Source of the DNA: Terrirubrum flagellatum
Lineage (GTDB): Bacteria; Pseudomonadota; Alphaproteobacteria; Rhizobiales; Beijerinckiaceae
Direction: 5' to 3'
Assembly (NCBI RefSeq): GCF_022059845.1
Contig: NZ_CP091851.1
Coordinates: 4,577,501-4,641,500 of the forward strand
DNA length: 64,000 nucleotides
The first letter of the stretch is position 1; each line of letters opens with the position of its first letter. This document shows, piece after piece, positions 1 to 64,000 of this stretch. The position numbers and the translations under genes were made by a program. The notes under the pieces are model-generated. The model worked only from the letters and a program-made list of their open reading frames with translations, was not told the DNA's origin and did not search any database.

Positions 1-223
1 GCGTTTCAGCGAACTGCTCGACGCCTGCGTCGCGGAAGGTCCCCAGGCCGTGACGAAGCGCGGCGTGGAAGCCGCAGTGCTGGTCTCCGCCGCTGAATGG
101 CGGCGACTGACAGAGGCCGCCCGGCCCTCCCTCAAGGAGCTGCTGCTGACGGATCAGGCGCGGGCGGACCTGCCCATTCCGGAACGGGGACGGGCGCAGC
201 GGCGCGCGCCGGCGCCTCTGTGA
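1..223 (+). CDS. Phd/YefM-type antitoxin, 5' end outside the window
   Basis: Reading from base 2, 73 codons end in TGA at 221-223. The residues RFSELLDACVAEGPQAVTKR followed by GVEAAVLVSAAEWRRL match the middle and end of Phd/YefM antitoxins (the xxFSELLxxV, GPQxVTxRG and VLVSxxEWxRL pattern). Such proteins bind and block the partner toxin and repress their own operon. The stop overlaps the GTG start of the following PIN-domain toxin by four bases, so the two form a translationally coupled toxin-antitoxin pair. The DNA-binding N-terminus lies before the window. Confidence 0.8.
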   Translation, partial: RFSELLDACVAEGPQAVTKRGVEAAVLVSAAEWRRLTEAARPSLKELLLTDQARADLPIPERGRAQRRAPAPL

Positions 224-630
224 CAGGCTACCTTCTCGACACCAACGTCGTCTCGGAGCTGCGAAAGCCCAAACCCCATGGCGGCGTTGTCGCCTGGTTG
301 AGCGGACTCGACGATGCGCAGATTCATCTTCCGGCCGTGGCGATCGGAGAAATTCAGGCCGGCGTCGAGCTGACGCGCGAGCAGGATGAGACGAAAGCGG
401 CGGAGATCGAAAGATGGCTTGATCAGGTCGCCGCGTCCTACAACGTGCTCGCCATGGATGGCCGGGCCTTTCGCATCTGGGCGCGGCTGATGCATCGCCA
501 GTCCGATGCGATGTACGAAGACGCGATGGTGGCGGCGATCGCGATTTCGCACGGATTGACGGTCGCCACCCGGAACGTCCGCGACTTCGCGCGTTTCGCG
601 ACGCCTTTGTTCAATCCCTTCGCCGCCTGA
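220..630 (+). CDS. VapC/FitB-like PIN-domain toxin
   Basis: 136 residues with a PIN-domain ribonuclease layout: the first metal Asp in YLLDTNVVSELRK (Asp7), a Glu in VAIGEIQAG, an Asp in MYEDAMVAAIA and a late Asp in VATRNVRDF. These four acidic residues bind Mg2+ in VapC enzymes. The start is set at GTG 220 because it overlaps the antitoxin stop (GTGA) and directly precedes the PIN core; an in-frame opening further upstream (from 97) only reads through the antitoxin. As a FitB-like VapC it is expected to cleave RNA, and the target cannot be read from sequence. Confidence 0.88.
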   Translation: MTGYLLDTNVVSELRKPKPHGGVVAWLSGLDDAQIHLPAVAIGEIQAGVELTREQDETKAAEIERWLDQVAASYNVLAMDGRAFRIWARLMHRQSDAMYEDAMVAAIAISHGLTVATRNVRDFARFATPLFNPFAA

Positions 631-727
631 GCTGAATATTTCGCAGCCCGCCTCTCGCCCGGCGAGGCCAATAGACGCCTGCAATATCCGCTCATATAAC
701 CCGCCGAACTAACAACCGGACGAATTC

Positions 728-1165
728 GTGCCAACCTCCCGACTTGCCGCGATCGAAACCGCGTGCCGCGCCAAGGGGCTGCGCGTCACGGGTCCGCGGC
801 GCGTCATCGCGCAGGTTCTCTCCGAAGCGCATGATCATCCCGATGTGACCGAGCTGCATCGCCGCGCCGCCGCGCGCGATGCGCGGATTTCGCTCGCGAC
901 CGTCTACCGCACCGTCAAGATGTTCGAGGATATCGGCGTCATCGAGCGTCACGCCTTCAATGACGGTCGCGCGCGCTATGAACGCACGCCGACCGAACAT
1001 CACGACCATCTCATCGACGTGAAGAGCGGCAAGGTGATCGAGTTTCATTCGGAAGAGATCGAGGAATTGCAGGCGCAGATCGCGGCGAAACTCGGCTACC
1101 GGATCGTCGGCCACCGGCTCGAACTCTATGTCGAGCCGCTGCCGAAAAAATCCGCCGGCGCGTGA
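728..1165 (+). CDS. fur: Fur-family metal-responsive repressor (Fur/Mur)
   Basis: 145 residues: an N-terminal winged helix (about 1-85, with GLRVTGPRRVIAQVL and SLATVYRTVKMFEDIGVI) and a C-terminal dimerisation domain with metal ligands in EHHDHLIDVKSGKVIEFHSEEIEEL. In Hyphomicrobiales this orthologue often acts as a manganese-responsive Mur rather than an iron sensor, and the sequence does not decide between them. There is no C-terminal CxxC pair, which is usual for the alphaproteobacterial branch. The start is GTG 728. Its stop overlaps the next start (GTGA), so it heads a co-directional run with plsC and miaB. Confidence 0.85.
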   Translation: MPTSRLAAIETACRAKGLRVTGPRRVIAQVLSEAHDHPDVTELHRRAAARDARISLATVYRTVKMFEDIGVIERHAFNDGRARYERTPTEHHDHLIDVKSGKVIEFHSEEIEELQAQIAAKLGYRIVGHRLELYVEPLPKKSAGA

Positions 1166-1926
1166 TTCCCGCCCTCAAGATCGGTCTGCTCGGGCTCGTC
1201 TTCGTCGCGCTCGCTCCGCTGCAATGGCTTGCGCTGCGGTTCGGCTGGCCGCTCGCCGGCGGAATTCCTGTCTGGTTCCACCGCATCGCCCGCGCGACGC
1301 TTGGATTGAAGGTGCGCGAGGTCGGCGCGATGGCTGCGGAGCGGCCGCTGCTGATTGTCTCCAACCACACGTCCTGGCTCGACATCGTCACGCTTGGCGG
1401 CGTCGCGCCCTTGTCCTTCATCGCGAAGTCGGAAGTCTCGACCTGGCCGGCGGTGAAGACGCTGGCGAAACTCCAGCGCACGATCTTCGTCGACCGGGCC
1501 CGGCGCAGCGCCACAGCCAAGGTGAACCAGTCGATCGGCGCGCGGCTCGCCGGCGGCGATCCCATGGTGTTGTTCGGGGAAGGCACCACCAGCGACGGCC
1601 AGCGAACGCTGCCCTTCCGTTCGGCGCTGATCGGGGCCGCCCAGGCGGCCGGCGGCGGCGCCCTGATCCAGCCCGTGGCCATCGCCTATGTCAGCCGGAA
1701 TGGTCTGCCCGTGACCCGGACAGGCCGCGCCGAGCTCGCCTGGTTCGGCGACATGGAGCTGGCCCCGCACCTCATGCCGCTTCTTGCCAGCGGGACGATC
1801 GGAGCCGTGATCGTCTGGGGCGATCCGATCCGGACCGGTCCCGAAACGGATCGCAAGCGTCTCGCGGCCGATCTTGCCCGCTGGGCGCAAAAGGCCTACG
1901 CGGCCGCCCTTCACGGACTTGTCTAA
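1162..1926 (+). CDS. plsC: 1-acyl-sn-glycerol-3-phosphate acyltransferase
   Basis: 254 residues. After an N-terminal membrane segment (about 5-25) comes the acyltransferase block I NHTSWLD (His69, Asp74), then FVDR and FGEGTTS, the HxxxxD and EGT motifs that bind acyl donor and glycerophosphate. It should transfer an acyl chain to lysophosphatidate at the inner membrane to give phosphatidate for phospholipid synthesis. The GTG start at 1162 overlaps the fur stop, which points to coupled translation. Some homologues act on ornithine lipids instead; the position beside fur and miaB fits the standard PlsC-like copy of this order. Confidence 0.85.
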
Positions 1927-1972
1927 TACTCAATCTATTCAAGCGCGGCCGAACGGCTTACAAACGGACCCT

Positions 1973-3382
1973 ATGCAGGACAACGAAAGACCGGCTGCGC
2001 CGCCCTCGTCAGGGGGCGTCGATGGCGCGCCGAAGAAGGTGTTCATCAAGGCCTATGGCTGCCAGATGAACGTCTATGACGCCGAGCGCATGGCCGACGC
2101 GCTGGCGCCGGAAGGCTACGCCGAGACCAGCGAGATCGCGGACGCCGATCTCGTCATCCTCAACACCTGTCACATCCGGGAGAAGGCGGCCGAGAAAGTC
2201 TATTCCGAACTCGGCCGCGTGCGCGAGCTCAAGAGCGAGCGCGCCGCCGCCGGCCGCGACACCGCCGTCGTCGTCGCGGGCTGCGTGGCTCAGGCCGAAG
2301 GCGGCGAAATCCTGCGTCGGGCGCCGGCCGTCGATCTCGTAGTCGGCCCTCAGAGCTATCATCGTCTGCCGGAACTCGTGCGTCAGGCGCGGGCGGCGCG
2401 CGTCGTCGACACCGAATTTCCCGTCGAGGACAAGTTCGACCATCTGCCGCGCGCCTCGCGCGAGAAAATGCGCGCGCGCGGCGTGTCGGCGTTCGTGACC
2501 GTGCAGGAAGGCTGCGACAAGTTCTGCAGCTTCTGCGTGGTGCCTTACACGCGCGGCGCGGAATCCTCGCGGCCTGTCGTGAAGATCATCGCCGACGTCA
2601 GAGCGCTGGCAGAAGCCGGCGTGCGCGAGGTCACGCTCATCGGCCAGAACGTCAACGCCTATCACGGCGAGGGGCCTGACGGCGCGACATGGTCGCTGGC
2701 GAAACTGTTCGCAGCCGTCGCCGATATCGATGGGATCGTGCGCATCCGTTACTCCACCAGCCATCCCCGCGACATGGATGAAGAGCTCATCGCCGCCCAT
2801 CGCGATCTTCCGGCGCTGGCGCCTTATCTGCATTTGCCGGTGCAATCAGGGTCGGATCGCATCCTCGCCGCCATGAACCGCAAGCATACGGCCGACGAAT
2901 ATCGCGACATCATCGCGCGCGTGCGCAGCGCGCGCCCTGACATCGCGCTGTCCTCCGATTTCATCGTCGGTTTCCCCGGCGAGACCGATGCGGATTTCGA
3001 GGAGACCTTGCGGCTTGTGCGCGACGTGAATTTCGCCAGCGCCTTCTTCTTCAAATACAGCGCGCGTCCGGGCACGCCGGCGGCGGCGCTTGGCGATCAG
3101 GTTTCTGAAGAGGCGAAATCCGAACGGCTCGCCGAATTGCAGCGCCTGCTCGACGCGCAGCGCTTCGCTTTCAATGAAGCAACGGTTGGCAAGACGACCG
3201 ATATCCTGTTCGAGCGCGCCGGGCGCCATCCCGGCCAGATCGTCGGCAAGACGCCATGGCTGCAGGCGGTGCAGGTCGACGCGCCGTTTTCGCTGATCGG
3301 CGAGATCGCTCCAGTGACGATCACCGCGCGCGGCTCGAATTCACTTTTCGGCGCGCTCGCCGAGACCGCTGTCGCCGCGTGA
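1973..3382 (+). CDS. miaB: tRNA-2-methylthio-N6-dimethylallyladenosine synthase
   Basis: 469 residues. The UPF0004 domain carries Cys30 (YGCQMN), Cys66 (NTCHIRE) and Cys104 (AGCVAQ) for the auxiliary cluster. The radical-SAM CxxxCxxC is Cys181-Cys185-Cys188 in [10 protein letters not shown], and a TRAM domain follows at the end ([10 protein letters not shown] to SLFGAL). It methylthiolates A37 of tRNAs that read UNN codons. ATG 1973 is chosen because it gives the usual N-terminal length before [13 protein letters not shown]; a longer in-frame reading from 1874 overlaps plsC. It lies in the fur-to-lnt run, 9 bp before the phoH-like gene. Confidence 0.95.
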
Positions 3383-3390
3383 GGACGCCT

Positions 3391-4446
3391 GTGCAAAGAC
3401 CCGACATGCGCGCCGCTCCGGCGCTTGCGACCCATGGCCCCGGCGATTCCGCCGAGATCGTGATTTCATTCGAAGACAACCGCATCGCGAGCCAGGTGTT
3501 CGGTCTCTATGACCAGAATCTCGCTCATCTCGAACGCCGGCTCGGCGTCGTCGCTAATGCGAATGGCAATCACGTCACATTGAAAGGTCCGCGCGATTCC
3601 TCCGAACGGGCGCGGCGCGTGCTCGACGAACTCTATGCGCGGGCGCGACGAGGCGAGGATATCAGCGCCGGCGACGTCGACGGCGTGATCCAGGAGACGA
3701 GCGCGCAGGGCGTGCTGTTCGGCGCCAGCGAAGCGCCGGCGCGTTCATCCTTCGAGCAGATCGCGACGCGCAAGCGCGGGCCGGTGCGTGCGCGAAATGC
3801 GGCGCAGGACGCCTATCTGCGCGCGCTGCGCAAATATGAACTCGTTTTCGCCGAAGGCCCCGCCGGCACCGGCAAGACCTGGCTCGCCGTCGGCTACGCC
3901 GTGACGCTGCTCGAACAGGGCGTCGTCAATCGCATGATCCTGTCGCGCCCCGCGGTCGAGGCGGGCGAGCGGCTGGGCTTCCTCCCCGGCGACATGAAGG
4001 AGAAGGTCGATCCCTATCTTCGCCCGATCTATGATGCGCTGTTCGATTTCATGGATGCGCGCCATGTCGAACGCGGGCTGCAGACCGGCATGATCGAGAT
4101 CGCGCCGCTGGCCTTCATGCGCGGCCGCACGCTGACGCGTTCCGTCGTTCTGCTCGACGAAGCGCAGAACTGCACGCCGATGCAGATGAAGATGTTTCTC
4201 ACGCGTCTCGGCGAAGGTTCGCGCATGATCGTCAATGGCGATCCGTCGCAGATCGACCTGCCGCCTGGCCAGAAGTCGGGACTGAACGAGGCGCTGCGGC
4301 TGTTGCAGGGCGTCGAAGGCATCGGCTTCGCGCCCTTCAAGGAGGGCGATGTCGTCAGGCACGAACTTGTGCAGAAGATCGTCTCCGCCTATGCGCGCGC
4401 CGACGCGGCCGCAAAAGCCGCGCCGCGGACGCGCGCGGACGCCTGA
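3391..4446 (+). CDS. ybeZ: PhoH-like (YbeZ) ATPase
   Basis: 351 residues. The PhoH nucleotide-binding domain has a Walker A at about residues 156-163 (GPAGTGKT), a Walker B LLDEAQN and the conserved NGDPSQIDLPPGQKSGL. YbeZ works with YbeY in 16S rRNA maturation and ribosome quality control, and here ybeY follows immediately. GTG 3391 is preferred because GAGG lies six bases upstream; ATG 3406 is an alternative. The N-terminal 100 residues resemble a KH-like region (NANGNHVTLKGP). Organised as miaB-ybeZ-ybeY-corC-lnt, as in many proteobacteria. Confidence 0.93.
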   Translation: MQRPDMRAAPALATHGPGDSAEIVISFEDNRIASQVFGLYDQNLAHLERRLGVVANANGNHVTLKGPRDSSERARRVLDELYARARRGEDISAGDVDGVIQETSAQGVLFGASEAPARSSFEQIATRKRGPVRARNAAQDAYLRALRKYELVFAEGPAGTGKTWLAVGYAVTLLEQGVVNRMILSRPAVEAGERLGFLPGDMKEKVDPYLRPIYDALFDFMDARHVERGLQTGMIEIAPLAFMRGRTLTRSVVLLDEAQNCTPMQMKMFLTRLGEGSRMIVNGDPSQIDLPPGQKSGLNEALRLLQGVEGIGFAPFKEGDVVRHELVQKIVSAYARADAAAKAAPRTRADA

Positions 4447-4447
4447 C

Positions 4448-4933
4448 ATGGCTGTCATCGACATCACGCGGGAGTCGAGCGGCTGGCGCGCCATTCCGCG
4501 CGTCGAGGCGCTGGTGCGTCGCGCCGCCGAAGCGGCGCTCGCCGGCGCGGACATCGTAACGCGCGCGGATGCGGAAATCTCGCTGCTGCTTACCAACGAT
4601 GCGACGATCCGCGACCTCAACGCGCAGTGGCGCAACAAGGACAAGGCGACCAACGTGCTGTCTTTTCCGGCGGCGTCCATCGATCAGCTTGCGGATGCGC
4701 GCGCGCTCGGCGACATCGTGATCGCGCTGGAAACCGTGCTCGCCGAAGCGCGCGACGAGGACAAGACGCCCGCCGATCATCTCACCCACCTCGTCGTGCA
4801 TGGCGTGCTGCATCTTCTCGGCTTCGATCATGAGGACGATGAAGAGGCCGAAGAGATGGAGGAGCTGGAGACGTTGATTCTGGCGAAGCTCGGCGTCGCC
4901 GATCCCTACGTCGCCGTCGGCGTCGACGCGTGA
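4448..4933 (+). CDS. ybeY: Endoribonuclease YbeY, rRNA maturation factor
   Basis: 161 residues with the zinc motif HGVLHLLGFDH (His118, His122, His128; H-x3-H-x5-H) and the upstream NVLSFPA loop. YbeY is a metal-dependent single-strand endoribonuclease involved in 16S rRNA 3'-end processing. The start ATG 4448 lies one base after the stop of the phoH-like gene, so the two are probably translated together. The length is normal for the family. Confidence 0.95.
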   Translation: MAVIDITRESSGWRAIPRVEALVRRAAEAALAGADIVTRADAEISLLLTNDATIRDLNAQWRNKDKATNVLSFPAASIDQLADARALGDIVIALETVLAEARDEDKTPADHLTHLVVHGVLHLLGFDHEDDEEAEEMEELETLILAKLGVADPYVAVGVDA

Positions 4934-4943
4934 ACGGCCCGAT

Positions 4944-5990
4944 ATGAGCGAGGATTCTCCATCGGGCGCCAATGGCGGGACGCGCGGCACGGTCCTTGAA
5001 CGGCTGCGCAATCTCATGCGGATCGGCCGCTTCGCCGCGCGCAATGAATTGAGCGAAGCGCTCGCCGAGACCGATCCGTCAGAAAGTCTTTCGCCCCTCG
5101 AGCGCGCCATGCTGCGCAACGTCCTCACGCTGCGCCAGGTGACCGTCGGCGACGTGATGATTCCGCGCGCCGACATCGTGGCGGTTCCGGGCGACGTCAC
5201 GCTTGCGGAACTGCTCGACATGTTCCGCACCGCCGGCCATTCCCGCCTGCCGGTCTACGAAGAGACGCTCGATGATCCCCGCGGCATGGTCCATATCCGC
5301 GACTTCCTCGATCATGTCGCGGCGCGCGCCGCGGCCGGCGCCGGCGTCGCCAAGATCGCCGACGCTGCAAAGGAATCGGACGCGCCGGGATCGGTGAAGA
5401 TGTTCGATCTGTCGACGCCTCTCTCCGCGGTGAAGATGCTGCGTCCCGTTCTCTTTGTGCCGGCGTCGATGCCTGCCATCGATCTGCTCGTGAAGATGCA
5501 GGCGTCGCGCACCCATATGGCGCTCGTCATCGACGAATATGGCGGCACCGAAGGACTCGTTTCGATCGAGGATCTCGTCGAGGTCATTGTCGGCGACATC
5601 GAGGACGAGCATGACGAGAGCGAAGGGCCGGCGCTCCGGGCCGAGCGCGACGGCGTGTTCGTCGCCGACGGGCGCGCGCCGCTTGAAGAGGTCTCGACGG
5701 CGCTCGGCGTCGATCTCGGCGTCGAGGCCGAGGATGTGGATACGCTCGCCGGCCTGATCGTCACGCTTGCCGGCCGGGTGCCGGTGCGCGGCGAGATCAT
5801 CCCCGGACCTTCGGATTACGAATTCGAGATCATGGACGCCGATCCCCGGCGGGTGAAGCGCGTGCGCCTGATCCGCCGCCAACCCGTCGAGGACAGGCCG
5901 CGCCGCCGGCCGCGCGCCGAGGCGACGAGCGGCGAAACGCCGCCTGAACCGGCTGCGACCTCTGGCGAAGCGCCGCCCGAATCGCGCTAG
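4944..5990 (+). CDS. corC: CorC/HlyC-type CBS-pair protein
   Basis: 348 residues. Two CBS motifs (about 65-190, with VMIPRADIVAVPGD and MALVIDEYGGTEGLVS) precede a CorC_HlyC FAD-like domain (about 215-300). The tail is Arg/Pro/Glu-rich and contains a near-repeat (ATSGETPPEPA, ATSGEAPPES). There is no N-terminal DUF21 membrane domain, so this is the soluble YbeX-like type. The role is not settled: magnesium/cobalt homeostasis or ribosome-related functions have been proposed for members placed between ybeY and lnt. It starts 10 bp after ybeY. Confidence 0.9.
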   Translation: MSEDSPSGANGGTRGTVLERLRNLMRIGRFAARNELSEALAETDPSESLSPLERAMLRNVLTLRQVTVGDVMIPRADIVAVPGDVTLAELLDMFRTAGHSRLPVYEETLDDPRGMVHIRDFLDHVAARAAAGAGVAKIADAAKESDAPGSVKMFDLSTPLSAVKMLRPVLFVPASMPAIDLLVKMQASRTHMALVIDEYGGTEGLVSIEDLVEVIVGDIEDEHDESEGPALRAERDGVFVADGRAPLEEVSTALGVDLGVEAEDVDTLAGLIVTLAGRVPVRGEIIPGPSDYEFEIMDADPRRVKRVRLIRRQPVEDRPRRRPRAEATSGETPPEPAATSGEAPPESR

Positions 5991-6037
5991 ACAAGTTACG
6001 TCTCTTCGTCGCTTTCTCCGCGAGCCCTTCGACGCCC

Positions 6038-7651
6038 ATGTTTCTGCGCGCAAGCCAGACCGTTCTTCTGGCCTGGGGTTGGCCGCGCCGGCTGATCGCC
6101 CTGTTTGCTGGCGCGGTCGGCGCGCTGGCGATGCCGCCGCTCGGCGTCTGGCCGGCGCTGATCATCTCCTTCACGCTTGCGGTCTGGCTGCTCGACGGTT
6201 CGATCGCGTCTGGCAAACGATTCGATTTCGGCGGCGTGCGCGCCGCGGCCATCGCGGGCTGGTGGTTCGGCTTCGGTTATTTCCTCGCGAGCCTGTGGTG
6301 GCTGGGCTCAGCGTTTCTCGTCGAGGCCGACAAATTCGCGGCGCTGATGCCGCTCGGCGTCGTCGGCCTGCCGGCGGGCCTCGCCTTCTTCATGGCGCTC
6401 GGCTTCGCGCTGGCGCGCGCCTTCTGGCCGGCGGGACCGGCGCGGATTCTCGTCTTCGCCGCGATGCTCACCATCAGCGAATGGCTGCGTGGGCATATTC
6501 TCACGGGCTTTCCCTGGAACAGTTTCGGCCTCGCCTTTGGCGACGCTGCGCTGCTCGATCAGACAGCCTCACTGACGGGCCTTTACGGTCTGACTTTCCT
6601 TGCGCTCGCGACGCTCTCGGCGCCGGCGGCGATGATTTCCGACGACGGCAAGACGCTTCGCTCTTTCCCGCTCGTCGCGGCCTCAGTCGTGCTCGCGGGC
6701 ATGGCGATCTATGGCTGGCGGCGCCTGCCCGATGCGCCGACGCAAACCGTTCCGAACGTGCGGCTGCGCCTGATGCAGCCGAACCTGCCCCAGGACGCGA
6801 AATTCGCGCCCGACAATCGCGACGAGATCATGCGTCGCTATTTCGAGCTTAGCGGTCGCCCGAGTTCGCCCGAGATTACGGGGGTCGCCAGCGTCACGCA
6901 TCTGATCTGGCCGGAATCTTCCTTTCCCTTCATTCTCGATCGCGATCGCAAGGCGCTTGGCGAGATCGCCGATTTCCTGCCGCCCGGCGTCACGCTGATC
7001 ACCGGGGCCGCGCGCGCCGACGAGCCGCTGCCCGGCGAGCGCATGCATCGCTTCTACAATTCGCTGCAGACGCTCGACCATGAGGGCGTGGTGCGCAGCT
7101 CCTACGACAAGGCGCATCTCGTGCCCTTCGGCGAATATCTGCCGTTGCGCGCTCTTCTCGATGCGATCGGGCTGCGTCAGTTCGTGACCATGCCCGGCGG
7201 CTTCACCGCAGGCGCGATGCGGCGCGCTTTGCAGGCGCCCGGCCTGCCCCTGATCGCGCCGCTGATCTGCTACGAGGCGGTGTTTCCCGGCGAAGTCCTG
7301 CCGCCCGGTCCGCGACCGGGACTGCTGCTCAATGTCACCAACGACGCCTGGTTCGGGCTGACGCCCGGCCCCTACCAGCATTTCGCACAGGCCCGCATGC
7401 GCGCCATCGAGGAGGGGCTGCCGCTGGTTCGCGACGCCAACACTGGAATCTCCGCCATCGTCGACCCCTATGGCCGAATCGTCCGCAAGCTGCCGCTGGG
7501 CGTCGAAGGCGTTCTCGACGGGCCTCTGCCAGTTCCATTGGCGGCTACAATTTATGCGCGTCTTGGGGATTTCATTCCCGCAATGATGGTTGTATTCTCG
7601 CTCCTGTTTGCATGGCGCGCGAGCCGATTCGGCCGACGCCGCTCATCGTAG
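6038..7651 (+). CDS. lnt: Apolipoprotein N-acyltransferase
   Basis: 537 residues. Six or more membrane helices in the N-terminal 220 residues precede a periplasmic carbon-nitrogen hydrolase domain with the catalytic triad Glu293 (IWPESSFPF), Lys358 (YDKAHLVPFGEYLP) and Cys411 (PLICYEAVFP). A last membrane helix is seen near residues 505-525. It adds the third acyl chain to the N-terminal Cys of lipoproteins at the inner membrane. It follows corC by 47 bp in the housekeeping run. Confidence 0.95.
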   Translation: MFLRASQTVLLAWGWPRRLIALFAGAVGALAMPPLGVWPALIISFTLAVWLLDGSIASGKRFDFGGVRAAAIAGWWFGFGYFLASLWWLGSAFLVEADKFAALMPLGVVGLPAGLAFFMALGFALARAFWPAGPARILVFAAMLTISEWLRGHILTGFPWNSFGLAFGDAALLDQTASLTGLYGLTFLALATLSAPAAMISDDGKTLRSFPLVAASVVLAGMAIYGWRRLPDAPTQTVPNVRLRLMQPNLPQDAKFAPDNRDEIMRRYFELSGRPSSPEITGVASVTHLIWPESSFPFILDRDRKALGEIADFLPPGVTLITGAARADEPLPGERMHRFYNSLQTLDHEGVVRSSYDKAHLVPFGEYLPLRALLDAIGLRQFVTMPGGFTAGAMRRALQAPGLPLIAPLICYEAVFPGEVLPPGPRPGLLLNVTNDAWFGLTPGPYQHFAQARMRAIEEGLPLVRDANTGISAIVDPYGRIVRKLPLGVEGVLDGPLPVPLAATIYARLGDFIPAMMVVFSLLFAWRASRFGRRRSS

Positions 7652-7670
7652 GGATGTCGGGACCAACCTC

Positions 7671-8102
7671 ATGGCGACCGTGAAGAAGACGCCCAATCCG
7701 ATCGATCGCCATGTCGGCTCCAAAGTCCGGCTGCGCCGCATGCTGGTCGGGATGAGTCAGGAGAAGCTCGGCGACGCGCTCGGCCTAACCTTCCAGCAGG
7801 TGCAGAAATACGAGAAGGGCGCCAACCGGATCGGCGCGAGCCGCCTGCAACAGATCTCCAAAGTGCTGGCGGTGCCGGTGGAGTTCTTTTTCGAGGGCGC
7901 GCCGGCGGTCAGCGAGCCGACGCCGCCAGCGGCCGGATTCAATGAGGCCCCGAATTCCGGCTATGTCGTGGATTTCCTGACGACGAGCGAAGGCGTTCAG
8001 CTCAACCGGGCCTTCGTGCGCATCCGCGACGCCAAGGTGCGCCGGCGGATCGTCGATCTCGTCGTCACGCTTGCCGGCGACGAGGGCGGCGAGCCGTCCT
8101 GA
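7671..8102 (+). CDS. XRE-family transcriptional regulator
   Basis: 143 residues. A Cro/CI helix-turn-helix spans about residues 12-66 (VRLRRMLVGMSQEKLGDALG, then LTFQQVQKYEKGANRIGASR). After VEFFFEGAP comes a short acidic C-terminal region. This regulator sits between lnt and metK in many Hyphomicrobiales; its targets are not clear. ATG 7671 gives the standard N-terminus MATVKKTPNPIDRHVG; an in-frame reading from 7590 runs back into lnt. Part of the same direction of transcription as lnt. Confidence 0.88.
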   Translation: MATVKKTPNPIDRHVGSKVRLRRMLVGMSQEKLGDALGLTFQQVQKYEKGANRIGASRLQQISKVLAVPVEFFFEGAPAVSEPTPPAAGFNEAPNSGYVVDFLTTSEGVQLNRAFVRIRDAKVRRRIVDLVVTLAGDEGGEPS

Positions 8103-8218
8103 GCGCGGCGCACGGCGTCGGATGCTTGGTGGACGCCCGTAATTCCTGAAATTCCATAGGCCGTTAGCCGCATGGACGCGCCGACGCGCGGAGCCGGCCA
8201 ATGGTGCGCGGAAATTTA

Positions 8219-8275
8219 TTCAACCCAACGGTTGACATTCGAGCGTCGACCGCTATATTCAACCTTATGGTTGAA
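8219..8275 (+). promoter_or_regulatory. Promoter and twin operators of the arsR-AHSA1 operon
   Basis: TTGACA (8232-8237) and TATATT (8254-8259) are 16 bp apart, a near-consensus housekeeping promoter. The expected transcription start falls at about 8266-8267, on or next to the ATG at 8267, so the mRNA may be leaderless. Two inverted repeats of the same type flank it: TCAACC-CAAC-GGTTGA at 8220-8235, touching the -35, and TTCAACC-TTAT-GGTTGAA at 8258-8275, covering the end of the -10 and the start codon. Their centres are 39 bp apart. This layout fits autorepression by the ArsR protein. Confidence 0.7.
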
Positions 8276-8668
8276 CTTCACACATCGTCCCTGCCGCTCC
8301 CGTCGCTCAATGCGGTTTTCCACGCCCTTGGCGACGAAACGCGGCGGCGCATGCTCCGCCAGCTCTCCCGCGGCGAGCAGACGGTCGGCCAACTCGCGGA
8401 GCCTTTCGCGATCTCGCTCAACGCGGCGTCGAAGCACATCAAGGCGCTGGAGAACGCCGGCCTGATCCGTCGCGAGGTCCGCGGCCGGACTCATTTCTGC
8501 AGCCTCGATCCCGGGCCGCTCGCCAGCGCCCATGAGTGGCTGACCTTCTACGAGCGCTTCTGGACCGATCGTCTCTACACGCTCGAACGGCTCCTCCGCG
8601 AGGAAGACGCCCGCAAACCCTCCGACAAGCCCACCACCCCGACCACCCCCGAAGGAGAAGACCAATGA
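8267..8668 (+). CDS. ArsR-family repressor (SmtB/ArsR fold)
   Basis: 133 residues. The winged helix (about 12-90) reads ALGDETRRRMLRQLSRGEQT, VGQLAEPFAISLNAASKHIK and LIRREVRGRTHFCSLDPGPL. It lacks the ELCVC metal-site motif of arsenic/cadmium sensors and matches the ArsR subgroup usually paired with an AHSA1/SRPBCC gene. ATG 8267 is the start because the operon promoter and operators sit directly on it. Its stop overlaps the next start (ATGA), so both proteins should be made together. The inducing signal is unknown. Confidence 0.88.
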   Translation: MVELHTSSLPLPSLNAVFHALGDETRRRMLRQLSRGEQTVGQLAEPFAISLNAASKHIKALENAGLIRREVRGRTHFCSLDPGPLASAHEWLTFYERFWTDRLYTLERLLREEDARKPSDKPTTPTTPEGEDQ

Positions 8669-9198
8669 CCGCAGTCGCAACCCAGGACGGCTATGGCGTG
8701 CTCATCGAGCCGACGACATTGAAGATCGAGCGCATTCTCCCCGGCCCGATCGAGCGCATCTGGTCCTATCTCACGGACAGCAACCTGCGCAGCAAATGGC
8801 TCGCCGCCGGAGCCATGGAGATGAAGGTCGGCGCGCCGTTCGAGCTCACCTGGCGCAACGACGAGCTCACCAATCCGCCCGGCCAGAAGCCGGAAGGATT
8901 CGGCGAGGAGCACCGCATGCAGAGCCGCATCACGGAGCTCGATCCGCCGCGCAAGCTCGCGATCGCCTGGAGCGGCAGCGGCGACGTCTCCTTCGAGCTC
9001 GAACCGAAGGGCAAGGACGTGCTGCTCACCGTGATCCATCGTCGCCTGCCCGACCGCAAGACGATGCTCATGGTCGGCGCCGGCTGGCACATGCATCTCG
9101 ACGTGCTGGTCGCCCGCGCGCGGGGCGTCGAGCCGCCGCCCTTCTGGGACGGCTGGGTCCGCCTGAAGAACGACTACGACCAGCGCCTGCCGGCGTGA
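8665..9198 (+). CDS. SRPBCC/AHSA1-domain protein
   Basis: 177 residues with an AHSA1 (Activator of Hsp90 ATPase homologue 1-like) fold: LKIERILPGPIERIWSYLTD, KWLAAGAMEMKVGAPFEL, ITELDPPRKLAIAWSG and a C-terminal helix VGAGWHMHLDVLVARARG. Such START-like proteins have a hydrophobic ligand cavity. The ArsR partner overlaps it by four bases, the standard arrangement for this family in soil bacteria. Ligand and target are unknown; a role in sensing or removing a small hydrophobic compound is inference. Confidence 0.85.
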   Translation: MTAVATQDGYGVLIEPTTLKIERILPGPIERIWSYLTDSNLRSKWLAAGAMEMKVGAPFELTWRNDELTNPPGQKPEGFGEEHRMQSRITELDPPRKLAIAWSGSGDVSFELEPKGKDVLLTVIHRRLPDRKTMLMVGAGWHMHLDVLVARARGVEPPPFWDGWVRLKNDYDQRLPA

Positions 9199-9282
9199 CG
9201 GATCGCGGACTCCGCCCGATCGGAGCGGAGTCCGTCCGCCGCGGCGACGCCAAGCCTCAAACCTCAGGAAGAGAGCAGCGCC

Positions 9283-9525
9283 ATGATCGTCATTCCCCAC
9301 TGGATCGCCCGCGCAGGGGTCGCCATGGCCCTGTCCGGCGTCGCCATCGCCGGCAGCCTCAACACGGCCCGCAGTCTTGCGGCGTGGCGGGATGGACAAA
9401 CGGGCGCCGTCTGGTCGCTTGCGATCGAGCTCCCGCTGATCGGCGACGCGCTCCTTCAATCTCCGTCGCGGCCGCCGGGCGCTCCTCGCGCGGCCGCCGG
9501 GCCGGCGGGGCGGAACATCGCCTGA
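9283..9525 (+). CDS. Small membrane-anchored hypothetical protein
   Basis: 80 residues beginning with one hydrophobic helix (about 10-28, IARAGVAMALSGVAIAG) and ending in a Pro/Ala/Gly/Arg-rich tail. AGGAAGAG lies about ten bases before the ATG. It follows the AHSA1 gene by 84 bp on the same strand and could be the third gene of that operon. No family is recognised, and the low-complexity tail leaves open that it is not translated. Confidence 0.4.
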   Translation: MIVIPHWIARAGVAMALSGVAIAGSLNTARSLAAWRDGQTGAVWSLAIELPLIGDALLQSPSRPPGAPRAAAGPAGRNIA

Positions 9526-9741
9526 CGGTCCGCCGCCGCCCGGGCCGCGCCCCGCCGCCTTTCCAGATTCACGACCTTATTCCTCGCAACTGTCCTAAAA
9601 TCCAAACGAAACGTCCGCCATATCGGATTTCCCTTGACCCTCCCGGGTTGCGCTGCCATGAGACGCGCTGCTTTCAGCCGGCTGGGCGGGCGGACCCTCC
9701 CGCGCTCCTCGCCGGCTTTCCGTTGCATGGAGCGCCTGCAA

Positions 9742-10950
9742 GTGAGCCGTCAGGATTATCTTTTCACCAGCGAATCCGTTTCCGAAGGCCATCCCGACAA
9801 AGTCTGCGATCGCATCTCCGACGAGGTGGTCGATCTGTTTTTCAAGGAGGCGGCGAAATCAGGCATGGACGCAGCCCAGGTGCGCGTCGCCTGCGAAACG
9901 CTCGCCACCACCAATCGCGTCGTCATCGCCGGCGAAGTCCGCACTTCGCTCGATGAGAAGACGATGAAGAGCAAGGTGAAGTCCGCCGCGCGCAAGGCGA
10001 TCAAGTCGATCGGCTACGAGCAGGATGGCTTCCACTGGAAGAAGGCGAAGATCGACGTGCTGCTGCATCCGCAGTCGGTCGACATCGCGCAGGGCGTCGA
10101 CGCCGCCGGCAACAAGGATGAAGGCGCGGGCGATCAGGGCATCATGTTCGGCTACGCCTGCCGCGAGACGCCGGAGCTCATGCCGGCGCCGATCTATTAC
10201 GCCCACAAGATTCTCGAAGTGCTCACCGACTATCGCAAGAAGAGCGAGCGCGGCTGCGAGAAGCTCGGCCCTGACGCCAAGAGCCAGGTCACCGTGAAAT
10301 ATGTCGGCGGCAAGCCGGTCGGCGTCACGCAGATCGTGCTGTCGACGCAGCATGTCGATGCGTCGCTGTCGTCGAGCGACGTGCGCAAGATCGTCGAGCC
10401 GATCATCCGCGAGACGTTGCCCGATGGCTGGATCAATTCGGAGACCGTGTGGCACGTCAATCCGACCGGCAAGTTCGTCATCGGCGGACCCGACGGCGAC
10501 GCCGGCCTCACCGGCCGCAAGATCATCGTCGACACCTATGGCGGCGCGGCGCCCCATGGCGGCGGCGCGTTCTCCGGCAAGGACCCGACCAAGGTCGATC
10601 GTTCGGCGGCTTACGCCGCGCGCTATCTCGCGAAGAACGTCGTCGCGGCGAAGCTCGCGGACCGTTGCACCATCCAGCTCTCCTACGCGATCGGCGTGTC
10701 GGAGCCTTTGTCGATCTATGTCGATCTGCATGGCACCGGAAAGGTCGACGAGGCGAAGCTTGAGAAGGCGCTGCGCGAAGTGATGAAGCTGACGCCGCGC
10801 GGCATCCGCGAACATCTCCAGCTCAACAAGCCGATCTATGCGAAGTCGGCGGCCTACGGCCATTTCGGCCGCAAGGCGGCGCGCGACGGCTCCTTCTCCT
10901 GGGAGAAGACCGATCTCGCTCCGGCGATCAAGCAGGCCGTCGCGGCGTAG
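9742..10950 (+). CDS. metK: S-adenosylmethionine synthetase
   Basis: 402 residues. Family signatures are [12 protein letters not shown] (residues 13-24), [12 protein letters not shown] and [16 protein letters not shown]. It makes SAM from methionine and ATP and so supplies the miaB, trmB and methyltransferase genes around it. GTG 9742 gives the usual N-terminus [16 protein letters not shown] 9727 in the same frame would add five residues. The 200-bp leader is GC-rich, and I could not recognise a SAM riboswitch in it. The stop codon is the left edge of a dispersed two-hairpin repeat. Confidence 0.95.
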
Positions 10951-11063
10951 AGCGGGATGCGAAAAAGTGGGAACCGGTTTTTCGCGCCAATCCCGTTCTA
11001 CATTTTTGGAATCGATCACGTTCCCGCACTTTGATTGTTTCAATCAAAGTGCGGCGTGATCTA
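10949..11063 (+). repeat. RIME-like two-hairpin intergenic repeat, copy 1
   Basis: One of six copies in this window (others at 31427, 32415, 36438, 47900 and 62382). Layout: hairpin A, here AGCGGGAT ... ATCCCGTTCT enclosing GCGAAAAA ... TTTTTCGC; a linker TTTTTGGAATC; and hairpin B, GCACTTTGATT ... AATCAAAGTGC inside GATCACG ... CGTGATC. In this copy both stems differ from the other copies by paired changes that keep base pairing. It starts on the metK stop codon. The resemblance to rhizobial RIME elements is from memory. Confidence 0.85.
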
Positions 11064-11090
11064 AGCGACATCACCCTCATGTTGAATTAA

Positions 11091-11118
11091 GAGGGGCCGC
11101 AAGGCCCCTCTTGCTTTT
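11091..11118 (+). terminator. Rho-independent terminator after metK
   Basis: GAGGGGCC-GCAA-GGCCCCTC (11091-11110), a perfect 8-bp stem, is followed by TTGCTTTT. It lies between metK with its repeat and the trmB start seven bases later. It probably ends metK transcription; since it sits so close to trmB it could also attenuate that gene. Confidence 0.75.
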
Positions 11119-11124
11119 GAGACC

Positions 11125-11820
11125 ATGAGCGACGCACGCCGACATGACGACGGCCGCGCCTTTTTCGGCCGGCGCGTCAGCCACAAGCTGCGCGGCGGTC
11201 GCGAGGCGACGCTGGCAGCGCTGATGCCGAAACTGCGCGTCGCGCTCGGCGACGGTGCGATCGAGCCTTCATCATTGTTCGACGTCGGCGTGAAAGAGGC
11301 TTGGCTGGAAATCGGCTTCGGCGGCGGCGAACATCTGATCGCGCGCGCGCTGGAAAATCCCGACGTCGGCTTCATCGGCTGCGAAGCCTATATCGATGGC
11401 GTCGCGCGGCTTGTCGGCGAGATCGAGAAGAACGCGCTCGGCAATGTCCGCCTCTACGACGCTGACGCGATCCGGCTGATCGACCGGCTTCCCGACGCGT
11501 CGATCGCGCGCGTCTATCTGCTCTATCCCGATCCCTGGCCGAAGCGCCGGCAGCGCAAGCGCCGCTTTGTGTCAGACGAACGTCTCGCCGCGCTGGCGCG
11601 CATTCTCAAACCGGGCGGCGAATTCCGTTTCGCCACCGACATCGACGATTACGCCGCCTGGACGCTGGCGCGCGCGTTGCGTTCGCCCGATTTCGAATGG
11701 GTGGCGGAGGGGTCGTCGGATTGGCTGACGCCATGGCCGAACTGGGCGAGCACGCGCTATGAAAAGAAGGCGCTGCGCGAAGGGCGCACAGGAAGCTATC
11801 TGACGTTTCGGCGCGTCTGA
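11125..11820 (+). CDS. trmB: tRNA (guanine-N7-)-methyltransferase
   Basis: 231 residues. The SAM-binding motif is EIGFGGGEHLI, and the TrmB signature LLYPDPWPKRRQRKRRFV carries the conserved Asp/Pro-rich and basic tRNA-binding stretch. The end has TRYEKKALREGR. It forms m7G46 in the variable loop of tRNAs. The order metK-trmB is common in Hyphomicrobiales. The 231-residue length is normal. Confidence 0.95.
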   Translation: MSDARRHDDGRAFFGRRVSHKLRGGREATLAALMPKLRVALGDGAIEPSSLFDVGVKEAWLEIGFGGGEHLIARALENPDVGFIGCEAYIDGVARLVGEIEKNALGNVRLYDADAIRLIDRLPDASIARVYLLYPDPWPKRRQRKRRFVSDERLAALARILKPGGEFRFATDIDDYAAWTLARALRSPDFEWVAEGSSDWLTPWPNWASTRYEKKALREGRTGSYLTFRRV

Positions 11821-11875
11821 ATCCCGGCTATCACGCGCACGCGCTTTATGCGCTTGTCATTGATGGGGCGACCGC

Positions 11876-12601
11876 ATGACGCAGCCAGACTCCGACGGCT
11901 GGGCGGAATCAGCGCCGGCATGGCTCGAAGAGATGAGCAAGGACGGTGACTATGCGCGCCGCTTCGTGCTCGACGCGCCGATGCTCGCACGCATTCGCGG
12001 ACAGGGCTTCAAGACCGCGCTCGACGTCGGATGCGGAGAAGGCCGCTTCTGTCGAATGATGCAGGCTGAAGGCCTGCGCACTGCCGGGATCGACCCGACG
12101 GAGGCGCTTCTTGCGGAAGCGCGGCGGCGCGATCCGCAGGGCGACTACCGGCTCGCCCGCGCCGAGACTTTCGCCGCGCCCGACGCATCTTTCGATCTCG
12201 TCGTCAGCTATCTCACGCTGATCGATATTCCCGATCTGGCCCGGGCGATCGAAAGAATGGCGGCGATGCTGCGGCCGGGCGGCGCGCTCCTGATCGCCAA
12301 CCTGACGAGCTTCAACACCGCGGGGCCGCCGGAGGGCTGGACAAAAGACGCCGACGGAAAAGAGCGGTTCTACATCGATCATTATCTCGAAGAGCGCGTC
12401 TTCTGGGCTGCGTGGCGCGGCGTGCGGATCCGCAACTGGCATCGTCCGTTGAGCGCTTACATGACGCTGCTTCTTCAGCAGGGGCTGGAGCTCAGGCATT
12501 TCGCCGAGCCGGCTCCGTCAGACGGCGATCCCAGGCGCGCGGATCGCTATCGCCGCGTTCCCTATTTTCACATCATGGAGTGGCGCAAACCTGCAGCCTG
12601 A
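11876..12601 (+). CDS. Class I SAM-dependent methyltransferase
   Basis: 241 residues with motif I ALDVGCGEGRFCRMM, motif II GIDPTEALLAEAR, motif IV FDLVVSYLTLIDIPDLARAI and post-motif RPGGALLIANLT: a Methyltransf_11/25-type Rossmann domain. The substrate cannot be told; the domain order resembles small-molecule or quinone-type enzymes. It lies 55 bp after trmB on the same strand and faces a DUF2336 gene. Confidence 0.8.
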   Translation: MTQPDSDGWAESAPAWLEEMSKDGDYARRFVLDAPMLARIRGQGFKTALDVGCGEGRFCRMMQAEGLRTAGIDPTEALLAEARRRDPQGDYRLARAETFAAPDASFDLVVSYLTLIDIPDLARAIERMAAMLRPGGALLIANLTSFNTAGPPEGWTKDADGKERFYIDHYLEERVFWAAWRGVRIRNWHRPLSAYMTLLLQQGLELRHFAEPAPSDGDPRRADRYRRVPYFHIMEWRKPAA

Positions 12602-12618
12602 CCGGCGCAGGCAAACGC

Positions 12619-13734
12619 TTACGCCGGCGTCTGCGTGCCGCCGCGCTCGCGTTCGGCCAGGAACTGCACGATGCGGTGCGCCGTCTTCTGCGACAGCTTC
12701 TCGTAGGAATCGCGCATCTGCTCGGCTGATTTCACCACGGGATGGTGAGCGAAGCCGATGCGCGACATCACCTTCACCGTGCCCCAGTCGAAATTCAGCG
12801 CCTTGCACAGCACAAGGAAACGATCGGTGTCGGCGCCGTCGAACACCGCCTCGATCGTCTTGAGAGACACCCGGGTCAGGCCCGACACCGCGCACACCAT
12901 CTCCTCGAACTTCTTGTGCTCGGCATAGAGCCGGACATGATTCTCGTTGAGCGAACGGTCGTGCAGGAACGGCGCGACGGCGGCGATCGCCGCATCATAG
13001 GAACGGCGCGCGGTGGCGGCGCCGGCGAGATCATGGGCGCGTCCGATATGGCCATCCACCGCCGCGCTGACGGTCTTGGAATCGACATCGCGCAGGAGCT
13101 GCTGCAGGCGCGCCTTGGCGGCGGCGCCGGCGATATCGATGAGATTGTGAACCTGATTGAGCGGCAGATCCTTGCGCTCGGCAAGGAGGCGCTGCAGCAC
13201 CTCGTCGCCATCGGCGCGCTGCACGAGGCGGGTGAAGCCGTTCGTGGAAATGCGCGCCGTGGTGTTGGCGGCGACGCGACGCAGAACCGGCTGGCCGCCG
13301 CGCTCGACCAGGGCGTCGGTGACCTTGACGCCGATATTCGGCCGCGAGGCGACAATCTGGCGGTGATCATCGCCGCGCGTCATGGCGATGGAAAGGAGAT
13401 CGTCTTCCGACAGCATTGAGCCGCGTTCGATGAGCGGCCGCGCCACCTCGACCTCGTCATGGACGAGCTGGCGAACCAGTCGCGGCGGCCCGCGGTCGGC
13501 GTCGGCGAGTTTGCGCGACAGGTCGAAGCGCACGCGCCGCGTGATCTCGCTGGCGAGGCGGACGAGGACCTCGTCGAACAGATCAAGCGCTTCGCTCTGG
13601 ATGTCGCGCGACTGGCCGAGATAGAGGTCCGCGATCTGCTCGAGCATGCGCTGCCGGCGGTCCTCGTCGGACGAAGCCGCCAGATCGAGGTCCTTCAGCA
13701 ACGGGCCAATGGCATTCATACGCGAACTTTCCAT
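12619..13734 (-). CDS. DUF2336 protein
   Basis: 371 residues, almost wholly helical, with DUF2336 features: ADLYLGQSRDIQSEALDLFD near the start, LVHDEVEVARPLIERGSMLS, and VASRPNIGVKVTDALVERGG in the middle. The repeated helical pattern resembles HEAT-like scaffolds. Members are common in alphaproteobacteria and their function is unknown. The start ATG 13734 gives MESSRMNAIG; ATG 13719 is also possible. It converges with the methyltransferase, 17 bp between the stops. Confidence 0.8.
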   Translation of the reverse strand: MESSRMNAIGPLLKDLDLAASSDEDRRQRMLEQIADLYLGQSRDIQSEALDLFDEVLVRLASEITRRVRFDLSRKLADADRGPPRLVRQLVHDEVEVARPLIERGSMLSEDDLLSIAMTRGDDHRQIVASRPNIGVKVTDALVERGGQPVLRRVAANTTARISTNGFTRLVQRADGDEVLQRLLAERKDLPLNQVHNLIDIAGAAAKARLQQLLRDVDSKTVSAAVDGHIGRAHDLAGAATARRSYDAAIAAVAPFLHDRSLNENHVRLYAEHKKFEEMVCAVSGLTRVSLKTIEAVFDGADTDRFLVLCKALNFDWGTVKVMSRIGFAHHPVVKSAEQMRDSYEKLSQKTAHRIVQFLAERERGGTQTPA

Positions 13735-13825
13735 CGCCGCCTGACGTAGCAGGGAGTCGTGACCGATCAGTTAGCGCGATCGATTACAGCGCGTTACCGA
13801 TCGTTTCCGGTTGGCGCGACGGCGG

Positions 13826-13854
13826 CTTGCGCCGCCCGGCAGGGGCGCCCATAT
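13826..13854 (+). promoter_or_regulatory. Candidate RpoH (heat-shock) promoter of hsp20
   Basis: CTTGCGC (13826-13832), 14 bp, then GCCCATAT (13847-13854) matches the E. coli sigma-32 pattern CTTGAAA-N13-15-CCCCATNT at most positions. It lies about 75 bp before the hsp20 start. The leader then has a GC-rich hairpin, GCCGGCC ... GGCCGGC at 13862-13881. The gene product, a small heat-shock protein, agrees with the assignment. Confidence 0.5.
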
Positions 13855-13928
13855 TCACAGCGCCGGCCCCGAAAGGCCGGCTGGGACGCCGCAAGGGTCC
13901 CGCCACCGAGGCGCCTGAGGGGCTTCGC

Positions 13929-14357
13929 ATGTCGCGTGTGTTGACTTTGAATTCGCCGTTCCTGCTCGGCTTTGACGCCGTGGAACGGGCGCTCGACAGG
14001 ATGTCGAAAGCCGCCTCAGACGGCTATCCGCCGTACAATATCGAACGGCTCCCCCGGACGGAAACCAATCCTGAACGGTTGCGCATCACGCTGGCCGTTG
14101 CGGGATTTCGCCAGGAGGATCTTGAAGTGACCTTGGAAGAGAACCAGTTGCTCATCCGCGGTCGCCAGCAAGACGACAAGACGCGGGAATATCTGCATCG
14201 CGGCATCGCCGCGCGGCAGTTCCAGCGTTCTTTCCTCCTCGCGGAAGGGATGGAGGTGGCTGGCGCCGATCTGGCGCACGGCTTGCTTTCCATCGATCTG
14301 GCCCGGCCTGAGCCGGAACGCATCGTGCGCAAGATCGACATCATCGCCCGGGACTGA
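13929..14357 (+). CDS. Small heat-shock protein, Hsp20/alpha-crystallin family
   Basis: 142 residues: a short N-terminal arm with NSPFLLGFDAVERALDRM, an alpha-crystallin domain (about 38-125; YNIERLPRTETNPERLRITL, VAGFRQEDLEVTLEENQLLI) and a C-terminal tail. It is an ATP-independent holdase like rhizobial HspA/IbpA. ATG 13929 has GAGGGG upstream and yields the usual class-A N-terminus. It precedes the DUF1150 gene by 33 bp and has a heat-shock-like promoter; I did not find a convincing ROSE thermosensor. Confidence 0.92.
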   Translation: MSRVLTLNSPFLLGFDAVERALDRMSKAASDGYPPYNIERLPRTETNPERLRITLAVAGFRQEDLEVTLEENQLLIRGRQQDDKTREYLHRGIAARQFQRSFLLAEGMEVAGADLAHGLLSIDLARPEPERIVRKIDIIARD

Positions 14358-14390
14358 ACTTTGGCCCCGGTCGGACATTGGAGATTCGCC

Positions 14391-14660
14391 ATGACCCACG
14401 ACAAGAATATTCTCGAACAGACCGACCCGATCACGCCTGAAGCGCTCGCGGAGCTCGGCGGCGGCAAGGTCGCCTACGTCAAGGCGATGACGTCCGACGA
14501 TGTGCAGCGCATTTTCCCGAATGCGCCCGCGATCCAGCCCGGCCTGAAGCTCTTTGCGCTGCTTGCAGCCGACGGCTCGCCGATCATGCTGACGGACTCA
14601 AAGGACACGGCTCTGGCCAACGCCTGGGAGCATGACCTCGCGACGGTGAGCGTGCACTGA
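14391..14660 (+). CDS. DUF1150 protein
   Basis: 89 residues; ALAELGGGKVAYVKAMTSDD, then VQRIFPNAPAIQPGLKLFAL and ADGSPIMLTDSKDTALANAW are the DUF1150 signature. It regularly follows hsp20 in Hyphomicrobiales, so it is likely co-transcribed in heat stress; the role is unknown. ATG 14391 is favoured over the in-frame ATG-like start at 14361, which would abut the hsp20 stop. Confidence 0.85.
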   Translation: MTHDKNILEQTDPITPEALAELGGGKVAYVKAMTSDDVQRIFPNAPAIQPGLKLFALLAADGSPIMLTDSKDTALANAWEHDLATVSVH

Positions 14661-14695
14661 CAGGCTTTCGTCGAGAGCCTTAACGAATTCCAAAG

Positions 14696-14724
14696 AAAAG
14701 CCCGGCCGAAGCGGCCGGGCTTTT
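14696..14724. terminator. Bidirectional terminator between DUF1150 and the RND pump
   Basis: AAAAGCCCGGCC-GAAGC-GGCCGGGCTTTT is a perfect 12-bp stem with A/T runs on both sides. It can end the hsp20-DUF1150 transcript rightward and the efflux operon leftward. Confidence 0.9.
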
Positions 14725-14775
14725 GCTGGACGGAAAGAGTCAGAAACCCGCCCAGCGCTACTTATTGATCGCGCG

Positions 14776-17700
14776 TCATTCCGCGGCGATCTGCGGCAGC
14801 GGCAGATGCATCTGGCCGTCATCGACATCCTCGTTCGCAGCCACCGGCGCGTTGCCCGTCTGCGCCGGTTCGGCCTCCGCAACCTTGTTCAGGCGTTTGC
14901 GGAACGCCATGGCGTAGAGCGCCGGCAGGAACAGGATCGTCAGCAAGGTGGCGATGAAGAGACCGCCCATGATGGTCACCGCCATCGGTCCCCAGAAGGC
15001 CGAGCGCGACAGCGGGATCATCGCGAGAATCGCCGCCATCGCGGTCAGCACGACAGGCCGCGCGCGATGAATCGTCGCTTCGACGATCGCTTCACTGAGC
15101 GTGTGCGCGCCGCCGGCGTAATCCGCCTCGATCTGATCGACGAGAATGATCGAGTTGCGCATGATCATGCCGGCAAGCGCGATCAATCCCAGCAGCGCGA
15201 CGAAGCCGAAGGGCTGATTCGCCAGCGTCAGACCAAGCGCCGCGCCGACGATGCCGAGCGGCGCCGTCATGAAGACGAGCAGCAGCCTGGAGAAGCTCTG
15301 AAGCTGCAGCATCAGCAGCGTCAGCATGACAAGGAACATCAGCGGGAAGAGCGCGAAGATCGACGCGTTCGCCTTGCCTGATTCCTCGACCGCGCCGCCA
15401 ATCTCCAGACGATAGCCCGCCGGCAACGCATTGCGGATGTCAGCGAGCTTCGGCCAGATCTGGTTCGTGACGTCAGGCGGCTGCACGCCGTCGATGACGT
15501 CGGCGCGCACCGTGATCGCCATGTCGCGATTACGCCGCCACAGGATCGGCTCTTCCGCGCCATAGCTCGCCTTGGCGATCTGCGACAGCGGCACCGGCAC
15601 GCCATTGCGCGACAGGATGGTGAGATCGCCGAGACGGTTCAAATCGACGCGCTCGTCTTTCGCGGCGCGCGCGACGACGTCGATCTTCTCCGTGCCGGAA
15701 CGGACCGTCGTGACCGAGAGGCCCGAGATCAGCGTCTGCAGCGCATTGCCAACATCCTGCGGCGCGAGTCCAAGCGCGCGAATGCGATCCTGATCGAGTT
15801 CGAGCTTGATCGAGGGGGCCTGCTCGTTCCAGTCGAGATGCGGATCGCGCGTGTTCTTGTTGGCGCGCATGATCTCGCGCACCTCATAGGCGATGCGGCG
15901 CACCTCCATGGGATCGCGGCCGACGACGCGGAACTGCACGGGGAAGCCAACGGGCGGACCGAAATTGAAGCGGTCGACGCGCACGCGGGCTTCGCTCAGC
16001 GCGCCGTCGCCGATCATCTTCTCGAGTCTCGCCTTGATGCGCTCGCGCGCATCGACATCCTTCGACACGATCACGATCTGCGCGAAGGCTTCGTTGGGAA
16101 GCTGCGGATTGAGGCCGAGCCAGAAGCGCGGGCTGCCCTGACCGATATAGGTCGAATAGGTCGCGATATCGGTCTTCGACGTCTCCAGCATCTTCTCGGC
16201 GGTGCGCGCCGTTTCCAGCGTCGCGCCGATCGACGTGCCTTCCGGCATGCGCATCTCGAAGAAGAGTTCGGGGCGCTCCGACAACGGGAAGAATTGCTGC
16301 TGCACCTTGGTGAAGGCCGCGATCGCGCCGCCGAAGACGCCGATGGTCGCGACGATCACGATGATGCGGTGACGCACGCACCACTCCACCACATGACGCA
16401 GCGCATTGTAGGTGCGCGTCCTGTACATCGCGTCGTGATCATGATGCGCGCCGTTCTTGGCGAAGTTCGGCAGCAGTTTCACGCCGAGATAGGGCGTGAA
16501 CACCACGGCGACGATCCATGACGCGAGCAGCGCGATGCCGACCACCCAGAAGATGCCGCCGGTATATTCGCCGACCGCGGAATTCGCGAAGCCGATCGGC
16601 AGGAAGCCGGCCGCGGTGACGAGCGTGCCCGTCAGCATGGGAAAGGCGGTCGAGGTCCAGGCATAGGAAGCCGCCTTCATGCGGTCCCAGCCCTGCTCCA
16701 TCTTCACCACCATCATCTCGACGGCGATGATCGCATCGTCGACGAGAAGACCGAGCGCGATGATGAGCGCGCCGAGCGTGATGCGATGCAGGTCCCAACC
16801 CGACGCATTCATCACCATGAACACCATGGCGAGCACCAGCGGCACCGACATGGCGACGACGATGCCGGTGCGCCATCCGAGCGAGAGGAAGCTCACCGCC
16901 ATCACGATCGCGAGCGCCTCGCCGAACGACCGGATAAACTCCTCGACGGCGTGATCGACCACCTTCGGCTGGTCGGCGATGCGCTCGAACTCGACGCCTT
17001 GCGGCACCGCCTTGATGAACTCGTCGGCCGCCACATCGACGCCCTTGCCGAGATCGATGATGTTGCCGCCACGCTGCATGACGACGCCGACGGCGATGGC
17101 GGGCTTGCCGCGCTGACGCACGAGGAAGCTCGCGGGGTCCTGATAGCCATGCGTGACGGTCGCGATGTCACCGAGCCGGAAGGTGCGGCCGTTCGCCTCG
17201 ATCGGCGTTTCGGACACGGTCGCGACGCCGTCATAGGCCCCCGTGACGCGCAGCGGCACGCGCTGGGCGTCGGTCTCGACGACGCCGGCGGCGACCACCG
17301 CATTCTGCTTCTGCAGCGAGTCGAAGATCTGTTGCACGGAGACGCCAAGCGTCGCGAGCTTGGCGTGACTGAACTCGACGAAGATTTTCTCGTCCTGCGC
17401 GCCATAGATGTTGACCTTGACGACGTTCGGCACGCGCAGGAGCCGCTGCTTGAAGCCTTCGGCCACCTTCTTCAACTGGGCGTAGTCGGCGCCGTCGCCG
17501 CTCAGCATGTAGAGAATGGAGTCGACGTCGCCGAATTCGTCATTGACGTTCGGGCCGATAAGATTGGTCGGCAGGTCTGAGCGGATGTCGGTCAGCTTCT
17601 TCCTGATCTGGTAGAAGAGCTGCGGCATCTCGCCGGAGCGGGTGTAGTCCTTGAACTCCATCTGCATCGCAGTGAAGCCGGGCTTCGTATAGGTCTGCAC

Positions 17701-17946
17701 CTTGTTGAAGAAAGGCAGCTCCTGCAGCTTCTTCTCCATCCGGTCGGACACCTGGTCCTGCATCTCTTGCGCAGTGGCGCCCGGCCAGATGGCCGTGATG
17801 GTCGCGACCTTGATGGTGAAGTTCGGGTCCTCGGCGCGGCCGAGCTTTTGATAGGAGAAGAAGCCGCCGAGCGCGATGGCGATGATGAAGAACAGCACCA
17901 GCGGCTGATGATGGACAGCCCACTCGGAGAGATTGAAGCGGCGCAT
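14776..17946 (-). CDS. RND-family efflux pump inner-membrane subunit
   Basis: 1056 residues of AcrB/HAE type. The first helix is at about 13-31. Two periplasmic porter halves and two membrane bundles follow, with the proton-relay Asp pair in GLLVDDAIIAVEMM and the mirrored NSIILVDQI in the second half. It should form a trimer that expels drugs or organic compounds using the proton gradient. It is the last gene of the order tetR-adaptor-pump on the minus strand. No outer-membrane factor gene is nearby, so it would share a TolC-type channel encoded elsewhere. Confidence 0.93.
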   Translation of the reverse strand: MRRFNLSEWAVHHQPLVLFFIIAIALGGFFSYQKLGRAEDPNFTIKVATITAIWPGATAQEMQDQVSDRMEKKLQELPFFNKVQTYTKPGFTAMQMEFKDYTRSGEMPQLFYQIRKKLTDIRSDLPTNLIGPNVNDEFGDVDSILYMLSGDGADYAQLKKVAEGFKQRLLRVPNVVKVNIYGAQDEKIFVEFSHAKLATLGVSVQQIFDSLQKQNAVVAAGVVETDAQRVPLRVTGAYDGVATVSETPIEANGRTFRLGDIATVTHGYQDPASFLVRQRGKPAIAVGVVMQRGGNIIDLGKGVDVAADEFIKAVPQGVEFERIADQPKVVDHAVEEFIRSFGEALAIVMAVSFLSLGWRTGIVVAMSVPLVLAMVFMVMNASGWDLHRITLGALIIALGLLVDDAIIAVEMMVVKMEQGWDRMKAASYAWTSTAFPMLTGTLVTAAGFLPIGFANSAVGEYTGGIFWVVGIALLASWIVAVVFTPYLGVKLLPNFAKNGAHHDHDAMYRTRTYNALRHVVEWCVRHRIIVIVATIGVFGGAIAAFTKVQQQFFPLSERPELFFEMRMPEGTSIGATLETARTAEKMLETSKTDIATYSTYIGQGSPRFWLGLNPQLPNEAFAQIVIVSKDVDARERIKARLEKMIGDGALSEARVRVDRFNFGPPVGFPVQFRVVGRDPMEVRRIAYEVREIMRANKNTRDPHLDWNEQAPSIKLELDQDRIRALGLAPQDVGNALQTLISGLSVTTVRSGTEKIDVVARAAKDERVDLNRLGDLTILSRNGVPVPLSQIAKASYGAEEPILWRRNRDMAITVRADVIDGVQPPDVTNQIWPKLADIRNALPAGYRLEIGGAVEESGKANASIFALFPLMFLVMLTLLMLQLQSFSRLLLVFMTAPLGIVGAALGLTLANQPFGFVALLGLIALAGMIMRNSIILVDQIEADYAGGAHTLSEAIVEATIHRARPVVLTAMAAILAMIPLSRSAFWGPMAVTIMGGLFIATLLTILFLPALYAMAFRKRLNKVAEAEPAQTGNAPVAANEDVDDGQMHLPLPQIAAE

Positions 17947-17993
17947 GAGGCGCTCCTGGATGTCGGTCTTCAGTGGTTCAGGAAAAGCACGCG

Positions 17994-19082
17994 TCAGAAA
18001 GCGAGCGCGTCGACGACGCGCACCTTCTGGGCGGGATCGAGCTTCTGCACGCCGAGCGCGACGACGAACTCGCCATTGTTCACGCCGCCGGTGACAAGCA
18101 CCTGCTGCGCATCGAAGCGAAGCACATTGACCGGACGCTTCGACAGCGCGCCGCTCGCCTTATCGACGACATACATCGTTGGCCCCTCGCCCTGATTGGC
18201 GAGCGACGACAGCGGCAGCCGCGCGACAACGGGATTGTCCTTCTCGGAAATCGCGACGGTCGCGGTCATGCCCCACTGCGCCTCAACGCCCGCGCCTTCG
18301 AGCGTGAAGCGCGCGGCGTAGGTGCGGGTCGCGGCGTCGGCGGCGGGCGAAAGCTCGCGCAGCTTAGCGTCATAGACGCGGTCCGGCGCGGCCCACAGAG
18401 CGACCTTCGCCTTGCCGGTGCGGACGCGCTCGATCATCGCCTCGGGGATGGCGATCAGCGCCTCGCGCTCGGCGGTGCGCGCGACGCGGATGGCGGGCGC
18501 GCCGGCGGCGACCACCTGGCCGGCCTCGATCGAAGTCCCGGTGACGACGCCATCGGCGTCGGCGCGCAGCACCGTGTAATCAAGCGAGTTCTTCGCGAGC
18601 GACACGGCGCGCTCAGCGCGCGTGAGACGGCCCTTCGCCTCATCGACCGCGGCGCGGCGCGCATCCGCTGTTGAGTCGGTCGACCAGCCCTTGGCGCGCA
18701 GATCGGCGGCGCGCTTCAATTCGGCGTTGGCCTGCGCGAGCGCGCCGGTCGCGGCGCCGAATTCGGCGTCGGCCTGCTCGCGCTGCAATTTCAGATCGGC
18801 GTCATCGAGAAGAGCGAGGGCATCGCCCGCCTTTACGACCGCGCCAACATCGACAAGGCGACGCGCCACCTTGCCGGCAACGCGGAAGCCGAGATCGCTT
18901 TCAAAGCGCGGACGGACCGACGCAACGAAGGTGCGCTCGGGGGTCAGCGGAGCGAAGACGACCTTTTCGACGAGGACGGGACGACCATCGATCTTCGCTT
19001 CGGTCTTCGGCGTCGCCTCGTTGCAGGCGGCGAGCGCGAGCGTGGAGAGGAGAGCGATGGCGGTCGGGAGGCGGTTGAGCAT
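17994..19082 (-). CDS. RND periplasmic adaptor (HlyD/AcrA family) lipoprotein
   Basis: 362 residues. The signal peptide ends in a lipobox, LALAACN (Cys19), so the protein is anchored to a membrane by lipid. Then come a split lipoyl domain (FRVAGKVARRLVDVGAVVKA and DADGVVTGTSIEAGQVVAAG) around a helical hairpin, a beta-barrel and a membrane-proximal domain. It links the RND pump 47 bp downstream to an outer-membrane channel. Confidence 0.92.
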   Translation of the reverse strand: MLNRLPTAIALLSTLALAACNEATPKTEAKIDGRPVLVEKVVFAPLTPERTFVASVRPRFESDLGFRVAGKVARRLVDVGAVVKAGDALALLDDADLKLQREQADAEFGAATGALAQANAELKRAADLRAKGWSTDSTADARRAAVDEAKGRLTRAERAVSLAKNSLDYTVLRADADGVVTGTSIEAGQVVAAGAPAIRVARTAEREALIAIPEAMIERVRTGKAKVALWAAPDRVYDAKLRELSPAADAATRTYAARFTLEGAGVEAQWGMTATVAISEKDNPVVARLPLSSLANQGEGPTMYVVDKASGALSKRPVNVLRFDAQQVLVTGGVNNGEFVVALGVQKLDPAQKVRVVDALAF

Positions 19083-19099
19083 AGCGGGCTCGTTGGCGG

Positions 19100-19705
19100 T
19101 CAGCGGGAGGGACGCAGCGCGCGAAGGAGGAAGTCGACCATGGCGTTGGGGTCGGGCTTTTCCTTCTTGCGCTCGAACTGGGCGATGAGGGTGGGATGAA
19201 ACAGGCCAGCGCAGGCGGCGAAGATCATCTTGCCGGCGATCTCGGTGTTGATGTCGGGATCGAAGTCGCCAGCGGCGACGCCTTCAGCGGCGATCTCGGC
19301 GAAATACTGCTTGAAGCGATCGCAGTGAGCCTCGATCGACTCCCAGCTCTCGTTCATGGCCACTTCGACCATGTCGTGGATGCGCTTCTCGTCGTTCAGC
19401 AGCCCTTTGTGGTGCTCATGCAGGCCAATGACCGTGGCGCGGAGCTTGTCCGGAGCGGAGAGCGGAGAGGCGAGCACCTTGCGGGCCTGCTCCTCGCTTT
19501 CCTCGCAGAGGCGACGGCAGATCGCGTCATTGATCGCGCCCTTGGAGGGGAAGAAGCGGTAAACGTTGGCCGGCGACATGCCGAGCTCGGCGGCGATGTC
19601 TGCGACCGCCGTCTTGGCGTAGCCAATACGCCGGAACAGCCCTTCGGCCACCGCCATGATGCGGCAGCGGGTCTCTTCCGGGCTTACTCTTGCGCGAACG
19701 CTCAT
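19100..19705 (-). CDS. TetR-family repressor of the efflux operon
   Basis: 201 residues. An HTH at about 12-58 (RIMAVAEGLFRRIGYAKTAV, ADIAAELGMSPANVYRFFPS) precedes an all-helical ligand domain with a TetR_C-like MIFAACAGLFHPTLI. It is 17 bp upstream of the adaptor gene on the same strand, so it is the first gene of the operon it probably controls. An interrupted inverted repeat just before its start is the likely operator. Confidence 0.88.
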   Translation of the reverse strand: MSVRARVSPEETRCRIMAVAEGLFRRIGYAKTAVADIAAELGMSPANVYRFFPSKGAINDAICRRLCEESEEQARKVLASPLSAPDKLRATVIGLHEHHKGLLNDEKRIHDMVEVAMNESWESIEAHCDRFKQYFAEIAAEGVAAGDFDPDINTEIAGKMIFAACAGLFHPTLIAQFERKKEKPDPNAMVDFLLRALRPSR

Positions 19706-19712
19706 CGACCTG

Positions 19713-19773
19713 CCTGACGACTGATTCTTGATAACTGATGATTTTTGAATTTCATCACAAGTCAGGCGTCAGG
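19713..19773. promoter_or_regulatory. Interrupted inverted repeat in the tetR/aminotransferase gap
   Basis: Outer arms CCTGACGACTGA (19713-19724) and TCAGGCGTCAGG (19762-19773) match in 11 of 12 positions; inner arms TGATGA (19736-19741) and TCATCA (19752-19757) are perfect. It begins eight bases before the tetR start, where a TetR autorepression operator is expected. Confidence 0.5.
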
Positions 19774-19877
19774 TCAACCGACGCCGCTGCGTCAGGCGGT
19801 CGCGGTCGCATTGAGGATCGGTCGGCGGGGAGCTAGACAGCCGTCCCCGGCCAAGCGCCGATTGAGGGAGCGCCGCC

Positions 19878-21032
19878 ATGAACCCGATCTTTTCAGGGTT
19901 GCCGACCACCGTGTTCGAGGTGATGTCGCGGCTGGCGCGGGAGCATCAGGCGGTCAATCTCGGCCAGGGTTTTCCCGACGATCCCGGGCCCCTGGACGTG
20001 CGCCAGAAGGCCGCTCAGGCGGTCGTGGAGGGGTGGAATCAGTACCCGCCGATGATGGGCCTTCCGGAGCTCCGGACCGCCGTGGCGGCCCATTACGGCC
20101 ATTGGCATGGCCTTTCGCTCGACCCCGAGCAGGAGATCATGATCACGTCGGGCGCGACCGAGGCGCTGGCCGGCGCGCTGATGGCCCTGATCGAGCCCGG
20201 CGACGAGGTCGTCCTCTTCCAGCCGATGTATGACGCCTATCTGCCGTTGGTGAAGCGCGCTGGCGGCGTGCCGAAATTCGTGACGCTGAAGCCGCCGCAC
20301 TGGCGCTTTTCCGAAGACGATCTCAAGGCGGCCTTTTCCGAGAGAACGAAGGTCGTACTGTTCAACAATCCGCTCAATCCCGCCGGCGTCATCTATGCCC
20401 GTGAAGACCTCGAACTGCTCGCGCGCTTCTGCGTCGCCCATGGCGCGATCGCGGTTTGCGATGAGGTCTGGGAGCATGTGATCTTCGACAACCGCGACCA
20501 TGTTCCGCTGATCACGCTGCCCGGCATGCGCGAGCTCACCGTGAAGATCGGCTCCGCCGGCAAGATCTTTTCACTGACGGGATGGAAAGTCGGCTTCGTC
20601 TGCGCCGCGCCAACGCTGATGAAGGTTCTCGCCAAGGCGCACCAGTTCCTGACCTTCACAACGCCGCCGAACCTGCAGGCCGCGGTGGCTTATGGCCTCG
20701 CGAAGGAGAATTCCTACTTCACCGGCATGCGCGCCGAATTCCAGCGCGCCCGCGACCGTTTCGCGACGGGGCTCACGGAACGCGGCTTCTCCGTGCTGCC
20801 GAGCGCCGGCACCTATTTCCTCAATGTCGATCTCGCTCCGATGGGCGAATACGACGACGTCGCTTTCTGTCAGCGGCTTGTCACCGCGCATGGCGTCGCG
20901 GCGATCCCCGTCTCCGCCTTCTACGCCGAGCAGCCAGTGACGACGGTGGCGCGCTTCTGCTTCGCCAAGACCGATGCGACGCTCGACGCCGCGCTGAAAA
21001 GGCTGGAGACGCTGAACGCGCGGGCGGCGTGA
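19878..21032 (+). CDS. PLP-dependent class I/II aminotransferase
   Basis: 384 residues of fold-type I: NLGQGFPDDPGP, the ITSGATEALAGA loop, NNPLNPAG, CDEVWEH, and the PLP lysine in SAGKIFSLTGWKVGF; Arg of FCFAKTD near the end replaces part of the usual ArgFxF block (ARFCF). It resembles the YbdL/kynurenine aminotransferase group that transaminates methionine, glutamine or kynurenine. It diverges from the tetR gene; no pathway partners are adjacent. Confidence 0.85.
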   Translation: MNPIFSGLPTTVFEVMSRLAREHQAVNLGQGFPDDPGPLDVRQKAAQAVVEGWNQYPPMMGLPELRTAVAAHYGHWHGLSLDPEQEIMITSGATEALAGALMALIEPGDEVVLFQPMYDAYLPLVKRAGGVPKFVTLKPPHWRFSEDDLKAAFSERTKVVLFNNPLNPAGVIYAREDLELLARFCVAHGAIAVCDEVWEHVIFDNRDHVPLITLPGMRELTVKIGSAGKIFSLTGWKVGFVCAAPTLMKVLAKAHQFLTFTTPPNLQAAVAYGLAKENSYFTGMRAEFQRARDRFATGLTERGFSVLPSAGTYFLNVDLAPMGEYDDVAFCQRLVTAHGVAAIPVSAFYAEQPVTTVARFCFAKTDATLDAALKRLETLNARAA

Positions 21033-21059
21033 AGGCATTCAGCAGCGCAGCTTTCGAAC

Positions 21060-21380
21060 CTATTCCTCGGCAGCGTCTTCAGCGCGAAGACCGCTTTCGA
21101 AATCCCGCCCGCCATAGGCGATCGTCACGATCTCGACTCGCGTCTTGAGCACGCGGAAGGCGATGGTCGCGCGCCGCTCGAAGCCGATCGTCCGGAGACC
21201 GGGAAGGAGATCATCTCTCCGCGTTCCCCGTTCGGGAAAATCCGCCAGCGCCAGGCAGGCCGCCTCGATCCGGTCGATATAACCCTGCGCGATCGTCAGG
21301 CCGGCCTGTTCGGCGATATATTCGTAAAGGGCGAACATATCCGCTTCGGCCTGCGGCCGAAAATAGACCTTATGCGCCAC
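21060..21380 (-). CDS. ParE/RelE-superfamily toxin
   Basis: 106 residues: VYFRPQAEADMFALYEYIAE, a middle LADFPERGTRRDDLLPGLRT, and IAFRVLKTRVEIVTIAYGGR match the RelE/ParE toxin fold (ParE types act on gyrase, RelE types cut mRNA; this one reads as ParE-like). It starts at GTG 21380, which overlaps the antitoxin end by 11 bases. A short acidic tail follows the catalytic core. Confidence 0.85.
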   Translation of the reverse strand: MAHKVYFRPQAEADMFALYEYIAEQAGLTIAQGYIDRIEAACLALADFPERGTRRDDLLPGLRTIGFERRATIAFRVLKTRVEIVTIAYGGRDFESGLRAEDAAEE

Positions 21381-21642
21381 GCGCGGCCTTCGTCTTGCGG
21401 GCGTGGTGAGCGCGAAGCCTCTTGAAAACCTCGCTCGCCGGCGCGCTTGGGCGCTTGTCCGCCATTGCGGACGCGACCTTCACCCGCAGCAATTCTTCGA
21501 GCGCCGCATCTTCACGGTCGAGCGCGCGCAGAGCGTGGCGAAGAACCTCGCTCGCACTCGCATAACTCCCGGATTTGAGACGCCGGTCGAGACTCGCCTG
21601 CTGGCTTCCCAAGGTCACTGTGATGGGCTTGCTGGTTCGCAT
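21370..21642 (-). CDS. ParD-like ribbon-helix-helix antitoxin
   Basis: 90 residues. ITVTLGSQQASLDRRLKSGS followed by YASASEVLRHALRALDRED is the ParD/CopG ribbon-helix-helix pattern for operator binding; the tail binds the toxin. ATG 21642 is chosen since it starts exactly at the RHH strand; the longer in-frame reading (to 21900) has no family features. It is the upstream gene of the pair, and a perfect palindrome lies 31 bp before it. Confidence 0.85.
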   Translation of the reverse strand: MRTSKPITVTLGSQQASLDRRLKSGSYASASEVLRHALRALDREDAALEELLRVKVASAMADKRPSAPASEVFKRLRAHHARKTKAARGA

Positions 21643-21673
21643 CGAACCCTCCGGCGCCCTTATATCACACTCA

Positions 21674-21686
21674 ATGACACTGTCAT
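21674..21686. promoter_or_regulatory. Palindromic operator candidate of the parDE-like module
   Basis: ATGACA-C-TGTCAT is perfectly symmetric and lies 32 bases upstream of the antitoxin start, within an AT-richer stretch suited to a promoter. Ribbon-helix-helix antitoxins usually repress their own operon at such sites. Confidence 0.45.
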
Positions 21687-21823
21687 ACTTCCCGCCGCTG
21701 ACCGCCCGTCCGATCCATGGGCGAGCGCGGCTTTTTCGCGCGGCGGACGCGTGTATTTCCGATTGAGCGCAGGCGGCGCTTTTCCTAACTTCGCCGCGCC
21801 CCAAATCCCGGAGCCGCCTGCTG

Positions 21824-22912
21824 ATGAAACGTCTTGTTCTCGCCGCCGCCCTCGCCATTGCGAGCCTTTTGCCCGCCGCGGCGCAGGAGAAGGTCGTCAA
21901 CGTCTATAACTGGTCCGACTATATCGACCCGAAGGTGCTGGAGGACTTCACCAGGGAGACCGGCATCAAGGTCGTCTATGACGTCTACGACAAGAACGAG
22001 ACGCTTGAGGCGAGGCTGCTGGCGGGCAAGTCGGGTTACGACGTCGTTGTGCCATCGGCGACCTTCCTGCAGCGCTTCATCGAACAGAAGCTGCTCCTGC
22101 CGCTCGACGCCGCGAAGCTGCCGAACCTGAAGAACCAGTGGCCGGACGTGCAGAAGAACATCGCGGTCTATGATCCCGGCAACAAGTTCGCGGTCCCCTA
22201 TATGTGGGGCACGGTCGGCATCGGCGTGAACGTCAAGAAGATCAAGGACGCGCTGGGAGCCGACCAGCCGCTCAACAGCTGGAATCTGCTCTTCGACGCC
22301 AAGCTCATCGCCAAGGCGAAAGCCTGCGGCGTGCATGTGCTCGATGCGCCCGAGGATGTGCTGCCGGCGTCCCTGCGCATGCTCAATCTCGACCCCAATT
22401 CAAAGAAGCCGGACGACATCCGCAAGGCCGCGGCGGCGTTGGTGAAGATCAGGACCAACGTGCGCAAATTCCACTCGTCCGAATACATCAACGCGCTCGC
22501 CAACGGCGACATCTGCATGGCGCTCGGCTATTCCGGCGACGTGCTGCAGGCGAAGAAGCGCGCGGAAGAAGCGAAGAACGGCGTCGAGATCGCCTACATC
22601 ATTCCGCGCGAGGGCGCGCAGGTGGCGATCGATTCCTTCGCCATTCCCGCCGACGCGCCACACGCGGCCGAGGCGCACGCCTTCATCGACTACATGCTGC
22701 GGCCCGACGTGGCGGCGAAGAACGTCAATATGGTCGCCTACGCCTCCGGCAATCTCGCGGCGAAGACGCTGATCAAGCCGGAGATTCTCGCCGACAAGGG
22801 CGTCTATCCCGACGAGGAGACGATGAAGCGGCTGTTCACCATCACCACGATGGACGACAAGCTGCAGAAGGTCGCGACGCGTGAATGGACCCGCGTGACG
22901 ACGGGGAAATAG
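21824..22912 (+). CDS. Polyamine ABC-transporter substrate-binding protein, PotF-like
   Basis: 362 residues. A signal peptide (cleavage near AAAQ, residue 20) precedes a type II periplasmic binding fold with the PotD/PotF marks NVYNWSDYIDPKVLEDF, YDVVVPSATFLQRFI, VPYMWGTVGIGVN and GYSGDVLQA. It should bind putrescine or spermidine in the periplasm. The permease and ATPase genes are not adjacent, so it is an orphan here. About 2.1 kb downstream there is a short second copy of its C-terminal coding end. Confidence 0.88.
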   Translation: MKRLVLAAALAIASLLPAAAQEKVVNVYNWSDYIDPKVLEDFTRETGIKVVYDVYDKNETLEARLLAGKSGYDVVVPSATFLQRFIEQKLLLPLDAAKLPNLKNQWPDVQKNIAVYDPGNKFAVPYMWGTVGIGVNVKKIKDALGADQPLNSWNLLFDAKLIAKAKACGVHVLDAPEDVLPASLRMLNLDPNSKKPDDIRKAAAALVKIRTNVRKFHSSEYINALANGDICMALGYSGDVLQAKKRAEEAKNGVEIAYIIPREGAQVAIDSFAIPADAPHAAEAHAFIDYMLRPDVAAKNVNMVAYASGNLAAKTLIKPEILADKGVYPDEETMKRLFTITTMDDKLQKVATREWTRVTTGK

Positions 22913-22918
22913 GCGCCT

Positions 22919-23773
22919 CTAAGCAAAGAACGGATGCGGCGCGTCGCCCGTCCCTTTGGCTTTCATGATCGCGACGCACCGGTCGATTTCTTCGTCGGTC
23001 ATGTTCAATGCGAATTCGCCGCGCAGCGTTTCACGAAATTCGGAGTCTGTCGTCAGCCAGCGCTTCTCCGCGCGCCCGTCCGCGTCGCGGATCGTCACGC
23101 GCGCATTGTACATCGTGATCCGCGTTCTGTCCGGTCCCGGTCGCGCTGCGATGATATTGCCCTGATAGGGCGTGTCCGGATGCGTTCCGGTGTACCAATT
23201 GCAGATATCATACTCGCCGTCATAGCGCGGATAGGGAATGACTCTGTAGATGTGCTCCCAGCCATGCTTCAAGCGCGCCTGAAGCGTCAGTTCGCCGCCG
23301 ACATCGATAAAGCGCATGACCCCATGCGGCGTCTCCTGCTCGATATGGGGCTCAAGCCGCAGCGCGCATGTAGGAGCAAGGTTTCCGAAGCCGACGTCGG
23401 CAAGAAAGCGTCCGTCCGGCAGTTCGACCTGCAACAGCATGTGAATGGCCGGACGCGGCGCGTCGATTTCAAGCCCGCGCACGACGCGGCCCTACAGGCT
23501 TGTGATGCTGTAGCCGAGCGACCGAAGTCCCTCCCGAAAAAGCATGTTCTGTTCGAAACAATATCCGCCGCGCCGGCCCGCGATCATCTTGCGCTGAAGA
23601 GCGGGGACATCGAGCTTCGGCGGCCGGCCGAGCATGATGTCGAGAGTTTCGTAAGAGATTGCGTGCGCGTGCGCGAAAATAAGCCCGTTCAGGGTCGCAA
23701 GATCAGGCGCGCCGAAGCCAGAATAGCCTATGCGTTGAAGCCAGGCGTCCCGATCGAATTCGGCATGTGGCAT
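22919..23773 (-). pseudogene. nat: Arylamine N-acetyltransferase interrupted by one in-frame amber codon
   Basis: Read from ATG 23773, the frame runs 93 codons to TAG (23492-23494) and then continues in the same frame to 22919, 284 codons in all, the normal NAT length. Catalytic residues lie on both sides in the expected spacing: Cys72 (RRGGYCFEQN) before the stop, and His111 (AIHMLLQVEL) and Asp126 (FLADVGFG) after it. NATs move an acetyl group from acetyl-CoA to arylamines and hydrazines. As written, only a 93-residue fragment would be made unless the UAG is suppressed. CAG-to-TAG is the simplest origin. An assembly or sequencing error is the main alternative. Confidence 0.85.
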
Positions 23774-23931
23774 CGCGACCGCCCCGGCCTGCTGCGCGCG
23801 CAGCCATATTGCCAGTCTTTGGCGCCCGGCGACAAGGGAGGCGCCGAATAGCGAACTCGGAAACCACTGTTTATTGACAATCTCCGCCCAAGACCGCAAT
23901 TTTATAGCCGGCAAATTAAGGGGGAGATCGA

Positions 23932-24621
23932 ATGAGTTGCCGCCGCAGGGTGATCGCGTCCGCATTTGCGCTCGCGCTGATGTCAGGGCCGGCGCTTGCC
24001 GATGCGTCCAATCTCTATCCCGGCGTCACCATCGACCAGATGCTGCATGTGGCGCCGGTCCACTGGGTGTCGGTCGATCAGATCGAAGCGAGCCTCGAGG
24101 GAAAGCCGCCCATGGTCGTCGGCTTTGACGTCGATGACACCGTGCTCTTTTCAAGTCCGTGCTTCTATTATGGCCAGCGCAAATATTCGCCGGGCAGCGA
24201 GGCCTATCTCAAGAACATCGAGTTCTGGAAAGAGATCAATGCGGGCTGCGACAAATATTCGATTCCCAAGGAAGTCGCGCGCAAGCTGATCGACATGCAT
24301 CAGAAGCGTGGCGATGACATCTATTTCATCACTGGCCGCACCTACACCGACGGCGAGAAGCTGAGCGAAATCATCGAGCAGACTTTCGCGATCAAAAGCA
24401 TGCACAAGGTCGTCTTCACCGCAGGCAGCGAGGAAAAGACCTCCTTCATGCGCCAGCATGCGATCAAGATCTATTATGGCGACGCGGATGGCGACATGCG
24501 GCAGGCGAAGGAGGTCGGCGCCAGGCCGATCCGCGTCCTGCGCGCCTCGAATTCGACCTACAAGCCGATGCCGAAGAACGGCTCCTTCGGCGAGGAAGTG
24601 ATCATCGATTCGGCGCAGTAG
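23932..24621 (+). CDS. aphA: Class B acid phosphatase (AphA-like, HAD superfamily)
   Basis: 229 residues. A signal peptide (about 1-23, ending in ALA) precedes the class B signature FDVDDTVLFSSPCFYYGQRK with the two nucleophile-region Asp residues; FITGRT and GDADGDMRQAKEVGARPIRV are HAD motifs II-IV. It should be a periplasmic magnesium-dependent phosphomonoesterase, often acting on nucleotides. The 3' end overlaps the convergent chorismate mutase gene by 20 bases. Confidence 0.9.
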   Translation: MSCRRRVIASAFALALMSGPALADASNLYPGVTIDQMLHVAPVHWVSVDQIEASLEGKPPMVVGFDVDDTVLFSSPCFYYGQRKYSPGSEAYLKNIEFWKEINAGCDKYSIPKEVARKLIDMHQKRGDDIYFITGRTYTDGEKLSEIIEQTFAIKSMHKVVFTAGSEEKTSFMRQHAIKIYYGDADGDMRQAKEVGARPIRVLRASNSTYKPMPKNGSFGEEVIIDSAQ

Positions 24622-24904
24622 CCGCGGCGATCTCGTGATGCCGGATCACCTCCTTCACGATGAAAGAGAGAAATTTTTCCGCGAAGTCGGGGTCGAGTCG
24701 CGCGTCCTCCGCCAGCGCGCGCAACCGATCCACCTGCTCCTTCTCCCTGGCGAGGTCGGCTGGCGGCAGGGAATGAGCGGCTTTCAGCGAGCCCACCTGT
24801 TTTGTGATCTTGAAACGCTCGGACAACAGATAAACCAGCGCCGCATCGATGTTATCGATGCTTGAGCGCAGGCGCGCCAACTCGGCTGGAACGGCTTTCG
24901 GCAT
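24602..24904 (-). CDS. Chorismate mutase, AroQ type
   Basis: 100 residues, three-helix AroQ fold: LARLRSSIDNIDAALVYLLS, ERFKITKQVGSLKAAHSLPP, AREKEQVDRLRALAEDARLD and FAEKFLSFIVKEVIRHHE carry the conserved Arg, Lys, Glu and Lys/Arg positions that bind chorismate. It should convert chorismate to prephenate in the cytoplasm. ATG 24904 is chosen over an in-frame start at 24940 because it gives the normal N-terminus. Confidence 0.9.
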   Translation of the reverse strand: MPKAVPAELARLRSSIDNIDAALVYLLSERFKITKQVGSLKAAHSLPPADLAREKEQVDRLRALAEDARLDPDFAEKFLSFIVKEVIRHHEIAAATAPNR

Positions 24905-25053
24905 GGAGGCTTTTCCATTGCGGCTTTCACAAAGCGACAATCATACGAATGCGACGCGCGCAATCACTTCAGCTTGCGAATCGCCGCGATCTTCAGAATG
25001 CGGCGCGCATTGACGCCGGAAATCATACCCGCGAGTGATCGATCGCTTCGATG

Positions 25054-25092
25054 GCTACGACGCGCGAGTGGACCCGCATGACGATGGGCAAG
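25054..25092 (+). pseudogene. Possible remnant of the C-terminal end of a second potF-like gene
   Basis: The bases read TTREWTRMTMGK in one frame, against ATREWTRVTTGK at the end of the PotF-like gene at 21824-22912. About four fifths of the bases agree and most differences are at third codon positions, which suggests descent from coding DNA. There is no upstream potF sequence. The rest of the gap from 24905 to 25147 holds no convincing gene. Confidence 0.3.
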
Positions 25093-25147
25093 CGATCGGA
25101 TGGAACCGAACGAAGCGGCCCGGCGGCCTCATTCGCAAATCAAAAAC

Positions 25148-26485
25148 TCACTGCGCCGCAAGCGTTTCCGCAAATCTGACAGCGCGCCCCTGAGATGGCG
25201 TCGCGATTTCGGCCTCCCACATCACGCGCCTGCCGCGAATCACGGTTCCGACCGGCCAACCCGTCACCGTCACGCCGTCATAGGGCGTCCAGCCGCAGCG
25301 CGAGCCGATCCATTCATTGCGAATGGTCTCGCGGCGCTTCAGATCGACGATCGTCACGTCAGCGTCATAGCCGACCGCGAGCCGGCCCTTGCGCGCGATG
25401 TTGAACAGGCGCTGCGGACCGGCGCTCGTCATGTCGACGAAGCGCTCCAGCGTGAGCCTGCCTGCATTCACATGATCGAGCATGATGGGCACGAGCGTCT
25501 GCACGCCGGTCATGCCGGAATGGGTGTCGGGATAGGAATGCTCCTTCTCCTCGCGCGCATGCGGCGCGTGATCGGAGCCGAGGATATCGGCCACGCCCTG
25601 GCGCAGTCCCTCCCATATCCCTGCGCGATGCGCTTCATCGCGCACCGGCGGGTTCATCTGGGCGTAGGCGCCGAGCCGCTGATAGCAATCGGGCGCAACA
25701 AGCGTGAGATGATGCGGCGTCACCTCGCAGGAGGAGACATCCTTGTGATGAGCGAGAAATCTCATCTCGTCGGCGGTGGAGATATGCAGCACATGGATGC
25801 GCGCGCCGGTCTCGCGCGCGATGCGCACGAGCCGTTCGGTGCAGCGCATCGCCACCTCGGGCGAACGCCAGACGGGATGGGAGGAGGGATCGCCTTTCAC
25901 TCTGAGATGCGCGCGCTCGCGCAGCATCTGCTCATCCTCGGAATGGAACGCGGCGCGTCGCCTCACCTGCGACAGGATCGCGCGCACGCCTGGATCATCC
26001 TCGACCAGCAGCGTGCCTGTCGAAGAGCCCATGAACACCTTGATGCCCGCCGCGCCCGGCAGCCGCTCGAGATCGCGCAATTCGCCGACATTCTCATGGG
26101 TGCCGCCGACCCAGAAGGCGAAGTCGCAATGCATGCGGTTCGTGGCGCGCGCGATCTTGCCGGCGAGCGTGTCCGCCGATGTCGTGAGCGGATTGGTGTT
26201 CGGCATCTCGAACACGGCGGTGACGCCGCCGAGCACCGCCGCGCGCGATCCCGTTTCAAGGTCCTCCTTGTGGGTCAGGCCGGGCTCGCGGAAATGGACC
26301 TGCGTGTCCATCACGCCGGGCAAGAGGTGCAGGCCCTTGCAGTCGATGCGCTCGCCAGCGGAGGCCTGTGAGAGATCGCCGATATAGGCGATGCGGTCGC
26401 CCTCGATGCCGATGTCGGAGAGGTGGCGGCCGTCCTGATTGACCACGGTTCCGCCGGAGAGAATGAGATCGTAGGTCTGAGGCAT
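25148..26485 (-). CDS. pyrC: Dihydroorotase-like amidohydrolase (class I type)
   Basis: 445 residues, TIM-barrel amidohydrolase: MDTQVHFREPGLTHKEDLET, MPNTNPLTT, the carboxylated-lysine segment GIKVFMGSSTGTLLV, HSEDEQML, HVLHIST and the Asp of ILGSDHAPH. Dihydroorotases close carbamoyl aspartate to dihydroorotate in pyrimidine synthesis. The usual DxHxH metal pair reads D-T-Q-V-H, so Gln replaces the first His. From memory this is a feature of a rhizobial subfamily, so the exact substrate is less certain. It diverges from ygfZ across 78 bp. Confidence 0.82.
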   Translation of the reverse strand: MPQTYDLILSGGTVVNQDGRHLSDIGIEGDRIAYIGDLSQASAGERIDCKGLHLLPGVMDTQVHFREPGLTHKEDLETGSRAAVLGGVTAVFEMPNTNPLTTSADTLAGKIARATNRMHCDFAFWVGGTHENVGELRDLERLPGAAGIKVFMGSSTGTLLVEDDPGVRAILSQVRRRAAFHSEDEQMLRERAHLRVKGDPSSHPVWRSPEVAMRCTERLVRIARETGARIHVLHISTADEMRFLAHHKDVSSCEVTPHHLTLVAPDCYQRLGAYAQMNPPVRDEAHRAGIWEGLRQGVADILGSDHAPHAREEKEHSYPDTHSGMTGVQTLVPIMLDHVNAGRLTLERFVDMTSAGPQRLFNIARKGRLAVGYDADVTIVDLKRRETIRNEWIGSRCGWTPYDGVTVTGWPVGTVIRGRRVMWEAEIATPSQGRAVRFAETLAAQ

Positions 26486-26563
26486 GGGACGGCCCGGGCT
26501 TGTGAGGCGGATGACGGGCGAATACGTACCGACTGTCCGTCCCGCAAGTCAGAAGCGCGCGCC

Positions 26564-27418
26564 ATGCCCACCGCCTATCTCTCCGACCGTGGCGTCGTGC
26601 GCGTTTCCGGCGCCGAAGCGCGGGACTGGCTCAACAATCTCGTCACCTGCGATGTCGCGGGCGTGAAGCCGGGCCTTGGCCGCTTGGGCGCTCTGCTCAC
26701 GCCGCAGGGCAAGATTCTCGTCGATTTCCTGCTGACGGAGAGCGCCGACGGCGATTTCCTGATCGACGCGCCGCGCGCGCTCATCGCTGATTTCTTCAAG
26801 CGGCTCACGATGTACCGCCTGCGCGCCAAGATCGCGATCGACGATCTCTCGGGATCGCATGGCGTCATCGCCGCGTGGGGAGAGAGCCACGTTGACGATG
26901 GCGTCCGCTTTGCCGATCCGCGCGCGGCGGAGCTCGGCCTGCGCGTCATTGCGGAGCGCGCGACAGCCGAGGCGCATCCGGACGCGCAGTCGTACCACGC
27001 CCATCGGATCGCTCTCGGCATTCCCGAAGGCGGCAAGGATTTCGCCTATGGCGACGCGTTCCCGCACGAGGCCGACATGGACCAGCTCGGCGGCGTTGAC
27101 TTCAAGAAGGGCTGCTATGTCGGGCAGGAGGTGGTGAGCCGCATGCAGCATCGCGGCTCCGGCGGGCGCACGCGCATCGTGCCGGTGATCTATGAAGGCG
27201 GTTTTGCGCCCACCGAAGGCGTCGAGGCGAAGGCCGGCGACAAGGTGATCGGCGCCACGGGCTCGCAGGCGAACGGGCGCGGCCTTGCGAAGCTTCGCCT
27301 TGATCGCGTCGAAGACGCGCTGAAGGCGGGCGAAACGCTCAGCGCCGGCGGCGTGCCCTTCACGCTGGCGAAGCCGGCCTGGGCGACGTTCGCGTTTCCG
27401 GGTGAGCCGGCGACATAA
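26564..27418 (+). CDS. ygfZ: YgfZ/GcvT-like folate-binding Fe-S assembly protein
   Basis: 284 residues with the YgfZ signature KKGCYVGQEVVSRMQHRG (K-x-GC-Y-x-GQE) at about residues 184-201 and GcvT-like opening GVVRVSGAEARDWLNNLVTC. It helps assemble or repair iron-sulphur enzymes such as MiaB with tetrahydrofolate. ATG 26564 starts just before the first beta strand; the in-frame opening from 26423 overlaps the divergent gene's promoter. Length is normal. Confidence 0.9.
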   Translation: MPTAYLSDRGVVRVSGAEARDWLNNLVTCDVAGVKPGLGRLGALLTPQGKILVDFLLTESADGDFLIDAPRALIADFFKRLTMYRLRAKIAIDDLSGSHGVIAAWGESHVDDGVRFADPRAAELGLRVIAERATAEAHPDAQSYHAHRIALGIPEGGKDFAYGDAFPHEADMDQLGGVDFKKGCYVGQEVVSRMQHRGSGGRTRIVPVIYEGGFAPTEGVEAKAGDKVIGATGSQANGRGLAKLRLDRVEDALKAGETLSAGGVPFTLAKPAWATFAFPGEPAT

Positions 27419-27437
27419 TTTGCAACCTCCAACGCGC

Positions 27438-27523
27438 GTCATCACCGGGCTTGACCCGGTGATCCAGACCGGAGGACATCTCGCAACGATGAACTGGATC
27501 GCCGGGTCAAGCCCGGCGATGAC
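27438..27523. repeat. Long-arm inverted repeat between ygfZ and tag
   Basis: The 30-bp arms at 27438-27467 and 27494-27523 are near-perfect inverses. Each holds its own internal palindrome (ACCGGGCTTGACCCGGT and GCCGGGTCAAGCCCGGC). Intergenic palindromes beginning GTCAT and ending ATGAC recur at 30555-30686 and 54181-54266. It could form a large cruciform or an RNA hairpin after ygfZ. Confidence 0.75.
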
Positions 27524-27543
27524 ATCTGGATATATTTTGAGCC

Positions 27544-28158
27544 ATGCCTCCGCCCCGCGAAGACCTCATCACGCATGAAGACGGCAAGGCGCGCTGCGGC
27601 TGGCCTGGCGTCGATCCTTTCTATGTCAGATATCACGACGAGGAATGGGGCGTGCCCGAACGCGATTCGCGCGCGCTGTTCGAGAAACTGCTGCTCGACG
27701 GATTCCAGGCCGGGCTCTCCTGGATCACCATCCTGCGCAAGCGCGACAATTTCCGGAAGGCGTTCGTCGGGTTCGAGCCCGAGAAGATCGTGCGCTTCAC
27801 GCCGAAGAAAATTGAATCGCTGATGCAGAATGAAGGCATCGTGCGCAACCGGATGAAGATCGAAGGCTCCATTCCGAGCGCGAAGGCGTATCTCAAGATC
27901 GAGGAGCGCGAGGGCTTCTCGAATTATCTCTGGAAATATTTCGACGGCCGCGCGCAGCAGAACAGCTACACGAAACTCAAACAGGTGCCGGCGGAAACGC
28001 CTCTGTCGCAGCGCATTTCAAAAGACCTGAAGAAGGAGGGCTTCACCTTCTGCGGGCCGACGATCGTCTACGCCTTCATGCAGGCGACCGGCTTCTACAA
28101 CGACCATCTCGTCGGTTGCTTCAGGCATGACGAGGTGGCGAAGCTGGCGGAGAGATGA
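27544..28158 (+). CDS. tag: DNA-3-methyladenine glycosylase I
   Basis: 204 residues. RCGWPGVDPFYVRYHDEEWG, LLLDGFQAGLSWITILRKRD and FCGPTIVYAFMQATGFYNDH are Tag-family signatures, with the zinc-binding Cys and His residues at both ends (Cys near 19 and His near the C-terminus). It removes 3-methyladenine from DNA. Start ATG 27544 lies 21 bp after an inverted repeat. Confidence 0.95.
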   Translation: MPPPREDLITHEDGKARCGWPGVDPFYVRYHDEEWGVPERDSRALFEKLLLDGFQAGLSWITILRKRDNFRKAFVGFEPEKIVRFTPKKIESLMQNEGIVRNRMKIEGSIPSAKAYLKIEEREGFSNYLWKYFDGRAQQNSYTKLKQVPAETPLSQRISKDLKKEGFTFCGPTIVYAFMQATGFYNDHLVGCFRHDEVAKLAER

Positions 28159-28187
28159 AAATTCGAATCCGTTCTCGCTGTTTTCGC

Positions 28188-28342
28188 GCCGCCTCCCTCC
28201 CCGCTTGCGGAGGGAGGGGGGTGGGGCGTGGAGATGCGCAATGGGCGCATCAGCAATTGTCGCGCGATCAAAATGAAACTCTGGCGTCACTCCCCCCACC
28301 CTCACCCTCCCCACCGCAAGCGGGGGGAGGGAGGCGGCGACA
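28188..28342. repeat. GC-rich inverted repeat between tag and the HD gene
   Basis: The left side, CCTCCCTCCCCGCTTGCGGA and following G-rich bases (28190-28225), and the right side (28288-28342) are imperfect inverses, with a central spacer of about 60 bp. The rest of the 245-bp gap shows no gene. Confidence 0.6.
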
Positions 28343-28403
28343 TGCGCATTTTATTTCGGCTCGCTCGCGGATTCGGCCTCCGTAACCGAAGGCGCGTCAC
28401 ACC

Positions 28404-29015
28404 ATGAAAGCAACAGCCCCACGCGCATGGCAGCGCATGCTGTCGGGGCGGCGGCTCGATCTCCTCGATCCCTCGCCGCTCGACATCGAGATCGAGGACA
28501 TCGCGCACGGGCTTGCGCGCGTCGCGCGCTGGAACGGCCAGACGAAGGGGCCGCATATCTATTCCGTCGCGCAGCATTCGCTGCTGGTCGAGTCGATCGC
28601 CAATGCGCTCGCGCCCGAGATGAGCGACCGATGGCGTCTCACCATCCTGCTGCATGACGCGCCGGAATATGTGATCGGCGACATGATCTCGCCGTTCAAG
28701 GCGGTGCTGGGCGATGGCTATCGCGGCGTCGAGAAGCGTCTGCTCTCCGCCATCCATCTGCGCTTCGGCCTGAAGCCGGAGACGCCGAAGGTCGTCTACG
28801 CCCTGATGAAGCGCGCCGACTCCATGTCGGCCTTTCTCGAAGCCACGCGGCTTGCCGGCTTCTCGATCGAGGAGGCGAACGGCTTCTTCACGCGGCCGGA
28901 GAAGCTGCCGAAATCGGTATTCACGCTGCTGGAGCCCTGGACCGCCGGTGAGGCGGAGCAGCGGTTTCTGGCGAGATTTGCGGAGGTCGCGGGAGAGGGC
29001 GCACAGGAAAATTAG
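28404..29015 (+). CDS. HD-domain phosphohydrolase, YfbR-like
   Basis: 203 residues. Metal ligands appear as His58 (SVAQHSLLV), His84-Asp85 (LLHDAPEYVIGDM) and the Asp of MKRADSM, the HD arrangement of YfbR-type 5'-nucleotidases that dephosphorylate deoxynucleoside monophosphates. It ends over the convergent GIY-YIG gene by four bases. The exact substrate is inference from family. Confidence 0.8.
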   Translation: MKATAPRAWQRMLSGRRLDLLDPSPLDIEIEDIAHGLARVARWNGQTKGPHIYSVAQHSLLVESIANALAPEMSDRWRLTILLHDAPEYVIGDMISPFKAVLGDGYRGVEKRLLSAIHLRFGLKPETPKVVYALMKRADSMSAFLEATRLAGFSIEEANGFFTRPEKLPKSVFTLLEPWTAGEAEQRFLARFAEVAGEGAQEN

Positions 29016-29251
29016 AAGTGGCGCTTGGCGAAGGCGCGGCCTGACGCGGATTTCAGATAGAGTTCAAATGCGTCAGCTTTGTCATGATCCGAAAATGCGA
29101 GGTATCCGACAAGCTCCCAGGGGACGAACTTCTTCGTGTGACCTTCCTGACCACTATTATGCTCTCGAAGCCGCTTTTTCAGGTCAATCGTCGCGCCAAC
29201 ATAGTAGCGGTCGGGATAGGACGCGCTTCGAAGCATGTAGACATACTTCAT
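29012..29251 (-). CDS. GIY-YIG domain protein (UPF0213-like)
   Basis: 79 residues: YVYMLRSASYPDRYYVGATI then DLKKRLREHNSG are the GIY-YIG core, with Tyr, Arg and a later Glu (DAFELYLKSASGR) as catalytic-type residues. Short stand-alone members are common in alphaproteobacteria and their role (DNA repair or nuclease) is not proven. ATG 29251 begins right at the first strand; an in-frame start at 29290 is less likely. Confidence 0.8.
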   Translation of the reverse strand: MKYVYMLRSASYPDRYYVGATIDLKKRLREHNSGQEGHTKKFVPWELVGYLAFSDHDKADAFELYLKSASGRAFAKRHF

Positions 29252-29359
29252 CCAGCCCGCCTTCGCGCCTTCGGCGCTTCGTCGTGGCATCCGCTTCGCC
29301 GCTACGGCCTTGTCACGCCGTAGCTAAATTTTGGCGAAGCCAAAATTTGCGAAGGCGGA

Positions 29360-29436
29360 TGGTCGGAGTGGCAGGATTTGAACCTGCGACCCCTACGTCC
29401 CGAACGTAGTGCTCTACCAGGCTGAGCCACACTCCG
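29360..29436 (-). tRNA. tRNA-Pro (CGG)
   Basis: On the minus strand CGGAGTG pairs with CACTCCG, the D arm and T arm (GCAGG-TTCAAAT-CCTGC) are complete, and the anticodon loop TTCGGGA gives CGG. The CCA end is encoded (29360-29362). 77 bases. Confidence 0.95.
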
Positions 29437-29616
29437 ACCGAAGGCCCAGCCGTAACGGGTTACGCGGCGGGCGAGCGGGCTTATAGCCATCGAGTTGGGC
29501 GGTCGCAAGGCCGGTTGCAAGGGATCGTCCTGCGCCGGATCAATCCTGTGCGGCGACCATTGGACAGACCGAAAAGCCGCCGCCATCATCGCGAAAACCA
29601 CGGAGATTTGAGGCGC

Positions 29617-30546
29617 GTGACCACCCTCCTCGTCACTCATCCGGCCGGGTTCGATCACCGCACGCCGCAAGGTCACCCTGAGCGGCCGGATCGGCTGCGG
29701 GCGGTCGAGGAGGCGCTTAATGCAGAATCGTTCGCCCTCCTGCGGAGAGAGCTTGCGCCGCTGGGCACCCGCGAGGCGCTGCTGCGCGTCCATCCCGAAT
29801 ATTACGTCCAGGCCATCGCCGAAGCCTCGCCAAACGAGGGGCTGGTGCAGATCGACGCCGACACCATCATGTCTCCGGGCAGCAACGAGGCGGCGCTGCG
29901 CGCGGTTGGCGGCGCGAACTTCGCCATCGACGAGGTGATCGGCGGAAAGGCCGCGAACGCCTTCGTCGCCATGCGTCCACCCGGCCACCACGCCGAGCGC
30001 GAGCGCGCCATGGGCTTCTGCATTTACTCCACCGCCGCCATTGCCGCGCGGCACGCGCAGGCGGTCCACGGGCTCGGCCGCGTCGCGATCGTCGACTGGG
30101 ACGTGCATCACGGCAACGGCACGCAGGACGTGTTCTGGGACGATTCGAGCGTGCTCTACTGCTCGACGCACCAGATGCCGCTCTATCCCGGCAGCGGCGC
30201 GCGGCAGGAGCGCGGCGCGCATGACACCATCGTCAATGCGCCGCTGAGGCCCGGCGACAAAGGCGATCAGTTCCGCGACGCGTTCGAGACGTCGATCCTG
30301 CCGCGCGTGAATGATTTCGCGCCCGACCTCATCATCATCTCGGCCGGCTTCGACGCGCATTGGCGCGATCCGCTCGCCAACCTGATGCTGGTGGAAGACG
30401 ATTTCGCCTGGGCGACGGGGAAACTGCTCGACCTCGCGGGCAAACATGCGAAAGGCCGCATCGTGTCGCTTCTGGAGGGCGGCTACGATCTCGAAGGGCT
30501 GGGCAAATCAGCAGCGGCGCATGTGGCGACGCTGATGGGACGTTAG
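29617..30546 (+). CDS. Histone deacetylase-like / acetylpolyamine amidohydrolase
   Basis: 309 residues of the class II-type arginase/deacetylase fold. Zinc and catalytic motifs are [30 protein letters not shown] and [15 protein letters not shown]. Bacterial members remove acetyl groups from polyamines or small acetylated molecules. GTG 29617 is preferred ([20 protein letters not shown] starts the fold); the in-frame sequence from 29515 overlaps the region near tRNA-Pro and lacks family residues. Confidence 0.88.
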
Positions 30547-30554
30547 CGCTCTTC

Positions 30555-30686
30555 GTCATCCCGTGCGCGCTGCAACGTGAAACGTTGCTGCGCAGACACG
30601 GGACCTTCTGCAGAATGAGCTTGATCGGCGCGAGGTCCCGGGGTCTGCATCGCATCACTGGCGTGCTGCGATGCGCCCGGGATGAC
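30555..30686. repeat. Inverted-repeat element between the deacetylase and msrA
   Basis: GTCATCCCG at 30555 pairs with CGGGATGAC at 30686, and an inner hairpin CGCTGCAACGT-GAA-ACGTTGCTGCG follows the left arm. The 145-bp convergent gap holds nothing else that I can see. Confidence 0.6.
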
Positions 30687-30691
30687 GCGTG

Positions 30692-31345
30692 CTAAGCCGC
30701 CACTCCCGTGCCGATCGGGCAAGACACGCCGGTGCCGCCAAGGCCGCAATAGCCCGCCGGATTCTTGGCGAGATACTGCTGGTGATAATCCTCGGCGTAA
30801 TAGAACGGCGGCGCGTCGACGATTTCCGTCGTCACGGGACCATAGCCCTTTGTCGCCAGCGCCGCGCCATAGGCCTTCTTCGAGGCTTCGGCGGCGGCGC
30901 GCTGCGCAGCGCTCGTGACATAGATCCCCGAGCGGTACTGCGTGCCGATATCGTTGCCCTGGCGCATGCCCTGCGTCGGGTCGTGGCTTTCCCAGAACGT
31001 CTTCAGCACCTCGTCGAGCGAGACCTTCTTCGGATCGAACACGACCTTCACCACCTCGTTGTGGCCGGTGAGACCCGAGCAGACCTCCTCATAGGTGGGA
31101 TTCGGCGTCACACCCGCCTGATAGCCCACGGCGGTGACATACACGCCGGGAAGCTGCCAGAACTTGCGCTCCGCGCCCCAGAAACAGCCGAGGCCAAAAT
31201 AGATCGTCTCCAGCCCGGCAGGCGTTTCGCCTTTCAGCAGCTGACCGTTGACGAAATGGGTCGTGGCGGTCGGGATCGCCTCGGCGCGGCCGGGAAGGGC
31301 GGTCGCGGCGGTCGGCATTTCGAGCTTCTTCCTGAAGAACTGCAT
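30692..31345 (-). CDS. msrA: Peptide-methionine (S)-S-oxide reductase
   Basis: 217 residues. The catalytic Cys54 is in [13 protein letters not shown]; conserved [31 protein letters not shown] and the Glu/Tyr segments follow. Two Cys near the C-terminus ([12 protein letters not shown]) can act as resolving residues. It reduces methionine-S-oxide in proteins. The N-terminal 45 residues have no clear signal peptide, so it is probably cytoplasmic. Confidence 0.93.
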
Positions 31346-31426
31346 GGCGGCTCCTTGGTTACACCGAGATATAAGCGATCCCGGCGGTTTTCGCAGCGTC
31401 GCTCCGCATCACGCCTGCGTCAGGTG

Positions 31427-31563
31427 AGATCACGCCGCACTTTGATTGAATCAATCAAAGTGCGGGAACGTGATCGATTCCAGAAATTTGGAGCATGGCT
31501 CTTGCAGAGCGAACGCTTGCGCTCGTCTCGGAAAAACCGGTTCCCACTTTTTCGCGCCATGTT
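31427..31563 (-). repeat. RIME-like two-hairpin repeat, copy 2 (inverted)
   Basis: Reverse orientation relative to the other five copies. Hairpin B shows GCACTTTGATTGAATCAATCAAAGTGC-type pairing, the same paired change as copy 1. Hairpin A has lost part of its pairing (GGAGCATGGC against GCGCCATGTTCC), suggesting an older copy. It lies between the msrA start and a small membrane-protein gene's end. Confidence 0.8.
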
Positions 31564-31569
31564 CCACCA

Positions 31570-31890
31570 TTATCGAGGGGCGAAACCGATCGTTGGCGCC
31601 GGCTTACGGCCGATCCAGAGCAGAATCACGCCGAGGATTCCCAGCACGGCGAAGGCGGGCTGCTCGAACAGCGGCCCCAGCGCATAGGGCCAGAGCAGGG
31701 GATGGATGTTGCGCGTCACCGCGGGCTCGATCTGGGGGTAGATCGCGGGGAAGAGCGAGTTCGCGAGGACGCCGAGCGGCTGGAAGGCGAAGGCGCCGGT
31801 CGCGATGAAGCGCACGCCGTCGAGCACCACGGCGACGAAGCCGGCGGACAGGGAGAGGAAGCCGATCAGGCGGATAAACGCGCGGATCAT
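31570..31890 (-). CDS. Small two-helix membrane protein
   Basis: 106 residues with a helix at about 7-28 and another at about 80-96, and a Pro-rich middle (NIHPLLWPYALGPLFEQPAF). I do not recognise a named family with certainty; similar short proteins are common in Hyphomicrobiales. Start ATG 31890 follows directly on a plausible leader. It is upstream of the tRNA-Ser region on the opposite strand. Confidence 0.6.
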   Translation of the reverse strand: MIRAFIRLIGFLSLSAGFVAVVLDGVRFIATGAFAFQPLGVLANSLFPAIYPQIEPAVTRNIHPLLWPYALGPLFEQPAFAVLGILGVILLWIGRKPAPTIGFAPR

Positions 31891-32016
31891 TCGGCTCTAT
31901 GTGCGGCGGCCGGCGCAATTGCGCCAGCCTGCCCAGCCGCCGGCAAAGAGGCGGCTTGCAAGGTCGGGCGCGGGCGGCCATAAGCGCGCCCGAATGCGGG
32001 CGCCTTCGGGCGCCAT

Positions 32017-32050
32017 GCACGGACAGGTGGCCGAGTGGTTGAAGGCGCAC
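32017..32050 (+). pseudogene. Truncated tandem copy of the tRNA-Ser 5' half
   Basis: These 34 bases are identical to 32110-32143, the start of the intact tRNA-Ser and the four bases before it, offset by 93 bp. The copy includes the 5' acceptor strand, D arm and first bases of the anticodon stem, then diverges. The sequence before both copies is also similar (GCGCCTTC ...), which favours tandem duplication over integration. Confidence 0.8.
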
Positions 32051-32113
32051 AGCGCCGGCTCCGCCGGCGCGTCCTTGATAAAATTCGCGTGCGCCTTCAT
32101 CAGGCGTGCGCAC

Positions 32114-32203
32114 GGACAGGTGGCCGAGTGGTTGAAGGCGCACGCCTGGAAAGTGTGTATACGGGGAACCGTATCGCGGGTTCGAATCCCGCCCTGTCCG
32201 CCA
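32114..32203 (+). tRNA. tRNA-Ser (GGA)
   Basis: 90 bases with encoded CCA. Acceptor GGACAGG/CCTGTCC, anticodon stem CACGC/GTGTG with loop CTGGAAA (anticodon GGA), a long variable arm (TATACGGGGAACCGTAT) as in class II tRNAs, and T arm GCGGG-TTCGAAT-CCCGC. Confidence 0.96.
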
Positions 32204-32414
32204 AACACCGCCGACCAAGACATTCAACGGACCTGATCGTGCAACCGCGAGCCGGACATTCTGCGCGAACAAAACCATGTCGCAGATTTCGGGATTTTGC
32301 GACAACTTCGACAGCGGAACGAGGTTTGTGTCGTCGTTGGTTTAATCGGCCATCTTAGAAGCAAAAACCGCTTGCGGGCCGCTACGAGTGGCTATCTGGC
32401 GCGACCTACGACCC
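32204..32414. other. Gap after tRNA-Ser without a recognised gene
   Basis: Together with the repeat that follows, the space from 32204 to 32605 has no credible coding region. Bases 32204-32414 show no clear promoter, terminator or repeat to me. Confidence 0.5.
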
Positions 32415-32554
32415 TAGAGCATGGCGCGAAAAAGTGGATACCGGTTTTTCCGCGACGAACGCTGGCGTTCGCGCTGCAAAAGCCATGCTCTAAGTTTTTG
32501 GAATCGATCACGTTCCCGCATTTTGATTGATTCAATCAAAATGCGGCGTGATCT
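32415..32554 (+). repeat. RIME-like two-hairpin repeat, copy 3
   Basis: Full-length copy: TAGAGCATGGC ... GCCATGCTCTA encloses GCGAAAAA ... TTTTTC and an extra hairpin GCGAACGC ... GCGTTCGC-type; hairpin B is CGCATTTTGATT ... AATCAAAATGCG within GATCACG ... CGTGATC. It is nearly identical to copy 5 at 47900. Confidence 0.9.
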
Positions 32555-32605
32555 GGCGTCTCGATAAAGACACTCAGGCCGATACCGATTGATCCTAAGT
32601 TGTCG

Positions 32606-33703
32606 TCAGCTTGCTGGCCGCTCGTGGGGCGGCGTGCTCCTATCACCATGCGCCGGCCACCCGTTGGCGTCCGCCCTGAAGCCAGTCGCAGCTTCCGCGG
32701 CCCGGGCGAGCACCGCCGGATCGGACACGCCCTGATGATCTCGTCGTGGCGTATAAGGCGCCTCTAGTCGTTTGGCTTCATCGTCCGTCAGCGTGATCGA
32801 GAGCGAAGCAACTGCATCAACGATGTGCTTCGTTCTGAGCGACCCCACGATCGATGCGGCGACAATCGGATTGCGGCGCAGCCAACCAAGCGCGATCTGC
32901 GCCTGGCTCACTCCACGTTCTGCCGCTATGGCGGCGACCGTCTCGATGATCTTGCGATCGCTGTCTGTGGTTGCTTCATTCTGTTCCGCGCCGGTGGGCT
33001 CCGATTGCGAACGCTCGGTCGTCGTTCCCCAAGGGCGCGCGAGGCGGCCACGCGCGAGCGGGCTGTAGATGATCGCCTGCACGCCTTCATCCGCGCAAAG
33101 CGGCAGCATCTCGCGCTCCTCTTCGCGAGCGAGCAGGTTGTAATTATCCTGCATCGATACGAAGCGCGCCCAGCCGTTCGCTTTCTGCAAGTGCAGCGCC
33201 TTGCTGAACTCCCAGGCCTTCATCGACGACGCACCGAGATAGCGCACCTTGCCCATCTTCACGAGATCATGGAGCGCCTCCAGCGTCTCCTCCCATGGCG
33301 TGCGCTGGTCGCGGCGGTGGATCTGATAAAGATCGATATGGTCGACGCCGAGCCGCCTGAGGCTATGGTCAATTTCGGTCATGATCGCCTTGCGCGATAG
33401 GCCCATTGCATTTGGCCCGTCGCGCATCGGCGCCGCCAGCTTGGTGGTGATGACTATCGCGTCACGATTGGCGAAGTCCCTCAGCGCCCGGCCGAGGATT
33501 TCCTCGCTGCTGCCGACAGAATAGAGGTTTGCGGTGTCGAAGAAATTGATGCCCTGCTCAATTGCGTGGCGGATCACCGGCCGACTGGCCTCCTCGTCGA
33601 GCGACCAAGCCGGGTGACCACGCGACGGGTCGCCGAACCCCATACAGCCGATGCAGATCGGGGACACGTCGAGGCCCGTGTCGCCAAGCTTGACGTATTG
33701 CAT
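32606..33703 (-). CDS. Aldo/keto reductase
   Basis: 365 residues, TIM-barrel AKR: catalytic Asp and Tyr in FFDTANLYS, Lys in VITTKLA, His in LYQIHRRD; NADP(H) contacts in the last third (SPLARGR, GSLRTKHIVDA). It resembles the YajO/AKR11-14 group. The substrate is unknown. It diverges from a TetR gene with an inverted repeat in the 79-bp gap, so it is probably controlled by it. Confidence 0.88.
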   Translation of the reverse strand: MQYVKLGDTGLDVSPICIGCMGFGDPSRGHPAWSLDEEASRPVIRHAIEQGINFFDTANLYSVGSSEEILGRALRDFANRDAIVITTKLAAPMRDGPNAMGLSRKAIMTEIDHSLRRLGVDHIDLYQIHRRDQRTPWEETLEALHDLVKMGKVRYLGASSMKAWEFSKALHLQKANGWARFVSMQDNYNLLAREEEREMLPLCADEGVQAIIYSPLARGRLARPWGTTTERSQSEPTGAEQNEATTDSDRKIIETVAAIAAERGVSQAQIALGWLRRNPIVAASIVGSLRTKHIVDAVASLSITLTDDEAKRLEAPYTPRRDHQGVSDPAVLARAAEAATGFRADANGWPAHGDRSTPPHERPAS

Positions 33704-33734
33704 CTTCTTCTCCCTGCCATGATAAATGGACGAC

Positions 33735-33760
33735 TCTCCGGTTACAACTCTTACCGGAGA
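33735..33760. promoter_or_regulatory. Operator candidate between the AKR and tetR genes
   Basis: TCTCCGGT (33735-33742) and ACCGGAGA (33753-33760) are perfect 8-bp arms with a 10-bp spacer; a further half site, ACTCTCCG, follows at 33761-33768. The site lies 22 bases before the TetR start and 32 bases before the AKR start, so one bound dimer could control both genes. Confidence 0.6.
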
Positions 33761-33782
33761 ACTCTCCGCTTAGGCAAGGCCA

Positions 33783-34385
33783 ATGAAGGACGACAAGGAT
33801 AAGCTGCGCGCAGACGCTCAGGCCAACCGCGACCGTATCCTTGATGTGGCGCGCGATGCGTTCGTCGCCGATCCCCAGACATCACTGAATGCGATCGCCA
33901 AGGCGGCCGGGGTCGGTCCGGGCACATTTTATCGACACTTCCCGAGCCGCGAGGCCTTGCTGGCGGGCGTTTATCACAAGGAAATCCGGGGATTGGTCGA
34001 TCTCGCGCCCGCGCTGCTGGATGCACACCCGCCGTTACTCGCCCTCGGGGCATGGTGCGATCGGTTCGCACAGCTTGGCAGCATGAAGCACGGCGTCGGC
34101 GACACGCTGCGAGCCGTCGTATCCGATCAGGATCTCCGGGAAACCTTCCGGCTCCTGACAGAAGCCGTCCGCTGCCTCATGGCCGCCTGCGAGAATACCA
34201 GCAGCATCCGGCGCGGCGCGAACCCGGAAGATGTGCTGGTGCTTCTCTCCAGCGTTCTGCGAATTGCCCCTTCCGCCGCAGGGAAGCGGCAGGCAGAGCG
34301 CATCATCACTCTCATCCTGCGGGGACTGGGCGCCGATGAATTGTCGGAGGAAGAAGCGCCTTCCTCGCAAGCCACTCACTCTTAA
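33783..34385 (+). CDS. TetR-family regulator
   Basis: 200 residues. HTH at about 14-60 (RILDVARDAFVADPQTSLNA, IAKAAGVGPGTFYRHFPSRE), then the SBP-type TetR ligand domain with LGAWCDRFAQLG, typical of regulators paired with aldo/keto reductases. Start ATG 33783. Likely a repressor of the divergent AKR gene. Confidence 0.88.
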   Translation: MKDDKDKLRADAQANRDRILDVARDAFVADPQTSLNAIAKAAGVGPGTFYRHFPSREALLAGVYHKEIRGLVDLAPALLDAHPPLLALGAWCDRFAQLGSMKHGVGDTLRAVVSDQDLRETFRLLTEAVRCLMAACENTSSIRRGANPEDVLVLLSSVLRIAPSAAGKRQAERIITLILRGLGADELSEEEAPSSQATHS

Positions 34386-34630
34386 GACGGTGCCCTAGGT
34401 GTCTAACGCAGACACAGTTCTCATCTTCATCGTTCACGGCCCGCCATCTGCCGCTCACCGTGCGCCGCACAAGTTGACTTATATATCAATGAGACAGGCG
34501 GCCGCGCGACATGTCATGGTTCCCGCGCTCCGACCTGGATAGCCCTTCCTGTCGAGAGGGATGACGAGGCTCGATAAGCAGCGAGATTTCCGCAACGCGC
34601 CATCCAAGATTCTCATCACCCCCGCTCGGC

Positions 34631-35284
34631 TCAGCCTGCGGCGATCGGCGCCGGCGTGTTGAGCAACTGCTGCTCCCACAGATATGCGATGCCGCTGCCG
34701 CTGAAGTGCTGGATAAGAATCTCGGTCAGCTCCTCGACATGCTCGGTGCGCGCCCAATCACGTTGCCATTCGCCGGCGAGCGCCATCACGGTCATCACGT
34801 TCGCGCCGGCCGCGATCATTCGCTGGATGGCGACTTCGTGAGACTCCTTCGAAATCCCGCCAGACGCGTCGGTGATCACGGTCACGTCCCAACCTTCGCC
34901 GGCGGCCTGGATGACAGGCATTGCGACGCAGACCTCGGTCCACAGGCCGGCGATGATCAGCTGCTTGCGGCCGGTCGCCTTGACGACGCTCACCACATTC
35001 TCGTCCTGCCAAGTGTTCACCCAGGTGCGATCGATGACTTCCTGGTTCGGAAATACGTCGGTGATCTGCTTAAAGAGAAGTCCACCGCGCGCCGCGATCA
35101 CGCTGGTGAGAATGGTCGGAACATTGAAGGCTTTTGCTAGCTTGGCCAGCGCGGTCGTGTAGTTGACCACAGCTTGCGGATCGTGGCTGTTGAGGTTTGC
35201 GAGCTGATAAGGCTGGTGATCGATCAGAACGAGCACCGAGTCTTCGGGACGAAGAAGCGAAGCAAGACCGTTACGGAAGCTCAT
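34631..35284 (-). CDS. Isochorismatase-family hydrolase, YcaC-like
   Basis: 217 residues. The cysteine-hydrolase triad is Asp in VLVLIDHQPYQ, Lys in ATGRKQLIIAG and Cys in GLWTEVCVAMPV. The close pattern is that of YcaC-related hydrolases, whose natural substrate is not established. ATG 35284 has AAAGGATG upstream and starts at MSFRNGLASLL; a longer in-frame opening to 35527 has no family residues. It diverges from a LysR gene. Confidence 0.88.
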   Translation of the reverse strand: MSFRNGLASLLRPEDSVLVLIDHQPYQLANLNSHDPQAVVNYTTALAKLAKAFNVPTILTSVIAARGGLLFKQITDVFPNQEVIDRTWVNTWQDENVVSVVKATGRKQLIIAGLWTEVCVAMPVIQAAGEGWDVTVITDASGGISKESHEVAIQRMIAAGANVMTVMALAGEWQRDWARTEHVEELTEILIQHFSGSGIAYLWEQQLLNTPAPIAAG

Positions 35285-35371
35285 TATCACATCCTTTCTG
35301 CCGCCTATGAGCGGCATTCGTTTGCGGGAGACATGCGCCAGGGGCGGCGTTGCCTTCAGCTGGTATTTGTC

Positions 35372-35431
35372 GTTCCCATTCGAGATGCAGTAGCGCCCTC
35401 TTGCGGCAAGCTGCGTCGCAGAAATGGGAAC
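35372..35431. promoter_or_regulatory. Wide inverted repeat in the ycaC/lysR gap
   Basis: GTTCCCATT (35372-35380) and AATGGGAAC (35423-35431) are perfect 9-bp arms with centres 51 bp apart, nearly five helical turns. The right arm ends six bases before the LysR start. This spacing suits two regulator dimers looping or bending the DNA. Confidence 0.5.
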
Positions 35432-35436
35432 GCCAA

Positions 35437-36369
35437 ATGGACATCGAAGAGCTGCGGACCTTCGTGGAAGTGGCCGATGCCCGAGGCGTTTCGCCTGCGG
35501 CGCTCCGGCTCGGCGTCGCCAAGTCAATCGTCAGCCGGCGGCTCTTCCGGCTTGAGGCGGACCTTGGCGTCCAGCTTCTCGTCCGGACCACTCGGGGAGC
35601 CGCCCTCACGGAAGCCGGGGCGACGTTCCGAGACTATGCAGCGAGAGTCTGCGCCGAGATCGACGTGGCCAGGGAAATGATCGCGCCCGCCGGCGCGCTG
35701 CGCGGCCGCTTGCGAGTCGCCGCGCCGCTATCTTTCGGCCCGACTCACTTCGCTCCCATCCTTGCGGAAATGGCGCGCCGCCACCCCCAGCTCCAGATCC
35801 ACACATGCTACAGCGATCGCTTCGTCGATCTCATCACGGAGGGTTATGATTGTGCGATACGGGTTGGCTATCTTCAGGACTCCAACCTGATCGCAAGACG
35901 CGTCGGACCAATCTATGGCAAGTTCGTCGCGAGCCCGGACTACATCAAGGCGCATGGGTCGCCCGAAACGCCGGAAGAGCTCGTCGCTCATGAAGCTCTC
36001 ATGCAAGGCGCCGAAAGCTGGCAGCTCATGGATGGCGACAAGATCATCACGGTTCATCCGCAGGGGCGCTTCAAGGCCGACAACGGTATAGCTCTCGTTG
36101 CCGCCGCGACCGCAGGACTGGGGATCGCTTACCTGCCCGATTACCTAACCCATGAACATATCGCTTCCGGTGCGCTCATGCAGGTCATGACGCGTCATCC
36201 GCCGCCTCCGGCCGGCGCCTATGTCATCCGCCCGCCAGGTCAGCATCCCGCGCGGAAGATACGGGTCCTCACCGAATTGCTGATTGAGTATTGCGAACCG
36301 GCTCCACACCTCGCGGGTGTCGATCCCCGACCAGCGCAAGCAGGGCGAAGGCGCCATCGACGCGCCTGA
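35437..36369 (+). CDS. LysR-family regulator
   Basis: 310 residues. The N-terminal winged helix is MDIEELRTFVEVADARGVSP with KSIVSRRLFRLEADLGVQLL; the C-terminal periplasmic-binding-like domain starts near LRGRLRVAAPLSFG. It belongs to the CrgA/AaeR-like group. It is divergent from the YcaC-like hydrolase, the usual target position for LysR proteins. It ends close to repeat copy 4. Confidence 0.88.
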   Translation: MDIEELRTFVEVADARGVSPAALRLGVAKSIVSRRLFRLEADLGVQLLVRTTRGAALTEAGATFRDYAARVCAEIDVAREMIAPAGALRGRLRVAAPLSFGPTHFAPILAEMARRHPQLQIHTCYSDRFVDLITEGYDCAIRVGYLQDSNLIARRVGPIYGKFVASPDYIKAHGSPETPEELVAHEALMQGAESWQLMDGDKIITVHPQGRFKADNGIALVAAATAGLGIAYLPDYLTHEHIASGALMQVMTRHPPPPAGAYVIRPPGQHPARKIRVLTELLIEYCEPAPHLAGVDPRPAQAGRRRHRRA

Positions 36370-36437
36370 GGGGCGCGGGCGACCGGCTCGCCGTTCAGCC
36401 CGGAGTCGCAGGTCCAAAAGAAGCAGAATCCACACTG

Positions 36438-36552
36438 GAGCATGGCGCGAAAAAGTGGATACCGGTTTTTCGCAAAAGCCATGCTCTAAACTTTTGGAAT
36501 CGATCACGTTCCCGCATTTTGATTGATTCAATCAAAATGCGGCGTGATCTAG
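36438..36552 (+). repeat. RIME-like two-hairpin repeat, copy 4 (short form)
   Basis: GAGCATGGC ... GCCATGCTC and GCGAAAAA ... TTTTTCGC are present but the internal GCGAACGC/GCGTTCGC hairpin is missing, so it is about 25 bp shorter than copies 3 and 5. Hairpin B is the common CGCATTTTGATT form. Confidence 0.9.
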
Positions 36553-36649
36553 CGAACAGAGTCGCTTGTCGCTAGAAAGCCTCCGTGACTTCAGCGGGGT
36601 CACAGCGTAAACGCAATTCTCCGTTTCGTCGCTCTCCGCCCGCCATCCC

Positions 36650-36898
36650 TCACGCAGCCGGCAAGGAATAGGCGACAGGCGCGTCGATAAGCGGGCCGCC
36701 CGTCTCGCCGTCGAGAAGCCCGCGCTCGATCGTCGCGATCTCCCAGCCGAACTCGGCTTCGGGCTTCAGGAAATCGCCGAAGCGCATCATGCGGCCGAGA
36801 TGATCGATCCGCCATTCCTCGGCGTCCAGCAGCGGGACCTCCCCGCCAAGCGCCCAGGCGGCGGCGCGCGTGGCTGCGATCTGATGCATTCGTTCCAT
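36650..36898 (-). CDS. Small HNH-like hypothetical protein
   Basis: 82 residues with host-like codon use. WRIDHLGRMMRFGDFLKPEA followed by EFGWEIATIERG resembles the WxxDxxGRWMRxSDYGxRxSxFGWEIDH block of a family of small HNH proteins, but the His that follows the Glu/Asp in that family is absent, so nuclease activity is doubtful. ATG 36898 has a GGGGGG run upstream; the frame stays open to 37009. Family link is from memory. Confidence 0.55.
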   Translation of the reverse strand: MERMHQIAATRAAAWALGGEVPLLDAEEWRIDHLGRMMRFGDFLKPEAEFGWEIATIERGLLDGETGGPLIDAPVAYSLPAA

Positions 36899-37423
36899 CC
36901 CCCCGGCGGGGGCCATGGGCGTCGAAGCCGCGCGAAGCGAGGACGAGGCGGTTTTCACCTTGATCAAAAACCCTGATGGCCGGAGTGGGGCCGAATGCAG
37001 CGGAATCAATGAATTATTGACGTTACGAAAGTCTCATCGGCTTTGCTTAGTATGAGTTGTTTTTCAACCCCTGCATTTGAATTCCTGTGCATCGCGTTTC
37101 AGCGGACGTCATTTCGCCTGTCTGACCGGGAGACACCGGCGCCACGCCTGTCGGTCACAATCCCGATTCGCGACCCGATGGCGGCGAAAATCGGCGGGCG
37201 GCCCAGATGCGCAGCTTTCTCCGGAACGGCCGGCTCGTCCCGGACAAATTCCCAAGGCGACGCCTCCATAGCCGACAATTCGCACGCTCAAAAACTTAGC
37301 CGCGCTCTAAATAATTATTCACTCCGCGGCCCTTCTTTCGCAAAAGCGCGGCTCGCCTGCGCGGCGCCGCAGCGTTATGACATCTCATCTTTTCATTGCG
37401 TGTTTCAAATTGTGGAGACGGCT
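36899..37423. other. Gap before the PLD-like gene
   Basis: About 525 bp with no clear gene. The frame of the PLD-like gene is open back to 37043, but that stretch lacks family features and a good ribosome site, and the region from 37000 to 37420 is visibly more AT-rich (for instance ATTATTGACG and AAATAATTATTCAC), as expected for a promoter region. Confidence 0.5.
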
Positions 37424-39580
37424 ATGAAATTGGTGAAGCGGGCCGGGGCCTGGTGCAACGGCGAAGTCGCGTATATCGCATGGGATATTGACGAGAAGAT
37501 CGACGATTGCCTCGGCTTCATGGTGACGCGCATTCACCTGTCGGGCGCGGACAAGGGCAAACGCCGCATCCTTCCGACCTGGGTGGCGTTCCAGGACCAG
37601 AACAATCCGAACTGGAACGAACAGGATTCCTCGGTCTGGCCGATCCAGCGATTCGAATGGCGCGATCTCACTTTGCGCAAGTCGCGCGACACCACGAAGG
37701 TGCGGCCGATTGATTTTCAGGTGCATTATGAAATCGTGCCGGTGGGCCTCGACGGGCCGGGCCGCACGAAAATCCCGGCTTCGCCGACCGCGCCCGAAAA
37801 AGACCCCACGGGACAGCCGAGCTATGAAGGGCCGCACCGGCAACTGTTCCAGATCGGCGAACCGACGCTCACGGACCCGATCGACGTCACGCATGATTAT
37901 GGCGACGGCAAAGCGAAGGTCTCCGCGACTTTCACGAACGGCATCCTGTCGACCCAGAACATGGTCCGGCAGCTCGAATCGGTCGGCAAGGCGCCGCCGA
38001 AGAAAGTGCTGAAGGACGCCGCGTCGCCCGACAAGAAGACGCGCGTGAAAGCCGCGGCGCAGAAGGAGAATCATCTTCTCGCGACCCTGAAGAAGGAAAT
38101 CGTCAATCCGAAATCGGACATCCGCTCCTTCCTGACCGGCGATGTTCTCGCCTTCCTGAAGCGTCTGCTCGAACGCGCCGAGAAGGAGAAAGGAGAAGTC
38201 TATCTCTCGCTCTATGAGCTGCACGACCCCGAGCTGATCGAGCTTCTGCTCAAGAGCATGAAGAAGGGCCTCATTCACATCATCCTGTCGACGGCGGGCA
38301 ATCTCAATCCCAACCCGAAGGGAACGCCGAAGGAAGATCGGCAGCCCGTCGCCTGGGACACGGAGAATGATGATCCGCGCCGCAAGCTCCACGCGCTCGA
38401 GACAGGCAAATTAAAGGGCCGCGTCATCGATCGCATGTTCAACACCAGCGCGCGCATCGGCCACAACAAATTCGCCGTCCTTGTGAAAAACAACAAAGCG
38501 GTCGCGGTGCTGAGCGGCAGCACCAACTGGACCGAGACAGGGCTTTGCACCCAGTCGAACAACTCGATCATCATCGAGGATGCGGACATCGCGAATGATT
38601 ACTGGGACTATTGGAAGGCGCTGAGCGAAGACAAGCAGCCGAAACGCGTCTCTGTCACCGTCACTGACCCGAAGGGCAAGAAGGTGAAGGGCGCGAAGCC
38701 GAGCAACGGCAAGCAAGGCAAAGAGCTGCGCGAGGAGAACGAAAAGTCAGCCGGCGAACGCTCGCTTGGCAAATCGGGAAGCGTCGAGCTCTGGCGCTCG
38801 CCGAACACCGAAGCTGTCACCGTACCCAAGAACGATCCGGAGCGGCCCCCGGATCTCTCCGTCGTCTATGAGATGATGGACAAGGCGAAGCAGGCGATCA
38901 TGTTCCTGACTTTCCTGCCCGGCCTTTCCGGCAAGAACAACATCATCGGCGAGGCGGCGCTGCTCGCCGAGAAAAAGAAGAAGCTGTTCGTCATGGGCGC
39001 GGTCAGCGATCCAAAGGCGCTGCCGCCGCCGAAGGAAGACGGCGGCGACGAGACCTATATCGACGCCAAGGGCAAGGAGCGGAAATTGCCGGCGCCGGCG
39101 ATCTGGTGGCCGGGTGGAGACCAGAGCCGCATCGTGATGATCCGCGCCGCGGCGGTGCGCATCCCCTTCGGCAATCTCAGGCCCGAACTTCTCACCGCCG
39201 GCCATGCGATCATCCATGACAAGATCATCGTCATCGATCCGCTGGACGAGAAGAACTGCGCCGTCATCACCGGCAGCCACAACCTCGGCTACAAGGCCTC
39301 CTACTGCAACGATGACAATCTGCTCATCGTGCGCGGCAACAGGCCGCTGGCGATCTCCTACGCGGTGCATGTGATCGACCTCTACGATCACTACGTCTTC
39401 CGCGCCCGCCTCGAGGACAATCTGCGGGATCAGCTTAAGAGCGGAAAGATCAAGTCGTTTGCCGAGGCGGCCGCCAACTCCCAGCCGCACGGGCTCTTAC
39501 GCACCGACGCCGGCTGGCAGGACAAGCACTTCAAGGATCGGACGCCCGGCAGTCTGGACTATTTCCTGGGCGAGGGCTGA
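37424..39580 (+). CDS. Phospholipase D-like protein with two HKD motifs
   Basis: 718 residues. An N-terminal beta-rich domain (about 1-110) with GAWCNGEVAYIAWDIDEKID precedes a PLD domain pair. The first motif at His347 is HNKFAVLVK followed by SGSTNWT; it has H and K but lacks the Asp of HxKxxxxD. The second at His598, HDKIIVID then GSHNLG, is complete. PLD enzymes cut phosphodiesters through a covalent His; two motifs form one active site. No signal peptide is seen. ATG 37424 has GGAG upstream. Substrate is unknown: lipid or nucleic acid. Stand-alone, between AT-rich DNA and serA. Confidence 0.85.
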   Translation: MKLVKRAGAWCNGEVAYIAWDIDEKIDDCLGFMVTRIHLSGADKGKRRILPTWVAFQDQNNPNWNEQDSSVWPIQRFEWRDLTLRKSRDTTKVRPIDFQVHYEIVPVGLDGPGRTKIPASPTAPEKDPTGQPSYEGPHRQLFQIGEPTLTDPIDVTHDYGDGKAKVSATFTNGILSTQNMVRQLESVGKAPPKKVLKDAASPDKKTRVKAAAQKENHLLATLKKEIVNPKSDIRSFLTGDVLAFLKRLLERAEKEKGEVYLSLYELHDPELIELLLKSMKKGLIHIILSTAGNLNPNPKGTPKEDRQPVAWDTENDDPRRKLHALETGKLKGRVIDRMFNTSARIGHNKFAVLVKNNKAVAVLSGSTNWTETGLCTQSNNSIIIEDADIANDYWDYWKALSEDKQPKRVSVTVTDPKGKKVKGAKPSNGKQGKELREENEKSAGERSLGKSGSVELWRSPNTEAVTVPKNDPERPPDLSVVYEMMDKAKQAIMFLTFLPGLSGKNNIIGEAALLAEKKKKLFVMGAVSDPKALPPPKEDGGDETYIDAKGKERKLPAPAIWWPGGDQSRIVMIRAAAVRIPFGNLRPELLTAGHAIIHDKIIVIDPLDEKNCAVITGSHNLGYKASYCNDDNLLIVRGNRPLAISYAVHVIDLYDHYVFRARLEDNLRDQLKSGKIKSFAEAAANSQPHGLLRTDAGWQDKHFKDRTPGSLDYFLGEG

Positions 39581-39682
39581 CGAAAGGGCGGGAGAGCGCC
39601 GCAGAGGCCTGCGGCCTTTCGCGACTTGCCTCGACATAGGCGCGCAAGCTAGGGGCCGGCCGAAATCCTCCGGTCCGCCGCC

Positions 39683-40927
39683 ATGCCCGCCTCGCCCGAC
39701 CTGCTTTCACTCGCCAAGGACAGGATTCGCGTCCTGCTGCTCGAAGGCGTGAATGACAGCGCCGCCGACGCACTGGTCCAGGCCGGCTATTCGAACATGA
39801 CCCGGCTGCCGAAGGCGCTCGACAAGGGCGATCTCTCTGCGGCGCTGAAGGGCGTCCATATTCTCGGCATCCGCTCGCGCACGCAGCTCACCGAGGAAAT
39901 CCTCGCGGCGGCCGACCGGCTCTTCGCCGTCGGCTGCTTCTCGGTCGGCGTGAATCAGGTCGATCTGCAGGCGGCGCGCGATCGCGGCATCCCCGTCTTC
40001 AATGCGCCCTTCTCCAACACGCGCAGCGTCGCCGAACTCGTGATCGGCGAGATTGTCATGCTGCTGCGCCGCGTTCCCGATCGCTCCGTCGCGGCCCATG
40101 CCGGCGGCTGGGAGAAATCGGCGATCGGCAGCTTCGAGGTGCGCGGCAAGACGCTCGGCATCGTCGGCTATGGCAATATCGGCAGCCAGCTCTCCAATCT
40201 CGCGGAAGCCATGGGCATGCGAGTGATCTTCTATGATCAGACCGACAAGCTCCGCCACGGCAACACCGAGCCGGTCGACACGCTGGCCGATCTTCTCAAG
40301 CAGAGCGACATCGTCTCGCTGCATGTGCCCGACACGCCGGCGACGCAGGGCATGATCGGCGCGCGCGAAATCGCCGCGATGCGCAAGGGCGCCTGTCTCA
40401 TCAATAATTCGCGCGGCACGGTCGTCGATCTCGACGCGCTCGCGGCGGCGCTGCGCTCCGAACATCTCGCCGGCGCGGCGATCGACGTGTTCCCGATCGA
40501 ACCGGCGGCGAACGGCGAACGCTTCGTCTCGCCGCTGCAGGGCCTGCCGAACGTCATCCTCACGCCGCATATCGGCGGCTCCACCGAAGAGGCGCAGGAG
40601 CGCATCGGCGCGGAGGTCGCGCGCAAGCTGATCGATTATTCCGATGTCGGTTCGACCGTCGGCGCGGTGAATTTCCCGCAGGTGCAGCTTGCGGCGCGCA
40701 GCGACGCGACGCGCTTCATCCATGTCCAGCGCAACGTGCCGGGCATGTTGCGCAGACTCAACAATGTGTTCAGCCAGCGCAACGTGAACATCCTGGCGCA
40801 GAGCTACCAGTCGGACGGCGAGATCGGCTATGTCGTCGTCGAGACCCCGCCGCTGCCCGACGCGCAGGATATTCTCGAAGAGATCAGGGCGCTCGAAGGC
40901 ACGGTGCGCGCGCGGCTGCTGTTCTAG
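39683..40927 (+). CDS. serA: D-3-phosphoglycerate dehydrogenase
   Basis: 414 residues, the E. coli-like short form: NAD-binding GIVGYGNIGSQLSNLAEAMG, catalytic Arg in INNSRGTVVD, Glu in DVFPIEP, His in LTPHIGGSTEEAQ, and a C-terminal ACT domain (about 340-414; HVQRNVPGMLRRLNNVFSQR) for serine feedback. It oxidises 3-phosphoglycerate in the first step of serine synthesis. Alone here, not beside serC. Confidence 0.92.
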   Translation: MPASPDLLSLAKDRIRVLLLEGVNDSAADALVQAGYSNMTRLPKALDKGDLSAALKGVHILGIRSRTQLTEEILAAADRLFAVGCFSVGVNQVDLQAARDRGIPVFNAPFSNTRSVAELVIGEIVMLLRRVPDRSVAAHAGGWEKSAIGSFEVRGKTLGIVGYGNIGSQLSNLAEAMGMRVIFYDQTDKLRHGNTEPVDTLADLLKQSDIVSLHVPDTPATQGMIGAREIAAMRKGACLINNSRGTVVDLDALAAALRSEHLAGAAIDVFPIEPAANGERFVSPLQGLPNVILTPHIGGSTEEAQERIGAEVARKLIDYSDVGSTVGAVNFPQVQLAARSDATRFIHVQRNVPGMLRRLNNVFSQRNVNILAQSYQSDGEIGYVVVETPPLPDAQDILEEIRALEGTVRARLLF

Positions 40928-40985
40928 AGCACGATGATTTTGGCTCGAACCCTTCCACCGTCATTCCAGCGCGAGCGCTCCAGCC

Positions 40986-42701
40986 TCAATTCACGCAGGC
41001 GAAACTCTTCACGTCGTTCACATCGCCCGATCTGTATTGCGGCCACATCGGCCATTCGCAGAGAGGCCGCGCGCGCGAGGTTTTCGGCGTCGCCTCGACG
41101 CTCTGCTCGATGAGTTCAAGACCAGCCGGCGCCTTGTCCTTCTCGACCCAGTCGACGAGCGCCGACAGCATGTCGACATTCGCCGGCGCGCCTGAGCCGA
41201 CATGATCGACTCCCGGCGCCGTAAAGAGTCGCGCGAAACCGCGCACGCGCTCCGCGCCGAGCTTCTTCTGCACCGATTCGAAATAGCGGATGCCGGCGTA
41301 GGGGCTCTGCGCATAATCGGCCATATGTTCGAGCATGATCAGCTTGCCGCCGCGCGCGGCGAAGGCCGAGAGATCGGGATTGGTCGAATCCATCAGCGCC
41401 GACACCTGCCTGATGCGCTCCATATGTTTCGTGGGGTCGTAGACCGTCGCGTCGGCGTTGGGATCGCGAAGGATGACGTGACGCATGCCGCCGCTGCCAT
41501 AGATCCAGGCGATGCCGTTGGTCGGTTGAGGCGGCTGCGCCGGCGGCGTCGATCCGCTCCACCAGGACGGCCAGCCGCCCGTTGACGCGAAGCCCTGCGT
41601 CGCTTCGCCCGACACGCCCCAGCCGGGATAATCATCGAGCCCGTTGGCGAGCGGCTCCGAAAATCTGAACGGCGCGTGCAGGGTCTGCACCGCCTTCACT
41701 TGTTCTGGCGAGAGACATGCGTCGCCGCTCTGTCCGCCTGAGCAGGCGAGCTTTGTGATATCGAACGCGCTCTTGCAGGCGACGGGATTCGAAATGATCC
41801 CGTCCGCGACGCCATCGGCGCGATCGCATGCGGCGAGCACGGCGTCATGCACAAGCTTCACATGCGCAGACGTAAGATAGCCCTTGCCCATGAGCGCGCG
41901 GCCGCTCGCCCAACCCGCATGCTGCAGGCCGACCCAATTGATCACGGGCACGCGCGAGAACACGCCGTCGAAGTCAGCGGGATAGCGCTGCGCCATGGTG
42001 AGGCCTTCGCGGCCGCCTTCTGACGAGCCAAGGAAATAAAGCTTGTCCGGCGCCTTGCCATAAGCGCGCTTCACCGTCGCGACCGCGACGTCGCGCACCT
42101 TCTTGTAGGCGAGATGCGCGAAATTCTCGAAGGCTTCATCATTGGCGGCGAAGGCCGGCGCCTCTTCGCCGGGTTTGGTCTGATGGCCTGAATCGGTGCC
42201 GTAGGTGACGAAGCCCTGCGCCAGCGGCGACGGTCTGTCGAAGGGAAAAGCGGGCGGCAGCGCAAGGCCCGTGATCAGCACGCCATTGAAGCCACCGCCG
42301 CCATATTGCGCCGCGCGGCCATTCCATTCGAGCGGCAGATTGATTTCGAAATTGATGCGCGGCGTGTTCGGATGGATCGGATCGATATGACCGAGCAGCT
42401 TGCAGAAGGAGGGCGTCGCGGGCGTGATGCGCGCCGAGGGGCTCGGGCCCCTCTCCGCCACCGCGAAAGTTGTCGCGGGCGCGATCACCGCGCTGTCGAT
42501 CACAGCCGGCCCGCTCTTCACGCCGATCGCGTCGGCGGAGACCGCTCCCGCGAGAGCGGCGCAAGATTGATCAGGATTGGGGCCGAGCGGAATGGCGTCA
42601 GCAAATTGGCCCGTCGCCGAAACCATGGCGGCGCCGATCAGCGCCGCGCCACACGCCGCAAAGCCTTTGAAGCGCGCGCGCCTTGTCGATTTCCGGCGCA
42701 T
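40986..42701 (-). CDS. Tannase/feruloyl-esterase family protein
   Basis: 571 residues with a signal peptide (about 1-35). The alpha/beta-hydrolase nucleophile is in YFLGSSEGGREGLTMAQRYP; catalytic Asp and His candidates are in the last third, with His in GVDHVGSG. Typical members carry a Cys just before the Ser (GCSxGGR) and one after the His (HC) that form a disulphide; here these are Ser and Val, so the CS-D-HC bridge is absent. It may cleave esters of plant phenolics in the periplasm. ATG 42701 has AGGAG upstream. Confidence 0.85.
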   Translation of the reverse strand: MRRKSTRRARFKGFAACGAALIGAAMVSATGQFADAIPLGPNPDQSCAALAGAVSADAIGVKSGPAVIDSAVIAPATTFAVAERGPSPSARITPATPSFCKLLGHIDPIHPNTPRINFEINLPLEWNGRAAQYGGGGFNGVLITGLALPPAFPFDRPSPLAQGFVTYGTDSGHQTKPGEEAPAFAANDEAFENFAHLAYKKVRDVAVATVKRAYGKAPDKLYFLGSSEGGREGLTMAQRYPADFDGVFSRVPVINWVGLQHAGWASGRALMGKGYLTSAHVKLVHDAVLAACDRADGVADGIISNPVACKSAFDITKLACSGGQSGDACLSPEQVKAVQTLHAPFRFSEPLANGLDDYPGWGVSGEATQGFASTGGWPSWWSGSTPPAQPPQPTNGIAWIYGSGGMRHVILRDPNADATVYDPTKHMERIRQVSALMDSTNPDLSAFAARGGKLIMLEHMADYAQSPYAGIRYFESVQKKLGAERVRGFARLFTAPGVDHVGSGAPANVDMLSALVDWVEKDKAPAGLELIEQSVEATPKTSRARPLCEWPMWPQYRSGDVNDVKSFACVN

Positions 42702-42923
42702 CGTCAGCTCCTCCCTGCTATTGATCTTATTGATCTCGACGCTAGCAGGCGGCGGCGTGATGAAAAGGCGTCGCGAGCGAACAAACTGCGCGGAAAACGG
42801 GATCAAGCGGCCTTGGGCCGGTCGGGAAATTGCGCGACGCCGCGATCGAACGCCTCGGAGTCCGCTTTCAGGCGCAAGATGAACCGGCGCGCGGCGTCAG
42901 CGCGCCTGTTTTGCCTAGCGATA

Positions 42924-43382
42924 TCAGGCGATCGTTTCGGCGAGTTCGTAGAGATTGCCCCAGGGATCGCTGAAGAAAGCGAGCCGACGGCCGATCGCAG
43001 GCAAATCAAACGCGTCGCCCACGATCGCAACGCCGCGCCGGCGCAATTCCGCGACGGTCTCATCGACGCTTTTCACATCGATGCAGACATGGTGATAGCC
43101 CGCCAGGCGCAGACTATCGCCGAGATCGGCATAGTCCGCGCGCGGCGTCGGCGCGCCGCCGCCGCCGAGAATCTCGATCCAGAACTCGTCGTCATTCGCA
43201 GGCGCGACATAGGCGAGCTGAAGGTCGCCGAAGGGCCATTCGTGAATGACGCGGAAATCGAGCTTCTCGATGAACCATTGCTTCGCAGCCTGATAGTCGG
43301 GCATGCGCAAGGCGACATGGCTTCCCTTCATCGCGGCGAGCGCGCTGGCAGGATTGAGCGCGGGAGTCTGCAGAACAGTCAT
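42924..43382 (-). CDS. VOC-family (glyoxalase/bleomycin-resistance fold) protein
   Basis: 152 residues: GSHVALRMPDYQAAKQWFIE, KLDFRVIHEWPFGD, WIEILGGGGAP, GYHHVCIDVKSVDETVAELR and FFSDPWGNLYELAETI form paired beta-alpha-beta-beta-beta modules with metal-type His and Glu. The activity is unknown. ATG 43382 begins the fold; it is 49 bp downstream of the SDR gene on the same strand, so the two may be one operon under the divergent LysR. Confidence 0.82.
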   Translation of the reverse strand: MTVLQTPALNPASALAAMKGSHVALRMPDYQAAKQWFIEKLDFRVIHEWPFGDLQLAYVAPANDDEFWIEILGGGGAPTPRADYADLGDSLRLAGYHHVCIDVKSVDETVAELRRRGVAIVGDAFDLPAIGRRLAFFSDPWGNLYELAETIA

Positions 43383-43431
43383 GACGGTCTCCTTCGGTTT
43401 GATGAGTGAGTTGGAATTCGCCGCGTGACGA

Positions 43432-44262
43432 TCACGCGGCGACGCTGTCGGTCGAGCGCGCGAGATCGCCCCATTGCGCGATGATGGCTTCGACGCTGCG
43501 ATTCTTCGCCTGCACGCGCTCAAGCGTGTCGCTGCCAAGCGGCAGGCGCACCGGCGGATTTTCCGCTTCGACGAGCGCGATCATCGCCTTTGCGAGCTTT
43601 GCGGGATCGCCCGGCTGGTTGTGATTGATGCGGGCGGCATGGTCGCGCATGGCGCCGACCGTGTCGGCGTAATCGGCGATCGGCTGCGCGGTCGCGAGCG
43701 AGCGCGCATCGAGAAAATCGGTGCGGAAAAAACCGGGTTCGACCGCCGTCGCATGAATTCCGAGCGGCGCCAGTTCGAGCGCCATCGCCTCAGTCAGCCC
43801 TTCGACCGCGAACTTGGTCGCGCCATAAACGCCCCAGCCATAATAGGAAGCGTATCCGCCGACCGAGGACATGTTGATGATGCGGCCCGAACGCTGGCGG
43901 CGCATGTGCGGCAGCACAGCGCGCGTCACATTGAGCAGGCCGAAGACATTGGTGCGGAACAGGCGCTCGACTTCCGTGGCGCTCGCCTCCTCGATGGCGG
44001 CCAGCAATCCGTAGCCGGCATTGTTCACCAGCACGTCGATGCGGCCGAAGCGCTTCAGCGCCGCGTCGACGGCGGCGTGAGCCTGCGCCTCATCGGCGAC
44101 ATCGAGCGCCACGGGCAGCAGTCTGGGATGATCGCCGAACCGCTCGGCGACGGATTTCGGATCGCGCGCGGTCGCGACGACCGCGTCGCCGGCGGCGAGA
44201 GCTTCGGCCGCGATGAGCGCGCCGAATCCTCGGGACGCTCCGGTGATGAACCAAACGCGCAT
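43432..44262 (-). CDS. Short-chain dehydrogenase/reductase
   Basis: 276 residues of classical SDR type: TGASRGFG cofactor loop (residues 7-14), NNAGYG, the catalytic Ser in INMSSVGGYAS and YxxxK in YGATK. An NADP(H)-dependent oxidoreductase of unknown substrate. It diverges from a LysR gene with a short inverted repeat between them. Confidence 0.88.
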   Translation of the reverse strand: MRVWFITGASRGFGALIAAEALAAGDAVVATARDPKSVAERFGDHPRLLPVALDVADEAQAHAAVDAALKRFGRIDVLVNNAGYGLLAAIEEASATEVERLFRTNVFGLLNVTRAVLPHMRRQRSGRIINMSSVGGYASYYGWGVYGATKFAVEGLTEAMALELAPLGIHATAVEPGFFRTDFLDARSLATAQPIADYADTVGAMRDHAARINHNQPGDPAKLAKAMIALVEAENPPVRLPLGSDTLERVQAKNRSVEAIIAQWGDLARSTDSVAA

Positions 44263-44341
44263 AGGGTTTCTCCTGTCTCGCGGGCGGGACTGGATGTCCC
44301 TGCCGGCAGAAAGGAGATACGACCTCGCTAATGATGAGATA

Positions 44342-44359
44342 ATCGCCTAGATTTGCGAT
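44342..44359. promoter_or_regulatory. LysR-site candidate between the SDR and lysR genes
   Basis: ATCGC-N8-GCGAT (44342-44346 and 44355-44359), 24 bases before the LysR start and 80 bases before the SDR start. The gap is short (120 bp), so one site could serve both promoters. Confidence 0.4.
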
Positions 44360-44382
44360 GAGCTGTTGAGCTGAATTCATCA

Positions 44383-45276
44383 ATGAGCCGCATCAGCCCG
44401 AACGACCTGTCGGTTTTCCTCGCGATCGCGACCCATAGCAGCCTGCGCAAGGCGGCCGTGGAGTTGGGCGTGACGCCGTCCGCCCTCAGCCACGCCCTGC
44501 GGACGCTGGAGGAGAGGCTCGACATCAGGCTCATCAACCGCACGACTCGCAGCGTCGCGCTGACGGAAGCCGGCGCGCGGCTGTTTGAACGGCTCCGCCC
44601 GGCTTTCCGCGACATCGACGACGCGATCGAGGATCTGAACGTATTCCGCGGCCGGCCCGTCGGCGCCTTGCGCCTGAACGCGTCCCGGTTGGCGACGCAG
44701 CTTGTCCTGATGCCGATCGTCTCGCGTTTCGTTGAGGCCTATCCCGAAGTGAACGTCGAGCTGGTCTGCGACAATGCGCTCGTCGATGTCGTGTCAGGCG
44801 GATTCGATGCGGGCGTCCGCTTCGGCGAAACGATCGCCGCCGATATGATCGCCGTTCCCATCGGACCCAGGCATCGCTTCGCCGTCGTCGGCTCGCCCGA
44901 TTATTTCAGACGCCACGACATGCCGGCGAAACCCGAGGATCTGAAGCATCTGCCCTGCATCCGCTATCGCTTCCTCAGCGGCGTTTTCTACAACTGGGAG
45001 TTCGAGCGCGGCGGCGTCGAGATGGAAGTCGAGGTGAATGGTCCTGTTATCGTCAGCGATCAGGATCTCATGATCGCTCCGGCCTTGGCCGGCGTCGGCC
45101 TCGCCTATGTGTTCGAGGAACAGGTCAGCGACATGATCGCCGACGGCCGCCTCCTGCGCGCGCTCGGCGACTGGTGCCCGTTCTATCCCGGCTTCTTCCT
45201 CTATTATCCCAGTCGGCGACAATTGCCGGCGGCGCTCAGAGCCTTCATCGACTTCGCGCGCAAGCCTGCGCCCTGA
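44383..45276 (+). CDS. LysR-family regulator
   Basis: 297 residues. HTH in MSRISPNDLSVFLAIATHSS and RKAAVELGVTPSALSHALRT; substrate domain from VGALRLNASRLA. The N-terminal pattern is of the group that controls divergent dehydrogenases, which fits the neighbouring SDR gene. Confidence 0.88.
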   Translation: MSRISPNDLSVFLAIATHSSLRKAAVELGVTPSALSHALRTLEERLDIRLINRTTRSVALTEAGARLFERLRPAFRDIDDAIEDLNVFRGRPVGALRLNASRLATQLVLMPIVSRFVEAYPEVNVELVCDNALVDVVSGGFDAGVRFGETIAADMIAVPIGPRHRFAVVGSPDYFRRHDMPAKPEDLKHLPCIRYRFLSGVFYNWEFERGGVEMEVEVNGPVIVSDQDLMIAPALAGVGLAYVFEEQVSDMIADGRLLRALGDWCPFYPGFFLYYPSRRQLPAALRAFIDFARKPAP

Positions 45277-45301
45277 CGGACGGCCGGCGCGGACCGCGGC
45301 G

Positions 45302-45778
45302 TCAGCCCATGAGCAGCGCGATCGTAAACAGGATGGCGGAGAGGATCGACGCTGCGGCGCGGACGGAGTTCCACATCGTCCAGCGATCGAGATAGTTCAC
45401 CCACACCGCGGTCTGATCCGCTGGCGTGACGGCGGCGAGTTGGTCGTTCAGCGGCACGTTGAAGATCACGGTCGCGCCGAAGCAGCCGACAAAATAAAGC
45501 ACGCTCGCTGCGAGAATGAATTTAGCGCCGCCGCCGCCCCATCCGAAAACAGCGCCGCCGCCGAGAATGAGACAGAGCAGCGCCGTTCCCAGAAAGAAAA
45601 CCATGAAGGACGGCGTGATGACGGTGACATTGATCGCGTTCATCGCCGCGACGCCTTGCTCTGGCGCGATACGGCCGAGCGCCGCCATTACGAAGGAGGA
45701 GAAAGCATAAAACATCCCGCCGACCACGCCGCTGCCGATGGCGGCGGCGAACAGCAGGATGAAGACGATATGAGCCAT
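45302..45778 (-). CDS. DUF1772 (anthrone-oxygenase-like) membrane protein
   Basis: 158 residues with four predicted membrane helices (about 5-30, 50-75, 83-105 and 136-157). GGMFYAFSSFVMAALGRI and FNVPLNDQLA are DUF1772 features. Function in bacteria is unknown. It converges with the LysR gene and diverges from none. Confidence 0.8.
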   Translation of the reverse strand: MAHIVFILLFAAAIGSGVVGGMFYAFSSFVMAALGRIAPEQGVAAMNAINVTVITPSFMVFFLGTALLCLILGGGAVFGWGGGGAKFILAASVLYFVGCFGATVIFNVPLNDQLAAVTPADQTAVWVNYLDRWTMWNSVRAAASILSAILFTIALLMG

Positions 45779-45870
45779 GATGCGCGATCCCGTGACGAGA
45801 GCGCGCTTATTGTCGGAACGGATGTGATCTCAGGTCAATCGCGACGACAATGGCGAATGATCCTGACCGC

Positions 45871-46344
45871 CTATGGTTGTCGCGCGGCGCCGTCGCAATA
45901 GAAGATGCTCTGTTCGCAAAATTTTTCTCTGCCCTTGCCTGCGGTCGCCCTGCACACGGCCATCGCTTCGTCCTGGGCGCTCGCCTTGTCGACGCCGATG
46001 GACCAGCCGAAACCCGGCGTGCCGTCTTTCCTGTCGAGAGCGACCGCCGCGCATTGATCCTTGAAGTGGGCGACAAGCCGACACAGCGCCTTGGTTGAGG
46101 CCGGCGCGCTCTTGTTGCTGCGACATTGCTCCAGTGCGGATTGGGCGGCCGTGACGGTGTCGGCGTAGTTGCTCGCGACCCCGATCGCGACGCCAGCCGT
46201 GGCGATATTGGCCGGTCGGCCCAGCGCGATCGCACCGTCGGCGAATGCGGGCGTTACAGCGAGTTGAACGGCGAATGCCGCTCCGAAAACGTGACAAGAG
46301 ATTTTCGCTGCGATTGTGGTGATCGCAGAAATCCGGCGCTTCAT
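45871..46344 (-). CDS. DUF4189 exported protein
   Basis: 157 residues. A signal peptide (about 1-35, ending in AFA) precedes a DUF4189 domain: AIALGRPANIATAGVAIGVA, SNYADTVTAAQSALEQCRSN and CAAVALDRKDGTPGFGWSIG with four or more Cys. The domain is found in small periplasmic proteins of unknown role, often as repeats; here there is one. Confidence 0.78.
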   Translation of the reverse strand: MKRRISAITTIAAKISCHVFGAAFAVQLAVTPAFADGAIALGRPANIATAGVAIGVASNYADTVTAAQSALEQCRSNKSAPASTKALCRLVAHFKDQCAAVALDRKDGTPGFGWSIGVDKASAQDEAMAVCRATAGKGREKFCEQSIFYCDGAARQP

Positions 46345-46414
46345 GCTTTCCTCCCCCCCATGGCCCGCCTCATGACAGAGCGTTCAGGCGGCGCCGTCAA
46401 TGACATGCTTGCGT

Positions 46415-46530
46415 GTCGTGGATCGGGAGGCCGGGCGGCAATGAGAATCACGGCCGGCGCGTTCAACAAAGATGCGGTGACGTCTCTAAAAATGCGTGGA
46501 GTGACGGCGCGAGCTTCAACCTCCAGATAA
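46415..46530 (+). pseudogene. Internally deleted vapBC paralogue
   Basis: The bases around 46430-46441 match the end of vapB (AGRQ stop against AGRR stop) with the same stop/start overlap, here ATGA instead of GTGA. From ATG 46441 the frame reads MRITAG, then AFNKDAVTSLKMRGVTARAS to TAA at 46530. The intact VapC at 47488 begins MKITAD and ends FDKDAVKLLKARGVAARAPS. So the first five or six and last twenty-two residues are kept and about 105 are missing, joined in frame. The ORF is 29 codons. Confidence 0.7.
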
Positions 46531-46586
46531 GAGCTGACTGGCGTAGTGGAATAAGTCGTCCCCTGAGCGGACCGGAGTGAATTCTC

Positions 46587-47138
46587 ATGTCGGCTGCAAA
46601 CAATCTGGTCCGCGATTTCGTCTCGCGCAGAATGATCGCAACCGCTCTCATCCTGCTCGCGGCGGCCGCGATCGCCACATCAGTCGCCGCGGACGAACTG
46701 AAATGGGTCACGTACCAGAGCCCCACCGGGTTCTACAGCGTCGAGCATCCCGGCGACTGGAGGCTCGAGAGAGACGAAAATATCCTCAACATCATTCCTG
46801 GCGACAAACGCGGAGCTGTGACCATTTCGGCTTACGTCAGCAAATCGGGGAAGCCGTCGCGAGCTCGCGTCGAGCAGCTCATCTCCAGCGTCTTCCGCAC
46901 CCAGCGGCCGACCTCGCCCTTGCTCGCCGTCACCGGCTCCGGTTGGGAGGGCCTGAAGCAGACATTCATCGACGAGTCGATAACCCCGCATGTCGAGTTG
47001 CAGGTGATCGTGGCGACAAGCGCCGATGGAATGGTGATCATCACATCGAATGAGGCCTCGCCGCGGATAGCAGAGAGGATCCCGGTCTATACGCGCATCC
47101 TGCGGTCTCTGACGCTTTCGACGCCCAGACTCCGGTAG
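46587..47138 (+). CDS. Exported hypothetical protein, PsbP/DcrB-like fold
   Basis: 183 residues. A signal peptide or anchor at about 15-35 (MIATALILLAAAAIATSVAA) precedes YQSPTGFYSVEHPGDWRLER and ITISAYVSKS-like strands, ending in IPVYTRILRSLTLS, a pattern shared with PsbP/DcrB/DUF1795 proteins. No function is known. ATG 46587 or ATG 46632 could be the start. Confidence 0.65.
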   Translation: MSAANNLVRDFVSRRMIATALILLAAAAIATSVAADELKWVTYQSPTGFYSVEHPGDWRLERDENILNIIPGDKRGAVTISAYVSKSGKPSRARVEQLISSVFRTQRPTSPLLAVTGSGWEGLKQTFIDESITPHVELQVIVATSADGMVIITSNEASPRIAERIPVYTRILRSLTLSTPRLR

Positions 47139-47189
47139 GGCTACGGCGGGACGCCGACCCTGACCCGGATTTTCGGTCCGGCGCATCTT

Positions 47190-47218
47190 GAAAGTAAGGA
47201 TATTTCGCCTTACCTTTC
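47190..47218. promoter_or_regulatory. Inverted repeat before vapB
   Basis: GAAAGTAAGG (47190-47199) and CCTTACCTTTC (47208-47218) pair with one extra base on the right. It ends 21 bases before vapB, where AbrB-type antitoxins bind to repress their own operon. Confidence 0.5.
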
Positions 47219-47239
47219 ATCCGTAACCGGAGGCGTTTC

Positions 47240-47491
47240 ATGGGCGCGCTCACCGTCACAGCAAAAGGGCAGATCACGTTGCGCCGGGACCTTCTCAGGC
47301 ATCTCGGCGTGCAGCCCGGCGAAAAAGTCGTCATCGACAAGCTTCCAGACGGCCGCGTCGAGATGAAGGCCGCGCCGCCCGCTGGCGATATTTCGGATGT
47401 CTTCAACCTGCTGAAGCGCAAGGGAGCCCCTTCGCTCTCGATCGATGAGATCGGCGAAATCGCCGCACAAGGCTGGGCCGGACGGCGGTGA
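47240..47491 (+). CDS. vapB: AbrB/SpoVT-type antitoxin (VapB)
   Basis: 83 residues. The swapped-hairpin DNA-binding domain is GALTVTAKGQITLRRDLLRH then LGVQPGEKVVIDKLPDGRVE; the rest (GDISDVFNLLKRKGAPSLSI) neutralises the toxin. Stop overlaps the vapC start. This is the intact relative of the remnant at 46415. Confidence 0.9.
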   Translation: MGALTVTAKGQITLRRDLLRHLGVQPGEKVVIDKLPDGRVEMKAAPPAGDISDVFNLLKRKGAPSLSIDEIGEIAAQGWAGRR

Positions 47492-47892
47492 AAATCACGG
47501 CGGACATGAATCTCCTTGTCCGAGCCCTTGCAGGCGATCACCCGACCCAAAGCAGGATCGCGCAAGCCGAACTCGGGAAAGCCGAGCTTGTCGCGCTCAC
47601 CTTGCCGACGCTCTGCGAACTCGTCCGGGTTCTGTCGCGCGGCTATCGAATTCCCGTTCCGGAAATTTCGGAAGCGATCCGCCGCCTGATCAATGCAGGC
47701 AACGTCGCAACGGATCGGCCCGCCGCGGAAGCCGGACTTGCGCTCATGGAGGCAGGCGGCGATTTCGCCGACGGCGTCATCGCCTATTCCGGAAGCTTCC
47801 TCGGCGCCGAATGCTTAGTCTCATTCGACAAGGATGCGGTGAAACTTCTGAAAGCGCGAGGCGTAGCGGCGCGAGCGCCTTCAGCAGCGTAG
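47488..47892 (+). CDS. vapC: VapC-type PIN-domain toxin
   Basis: 134 residues. Acidic residues for Mg2+ are in ITADMNLLVRAL (Asp6), TLPTLCELVRVL (Glu), DFADGVIAYSG (Asp) and VSFDKDAVKLL (Asp). Expected to be an RNase that stops growth when free of VapB. GTG 47488 overlaps the antitoxin stop. Immediately followed by repeat copy 5. Confidence 0.92.
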   Translation: MKITADMNLLVRALAGDHPTQSRIAQAELGKAELVALTLPTLCELVRVLSRGYRIPVPEISEAIRRLINAGNVATDRPAAEAGLALMEAGGDFADGVIAYSGSFLGAECLVSFDKDAVKLLKARGVAARAPSAA

Positions 47893-47899
47893 CGGCGAC

Positions 47900-48041
47900 T
47901 AGAGCATGGCGCGAAAAAGTGGAAACCGGTTTTTCCGCGACGAACGTGAGCGTTCGCGCTGCAAAAGCCATGCTCTAGACTTTTGGAATCGATCACGTTC
48001 CCGCATTTTGATTGGTTCAATCAAAATGCGGCGTGATCTAG
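47900..48041 (+). repeat. RIME-like two-hairpin repeat, copy 5
   Basis: Full-length copy almost the same as copy 3, with AGTGGAAACCGG in place of AGTGGATACCGG and a G in the hairpin B loop (TTGATTGGTTCAATCAA). It begins eight bases after the vapC stop and marks the left border of the AT-richer island. Confidence 0.9.
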
Positions 48042-48379
48042 GCGCCGGTTCGTTTTCGAGATGACGCTTTGGGTATTCGGATATGGCGCGCCGGAGGAGA
48101 TGAAACTGGGCACCGCTATGTAATTGTCACGTATATTAATTTCTAAGATCGTATTTAGAGCATAGCCCGCTTTGCGCATTTTAGACGGCGCTATTTGTAG
48201 CGCCCGTCGCAATCTCTCGCGGCGCTATAGTTAGTGGTTCAAACTCGACATCTGGTGCGCTTTCTTGCGGAGGCGGCAAACACGCCATCGAGTCATTCGG
48301 TCATTGCTCCCCGCTGCTTATTTCTCAAATCCAGGCGATTGCACGCGGTAGCAGCGGCCGGCTATGTCGAAAGGTCAGT
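48042..48379. other. AT-rich gap at the start of the island
   Basis: About 340 bp without a credible gene. It contains AT-rich runs (ATGTAATTGTCACGTATATT) and small hairpins such as GGCGCTATTTGTAGCGCC. TGGCGCGCC at 48084-48092 also occurs at 49827-49835, the 3' end of tRNA-Arg, in the same orientation. Confidence 0.4.
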
Positions 48380-49192
48380 TCAGTAAGTTATCGTCAGGCC
48401 ACCGATATTCAACGTAACCGAAGTAGGATCCACGGGATTGATAGGGACAGCCGGTACAATCTGCGTAATGGTGCAACCGCGGTATATGACTGTGAAGGCT
48501 ACCTGCAATGCGGTGTCCAGACACTGGACGGTAATATCCCGTTGTCCGCCTGCCTGCTTCCACGCACGAAAATCCGCTGCCGCAGTTTCCGCCATGGTGA
48601 TGACGACAGGAGCGATGACGCCTGAGCTGTATGTTAACGGTCCCAGCTTCGAGACAAAAATGTTCGTGGATGATCCGCTCAACGCAACTTTGAAGCAGAA
48701 GGAAGGTAAGGAGTCTCTGCGGCCCCTATAAGCGGGGGTCACGGTGCTCCTGCTCGTCCGGCCAAACACTCTCTGCCGTAATTGGGATTTCCTTGCGTTC
48801 GCTCGGCTTAAAGGGCCGATTGTGCTCGCACCAGGGGGAGGAAGCGGCACCTCGCGCAGGTTAGTGACCTGCAGTGTTAGGGTAAGAGTCAAAAGTTCGG
48901 ACCGCGACGTATCGAGCGCTGATATCTCGGCTTTCTGAATGAACGAACTATCCCATGCGTCGCAGTAGATCGGGCGAAAATTCGTATCCAGAGTAATGAG
49001 ATTGCCTGACATTATGCGGCGCTGACCTTGCATCTCGTCGAACGCCCAGTCGCTAAGAAATTCGCCAACCACAAGGCCTTGTCCAAACATAATCGAAGTT
49101 TCTGTCGGAACTGCTACAGACGCCAGGAATCCCGCCGTCTGCCCGTTCAGGGTCAATTTCCAAGCAAAATCCGGAAAGGAATCGGTTCTCAT
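48380..49192 (-). CDS. Two-domain tail-tube-like (gp19-like) protein
   Basis: 270 residues read as two similar beta-rich domains. The first (about 5-110) has DFAWKLTLNGQTAGFLASVA, WAFDEMQGQRRIMSGNLITL and TLTLTLQVTNL. The second (about 165-270) has SFCFKVALSGSSTNIFVSKL, AAADFRAWKQAGGQRDITVQ, CLD and SVTLNIGGLTITY. This is the order of gp19/tail-tube domains of phage tails and contractile injection systems. No sheath, baseplate or phage gene is nearby. Base composition is lower in GC than the surroundings. ATG 49192 has GGAG upstream; TTG 49210 is an alternative. Function is unknown. Confidence 0.6.
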   Translation of the reverse strand: MRTDSFPDFAWKLTLNGQTAGFLASVAVPTETSIMFGQGLVVGEFLSDWAFDEMQGQRRIMSGNLITLDTNFRPIYCDAWDSSFIQKAEISALDTSRSELLTLTLTLQVTNLREVPLPPPGASTIGPLSRANARKSQLRQRVFGRTSRSTVTPAYRGRRDSLPSFCFKVALSGSSTNIFVSKLGPLTYSSGVIAPVVITMAETAAADFRAWKQAGGQRDITVQCLDTALQVAFTVIYRGCTITQIVPAVPINPVDPTSVTLNIGGLTITY

Positions 49193-49318
49193 ACACGTGC
49201 TCTCCGTCAAGCAATTATTGACGAATGCGACTGGTCCCGAAAAAAGCCGGCAACTCGCACCGACTCGATCTCGACAGCTATAAGCGCGCGGATACTGCGC
49301 ATTTAGCCAAAATTACTT

Positions 49319-49588
49319 GTGAGAACGCTTTCAAGCAACGCGGTCCATAAAGAACGGAGAGAAAGTCCTCCGCGCGAAGTCCATACGCGTTCGCTCATGG
49401 CGGCGGCTCGAAGGAGAGGATGGCAAGTGATCGACACTTTGATTGCTGCGATTGACGCCGGCGAGCTTGATACCCTGCTCGGCAACATGAGCCGATCATC
49501 AACGGCGGTCATGAAGGCGAAGCGAGCGGCCTGGGAATATGGAGTGGGATCAGCCTATTGCAGCCCCACTGCCCCCTTTTGTCGCTGA
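49319..49588 (+). CDS. Doubtful short hypothetical ORF
   Basis: Up to 89 residues; the part from ATG 49397 (MAAARRRGWQVIDTLIAAID, AGELDTLLGNMSRSSTAVMK) looks protein-like, but the end runs through the SEC-C remnant on the other strand. No family recognised. It may be a remnant in the island. Confidence 0.25.
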   Translation: MRTLSSNAVHKERRESPPREVHTRSLMAAARRRGWQVIDTLIAAIDAGELDTLLGNMSRSSTAVMKAKRAAWEYGVGSAYCSPTAPFCR

Positions 49589-49787
49589 ACTTCTTGCCTG
49601 AGCCGCAGGGGCACGGCTCGTTACGGCCCGCCTTCGCCAGTTCGCGCGGCTCAGAGCTCTGGTCGATCGGCCTTCGAGCATCATCGGATGCAGTGCTTTC
49701 GAGGAACGTCGGCTGTCGAGAGCGATCCCCGGCCACGGAACGGCGGCTTCGGGTCGAAGCAGACGCAGGCGCCCCGTTTTGTTCCAA
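49509..49787 (-). pseudogene. SEC-C motif fragment
   Basis: The frame contains KAGRNEPCPCGSGKKF, the first half of a SEC-C zinc motif found at the C-termini of SecA and many other proteins, but the closing KKCCG/KHCHG part is replaced by SDKRGQWGCNRL. The upstream residues have no recognisable domain. It is best read as the broken end of a lost gene near tRNA-Arg. Confidence 0.35.
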
Positions 49788-49826
49788 TGCTTGGAAAAAT
49801 CGTGCGCCAAATCAGTGTGCTGCGAG

Positions 49827-49903
49827 TGGCGCGCCCGAAAGGATTCGAACCTCTGACCCCCAGATTCGTAGTCTGGTGCTCTATCCAGCTGAGCTACGGG
49901 CGC
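49827..49903 (-). tRNA. tRNA-Arg (ACG)
   Basis: 77 bases with encoded CCA. Acceptor GCGCCCG/CGGGCGC, anticodon stem CCAGA/TCTGG with loop CTACGAA (anticodon ACG), T arm with TTCGAAT. The AT-rich island lies directly beyond its 3' end. Confidence 0.96.
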
Positions 49904-50140
49904 CTGCGCATCGCGTGCGGACGGCCTGATAGCGACTCGCCCCCCGGCTGACAACCCCGCCCGGGCGAGCTTTCGGCGCCGTCGGGGAAGCCGCTCGGGC
50001 GCGCGTCGGGCCGCCGGGGGCCGCGAGAGGCGGAAGAAGCCGGGCGATCCGCCCCGGAACCGCCTTAACGGTCGGCGATTGAACGGAAGCGCGCTATCCT
50101 TGCGCAGGAGGGCCCGCCCATCGCTTCGCTCGGCCTTGCC

Positions 50141-51442
50141 ATGCGCCGTCACGGCTTCCTCATCGCGGCCCTGCTGCTGCTCGTGGGCGTCGGCGCTCTC
50201 GCGGCCTCCTGGCTGACGAAGCCGCAGACCCTGCGGGTGGCCGTCGGCCCGCTCCATTCCGAGGATGTCAGACTGGTCGCGGGACTGGTGCAGGCGGCCC
50301 AGCGCGAGAAGGGCGGCTTGAGGCTCAAGCTGGTGCTGGCCGACGATCCAAAGAAGGCCGCCGCCCTCCTCGATGACGGCAAGGTCGACCTCGCCGTGGC
50401 GCGCAGCGATGTCGCCGTGCCCGAGCATGGGCTGACAGCCGTCGTGCTGCGCCGGGCCGTCGTGGTGCTTCTCGTCCGCGCCGACCGCGGCCTGACGCGG
50501 ATCGCCGACCTCAAGGGCAAAACGATCGGCGCGCCGAAGGCCGCGCCCGAAAATCTCAAGCTCTTGCGGACGATCCTCGCGCAATACGAACTGCCGGAGG
50601 AGTCGATCCGGATCGATCCGATCGAGGGAGACGCCGCGGCCGCCCTGCGCGACGGCCGCGTCGATGCGATCTATCTCGTGGGATCGACGCTCAGCCGGCC
50701 GCTGACCGATGCGATCGCGACGATTGCGCGCGGCGCCGGCGACGCCGGCGTCGCCATCCTGCCGATCCGCGAAGCGGCTGCGATCGCGGCGCGCAATCCC
50801 GCGCTTGAATCGACCGATCTTGTCGCCGGCGCGTTCGGCGGCGAGCCGCCGCGACCTGCGGACATGACTCCCACCGTCTCGATCACGCATCGTCTCATGG
50901 CGAGCCGCGATCTCAACAACGACACGGTCGGCGATCTCACACGCTTCGTACTCGACGCGCGTCTTGCGCTGGCGAGCGAGCTGCCGCTGGCGCAGGGCAT
51001 CGAGGCGCCTTCTACCGAGAAGAACGCGGCGCTCGGCGCCCATCCCGGCGCTGCGGCTTACATCGATGGCGAGCAGGAAAGCTTCTTCGATAAATACAGC
51101 GACTGGTTCTATCTCGTCGTCATGGTGATGTCGGTCGTCGGCTCCGGCGCGGCTGCGGTGATCGGCCGTGTGAATTCGCGCAAGCGTAACGACGCGATGG
51201 CGGGGCTGACGCGCCTGCTCGCGATCCTGCATGAAGCGCGCGCGGCGGATGATGATGCGGCGCTGGCGAAACTCGAACAGGAAGCCGACGTGATTCTCGT
51301 CGACACGCTGGCGCGCGCCGCGCAGGGCGATCTCGATGAAGCCGGCCTCTCAGCCTATCGGCTTGCGATGGATCAGACGGCGCGCGGCATCGCCGAGCGA
51401 AGGCTGCTCATCGCGCGCGACGAAGCGATCGCCGCGCAATAA
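50141..51442 (+). CDS. TAXI-family TRAP transporter substrate-binding protein
   Basis: 433 residues. An N-terminal membrane segment (about 5-22) precedes a periplasmic TAXI domain (about 26-290; LRVAVGPLHSEDVRLVAGLV, DLKGKTIGAPKAAPENLKLL, VDAIYLVGSTLSRPLTDAIA). Near residue 320 there is a membrane helix (WFYLVVMVMSVVGSGAAAVI), then a cytoplasmic helical tail of about 95 residues. The tail is unusual for a binding protein and may link binding to something inside the cell. No TRAP permease gene is adjacent. Confidence 0.82.
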   Translation: MRRHGFLIAALLLLVGVGALAASWLTKPQTLRVAVGPLHSEDVRLVAGLVQAAQREKGGLRLKLVLADDPKKAAALLDDGKVDLAVARSDVAVPEHGLTAVVLRRAVVVLLVRADRGLTRIADLKGKTIGAPKAAPENLKLLRTILAQYELPEESIRIDPIEGDAAAALRDGRVDAIYLVGSTLSRPLTDAIATIARGAGDAGVAILPIREAAAIAARNPALESTDLVAGAFGGEPPRPADMTPTVSITHRLMASRDLNNDTVGDLTRFVLDARLALASELPLAQGIEAPSTEKNAALGAHPGAAAYIDGEQESFFDKYSDWFYLVVMVMSVVGSGAAAVIGRVNSRKRNDAMAGLTRLLAILHEARAADDDAALAKLEQEADVILVDTLARAAQGDLDEAGLSAYRLAMDQTARGIAERRLLIARDEAIAAQ

Positions 51443-53299
51443 TCAGTGAACAGCCGCCTTGCCGCGCTCGCGCCGGCGCTGGTCGAAGGACAGCACGTTG
51501 GAGCGGCGCGGCGCTCGCTCGGGCAGACCGGCCATGCGCAGCCCGTCGAGATAACGTTCGAGATCGCGGCCCGCGAGATTATGGATCGCATCGCCGACAT
51601 CCTCGACTGTCAGGCCCGACGTCTCGCCGAGCAGACCCTCCACGGCCTGACGCGCGACGGCGAGATCGCCGGCATGCGCGGCCGATGTCGCGAGCAGCCG
51701 GTTCGCCCACACCATGCCGGGCTTGTGTTCGAGCGCGCGCGCCGCGCACTCCTCCGCTTCGGAATAATTCGCAAGCAGGAAGTGGCAGACGCCGAGGCCG
51801 GCGAAGATGTTGAACTTGATCGGATCGAACGGGCTCAAGGCCAGCGCCTGTTCGAGACAGCGCACGCCCTCGCGCGGATCGCCATTGTAGGCGTGCGCGT
51901 AACCCGCGCGCAGCCAGGCCCAGGCGAGATGCGGATCGCGCGCCAGCGCGCGATTGATGAAGCTCAGCGCGCGCGTCTGGCTGACTTCGAGAATGGTGTA
52001 GGTCGCGCCGATCGCCGTCAGCGCCATGGCGTCGTCGCTGTCGAGCGCGGCGGCCTGATCGGCGCAACGCAACGCCTCGGCCTTGTCGCGCGCGATGTCC
52101 TCGGACCAGATGTAGGTCACCTTCTGGCTGAGACACCAGCCTTTCAGCGCGAGCGCCAGCGCGTGACGCGGCGCGGCTTCAAGCGCGGCGTTAAGCTCGG
52201 CGATCGCCGCGTCATTGTCCTCGCGGCGATGGGCCCAGAAGCGCGGCATGGCGCGATGGATGTGATCCTGCGGCGTGAGCTGCGCCGTTCCCTTGCGCTC
52301 GGCGCGCGCGATCTCGGCCGAACGCACCACCGTATGCAACGCGCCTGCGATCGACGTCGCGATATGATCCTCGAGCGCGAACACATCGTCGAGCTCACCC
52401 TCGAACCGATCCGACCAGAGCACGGCGCGGGTGTGCGCCTCGATGAGCTGCACGCCGACGCGCACGCGCTCGCCTGACGCGCGCAGCGCGCCCGAGAGCA
52501 CATAACGCGCGCCGACCTCCATCGCGAGAAAGCGCGGATCGATGGCGCCGCCGGCGCGGCCGAGCGCGCCGTCGGCCGCCATCACCGAAAATTCCGCCGC
52601 ATGGGCGAGCGAACGCGTCAGCTCGTCGACGACGCCGTCGATCAGCGCCGCGCGAGCAGGATCGCCCGTCAGATTGGAGAAAGGCAGGATCACCAGCACA
52701 GGCTTGTCGGCGCTGCAGCGACGGGGAACGATGATCGGCGTCGACAGGGGCGAGGAAGGCGGCTGGACGCTGTCCGGCATCCCGTCCGGCGCGTGGATCC
52801 AGACCTCCATCAATTCGTCGACGCCCTTGATGCGGCGGGTCTCGGCGCGGGTGAACCGGGCGGCGACCGATTTCGCGAGCTGCCAGCGCACGGAATGGGT
52901 GAGCACGACGCCGCCGGGCGGCGCGATCTGCTGGAGATGGACGAGGAAGCCGATCGCCCAGCCGAAGCGGTCGTCGCCCTCGACCAGCACGTCCGCCAGC
53001 GCGATGCCGGCGCGGAAGCGAATCGGATTGGCGGCGCCCCCATTGCGCCTCGCCATCGCCTCCTGGAATTCGAGCGTGAAGCAGACGGCGTCCTCGACGC
53101 TCATGAATTCGATGAGCCCGCCATCGCCCATTGTCTTGAACATATCGCCGCGGAATTTGCGCAGCAGCGGTCCCGCCACCTGCTTCCGGATGCGGGCGAG
53201 CTCGCGGAGCGTCTCGCTCTCATTGTCCTGCATGCGGCGCGAGGAATCGGCGACGTCGACCGACACCATGGCCGTGAGCTTGCGCTGCGGTCTCTGCAT
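51443..53299 (-). CDS. Degenerate class III cyclase domain fused to TolB-N-like and TPR regions
   Basis: 618 residues. Cyclase-like domain at about 1-165: the metal Asp residues persist (MVSVDVADSSRRM, KTMGDGGLIEF), but the GxxxNxxxR element reads GWAIGFLVHL, so the catalytic Asn and Arg are lost. Then a domain with LVILPFSNLTGDPARAALID and DGVVDELTRSLAHAAEFSVM (about 195-320), common in adenylate-cyclase-TPR proteins, and TPRs to the end. Probably a regulatory partner, not an enzyme. It follows an intact cyclase gene by 111 bp. Confidence 0.82.
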   Translation of the reverse strand: MQRPQRKLTAMVSVDVADSSRRMQDNESETLRELARIRKQVAGPLLRKFRGDMFKTMGDGGLIEFMSVEDAVCFTLEFQEAMARRNGGAANPIRFRAGIALADVLVEGDDRFGWAIGFLVHLQQIAPPGGVVLTHSVRWQLAKSVAARFTRAETRRIKGVDELMEVWIHAPDGMPDSVQPPSSPLSTPIIVPRRCSADKPVLVILPFSNLTGDPARAALIDGVVDELTRSLAHAAEFSVMAADGALGRAGGAIDPRFLAMEVGARYVLSGALRASGERVRVGVQLIEAHTRAVLWSDRFEGELDDVFALEDHIATSIAGALHTVVRSAEIARAERKGTAQLTPQDHIHRAMPRFWAHRREDNDAAIAELNAALEAAPRHALALALKGWCLSQKVTYIWSEDIARDKAEALRCADQAAALDSDDAMALTAIGATYTILEVSQTRALSFINRALARDPHLAWAWLRAGYAHAYNGDPREGVRCLEQALALSPFDPIKFNIFAGLGVCHFLLANYSEAEECAARALEHKPGMVWANRLLATSAAHAGDLAVARQAVEGLLGETSGLTVEDVGDAIHNLAGRDLERYLDGLRMAGLPERAPRRSNVLSFDQRRRERGKAAVH

Positions 53300-53410
53300 G
53301 GCCTGACCTGTGCTCCCTGTCAGCTCCGCTGTGCGAAGCTACCTCAGCCGGGCGTCAGAGGAATTTCGCAACAGTTTCAGGATTGTTTCGTCGGTTTCGT
53401 GAGCCGGCTT

Positions 53411-53998
53411 TCAGTTTTCCGAGCCGGAGGGCTCTCCCGCCCGCGCCGACGCCGGCCGCGGCGGATCGGTCTCGGGCGTCCAGACGAAGCCGCGCACCGG
53501 CTCGTCGATGTTCTTCACCTGATACTCGCCGGCGTCGACGAAGCGGCCGCGCATGTCGCCGCGCAGGTTGAAATGGACGGCTTCCGACACCACGACGCCG
53601 CCCGGCGGGGCGATCTCCTGCAGGCGGACGGCGAAGTTGAGCCCTTCGCCATAGCGCTCCTCGCCGGCGACGATCAGGTCGGCGAGCACGATCGAGATGC
53701 GCGACTCGATCGGCTGACCGACATTGTTGCGCTTGTCGGCGAGCTTGACCGCGCGCTGGAACTCCATCGCCCAGGTGGCGGCCTCATGCACGCTGTCGAA
53801 CTCGATCAGCGCGCCGTCGCCCATGATCTTGAAGGCTTTGCCGTGATAGCGGGCGAGCGTCGGCTCGCCGAGCTCGCGCCTGATCCAGCCCATGGCGCGC
53901 AAGGTGCCGCGCTCGTCGGCGCGCAGCATGCGCGTGAAGCCGACGACGTCGAGCGACACGATCACGGTCATGCGGCGATGGGTGGGCATGGGTCGCAA
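53411..53998 (-). CDS. Class III adenylate/guanylate cyclase domain protein
   Basis: 195 residues, a stand-alone catalytic domain. Metal Asp in IVSLDVVGFTRML and KIMGDGALIEF; the transition-state Asn and Arg are kept in YGEGLNFAVRLQEIAPPGG. It should make cAMP (or cGMP) as a dimer. It is the upstream gene of the pair with the pseudo-cyclase/TPR protein, so the two could form a heterodimer; that is inference. Confidence 0.82.
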   Translation of the reverse strand: MRPMPTHRRMTVIVSLDVVGFTRMLRADERGTLRAMGWIRRELGEPTLARYHGKAFKIMGDGALIEFDSVHEAATWAMEFQRAVKLADKRNNVGQPIESRISIVLADLIVAGEERYGEGLNFAVRLQEIAPPGGVVVSEAVHFNLRGDMRGRFVDAGEYQVKNIDEPVRGFVWTPETDPPRPASARAGEPSGSEN

Positions 53999-54180
53999 GG
54001 CGAGGGACGGCTCAATCTAGATCAGGATCGGTGAAGGGCCACCTGAAATCAGTGATATGACCGATTCCTGAAGCCGGGTCGTGAGTTGCGCGTGAAATCC
54101 GCCCGGCGGACGCAACCCGCTTGCGCGGGAGACGCATGGCGGAAAGCGAAGTCGCGTCAGGCATCCACGCCACTTCAGTT

Positions 54181-54266
54181 GTCATGGCCGGGCGTGGCCC
54201 GGCCATCCACGTCTTTTCCGCGCCCGTCATCTCTTCGTGGATGGCCGGACCACGTCCGGCCATGAC
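54181..54266. repeat. Long-arm inverted repeat before the cupin gene
   Basis: Arms at 54181-54210 (GTCATGGCCGGGCGTGGCCC ...) and 54237-54266 (... CCGGCCATGAC) are near-perfect inverses with a 26-bp spacer, each with its own GGCC-centred palindrome. The 347-bp gap from 53999 to 54345 holds no other feature that I can see. Confidence 0.75.
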
Positions 54267-54345
54267 AGCGAGAAGGCCGCAGTCGGGACGAACGCTGCGC
54301 GTTCGCCCTGTGCGGCCTCCGGACGAAGGGTTGACCGCGAAGCGC

Positions 54346-54756
54346 TCAACCCTTCGCCGGGGGATCGAGATGCGGGAGGAGGACAACGCCCTCCTGATCG
54401 CTGCCGGCGGAATGGACGACGATCCAGACGCAAGGCGCGCCGCTCTCATTCGCCGGCGCATGCGGCACATCAGCCGGCATATAGGCCTGCTCGCCCGCGC
54501 GCATGACGCGGCGATGTTCGAGAGCATCGCCGTAGTAGAAAGCGCACTCGCCTTCGAGGAGATAGGCGATGGTCTCGACGCCCGCGTGATAATGCGCCTT
54601 CGCCCGCGCGCCCGGCGGCATCGGCAGCACATTCATGCAGAGCTGCTCGGCGCCGCAGGTCTCGGCCGAGACGCCGGCGCCATAGGTGAAGCCCTGCTTG
54701 CCGACATAGGTCTGGCCGGGCGCGATGACGCGGACGCGATCGACGGCGGATGTCAT
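54346..54756 (-). CDS. Cupin-domain protein
   Basis: 136 residues with the cupin metal motif HYHAGVETIAYLLEGECAFYYG and the second strand block MPADVPHAPANES (His, Glu, His ligands). Reminiscent of small uncharacterised cupins. ATG 54756 is chosen; the frame is open to 55122 across the GFA gene. It follows the GFA gene by 32 bp on the same strand. Confidence 0.85.
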   Translation of the reverse strand: MTSAVDRVRVIAPGQTYVGKQGFTYGAGVSAETCGAEQLCMNVLPMPPGARAKAHYHAGVETIAYLLEGECAFYYGDALEHRRVMRAGEQAYMPADVPHAPANESGAPCVWIVVHSAGSDQEGVVLLPHLDPPAKG

Positions 54757-54788
54757 CTCAAAAGCTCCCCTGAGCCCGACGGCTGATC

Positions 54789-55154
54789 TCAATCGAGGTA
54801 CGTCTCGCTGACCGCGCCGTCGAGATGACGGATGCGCGCGGCCTGCAAAATCTGCGGCGGCAGCAGGCGGGCGTTGACGCCCATACGGTTGCGCGCGGGA
54901 TCGACCGCCGACCAGTGCGTGACGCAACCGCAGCGCGCGCAGCGATGGAAGGCGATCGCGCGATCGTCCCATTGATAGGTCCCGGTCGGCTCCGCCGCGC
55001 TCACCATCACATCGCGCGGGGAATAATAGGCCCAGAGCACGCCATAGCGCCGGCAGACCGAGCAATTGCATTCGGTGACGGTTTGCGGGGCGGAGGCGAT
55101 TTCGAGCGAGACGCAGCCGCAATGGCAGGTGGCGAGGAGCATGGGAATCATCAA
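54789..55154 (-). CDS. GFA-family (glutathione-dependent formaldehyde-activating-like) protein
   Basis: 121 residues. Zinc cysteines are in ATCHCGCVSLEI, ECNCSVCRRYGVLW and RCARCGCVTHW, the CENP-V/GFA pattern. Substrate is unknown; only a few members act on S-hydroxymethylglutathione. ATG 55154 or the in-frame ATG 55142 could be the start. Likely an operon with the cupin gene. Confidence 0.87.
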   Translation of the reverse strand: MMIPMLLATCHCGCVSLEIASAPQTVTECNCSVCRRYGVLWAYYSPRDVMVSAAEPTGTYQWDDRAIAFHRCARCGCVTHWSAVDPARNRMGVNARLLPPQILQAARIRHLDGAVSETYLD

Positions 55155-55368
55155 TCCAGATTTAAAATTGTTGTGCGTATTCCATCCGACATGGATGTGC
55201 AGCGTAGCGCGCGGATATGATTGGGGATCATGTTAGGTTTGTCGCGACGCGGTTTTTAGGGTTCGGAAGACATTTTGATTGGCGTATGGCGCGCCTATGA
55301 TCGCCTGCTCCGGCCATCCCTACAATGGATATGCAGATACCTGATCAACAGAGTCATGATGGCGGTCC

Positions 55369-56169
55369 GTGCAAGATCCGTTCGCTAGCTCTACAGCTTT
55401 GGTAGCTCACGCTCGGCGCCGCATAGCAGAGTTCACTGCTCTGTTCACGGATTTTGAGTCATCCGACCCTTATGAGCTAGTCAGAGAGGGCCGACCTGAC
55501 CGCTACGCCACACTTTATGTGATTCAATTTAGACACAAACCACCCGACGAACTTAAAATTATCTCTTGGGAAATATTCAATTCTCTGCGCACTTCATTGG
55601 ATCACGCAATGTTTGTTTGCGCGTTCGCAAATTCCAAGCAGCCTCACCTTAATCATCCGTCGTTAAGGCATGTCCATTTTCCTTTTGGTAAATCCAAGGA
55701 TGAAGCCAAAGTTGGGAAAAGCAAAATGATCCCGCGAGATATTTTTGATCTCGCGATCAGTTTCAAACCGTATGCAAACCCTGACGGAGATAGAGTTCTG
55801 TACTCTTTAAATGAGGTTAGAAATGTTGGCGTTCATCGGATGTTTGTGCCGATGGCGATCTTTCCTTCAGGCTACGAATTACACTCAGAATGGACGCCCA
55901 GAAACATCGGCCGGATCGTACGAGTTCCAGAACAATTTGATGGATTAGGACATTGGGATATCGATACTCAACGCCTAATTCTGGGAGTTTTTGACGAGGA
56001 ATATACCGTCAGTTGTAAGCTTACGGAAAAGCCTCAGCTTATCTTCGCTTATATCAAGGGACTTGCAGGGCCGAATGCCATAGAGAAGCTAAATGTCTTG
56101 GCGAATCGTATCGAGGAAGTGACCGCGGCGATACGCTCTAAGGCCTATGAAATTGGGCTATTCCAATAA
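55369..56169 (+). CDS. AT-rich hypothetical protein with a HEPN-like signature
   Basis: 266 residues. Residues 64-80 (IISWEIFNSLRTSLDHA) match the helix FHNLRSALDHL of a family of hypothetical proteins with HEPN-like helices; VRNVGVHRM may add a conserved His. Its codon use is AT-richer than all neighbours, as is the 215-bp leader, which points to acquisition. GTG 55369 is the start; the ribosome site is weak. No antitoxin-like partner is seen. Function is unknown. Confidence 0.65.
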   Translation: MQDPFASSTALVAHARRRIAEFTALFTDFESSDPYELVREGRPDRYATLYVIQFRHKPPDELKIISWEIFNSLRTSLDHAMFVCAFANSKQPHLNHPSLRHVHFPFGKSKDEAKVGKSKMIPRDIFDLAISFKPYANPDGDRVLYSLNEVRNVGVHRMFVPMAIFPSGYELHSEWTPRNIGRIVRVPEQFDGLGHWDIDTQRLILGVFDEEYTVSCKLTEKPQLIFAYIKGLAGPNAIEKLNVLANRIEEVTAAIRSKAYEIGLFQ

Positions 56170-56201
56170 AAGGAGATAATTCCGGTTTGCACCGAGCGCG
56201 C

Positions 56202-57419
56202 TCACGCACCGCCCTGCCCATCCTTCGCCGGCAGCAACACGAGCGCGACAACCGTCGCAGCAAGCGCGATAAATGCAGCCAGAGCAAACGGCGCAGCAAA
56301 CTCCGCAGCGCTCGCTCCGTTTCCAAGCGTCGCGGCGAAACGCAGCGCCGCGTCGTTCGAGACGGAAGCGAAGAGAAGCAGGAGATCGCCAAGCGCTACC
56401 GCGCCGAATGCAACGAGGAAGAATCGCCGCCAACCCCATTGCGTGACGAACCGGCCGCCCATCCACGGCACGAGCAGCATCGGCAGCGTCGCCGCGAGAA
56501 GCATGACGCCGGCCGTCTCGATGCTGATGGCGAGGCCGACATTCAGAAACAGCGGGAGATAGACGAGCGCCGCCCAGTAGCCGAACTGGATCGCCGTCAG
56601 CAGCAGGCTGATTCCCGCCATGGTCGATGTCGCGAACACGCGGGGATCAAGCACCGGGCGCGAACTGCGTCCCTGCTGCAGCGTGAAGATGATCGCGATG
56701 ATCACGCTGGCGACGAGGCATGCGGCCCGCAGCGCCCATGTCGCGTCGCGCCTCAGCAACGCATCGATTGCAAGACCGAGAGATAGCGTCAGCAACGCAA
56801 TGCCGAGCGGATCGAGCGGCCTTCCCTGCGAATCCGTCGTCTCCGCGACGAGGCGAGGGACCGAGAACGCCAGCGCGAGGCAGAAGGGAATGTTGGCGTA
56901 GAATATCCAGCGCCAGCCGGCCCATGCCGCGAGCAATCCGCCGAGCGTCGGGCCGAGCGCCATCGCCACGCCCGAGATGACGCCGATGAAGCCGAACGCG
57001 CGCGCCCTTCGCCTGTGATCAGGAAATGCGCCCGCGATGAGCGCGATGGAGCCTGTGGTCATGAAGGCGGCGCCCGCGCCCTGAGCGACGCGCGCCGCGA
57101 GAAGCAGCGGTCCTTTCGGCGCCGCGCCGCAGGCGATCGAAGCTGCGAGGAAAATCGCGTTGCCCGCCAGCATTGCGCGCCTGCGGCCGAAGCGATCGGC
57201 AAGCGCGCCCGACATGAGAAGCGCGCTCGTGAAAGCGAGGCTGTAGGCGTCGATGACCCAGGCCGCGCCCTCGATCGCGAAACCCAACTCCTTCGCAAGG
57301 CCCGGCATCGCGACGACGACCGCCGTCACGTCGAACAAGGTCAGGAAGGCGCCGAGGCCGAGAGCGAGAACGGCGAGATCGGATCGGTCTGGTGTCGCGG
57401 GAGATTTGTCGATGCGCAC
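56202..57419 (-). CDS. MFS transporter of DHA2 type, shortened near the C-terminus
   Basis: 405 residues from GTG 57419. Helices are clear from LAVLALGLGAFLTLFDVTAV on; motif A is ALADRFGRRRAML, motif C-like GVISGVAMALGPTLGGLLAA. After ALGDLLLLFASVSNDAALRF the sequence jumps to GASAAEFAAPFALAAFIALA; the stretch that normally holds PPERAG and RQLGGALGVA (about 55 residues, two helices) is missing, so the pump may not work. The frame extends to 57488 if a farther start is used. Confidence 0.8.
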   Translation of the reverse strand: MRIDKSPATPDRSDLAVLALGLGAFLTLFDVTAVVVAMPGLAKELGFAIEGAAWVIDAYSLAFTSALLMSGALADRFGRRRAMLAGNAIFLAASIACGAAPKGPLLLAARVAQGAGAAFMTTGSIALIAGAFPDHRRRARAFGFIGVISGVAMALGPTLGGLLAAWAGWRWIFYANIPFCLALAFSVPRLVAETTDSQGRPLDPLGIALLTLSLGLAIDALLRRDATWALRAACLVASVIIAIIFTLQQGRSSRPVLDPRVFATSTMAGISLLLTAIQFGYWAALVYLPLFLNVGLAISIETAGVMLLAATLPMLLVPWMGGRFVTQWGWRRFFLVAFGAVALGDLLLLFASVSNDAALRFAATLGNGASAAEFAAPFALAAFIALAATVVALVLLPAKDGQGGA

Positions 57420-57480
57420 GCCGCCGCCTCGCCGTTGCGGAGAGGCGAATCCTCTCCCGCGCGCTTGGTAAGCCTGCGCT

Positions 57481-57499
57481 GCTGACACGGCCTGTCAGC
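57481..57499. promoter_or_regulatory. Palindrome between the MFS gene and the rightward promoter
   Basis: GCTGACA-CGGCC-TGTCAGC, perfect 7-bp arms, 62 bases before the MFS GTG start and 16 bases before TTGACA. A regulator bound here could affect both directions. No regulator gene is adjacent. Confidence 0.45.
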
Positions 57500-57514
57500 A
57501 GCAGACATCGCCGC

Positions 57515-57543
57515 TTGACATCTCTGGACTAAATTCCTATTAT
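57515..57543 (+). promoter_or_regulatory. Near-consensus sigma-70-type promoter
   Basis: TTGACA (57515-57520), 17 bp, TATTAT (57538-57543). This is the strongest promoter by eye in the window. No protein gene lies within 600 bp in its direction, so it probably drives a non-coding RNA starting near 57550. Confidence 0.7.
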
Positions 57544-57549
57544 CTATTC

Positions 57550-57815
57550 GCCTCTGCTCTTGTGGGGCCGTCCGGGTCAGGACCGAACGGGAGCGGAGGG
57601 CGGACCTGCGGATTTTCGCCATGACCTGGCGGCGGAGATTCCCGGGGGCTTCCGACAGCACGCCCGCCTGACACTAGGATCGGGCTGTCCGAACGGACCT
57701 TAAGCGGGACACCGCGGAGAGCGTGCGACAGGAGGCGACAAAATCCGCGCCGGGAGCGCCGGAAGGCGATCCTTCTTATCAAGAACGTTCTCAGCGCCTT
57801 GCCGGCGCTCCCGGC
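57550..57815 (+). ncRNA. Candidate structured non-coding RNA
   Basis: Downstream of the strong promoter there is no convincing ORF (only a 16-codon ATG at 57623). GTCCG ... CGGAC and GGTC ... GACC pairings occur near the 5' end. At 57749-57815 there is a long stem: GCCGGGAGCGCCGGAAGGCG pairs with CGCCTTGCCGGCGCTCCCGG plus C, with one bulged G, capped by TTCTT-ATC-AAGAA. No T-run terminator follows. GTCAGG-A-CC-GAAC-GG-GAGC at 57576 resembles the tip of SRP RNA, but the flanks do not pair as they should. Confidence 0.4.
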
Positions 57816-57921
57816 CTCCCCTTGGAGGCGAAGGTGAAGGGAAGAGATCAAAGCGGAGAGGAAATGGAGCCGTGCGAGAGGCGCGAGGCGACGATGCTTC
57901 GCATCGCGCTGATTTGGCGCG

Positions 57922-58056
57922 CCACCCTCCCCTTGAGGGGGAGGGTCGATCGGAGCGCCAGCGAGGATCGGGGTGGGGTGAATTTCAAGCCGCGTCGATA
58001 CACCCCACCCCGGCGTCGCTTCGCTCCGCCGACCCTCTCCCTCAAGGGGAGGGTGG
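57922..58056. repeat. Inverted repeat with CCACCCTCCCCTTGAGGG arms
   Basis: Arms at about 57922-57948 and 58031-58056 are inverse copies with a GC-rich spacer that itself has GGGGTGGGGTG and CACCCCACCCC facing each other. It lies after the candidate RNA and before the DUF1499 gene end. Confidence 0.7.
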
Positions 58057-58129
58057 CCGCAACTCCCGAAGCCCCCAGTTGCGCCTCGGCAAGAGCCTCG
58101 TCCGGGGCCTGGCGCAAGCTTCGACCTCC

Positions 58130-58906
58130 TTACTTCGCCTCGTTGATCGAAGCGACTTCCTGGAGATAGCGCTGGATGCGGCGCGCATTGGCGCCGAAAT
58201 CATGCGAGCCGAAGCGCGACGCCGAACGCGCATCGATGCGCGAGCCGTTGGCGAGCGGCCGCACGCGGATCGTGACATCGTCGGGAAAGCGCAGCACCAG
58301 CGAATAGTCGATCGCCTCGATGGTCGCGACGCCCGAACGCGCGGCTGGCGGATTGGCCTCGATGATGCGCCAGCCGAGATTGCGCGCCGCGTCCCGCGCG
58401 ATGGCGAACGCCTCGTCCGGCGTGCGCTCCAGCGTTGCAGGCGCCAGCCCGCCATAGGATCGGCGCTGCTTCGCGCGCGCATCGGCGTCAGGCAGCGAAC
58501 GCACGCGGCCGCCGCGCGCCTCCAGCGAAACGCGTGAACGCGAGAAGGCGGGCGGATCGGCGAGATCGGTCGAGACGTCGCTGATGTCAGGCAGCGTCGC
58601 GGCCTTGAGCGCAAACCATGCGGGCGCGAGCAGCAGCGCGCCGGCGAGCCCGATGGCGCCGAAGGCGCGGCCGGCGCCGCGAAAACCTTCATTCCAGATG
58701 ACGACCAAACCGAAAATCGCGACGCCAATCGCAATCAGCGCGACAAGGAACGAAGCGCCGAGCACGCCGACCGCCTGCGCCGGCTCCACGCGCCCGAAAC
58801 GCGCCAGCACGACGCCGATCGCAGCGACGACAAGCGCGAACCAGGCGATGCGGCCGCTCCAGACCGCGGCGCGCGAGACCGGGTCTTCAAGAACGGCGGC
58901 GCGCAT
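58130..58906 (-). CDS. DUF1499 membrane protein
   Basis: 258 residues. Three N-terminal helices (about 14-37, 46-72 and 78-102) precede the DUF1499 domain, with LPDISDVSTDLADPPAFSRS, AFAIARDAARNLGWRIIEAN and FPDDVTIRVRPLANGSRIDA. Function is unknown. It starts 30 bp before the end of the acyl-CoA ligase gene and may be the second gene of its transcript. Confidence 0.85.
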   Translation of the reverse strand: MRAAVLEDPVSRAAVWSGRIAWFALVVAAIGVVLARFGRVEPAQAVGVLGASFLVALIAIGVAIFGLVVIWNEGFRGAGRAFGAIGLAGALLLAPAWFALKAATLPDISDVSTDLADPPAFSRSRVSLEARGGRVRSLPDADARAKQRRSYGGLAPATLERTPDEAFAIARDAARNLGWRIIEANPPAARSGVATIEAIDYSLVLRFPDDVTIRVRPLANGSRIDARSASRFGSHDFGANARRIQRYLQEVASINEAK

Positions 58907-58935
58907 GAGGCGTCACGCTCGCGCCGGCGGCGGCT

Positions 58936-60594
58936 TCACGCCTTCGACAACACCTCGGCCGGCGAGGCCGTCGGCAAGCGATAATCCTTGAAGATGGTGC
59001 GCAATTCCATCTTCTGGATCTTGCCGGTCGCGGTGTGCGGAATCTGGTCGATGAACACGACGTCGTCGGGCATCCACCATTTCGCGATCTTGCCTTCCAT
59101 GAATTTGAGCAGCGCTTCCTTCGTCGGCTCCGTTCCCGGCTTCTTCACGATGATCAGCAAAGGCCGCTCATCCCACTTGGGATGATGGATGCCGATCACC
59201 GCAGCTTCCGCCACATCGGGATGACCGACGGCGAGATTTTCGAGATCGATCGAGGAAATCCACTCGCCGCCTGACTTGATCACGTCCTTCGAGCGGTCGG
59301 TGATCTGCATGTAGCCGTTCTCATCGATGGTCGAGACGTCGCCGGTGTCGAAGAAGCCTTCCTCATCGAGCACGTTGCCGCCATCGCCGCCGTAATAGCC
59401 GCTTGCAACGGCGGGGCCGCGCACCTTGAGACGGCCGAAGGTCTTGCCATCCCACGGCAAGCGCTTGCCTGCATCGTCGGTGATCTTCATCTCGACGGTG
59501 AAAGGCGCGAAGCCCTGCTTCTGCTTCACGTCATAGAGCGCCTTGTCGTCGAGATCGCCCAGTTGCGCCTTCATGATGCCGAGCGAGCCGACCGGGCTCA
59601 TCTCGGTCATGCCCCAGGCGTGGAAGACCTCGACGCCATATTTCTTTTCGAAGGTCTCGATCATGGCGCGCGGCGCGGCCGAGCCGCCGATCATCACGCG
59701 CTTCAAATGATTGAGCGTCTTTCCCTCTTTCTCCATATGTTGCAGCAGCATCAGCCACACCGTCGGCACGCCGGCGGTGGTGTGGACCTGCTCCATCTCC
59801 AGCATCTCATAGACGGATGCGCCGTCGAGCTTCGGGCCGGGCATGACGAGCTTCGCGCCGGCGAGCGGCGCCGAGAACGCGATCGACCAGGAGTTCGCAT
59901 GGAACAGCGGCACGACTGGAAGAATGCTGCGCTTTGATCCCAGCGCCAGCGCGTCAGGACTGCACATGGCGAGCGAGTGCAGCACATTCGAGCGGTGGGA
60001 ATAGACGACGCCTTTCGGATTGCCCGTCGTGCCCGAGGTGTAGCACATGCCGGCGGCCGCATTCTCGTCGACCTCGGCCCAGGCGAAATCGCCATCTGCT
60101 TCCGCAAGCCAGGATTCGTAGGATATCGCGTTGCGCAGCGCCGTCTGCGGCATGTGCGCGTCGTCGGTGAGAATGATCACCTTTTCGAGCGACGCCGGCA
60201 GCTTGTCGGCGAATTTCTCCAGCATGGGAACGAAGGTCAGGTCGACCATGAGGATGCGATCTTCCGCATGCGTCATGATCCAGCAGATCTGGTCGGGAAA
60301 CAGTCTCGGATTGACCGTGTGATAAACGCCGGCGCAGCCGACGATGCCGTACCAGGCTTCGAGATGGCGCCAGGTGTTCCAGGCGAGCGTGGCGACGCGG
60401 TCGCCCGGCTTGATTCCCTCGCGCGCCAGCCGCTGCGCCACCTGCAGCGAGCGCTTGCGCAGTTCGACATAAGTGATGCGATGGATCGGCCCCTCGCAGG
60501 AGCGCGACACCACAACCTGCCTGCCATGCTGCTCCGCCGCATGATCGATAACCCTGTGGATGCGCAGCGGCCAGTCCTGCATCAGTCCCAGCAT
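58936..60594 (-). CDS. Medium/long-chain acyl-CoA synthetase (DmdB/FadD-like)
   Basis: 552 residues of the ANL superfamily: P-loop YTSGTTGNPKGVVYSHRS, AWGMTEMSPVG, the hinge DRSKDVIKSGGEWISS and the catalytic Lys in HTATGKIQKMELR. It adenylates a fatty or methylthio-carboxylic acid and links it to CoA. ATG 60594 (MLGLMQDWPLRI) has GGAGGGG upstream. A MarR regulator is divergent, with a palindrome in the gap. Confidence 0.88.
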   Translation of the reverse strand: MLGLMQDWPLRIHRVIDHAAEQHGRQVVVSRSCEGPIHRITYVELRKRSLQVAQRLAREGIKPGDRVATLAWNTWRHLEAWYGIVGCAGVYHTVNPRLFPDQICWIMTHAEDRILMVDLTFVPMLEKFADKLPASLEKVIILTDDAHMPQTALRNAISYESWLAEADGDFAWAEVDENAAAGMCYTSGTTGNPKGVVYSHRSNVLHSLAMCSPDALALGSKRSILPVVPLFHANSWSIAFSAPLAGAKLVMPGPKLDGASVYEMLEMEQVHTTAGVPTVWLMLLQHMEKEGKTLNHLKRVMIGGSAAPRAMIETFEKKYGVEVFHAWGMTEMSPVGSLGIMKAQLGDLDDKALYDVKQKQGFAPFTVEMKITDDAGKRLPWDGKTFGRLKVRGPAVASGYYGGDGGNVLDEEGFFDTGDVSTIDENGYMQITDRSKDVIKSGGEWISSIDLENLAVGHPDVAEAAVIGIHHPKWDERPLLIIVKKPGTEPTKEALLKFMEGKIAKWWMPDDVVFIDQIPHTATGKIQKMELRTIFKDYRLPTASPAEVLSKA

Positions 60595-60710
60595 CGTCCC
60601 CTCCGATGATCGTTCCCGGTCGGCGGTCGCGCGCATGTGGCGGCGCCGCTCTTGCTCTCTTTCCAAGACTTGCCACGCCAAACCGTTGCGGCGCAAGACG
60701 AAGCGCGATA

Positions 60711-60724
60711 GTTTAGATGTAAAC
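60711..60724. promoter_or_regulatory. MarR-type operator candidate
   Basis: GTTTA-GATG-TAAAC, perfect 5-bp arms, 18 bases before the MarR start and 117 bases before the ligase start. MarR proteins that control fatty-acid ligases bind similar AT-rich palindromes. Confidence 0.5.
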
Positions 60725-60742
60725 GATCATGCGAGACATCAG

Positions 60743-61249
60743 ATGAATCCGCAAACCGCCGCGCCCGACGACGCTGACGTCGGCGGCGAGGATTTGCGCG
60801 AAATCATGCGCGTCTGGTTCCGGCTGGCGCGGCTGCACGCCACCATCGGCGCAGCCATCACGCAGCGTCTGCGCGCGATCGGCCTGTCGATCCCGCAGTT
60901 CGACGCCTTGTCGACGCTGACAGAGGAAGACGGAATCACCCAGCAGATCCTCGCCGAGCGGCTCTATGTCACGAAGGGCAACGTCTCCGGCCTCGTGAAC
61001 CGTCTGGCCGAACAAGGGCTGGTGAAGCGCAGCCCGATCGCGGGCGACAAACGCTCGCACGCGCTCACGCTCACAGCGAAGGGCCGCGCGCTCGCGGAGA
61101 GCGGCATGAAGATCCAGCGGAGCTATGTGATGGCGACGCTCGGGCGCATGCCGGCCGGCGAACGCGAAATGCTGGGGCAGTTGCTCGTGCGGCTGCGCGA
61201 CAAGGTGCGCGAGGAAGAAGCCTGCGCCTCCGCGACGGCGATCGGCTGA
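60743..61249 (+). CDS. MarR-family regulator
   Basis: 168 residues. Winged helix with LRAIGLSIPQFDALSTLTEE, ILAERLYVTKGNVSGLVNRL and the wing SPIAGDKRSHALTLTAKGRA. Divergent from the acyl-CoA ligase, which it probably represses until acyl-CoA builds up. ATG 60743 gives MNPQTAAPDD; the frame is open upstream into the ligase leader. Confidence 0.88.
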   Translation: MNPQTAAPDDADVGGEDLREIMRVWFRLARLHATIGAAITQRLRAIGLSIPQFDALSTLTEEDGITQQILAERLYVTKGNVSGLVNRLAEQGLVKRSPIAGDKRSHALTLTAKGRALAESGMKIQRSYVMATLGRMPAGEREMLGQLLVRLRDKVREEEACASATAIG

Positions 61250-61420
61250 CGCGCGCCTGTTCTCCCGCGAAGTGCGGCGCGACACATCTCGCGCGCGAAG
61301 CCGGCGCCACAAGCGGCCTATTCCATCACCGATCCGATTTGATCCATTCGCGCCCGCCCATTCGCGACGACCGGATTCGATCGGCGTGAGCGGGCGGGCG
61401 CTTGCGGCAAGGATCGCTCC

Positions 61421-62377
61421 ATGTCTCCCATGCTCGGCATCGGCGCCTATGGCGACAGCGTGAAGCTGCTGCAGGGCGCGCTCAATCTGTGGCCGAAGAG
61501 TTTCCTGCCACCACTCGACGTCGACGGCTCGTTCGGCCCCAAGACCGGCGCCAAGACGAAAGAATTCCAATCCGGCTCGAATCTGACACCCGACGGGGTG
61601 GTCGGCCCCATGACATGGGCCGCGCTTGAACCGCTGGTGCAGATGATCAAGAGCGTCGTTCCGATCGCAGCCGACGAGGCGGCCGCGGGCGAACGTATCG
61701 CGCTGGGCGCAGAAGCAGCGCTCGCTTCCATGGGCTGGACGTCAGCCGACACCTATTCGCCGGCAAGTTTCAAGATCGCGGCGGCGAAATGCGCCGATCC
61801 CTCCGCGCCGAACCGTCCGCGCCAGGGCGGCGCATCGCTGGCGCAGATTTTCGCAATCGCCGAGGTTCCCGGCGGTTATCAAGGCCGCTGCGCGACGATC
61901 ACTCAGGCGGCTGTCGCGAAATGGCAGGATCAAACCGTCGCCGGAACGCAATGGCGCAACGCCAACGATCTCTGCGCCTGGTGCGGCATCTTCACGGTTT
62001 ATGTGATGCGCTCGGTGGGCTTCTCGATTCCCGGCGGATGGGGCTCGCAACAACAATATGTGGAAGAGGCGCGGACCGCCTTCAACAAGAAGACCGGTTC
62101 AGGCTCGGTCTATCGGCTATTCACAGACCCCGCGCAGGCGTTTCGCGGCTGCGTCGGGGTGATCAATCCGACGGGACGCAATCATCATTTCATCGTTACC
62201 GGCAATCAGGACGGCGCCATTTCCAGCGTCGACGGAAATTCATCCGGCTTCGGCATCGATCCCGATCCGAAGATGCGATGGGATTGCAAGAGCATCATAG
62301 GCCGCAACGCCTACAAGCATTCCGAGTTGAAGGAGAATCAGGCCTATTTCCTGTTCCCTGCTCCGACCAACCGGTGA
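61421..62377 (+). CDS. Peptidoglycan-binding, CHAP-like hydrolase
   Basis: 318 residues. PG_binding_1 domain at about 8-72 (GDSVKLLQGALNLWPKSFLP, GSFGPKTGAKTKEFQ, TPDGVVGPMTWAAL). The C-terminal part (about 175-318) has Cys in LCAWCGIFTVYVMRSVG, His in GRNHHFIVTG and VDGNSSG, the Cys-His-polar order of CHAP/NlpC-like amidases. No signal peptide is visible, so export may need a dedicated secretion route, or the protein acts as an effector or endolysin. No immunity-like gene follows. Confidence 0.75.
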   Translation: MSPMLGIGAYGDSVKLLQGALNLWPKSFLPPLDVDGSFGPKTGAKTKEFQSGSNLTPDGVVGPMTWAALEPLVQMIKSVVPIAADEAAAGERIALGAEAALASMGWTSADTYSPASFKIAAAKCADPSAPNRPRQGGASLAQIFAIAEVPGGYQGRCATITQAAVAKWQDQTVAGTQWRNANDLCAWCGIFTVYVMRSVGFSIPGGWGSQQQYVEEARTAFNKKTGSGSVYRLFTDPAQAFRGCVGVINPTGRNHHFIVTGNQDGAISSVDGNSSGFGIDPDPKMRWDCKSIIGRNAYKHSELKENQAYFLFPAPTNR

Positions 62378-62381
62378 CGTT

Positions 62382-62517
62382 TGAGCATGGCGCGAAAAAG
62401 TGGATACCGGTTTTTCCGCGACGAACGCTAGCGTTCGCGCCGCGAAAGCCATGCTTTAAACTTTTGGAATCGATCACGCCCCATTTTGATTGATTCAATC
62501 AAAATGGGGCGTGATCT
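62382..62517 (+). repeat. RIME-like two-hairpin repeat, copy 6
   Basis: Hairpin A has GAGCATGGC ... GCCATGCTTTA. Hairpin B differs from all other copies: the bulge is gone, so GATCACGCCCCATTTTGATT pairs fully with AATCAAAATGGGGCGTGATC, a perfect 20-bp stem. It lies after the CHAP-like gene. Confidence 0.9.
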
Positions 62518-62580
62518 GGCGGCGGCTTGCGCGAATCGGCGCGCGGCCGAACAATCGGCGCACACCAGACCCAGCCCGCC

Positions 62581-62925
62581 ATGAATATCCGCTCTTTCGA
62601 CGCCGCCTGCGGCAAGCTTCCCGGCGCCGTTCTCTCCGTGCAATGGGGTGACGAACATGTCTGGAAGATCGGCGGCAAGATGTTCGCCTGGGCCTCGCCC
62701 GGCCGCAAACCCTTCGCCTGTTCGATGAAGGCGAGCGACATCGCGTGGGAGGCGCTTGCCGGCAAAGCCGGCGTCAGGCCGGCGCCCTATCTCGCCCGCG
62801 CCGGATGGCTGCAGATCGACCATGGCGCGATGCCGGACCGGGAGATCGCCGACATGCTGCGCGTGGCTCATGCGCTCGTCATCAGCCGGCTGCCGAAGAA
62901 GGTTCAGGCCGCCCTCGCCGTCTGA
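62581..62925 (+). CDS. MmcQ/YjbR-family protein
   Basis: 114 residues: GAVLSVQWGDEHVWKIGGKM, FAWASPGRKPFACSMKASDI and a late ALVISRLPKKVQAAL match YjbR (DUF419), a double-wing DNA-binding-like fold of unknown role. ATG 62581. The next gene starts 68 bp downstream on the same strand. Confidence 0.85.
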   Translation: MNIRSFDAACGKLPGAVLSVQWGDEHVWKIGGKMFAWASPGRKPFACSMKASDIAWEALAGKAGVRPAPYLARAGWLQIDHGAMPDREIADMLRVAHALVISRLPKKVQAALAV

Positions 62926-62993
62926 CTTTTGCGCATCGTCCGCCAGCGCCGCCGGCGCTTGTCCCCGCCCGCTTGGGCGTGCGAGGAGACGCC

Positions 62994-63563
62994 ATGACCG
63001 ATCCCGACCTTCCCGCGCCTCGCCCCGGCGAGAGCGACCGCCATCGCACCATCGTTGAGCGTTTCATCGAGAAGATCATCTTCAACAGCCGCTGGCTGCT
63101 TGCGCCCTTCTATCTCGCACTCGTCGTCGCGCTGGTGATCCTGCTGTTCAAGATGCTGATCGAGACCGGCGAATATGTGCTGCACGCGCTGAGCGCGACT
63201 GAATCCGACATCATCCTCGGCGCCCTGTCGCTGGTCGACCTCGCGCTGACGGGTTCGCTGATCATCATCGTGATCTTCTCCGGCTACGAGAATTTCGTCT
63301 CGCGCATCGACGAGGCCGAGCATAGCGACTGGCCCGAATGGATGGCGAAGATCGACTTCACCGGCCTCAAGCTGAAGCTGCTTTCGTCGATCGTGGCGAT
63401 CTCGGCCATCAAGCTGCTCACCGCCTTCATGAATGTCACGAAATACACCGACCGCGATCTCGGATGGATGGCCGGCGTGCATGTGGTGTTCGTCATCTCG
63501 GGCGTGCTCATGGCCTGGACCGACAAGATCAGCGGCGAAGCGAAGGCGACGAAGGACCACTGA
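62994..63563 (+). CDS. YqhA-family (UPF0114) membrane protein
   Basis: 189 residues with four helices (about 34-57, 70-97, 128-145 and 156-175). IEKIIFNSRWLLAPFYLALV and VDLALTGSLIIIVIFSGYEN are the UPF0114/TIGR00645 signatures. Function is unknown. ATG 62994 has GAGGAG upstream. Confidence 0.88.
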   Translation: MTDPDLPAPRPGESDRHRTIVERFIEKIIFNSRWLLAPFYLALVVALVILLFKMLIETGEYVLHALSATESDIILGALSLVDLALTGSLIIIVIFSGYENFVSRIDEAEHSDWPEWMAKIDFTGLKLKLLSSIVAISAIKLLTAFMNVTKYTDRDLGWMAGVHVVFVISGVLMAWTDKISGEAKATKDH

Positions 63564-63587
63564 TCGCAGTCGCGCAGGAACGCGCCG

Positions 63588-64000
63588 ATGGTCTGGATCA
63601 CGCCGCTGCTCGTCACGCTGCTGCTTCAGATCGTCAGCGCGGTGCTGTCGCGCCTCATTCCATTTCTCGCGCCTGTCCTGACGAGCGAAGCGGGAATTCC
63701 ACCGACGGTCATCGGCTATTTCGCCGCGGCGAACATGATCGGCTCGATCCTGTTCCTCTCCGCGGGAACGCCGCTGCTGCGCCGCGCGGGCCCGGTGCGC
63801 ACCTTGCAGATCGGCGTCTTCGCTGGCGGCCTCGGCGTGCTGCTGATCGCCTGGCCGACTGCGGCGACGCTGCTCGCGGCGAGCTTTCTCTGCGGTCTCG
63901 GCTACGGACCGTCGCCGGCGGCGGGCGGCGAGATTCTCCAGCGCCATGCGCCGCCACGGCATCGCGCGCTGATTTTCTCGATCAAGCAGGCGGGCGTGCC
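63588..64000 (+). CDS. MFS transporter, cut by the window end
   Basis: The first 137 residues show four helices: LLVTLLLQIVSAVLSRLIPF, IGYFAAANMIGSILFLSAG, LQIGVFAGGLGVLLIAWP and LLAASFLCGLGYGPSPAAGG, then RALIFSIKQAGV, as in MFS proteins of the YbjJ/CynX-like group. ATG 63588 has AGGAA ten bases upstream. The substrate cannot be told. Confidence 0.8.
   Translation, partial: MVWITPLLVTLLLQIVSAVLSRLIPFLAPVLTSEAGIPPTVIGYFAAANMIGSILFLSAGTPLLRRAGPVRTLQIGVFAGGLGVLLIAWPTAATLLAASFLCGLGYGPSPAAGGEILQRHAPPRHRALIFSIKQAGV

Follow-up and report, generated by a model that had tools for sequence, protein, structure and literature searches.

What is a gene for an apparent pair of phage tail-tube domains doing in a stretch of bacterial DNA in which we read no other tail genes? 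The gene encodes P0001, a protein of 270 amino acids from Terrirubrum flagellatum that the preliminary description took to be an orphan with two tail-tube-like domains in tandem. We analyzed P0001 together with the 64,000-nucleotide stretch of DNA that contains its gene (the window).

The gene, its composition, and the tRNA-Arg site

The P0001 coding sequence (48380..49192, minus strand) begins with an ATG at 49192, ends with a TAA at 48380-48382, and has 270 codons without an internal stop. A GGAG ribosome-binding sequence (49202..49205, minus strand) can be read 9 nt 5' of the ATG. A promoter scan for the gene found none, which says little because 1.0 was expected by chance. The analysis confirmed that the ORF is real.

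As had been claimed in the preliminary description, the gene is AT-richer than its surroundings: its GC content is 53.6%, as compared to 63.8% for the whole window. The gene's composition is foreign, with a GC content by codon position of 51/51/59% and a host-codon log-odds of −65. GC3 is 62-92% in 60 window genes that were picked by host codon score (by construction, these have positive scores, and such a set would miss foreign genes). The gene lies in a low-GC stretch that reaches from a PIN gene to a tRNA gene (47893..49500, no strand assigned; 51-55% GC in most 500-base windows), which is probably an acquired segment. By our reading of the ORFs, this stretch (about 47.9-49.5 kb) contains, besides P0001, only ORFs of less than 100 amino acids. 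Between the P0001 gene and the tRNA gene is an ORF of 92 amino acids with a SEC-C motif (49509..49787, minus strand; PF02810, E = 8.2e-8), which is probably a gene fragment. The PIN gene belongs to a MazE-like/PIN pair at 47240-47892 (identified with Pfam; the MazE match is below the cut-off), and two short segments within 46429-46514 (46429-46454 and 46462-46514; 85% and 75% identical, respectively) look like a decayed copy of the ends of the PIN gene.

The P0001 gene is on the 3' side of a gene for tRNA-Arg (ACG; 49827..49903, minus strand; found by ARAGORN and Rfam). In the only other genome from the genus that we searched (G001), the tRNA-Arg and 56 bases 5' of it align with the window at 82%, the similarity stops at the 3' end of the tRNA-Arg, and a cyclase-like gene that flanks the tRNA on the opposite side has its counterpart at 53458-53987 of the window. 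In G001, the end of a large recombinase-like ORF overlaps the 3' part of the tRNA-Arg and is followed by conjugation-type ORFs (L089, 10025-14253; these names are our reading of the ORFs, not library results). Because of this element-like insertion in the congener, the site resembles one at which elements integrate. Within the window, there is no second copy of the tRNA-Arg end, and in the 20 kb that flank the window on each side, we found no repeat of it beyond 12-base matches. Nor did we recognize an integrase in the ORFs that surround the P0001 gene, so the source element of the gene is a guess. When the site was compared across named genomes, the sole match to the flanking cyclase was from Mycobacterium, at 29%. 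Overall, we consider it very likely that the P0001 gene is of horizontal origin.

We did not find a usable homolog of P0001 in GTDB contigs; in IMG/VR (searched with whole P0001, with an alignment of the two halves, and with each half); in phage and plasmid records at E ≤ 1; in phage records at E ≤ 10 when searched with the halves; in PDB sequences; in 2 genomes from the genus, 397 from the family, 397 from the order, and 289 from the phylum; or, using a profile of the two halves, in 142 genomes from the class and 397 from the family. (Some genomes are shared between these sets, and the window's own genome is in all of them.) Searching 50,697 phage records, including T5, with whole P0001 (tblastn) gave nothing at E ≤ 10. 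Within these samples, which exclude metagenomes, P0001 does deserve to be called an orphan.

The searches did yield weak matches. Of the 397 family genomes, 33 had a match at E ≤ 0.1, and one of these was the window's own genome. There were 34 places in family genomes outside the own genome; 23 of the 34 had internal stops, and none spanned more than 144 residues. The best match in the family (L002, E = 7e-5) was not reproduced by tblastn against its locus, and another (L004) is a frame that is antisense to another ORF. In the 289 phylum genomes, the sole other match to pass 1e-3 (L107) is interrupted by three stops and runs antisense to a long ORF. Among the profile matches, one from the class genomes (L077) reads as a chemoreceptor, and one from the family genomes (L102) is a frame with stops. 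We judged the weak matches outside the own genome to be due to chance. Finally, the first domain of P0001 matched a tail protein J-like sequence from a Stenotrophomonas phage with E = 3, which is suggestive but not significant.

Two similar halves and the gp19 family

P0001 contains an internal duplication. Residues 2-104 align with residues 158-270, with the elements in the same order, and the halves are 27% identical (MAFFT). The local alignment score of half against half is 57 (BLOSUM62), as compared to a mean of 26.2 for shuffled sequences (standard deviation 4.6), and none of 5000 shuffles scored as high. If three split points are tried, then one of 2000 shuffles equals the score. In the MAFFT alignment, both halves have R-x-D-S-x-P-x-F-x-x-K-x-x-L-x-G at the start and GQR-x-I mid-way. 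The tail-tube motifs that had been claimed for P0001 (an opening with F, K, L, and G, a W block, and an LD strand) are found in both halves, as F-x-x-K-x-x-L-x-G, then DW or F-x-A-W, and then LD. We place the tail-tube-like domains at residues 1-115 (domain 1; 48848..49192, minus strand) and at residues 157-270 (domain 2; 48383..48724, minus strand). The linker between them (residues 116-156; 48725..48847, minus strand) has 6 Pro, 7 Arg, 5 Ser, 4 Thr, and no Asp or Glu.

Whole P0001 does not match any family in Pfam, PHROGs, NCBIfam, or PADLOC at E ≤ 10, and neither half by itself matches Pfam at E ≤ 10, including the gp19 family (PF06841). Because no curated library reports a family for P0001, we built our own profile of gp19. 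We found gp19 members at 33 loci (4 over the cut-off plus 29 others) in 119 genomes from the family and 249 from the phylum. Thirty of the 33 entered the profile, which has 31 members if T4 gp19 is added. (We left out L052 and L068, which were unparsed, and L074, which is a partial match.) As background, we used 115-residue chunks from the window's six open frames, and in the sets of 603 these chunks overlap; the chunks are therefore neither all true proteins nor all independent.

With HHalign and the 30-member profile, which does not include T4 gp19, the C-terminal half scored 25.8 and the N-terminal half scored 19.6. Both halves exceeded all 603 chunks and all 300 shuffles (best shuffle 18.2); the margin for the N-terminal half is slim, as the best chunk reached 19.4. 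With the same profile, true tube proteins scored 21.4 (T4 gp19), 20.4 (P2 FII), 15.8 (Mu M), 14.4 (phiCbK gp92), 14.3 (lambda V), and 10.7 and 10.8 (the two halves of T5 pb6). Mu M, lambda V, pb6, and phiCbK gp92 are not separated from the background, so the test can miss relatives. With the 31-member profile, the C-terminal half scored 28.1 and the N-terminal half scored 19.7. In the background for this profile, one of the first 200 chunks scored 23.4, which beats the N-terminal half; the rest were at most 17.6, and 300 shuffles were at most 19.6. Depending on the profile, the HHalign p-values were 1.4e-4 to 1e-3 for the C-terminal half and 6e-3 to 1e-2 for the N-terminal half. The match of the C-terminal half spans only 41-42 columns, and its score shifts with the member set and the cut (23.8, 28.1, or 25.8). 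Scores were lower for whole P0001 (18.6-20.1) and for a two-row query (23.9), and the reversed gp19 profile gave 14.8 for each half.

With HMMER (filters off), the N-terminal half scored 10.1 bits against the gp19 profile, which is above the 603 chunks (best 3.8) and 2000 shuffles (best 6.4). This match spans positions 51-131 of the 132 in the profile (E = 1.2e-4 for two sequences searched). The C-terminal half scored just 2.5 bits, which was equaled by 3 of 603 chunks and 20 of 2000 shuffles and is not above background. T4 gp19, P2 FII, and Mu M scored 3.7, 0.3, and 0.5 bits, respectively. If each half of P0001 is taken by its better method, then both score above the left-out T4 gp19. Each half matches the gp19 profile by at least one method, and each stands out by one of the two methods at the level of distant true tubes.

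Another possibility is that P0001 has some other fold: it could be a duplicated beta-rich protein whose likeness to gp19 reflects the convergence of beta-strands and of LD and W motifs. This would fit with the lack of a match in the libraries, the partial alignment of the C-terminal half, and the poor structural models described below, including a model of the N-terminal half without a helix. Also, with p-values of roughly 1e-4 to 7e-3 for a single test, the likeness to gp19 would not be noticeable among the matches from a blind scan across all Pfam families. However, gp19 was named in the preliminary description before the tests were run, so these are close to single tests. Furthermore, the order of the elements agrees with gp19 along both halves, and the reversed profile and the shuffles score lower. 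(When the alignment of the halves with each other is compared to their alignments with gp19, the register is off by a few residues near the LD strand.) Another fold seems unlikely to us, and P0001 probably carries two domains of the tube type.

Both halves are shorter than their presumed counterparts in one place. From the opening F to the W of the putative helix, there are 40 residues in the N-terminal half and 46 in the C-terminal half, as compared to a median of 66 in the 31 gp19 members. (The shortest distances in gp19 are 52 and 54, from matches that are cut at the start, and the next is 65.) From the W to the end, there are 67 and 60 residues, respectively, as compared to a gp19 median of 67. 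The roughly 20-26 residues by which the halves fall short are missing from the region in which tubes have the β2-β3 loop, which stacks the rings, and neither half has the long β2-β3 segment of the gp19 family. According to passages of one paper, this loop makes the contacts between stacked rings in the tubes of T5 and YSD1 (PMC8718954).

Structure prediction with AlphaFold2 gave a pLDDT of 36.0 for whole P0001 (from the single sequence) and 36.2 for a domain (from a two-row alignment). In both of these low-confidence models, the C-terminal half has strands, one helix at the W motif, and then strands. In the whole-protein model, the N-terminal half consists of strands without a helix, and the W falls within one of the strands. 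The strand-helix-strand order of the C-terminal half would resemble a tube domain; at a pLDDT of 36, neither model counts for much. Of the 161 matches that Foldseek gave for the domain model at E ≤ 10, none reached E ≤ 0.001; among the 50 of these that were listed, there were many LOV domains and no tail protein. The interpretation in the preliminary description is thus supported in part: its claim of two tail-tube-like domains in tandem has support from the profile comparison and the internal repeat, but not from a structure.

Tail genes in the genome and known tube proteins

Tail genes are not apparent near the P0001 gene. We read none among the 55 ORFs of at least 60 amino acids at 44-54 kb, none in the 60 selected window genes (up to 400 amino acids of each), and none in 9 ORFs at 54.7-56.3 kb, and Pfam identified no tail families among 9 ORFs from the window. 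(In other parts of the window, our reading could have overlooked a tail gene that is small and foreign.) An earlier statement that there are no sheath, baseplate, or ATPase genes within 15 kb agrees with the reading of the ORFs and with Pfam for those 9, and we see no sign that P0001 belongs to a nearby tail. In the whole genome (6.38 Mb on 4 contigs), there is no match to PF06841 (no control genome matched in this search; the model does find members in other genomes). Our search for a sheath used the PF17482 model, which had no match in the 6.38 Mb and matched six control genomes.

P0001 could nevertheless be a live part of a tail or injection machine that we did not recognize and whose other genes are elsewhere, such as in a GTA-like cluster. 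The same genome has a head-tail cluster at about 2.917-2.927 Mb of G000:C1 (L104, 2825-13461), with terminase, portal, protease, capsid, adaptor, head closure, tail terminator, major tail protein, and glycoside hydrolase; 9 of the 10 ORFs tested match PHROGs, and "GTA-like" is our own reading. The only portal match in the genome (PF04860) is about 1.7 Mb from the P0001 gene, and the presence at that distance of a cluster with terminase, portal, protease, capsid, connector, and major tail genes is what favors a live component. However, the cluster has a major tail protein of its own (136 amino acids, phrog_1407), which adjoins the tail terminator. Also, the genome has neither a PF17482 sheath nor another PF06841 tube, and the composition of the P0001 gene is foreign. 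We therefore consider a live component to be highly improbable. Although the phrog_1407 protein is a tail tube protein from the same genome, it is unlike P0001: it has 136 amino acids, is encoded in a head-tail cluster, and scores −1.3 bits against the gp19 profile (HMMER).

How would P0001 compare to the known tube proteins? It appears to share with the gp19 family (PF06841, from contractile tails and eCIS) the order of an opening F-x-V/L strand with a G, a helix with a W, a strand that ends in LD, and a final pair of strands. Unlike the gp19 family, P0001 has two domains per chain, is below every curated cut-off, has F-W distances of 40 and 46 instead of 66, and is found in a genome with no match to the PF17482 sheath. 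Neither whole P0001 nor its halves have a Pfam match to the Hcp model of the T6SS (PF05638). Two tube-like domains are found in hub and spike proteins such as T4 gp27 and VgrG. Passages of one paper indicate that the duplication of the tube domain in hub and spike proteins is linked differently from that of T5 pb6 (PMC5717097).

T5 pb6 itself is described, in passages of the same paper, as a duplication and fusion that forms a trimeric, pseudo-hexameric ring (PMC5717097), and phiCbK, whose tube protein is gp92, is named in these passages as the other tube with threefold symmetry. P0001 is like pb6 in having tandem tube-type domains in one chain, at the level of sequence only. Unlike P0001, which has 270 residues and stands alone, pb6 is described in part of one paper as having about 374 residues of tube domains, long loops, and an Ig-like domain (PMC8718954). 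The halves of pb6 were absent from the 14 that were listed of 36 pairwise scores. As neither pb6 nor phiCbK gp92 scores above background against the gp19 profile, they are analogues of P0001 and not demonstrated relatives.

As a rule, tubes do have a single domain, as had been stated earlier, but there are exceptions: T5 pb6 is a fused double tube, and the phiCbK tube is said to be one as well (PMC5717097, PMC8718954). Fused double tubes thus have precedents. If the fold holds, then the novelty of P0001 consists of a sequence that resembles gp19, loops that are short, and a gene that stands in isolation. Keyword searches of the literature, which covered the titles among the matches listed and few subscription journals, gave none on a stand-alone double tube.

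Stranded or domesticated: possible explanations for the gene

Our best reading, in which our confidence is about even, is that the P0001 gene was acquired, is stranded, and encodes a fused pair of tail-tube domains of the gp19 kind. Each half would be a tube beta-sandwich with a flanking helix, and P0001, like T5 pb6, would assemble into a trimer in imitation of the hexamer that normally makes up the ring. As the halves lack about 20-26 residues at the ring-stacking β2-β3 loop, we infer that the rings would stack poorly and that P0001 would form a single or terminal ring (a cap, initiator, or adaptor) and not a long tube. The gene would have entered at the tRNA-Arg with a phage or a tail-derived element that has since been lost around it, and P0001 would now be without a partner and probably without a working role. 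Among the points against this explanation, there is no relative of P0001 in the samples to show conservation, and the ORF is intact, which is not required of a long-dead remnant.

Alternatively, the tube could be domesticated and retained because the host or a small mobile element puts it to its own use. P0001 might, for instance, form a secreted or cytosolic ring, or it might be a decoy that blocks incoming phage tails. In favor of domestication, the reading frame is unbroken and comes with an ATG and a ribosome site, even though the halves have diverged to 27% identity, and the gene is apart from tail genes. However, P0001 was found in none of the other genomes that we sampled, so nothing shows that the gene is kept, and it does not match any defense family (PADLOC). 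Domestication, including either of these examples, seems unlikely to us, and it is reasonably likely that the gene is a stranded remnant or cargo instead. The earlier suggestion that P0001 might be a domesticated part or belong to an unknown system is conjecture, and a stranded gene from an integrated element is simpler.

A more speculative variant is that P0001 represents an unknown family of stand-alone, fused tube-ring trimers that are free of tails: the stacking loop would have been lost, and P0001 would form a six-lobed single ring that does not polymerize. Its members would be single-gene cargo of mobile elements and might, for instance, plug phage tails, act as decoys for them, or form a secreted pore. 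We consider this reading as a whole quite improbable.

If the tube fold is correct, then P0001 would be a further fusion of two tube domains, besides T5, phiCbK, and the hub proteins, and one that is minimal, with short loops and no tail. As a ring without stacking, it would also offer a way to test what the β2-β3 loop does, and it would imply that tube proteins can travel alone. If P0001 is only a stranded phage gene, then it is a curiosity without further consequence.

Elsewhere in the window, a 266-amino-acid, AT-rich ORF at 55369-56169 (plus strand) lies among GC-rich genes, has a GC content as low as 44% in 500-base windows, and does not belong to a Pfam family; it is likely a second foreign orphan. 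A protein of 318 amino acids (61421-62377, plus strand) has a PG_binding_1 domain and a long C-terminal part with no Pfam match. Finally, a large protein with a PLD-like domain (PF13091) is encoded at 37043-39580 (plus strand), in a slightly AT-richer stretch (59% GC).
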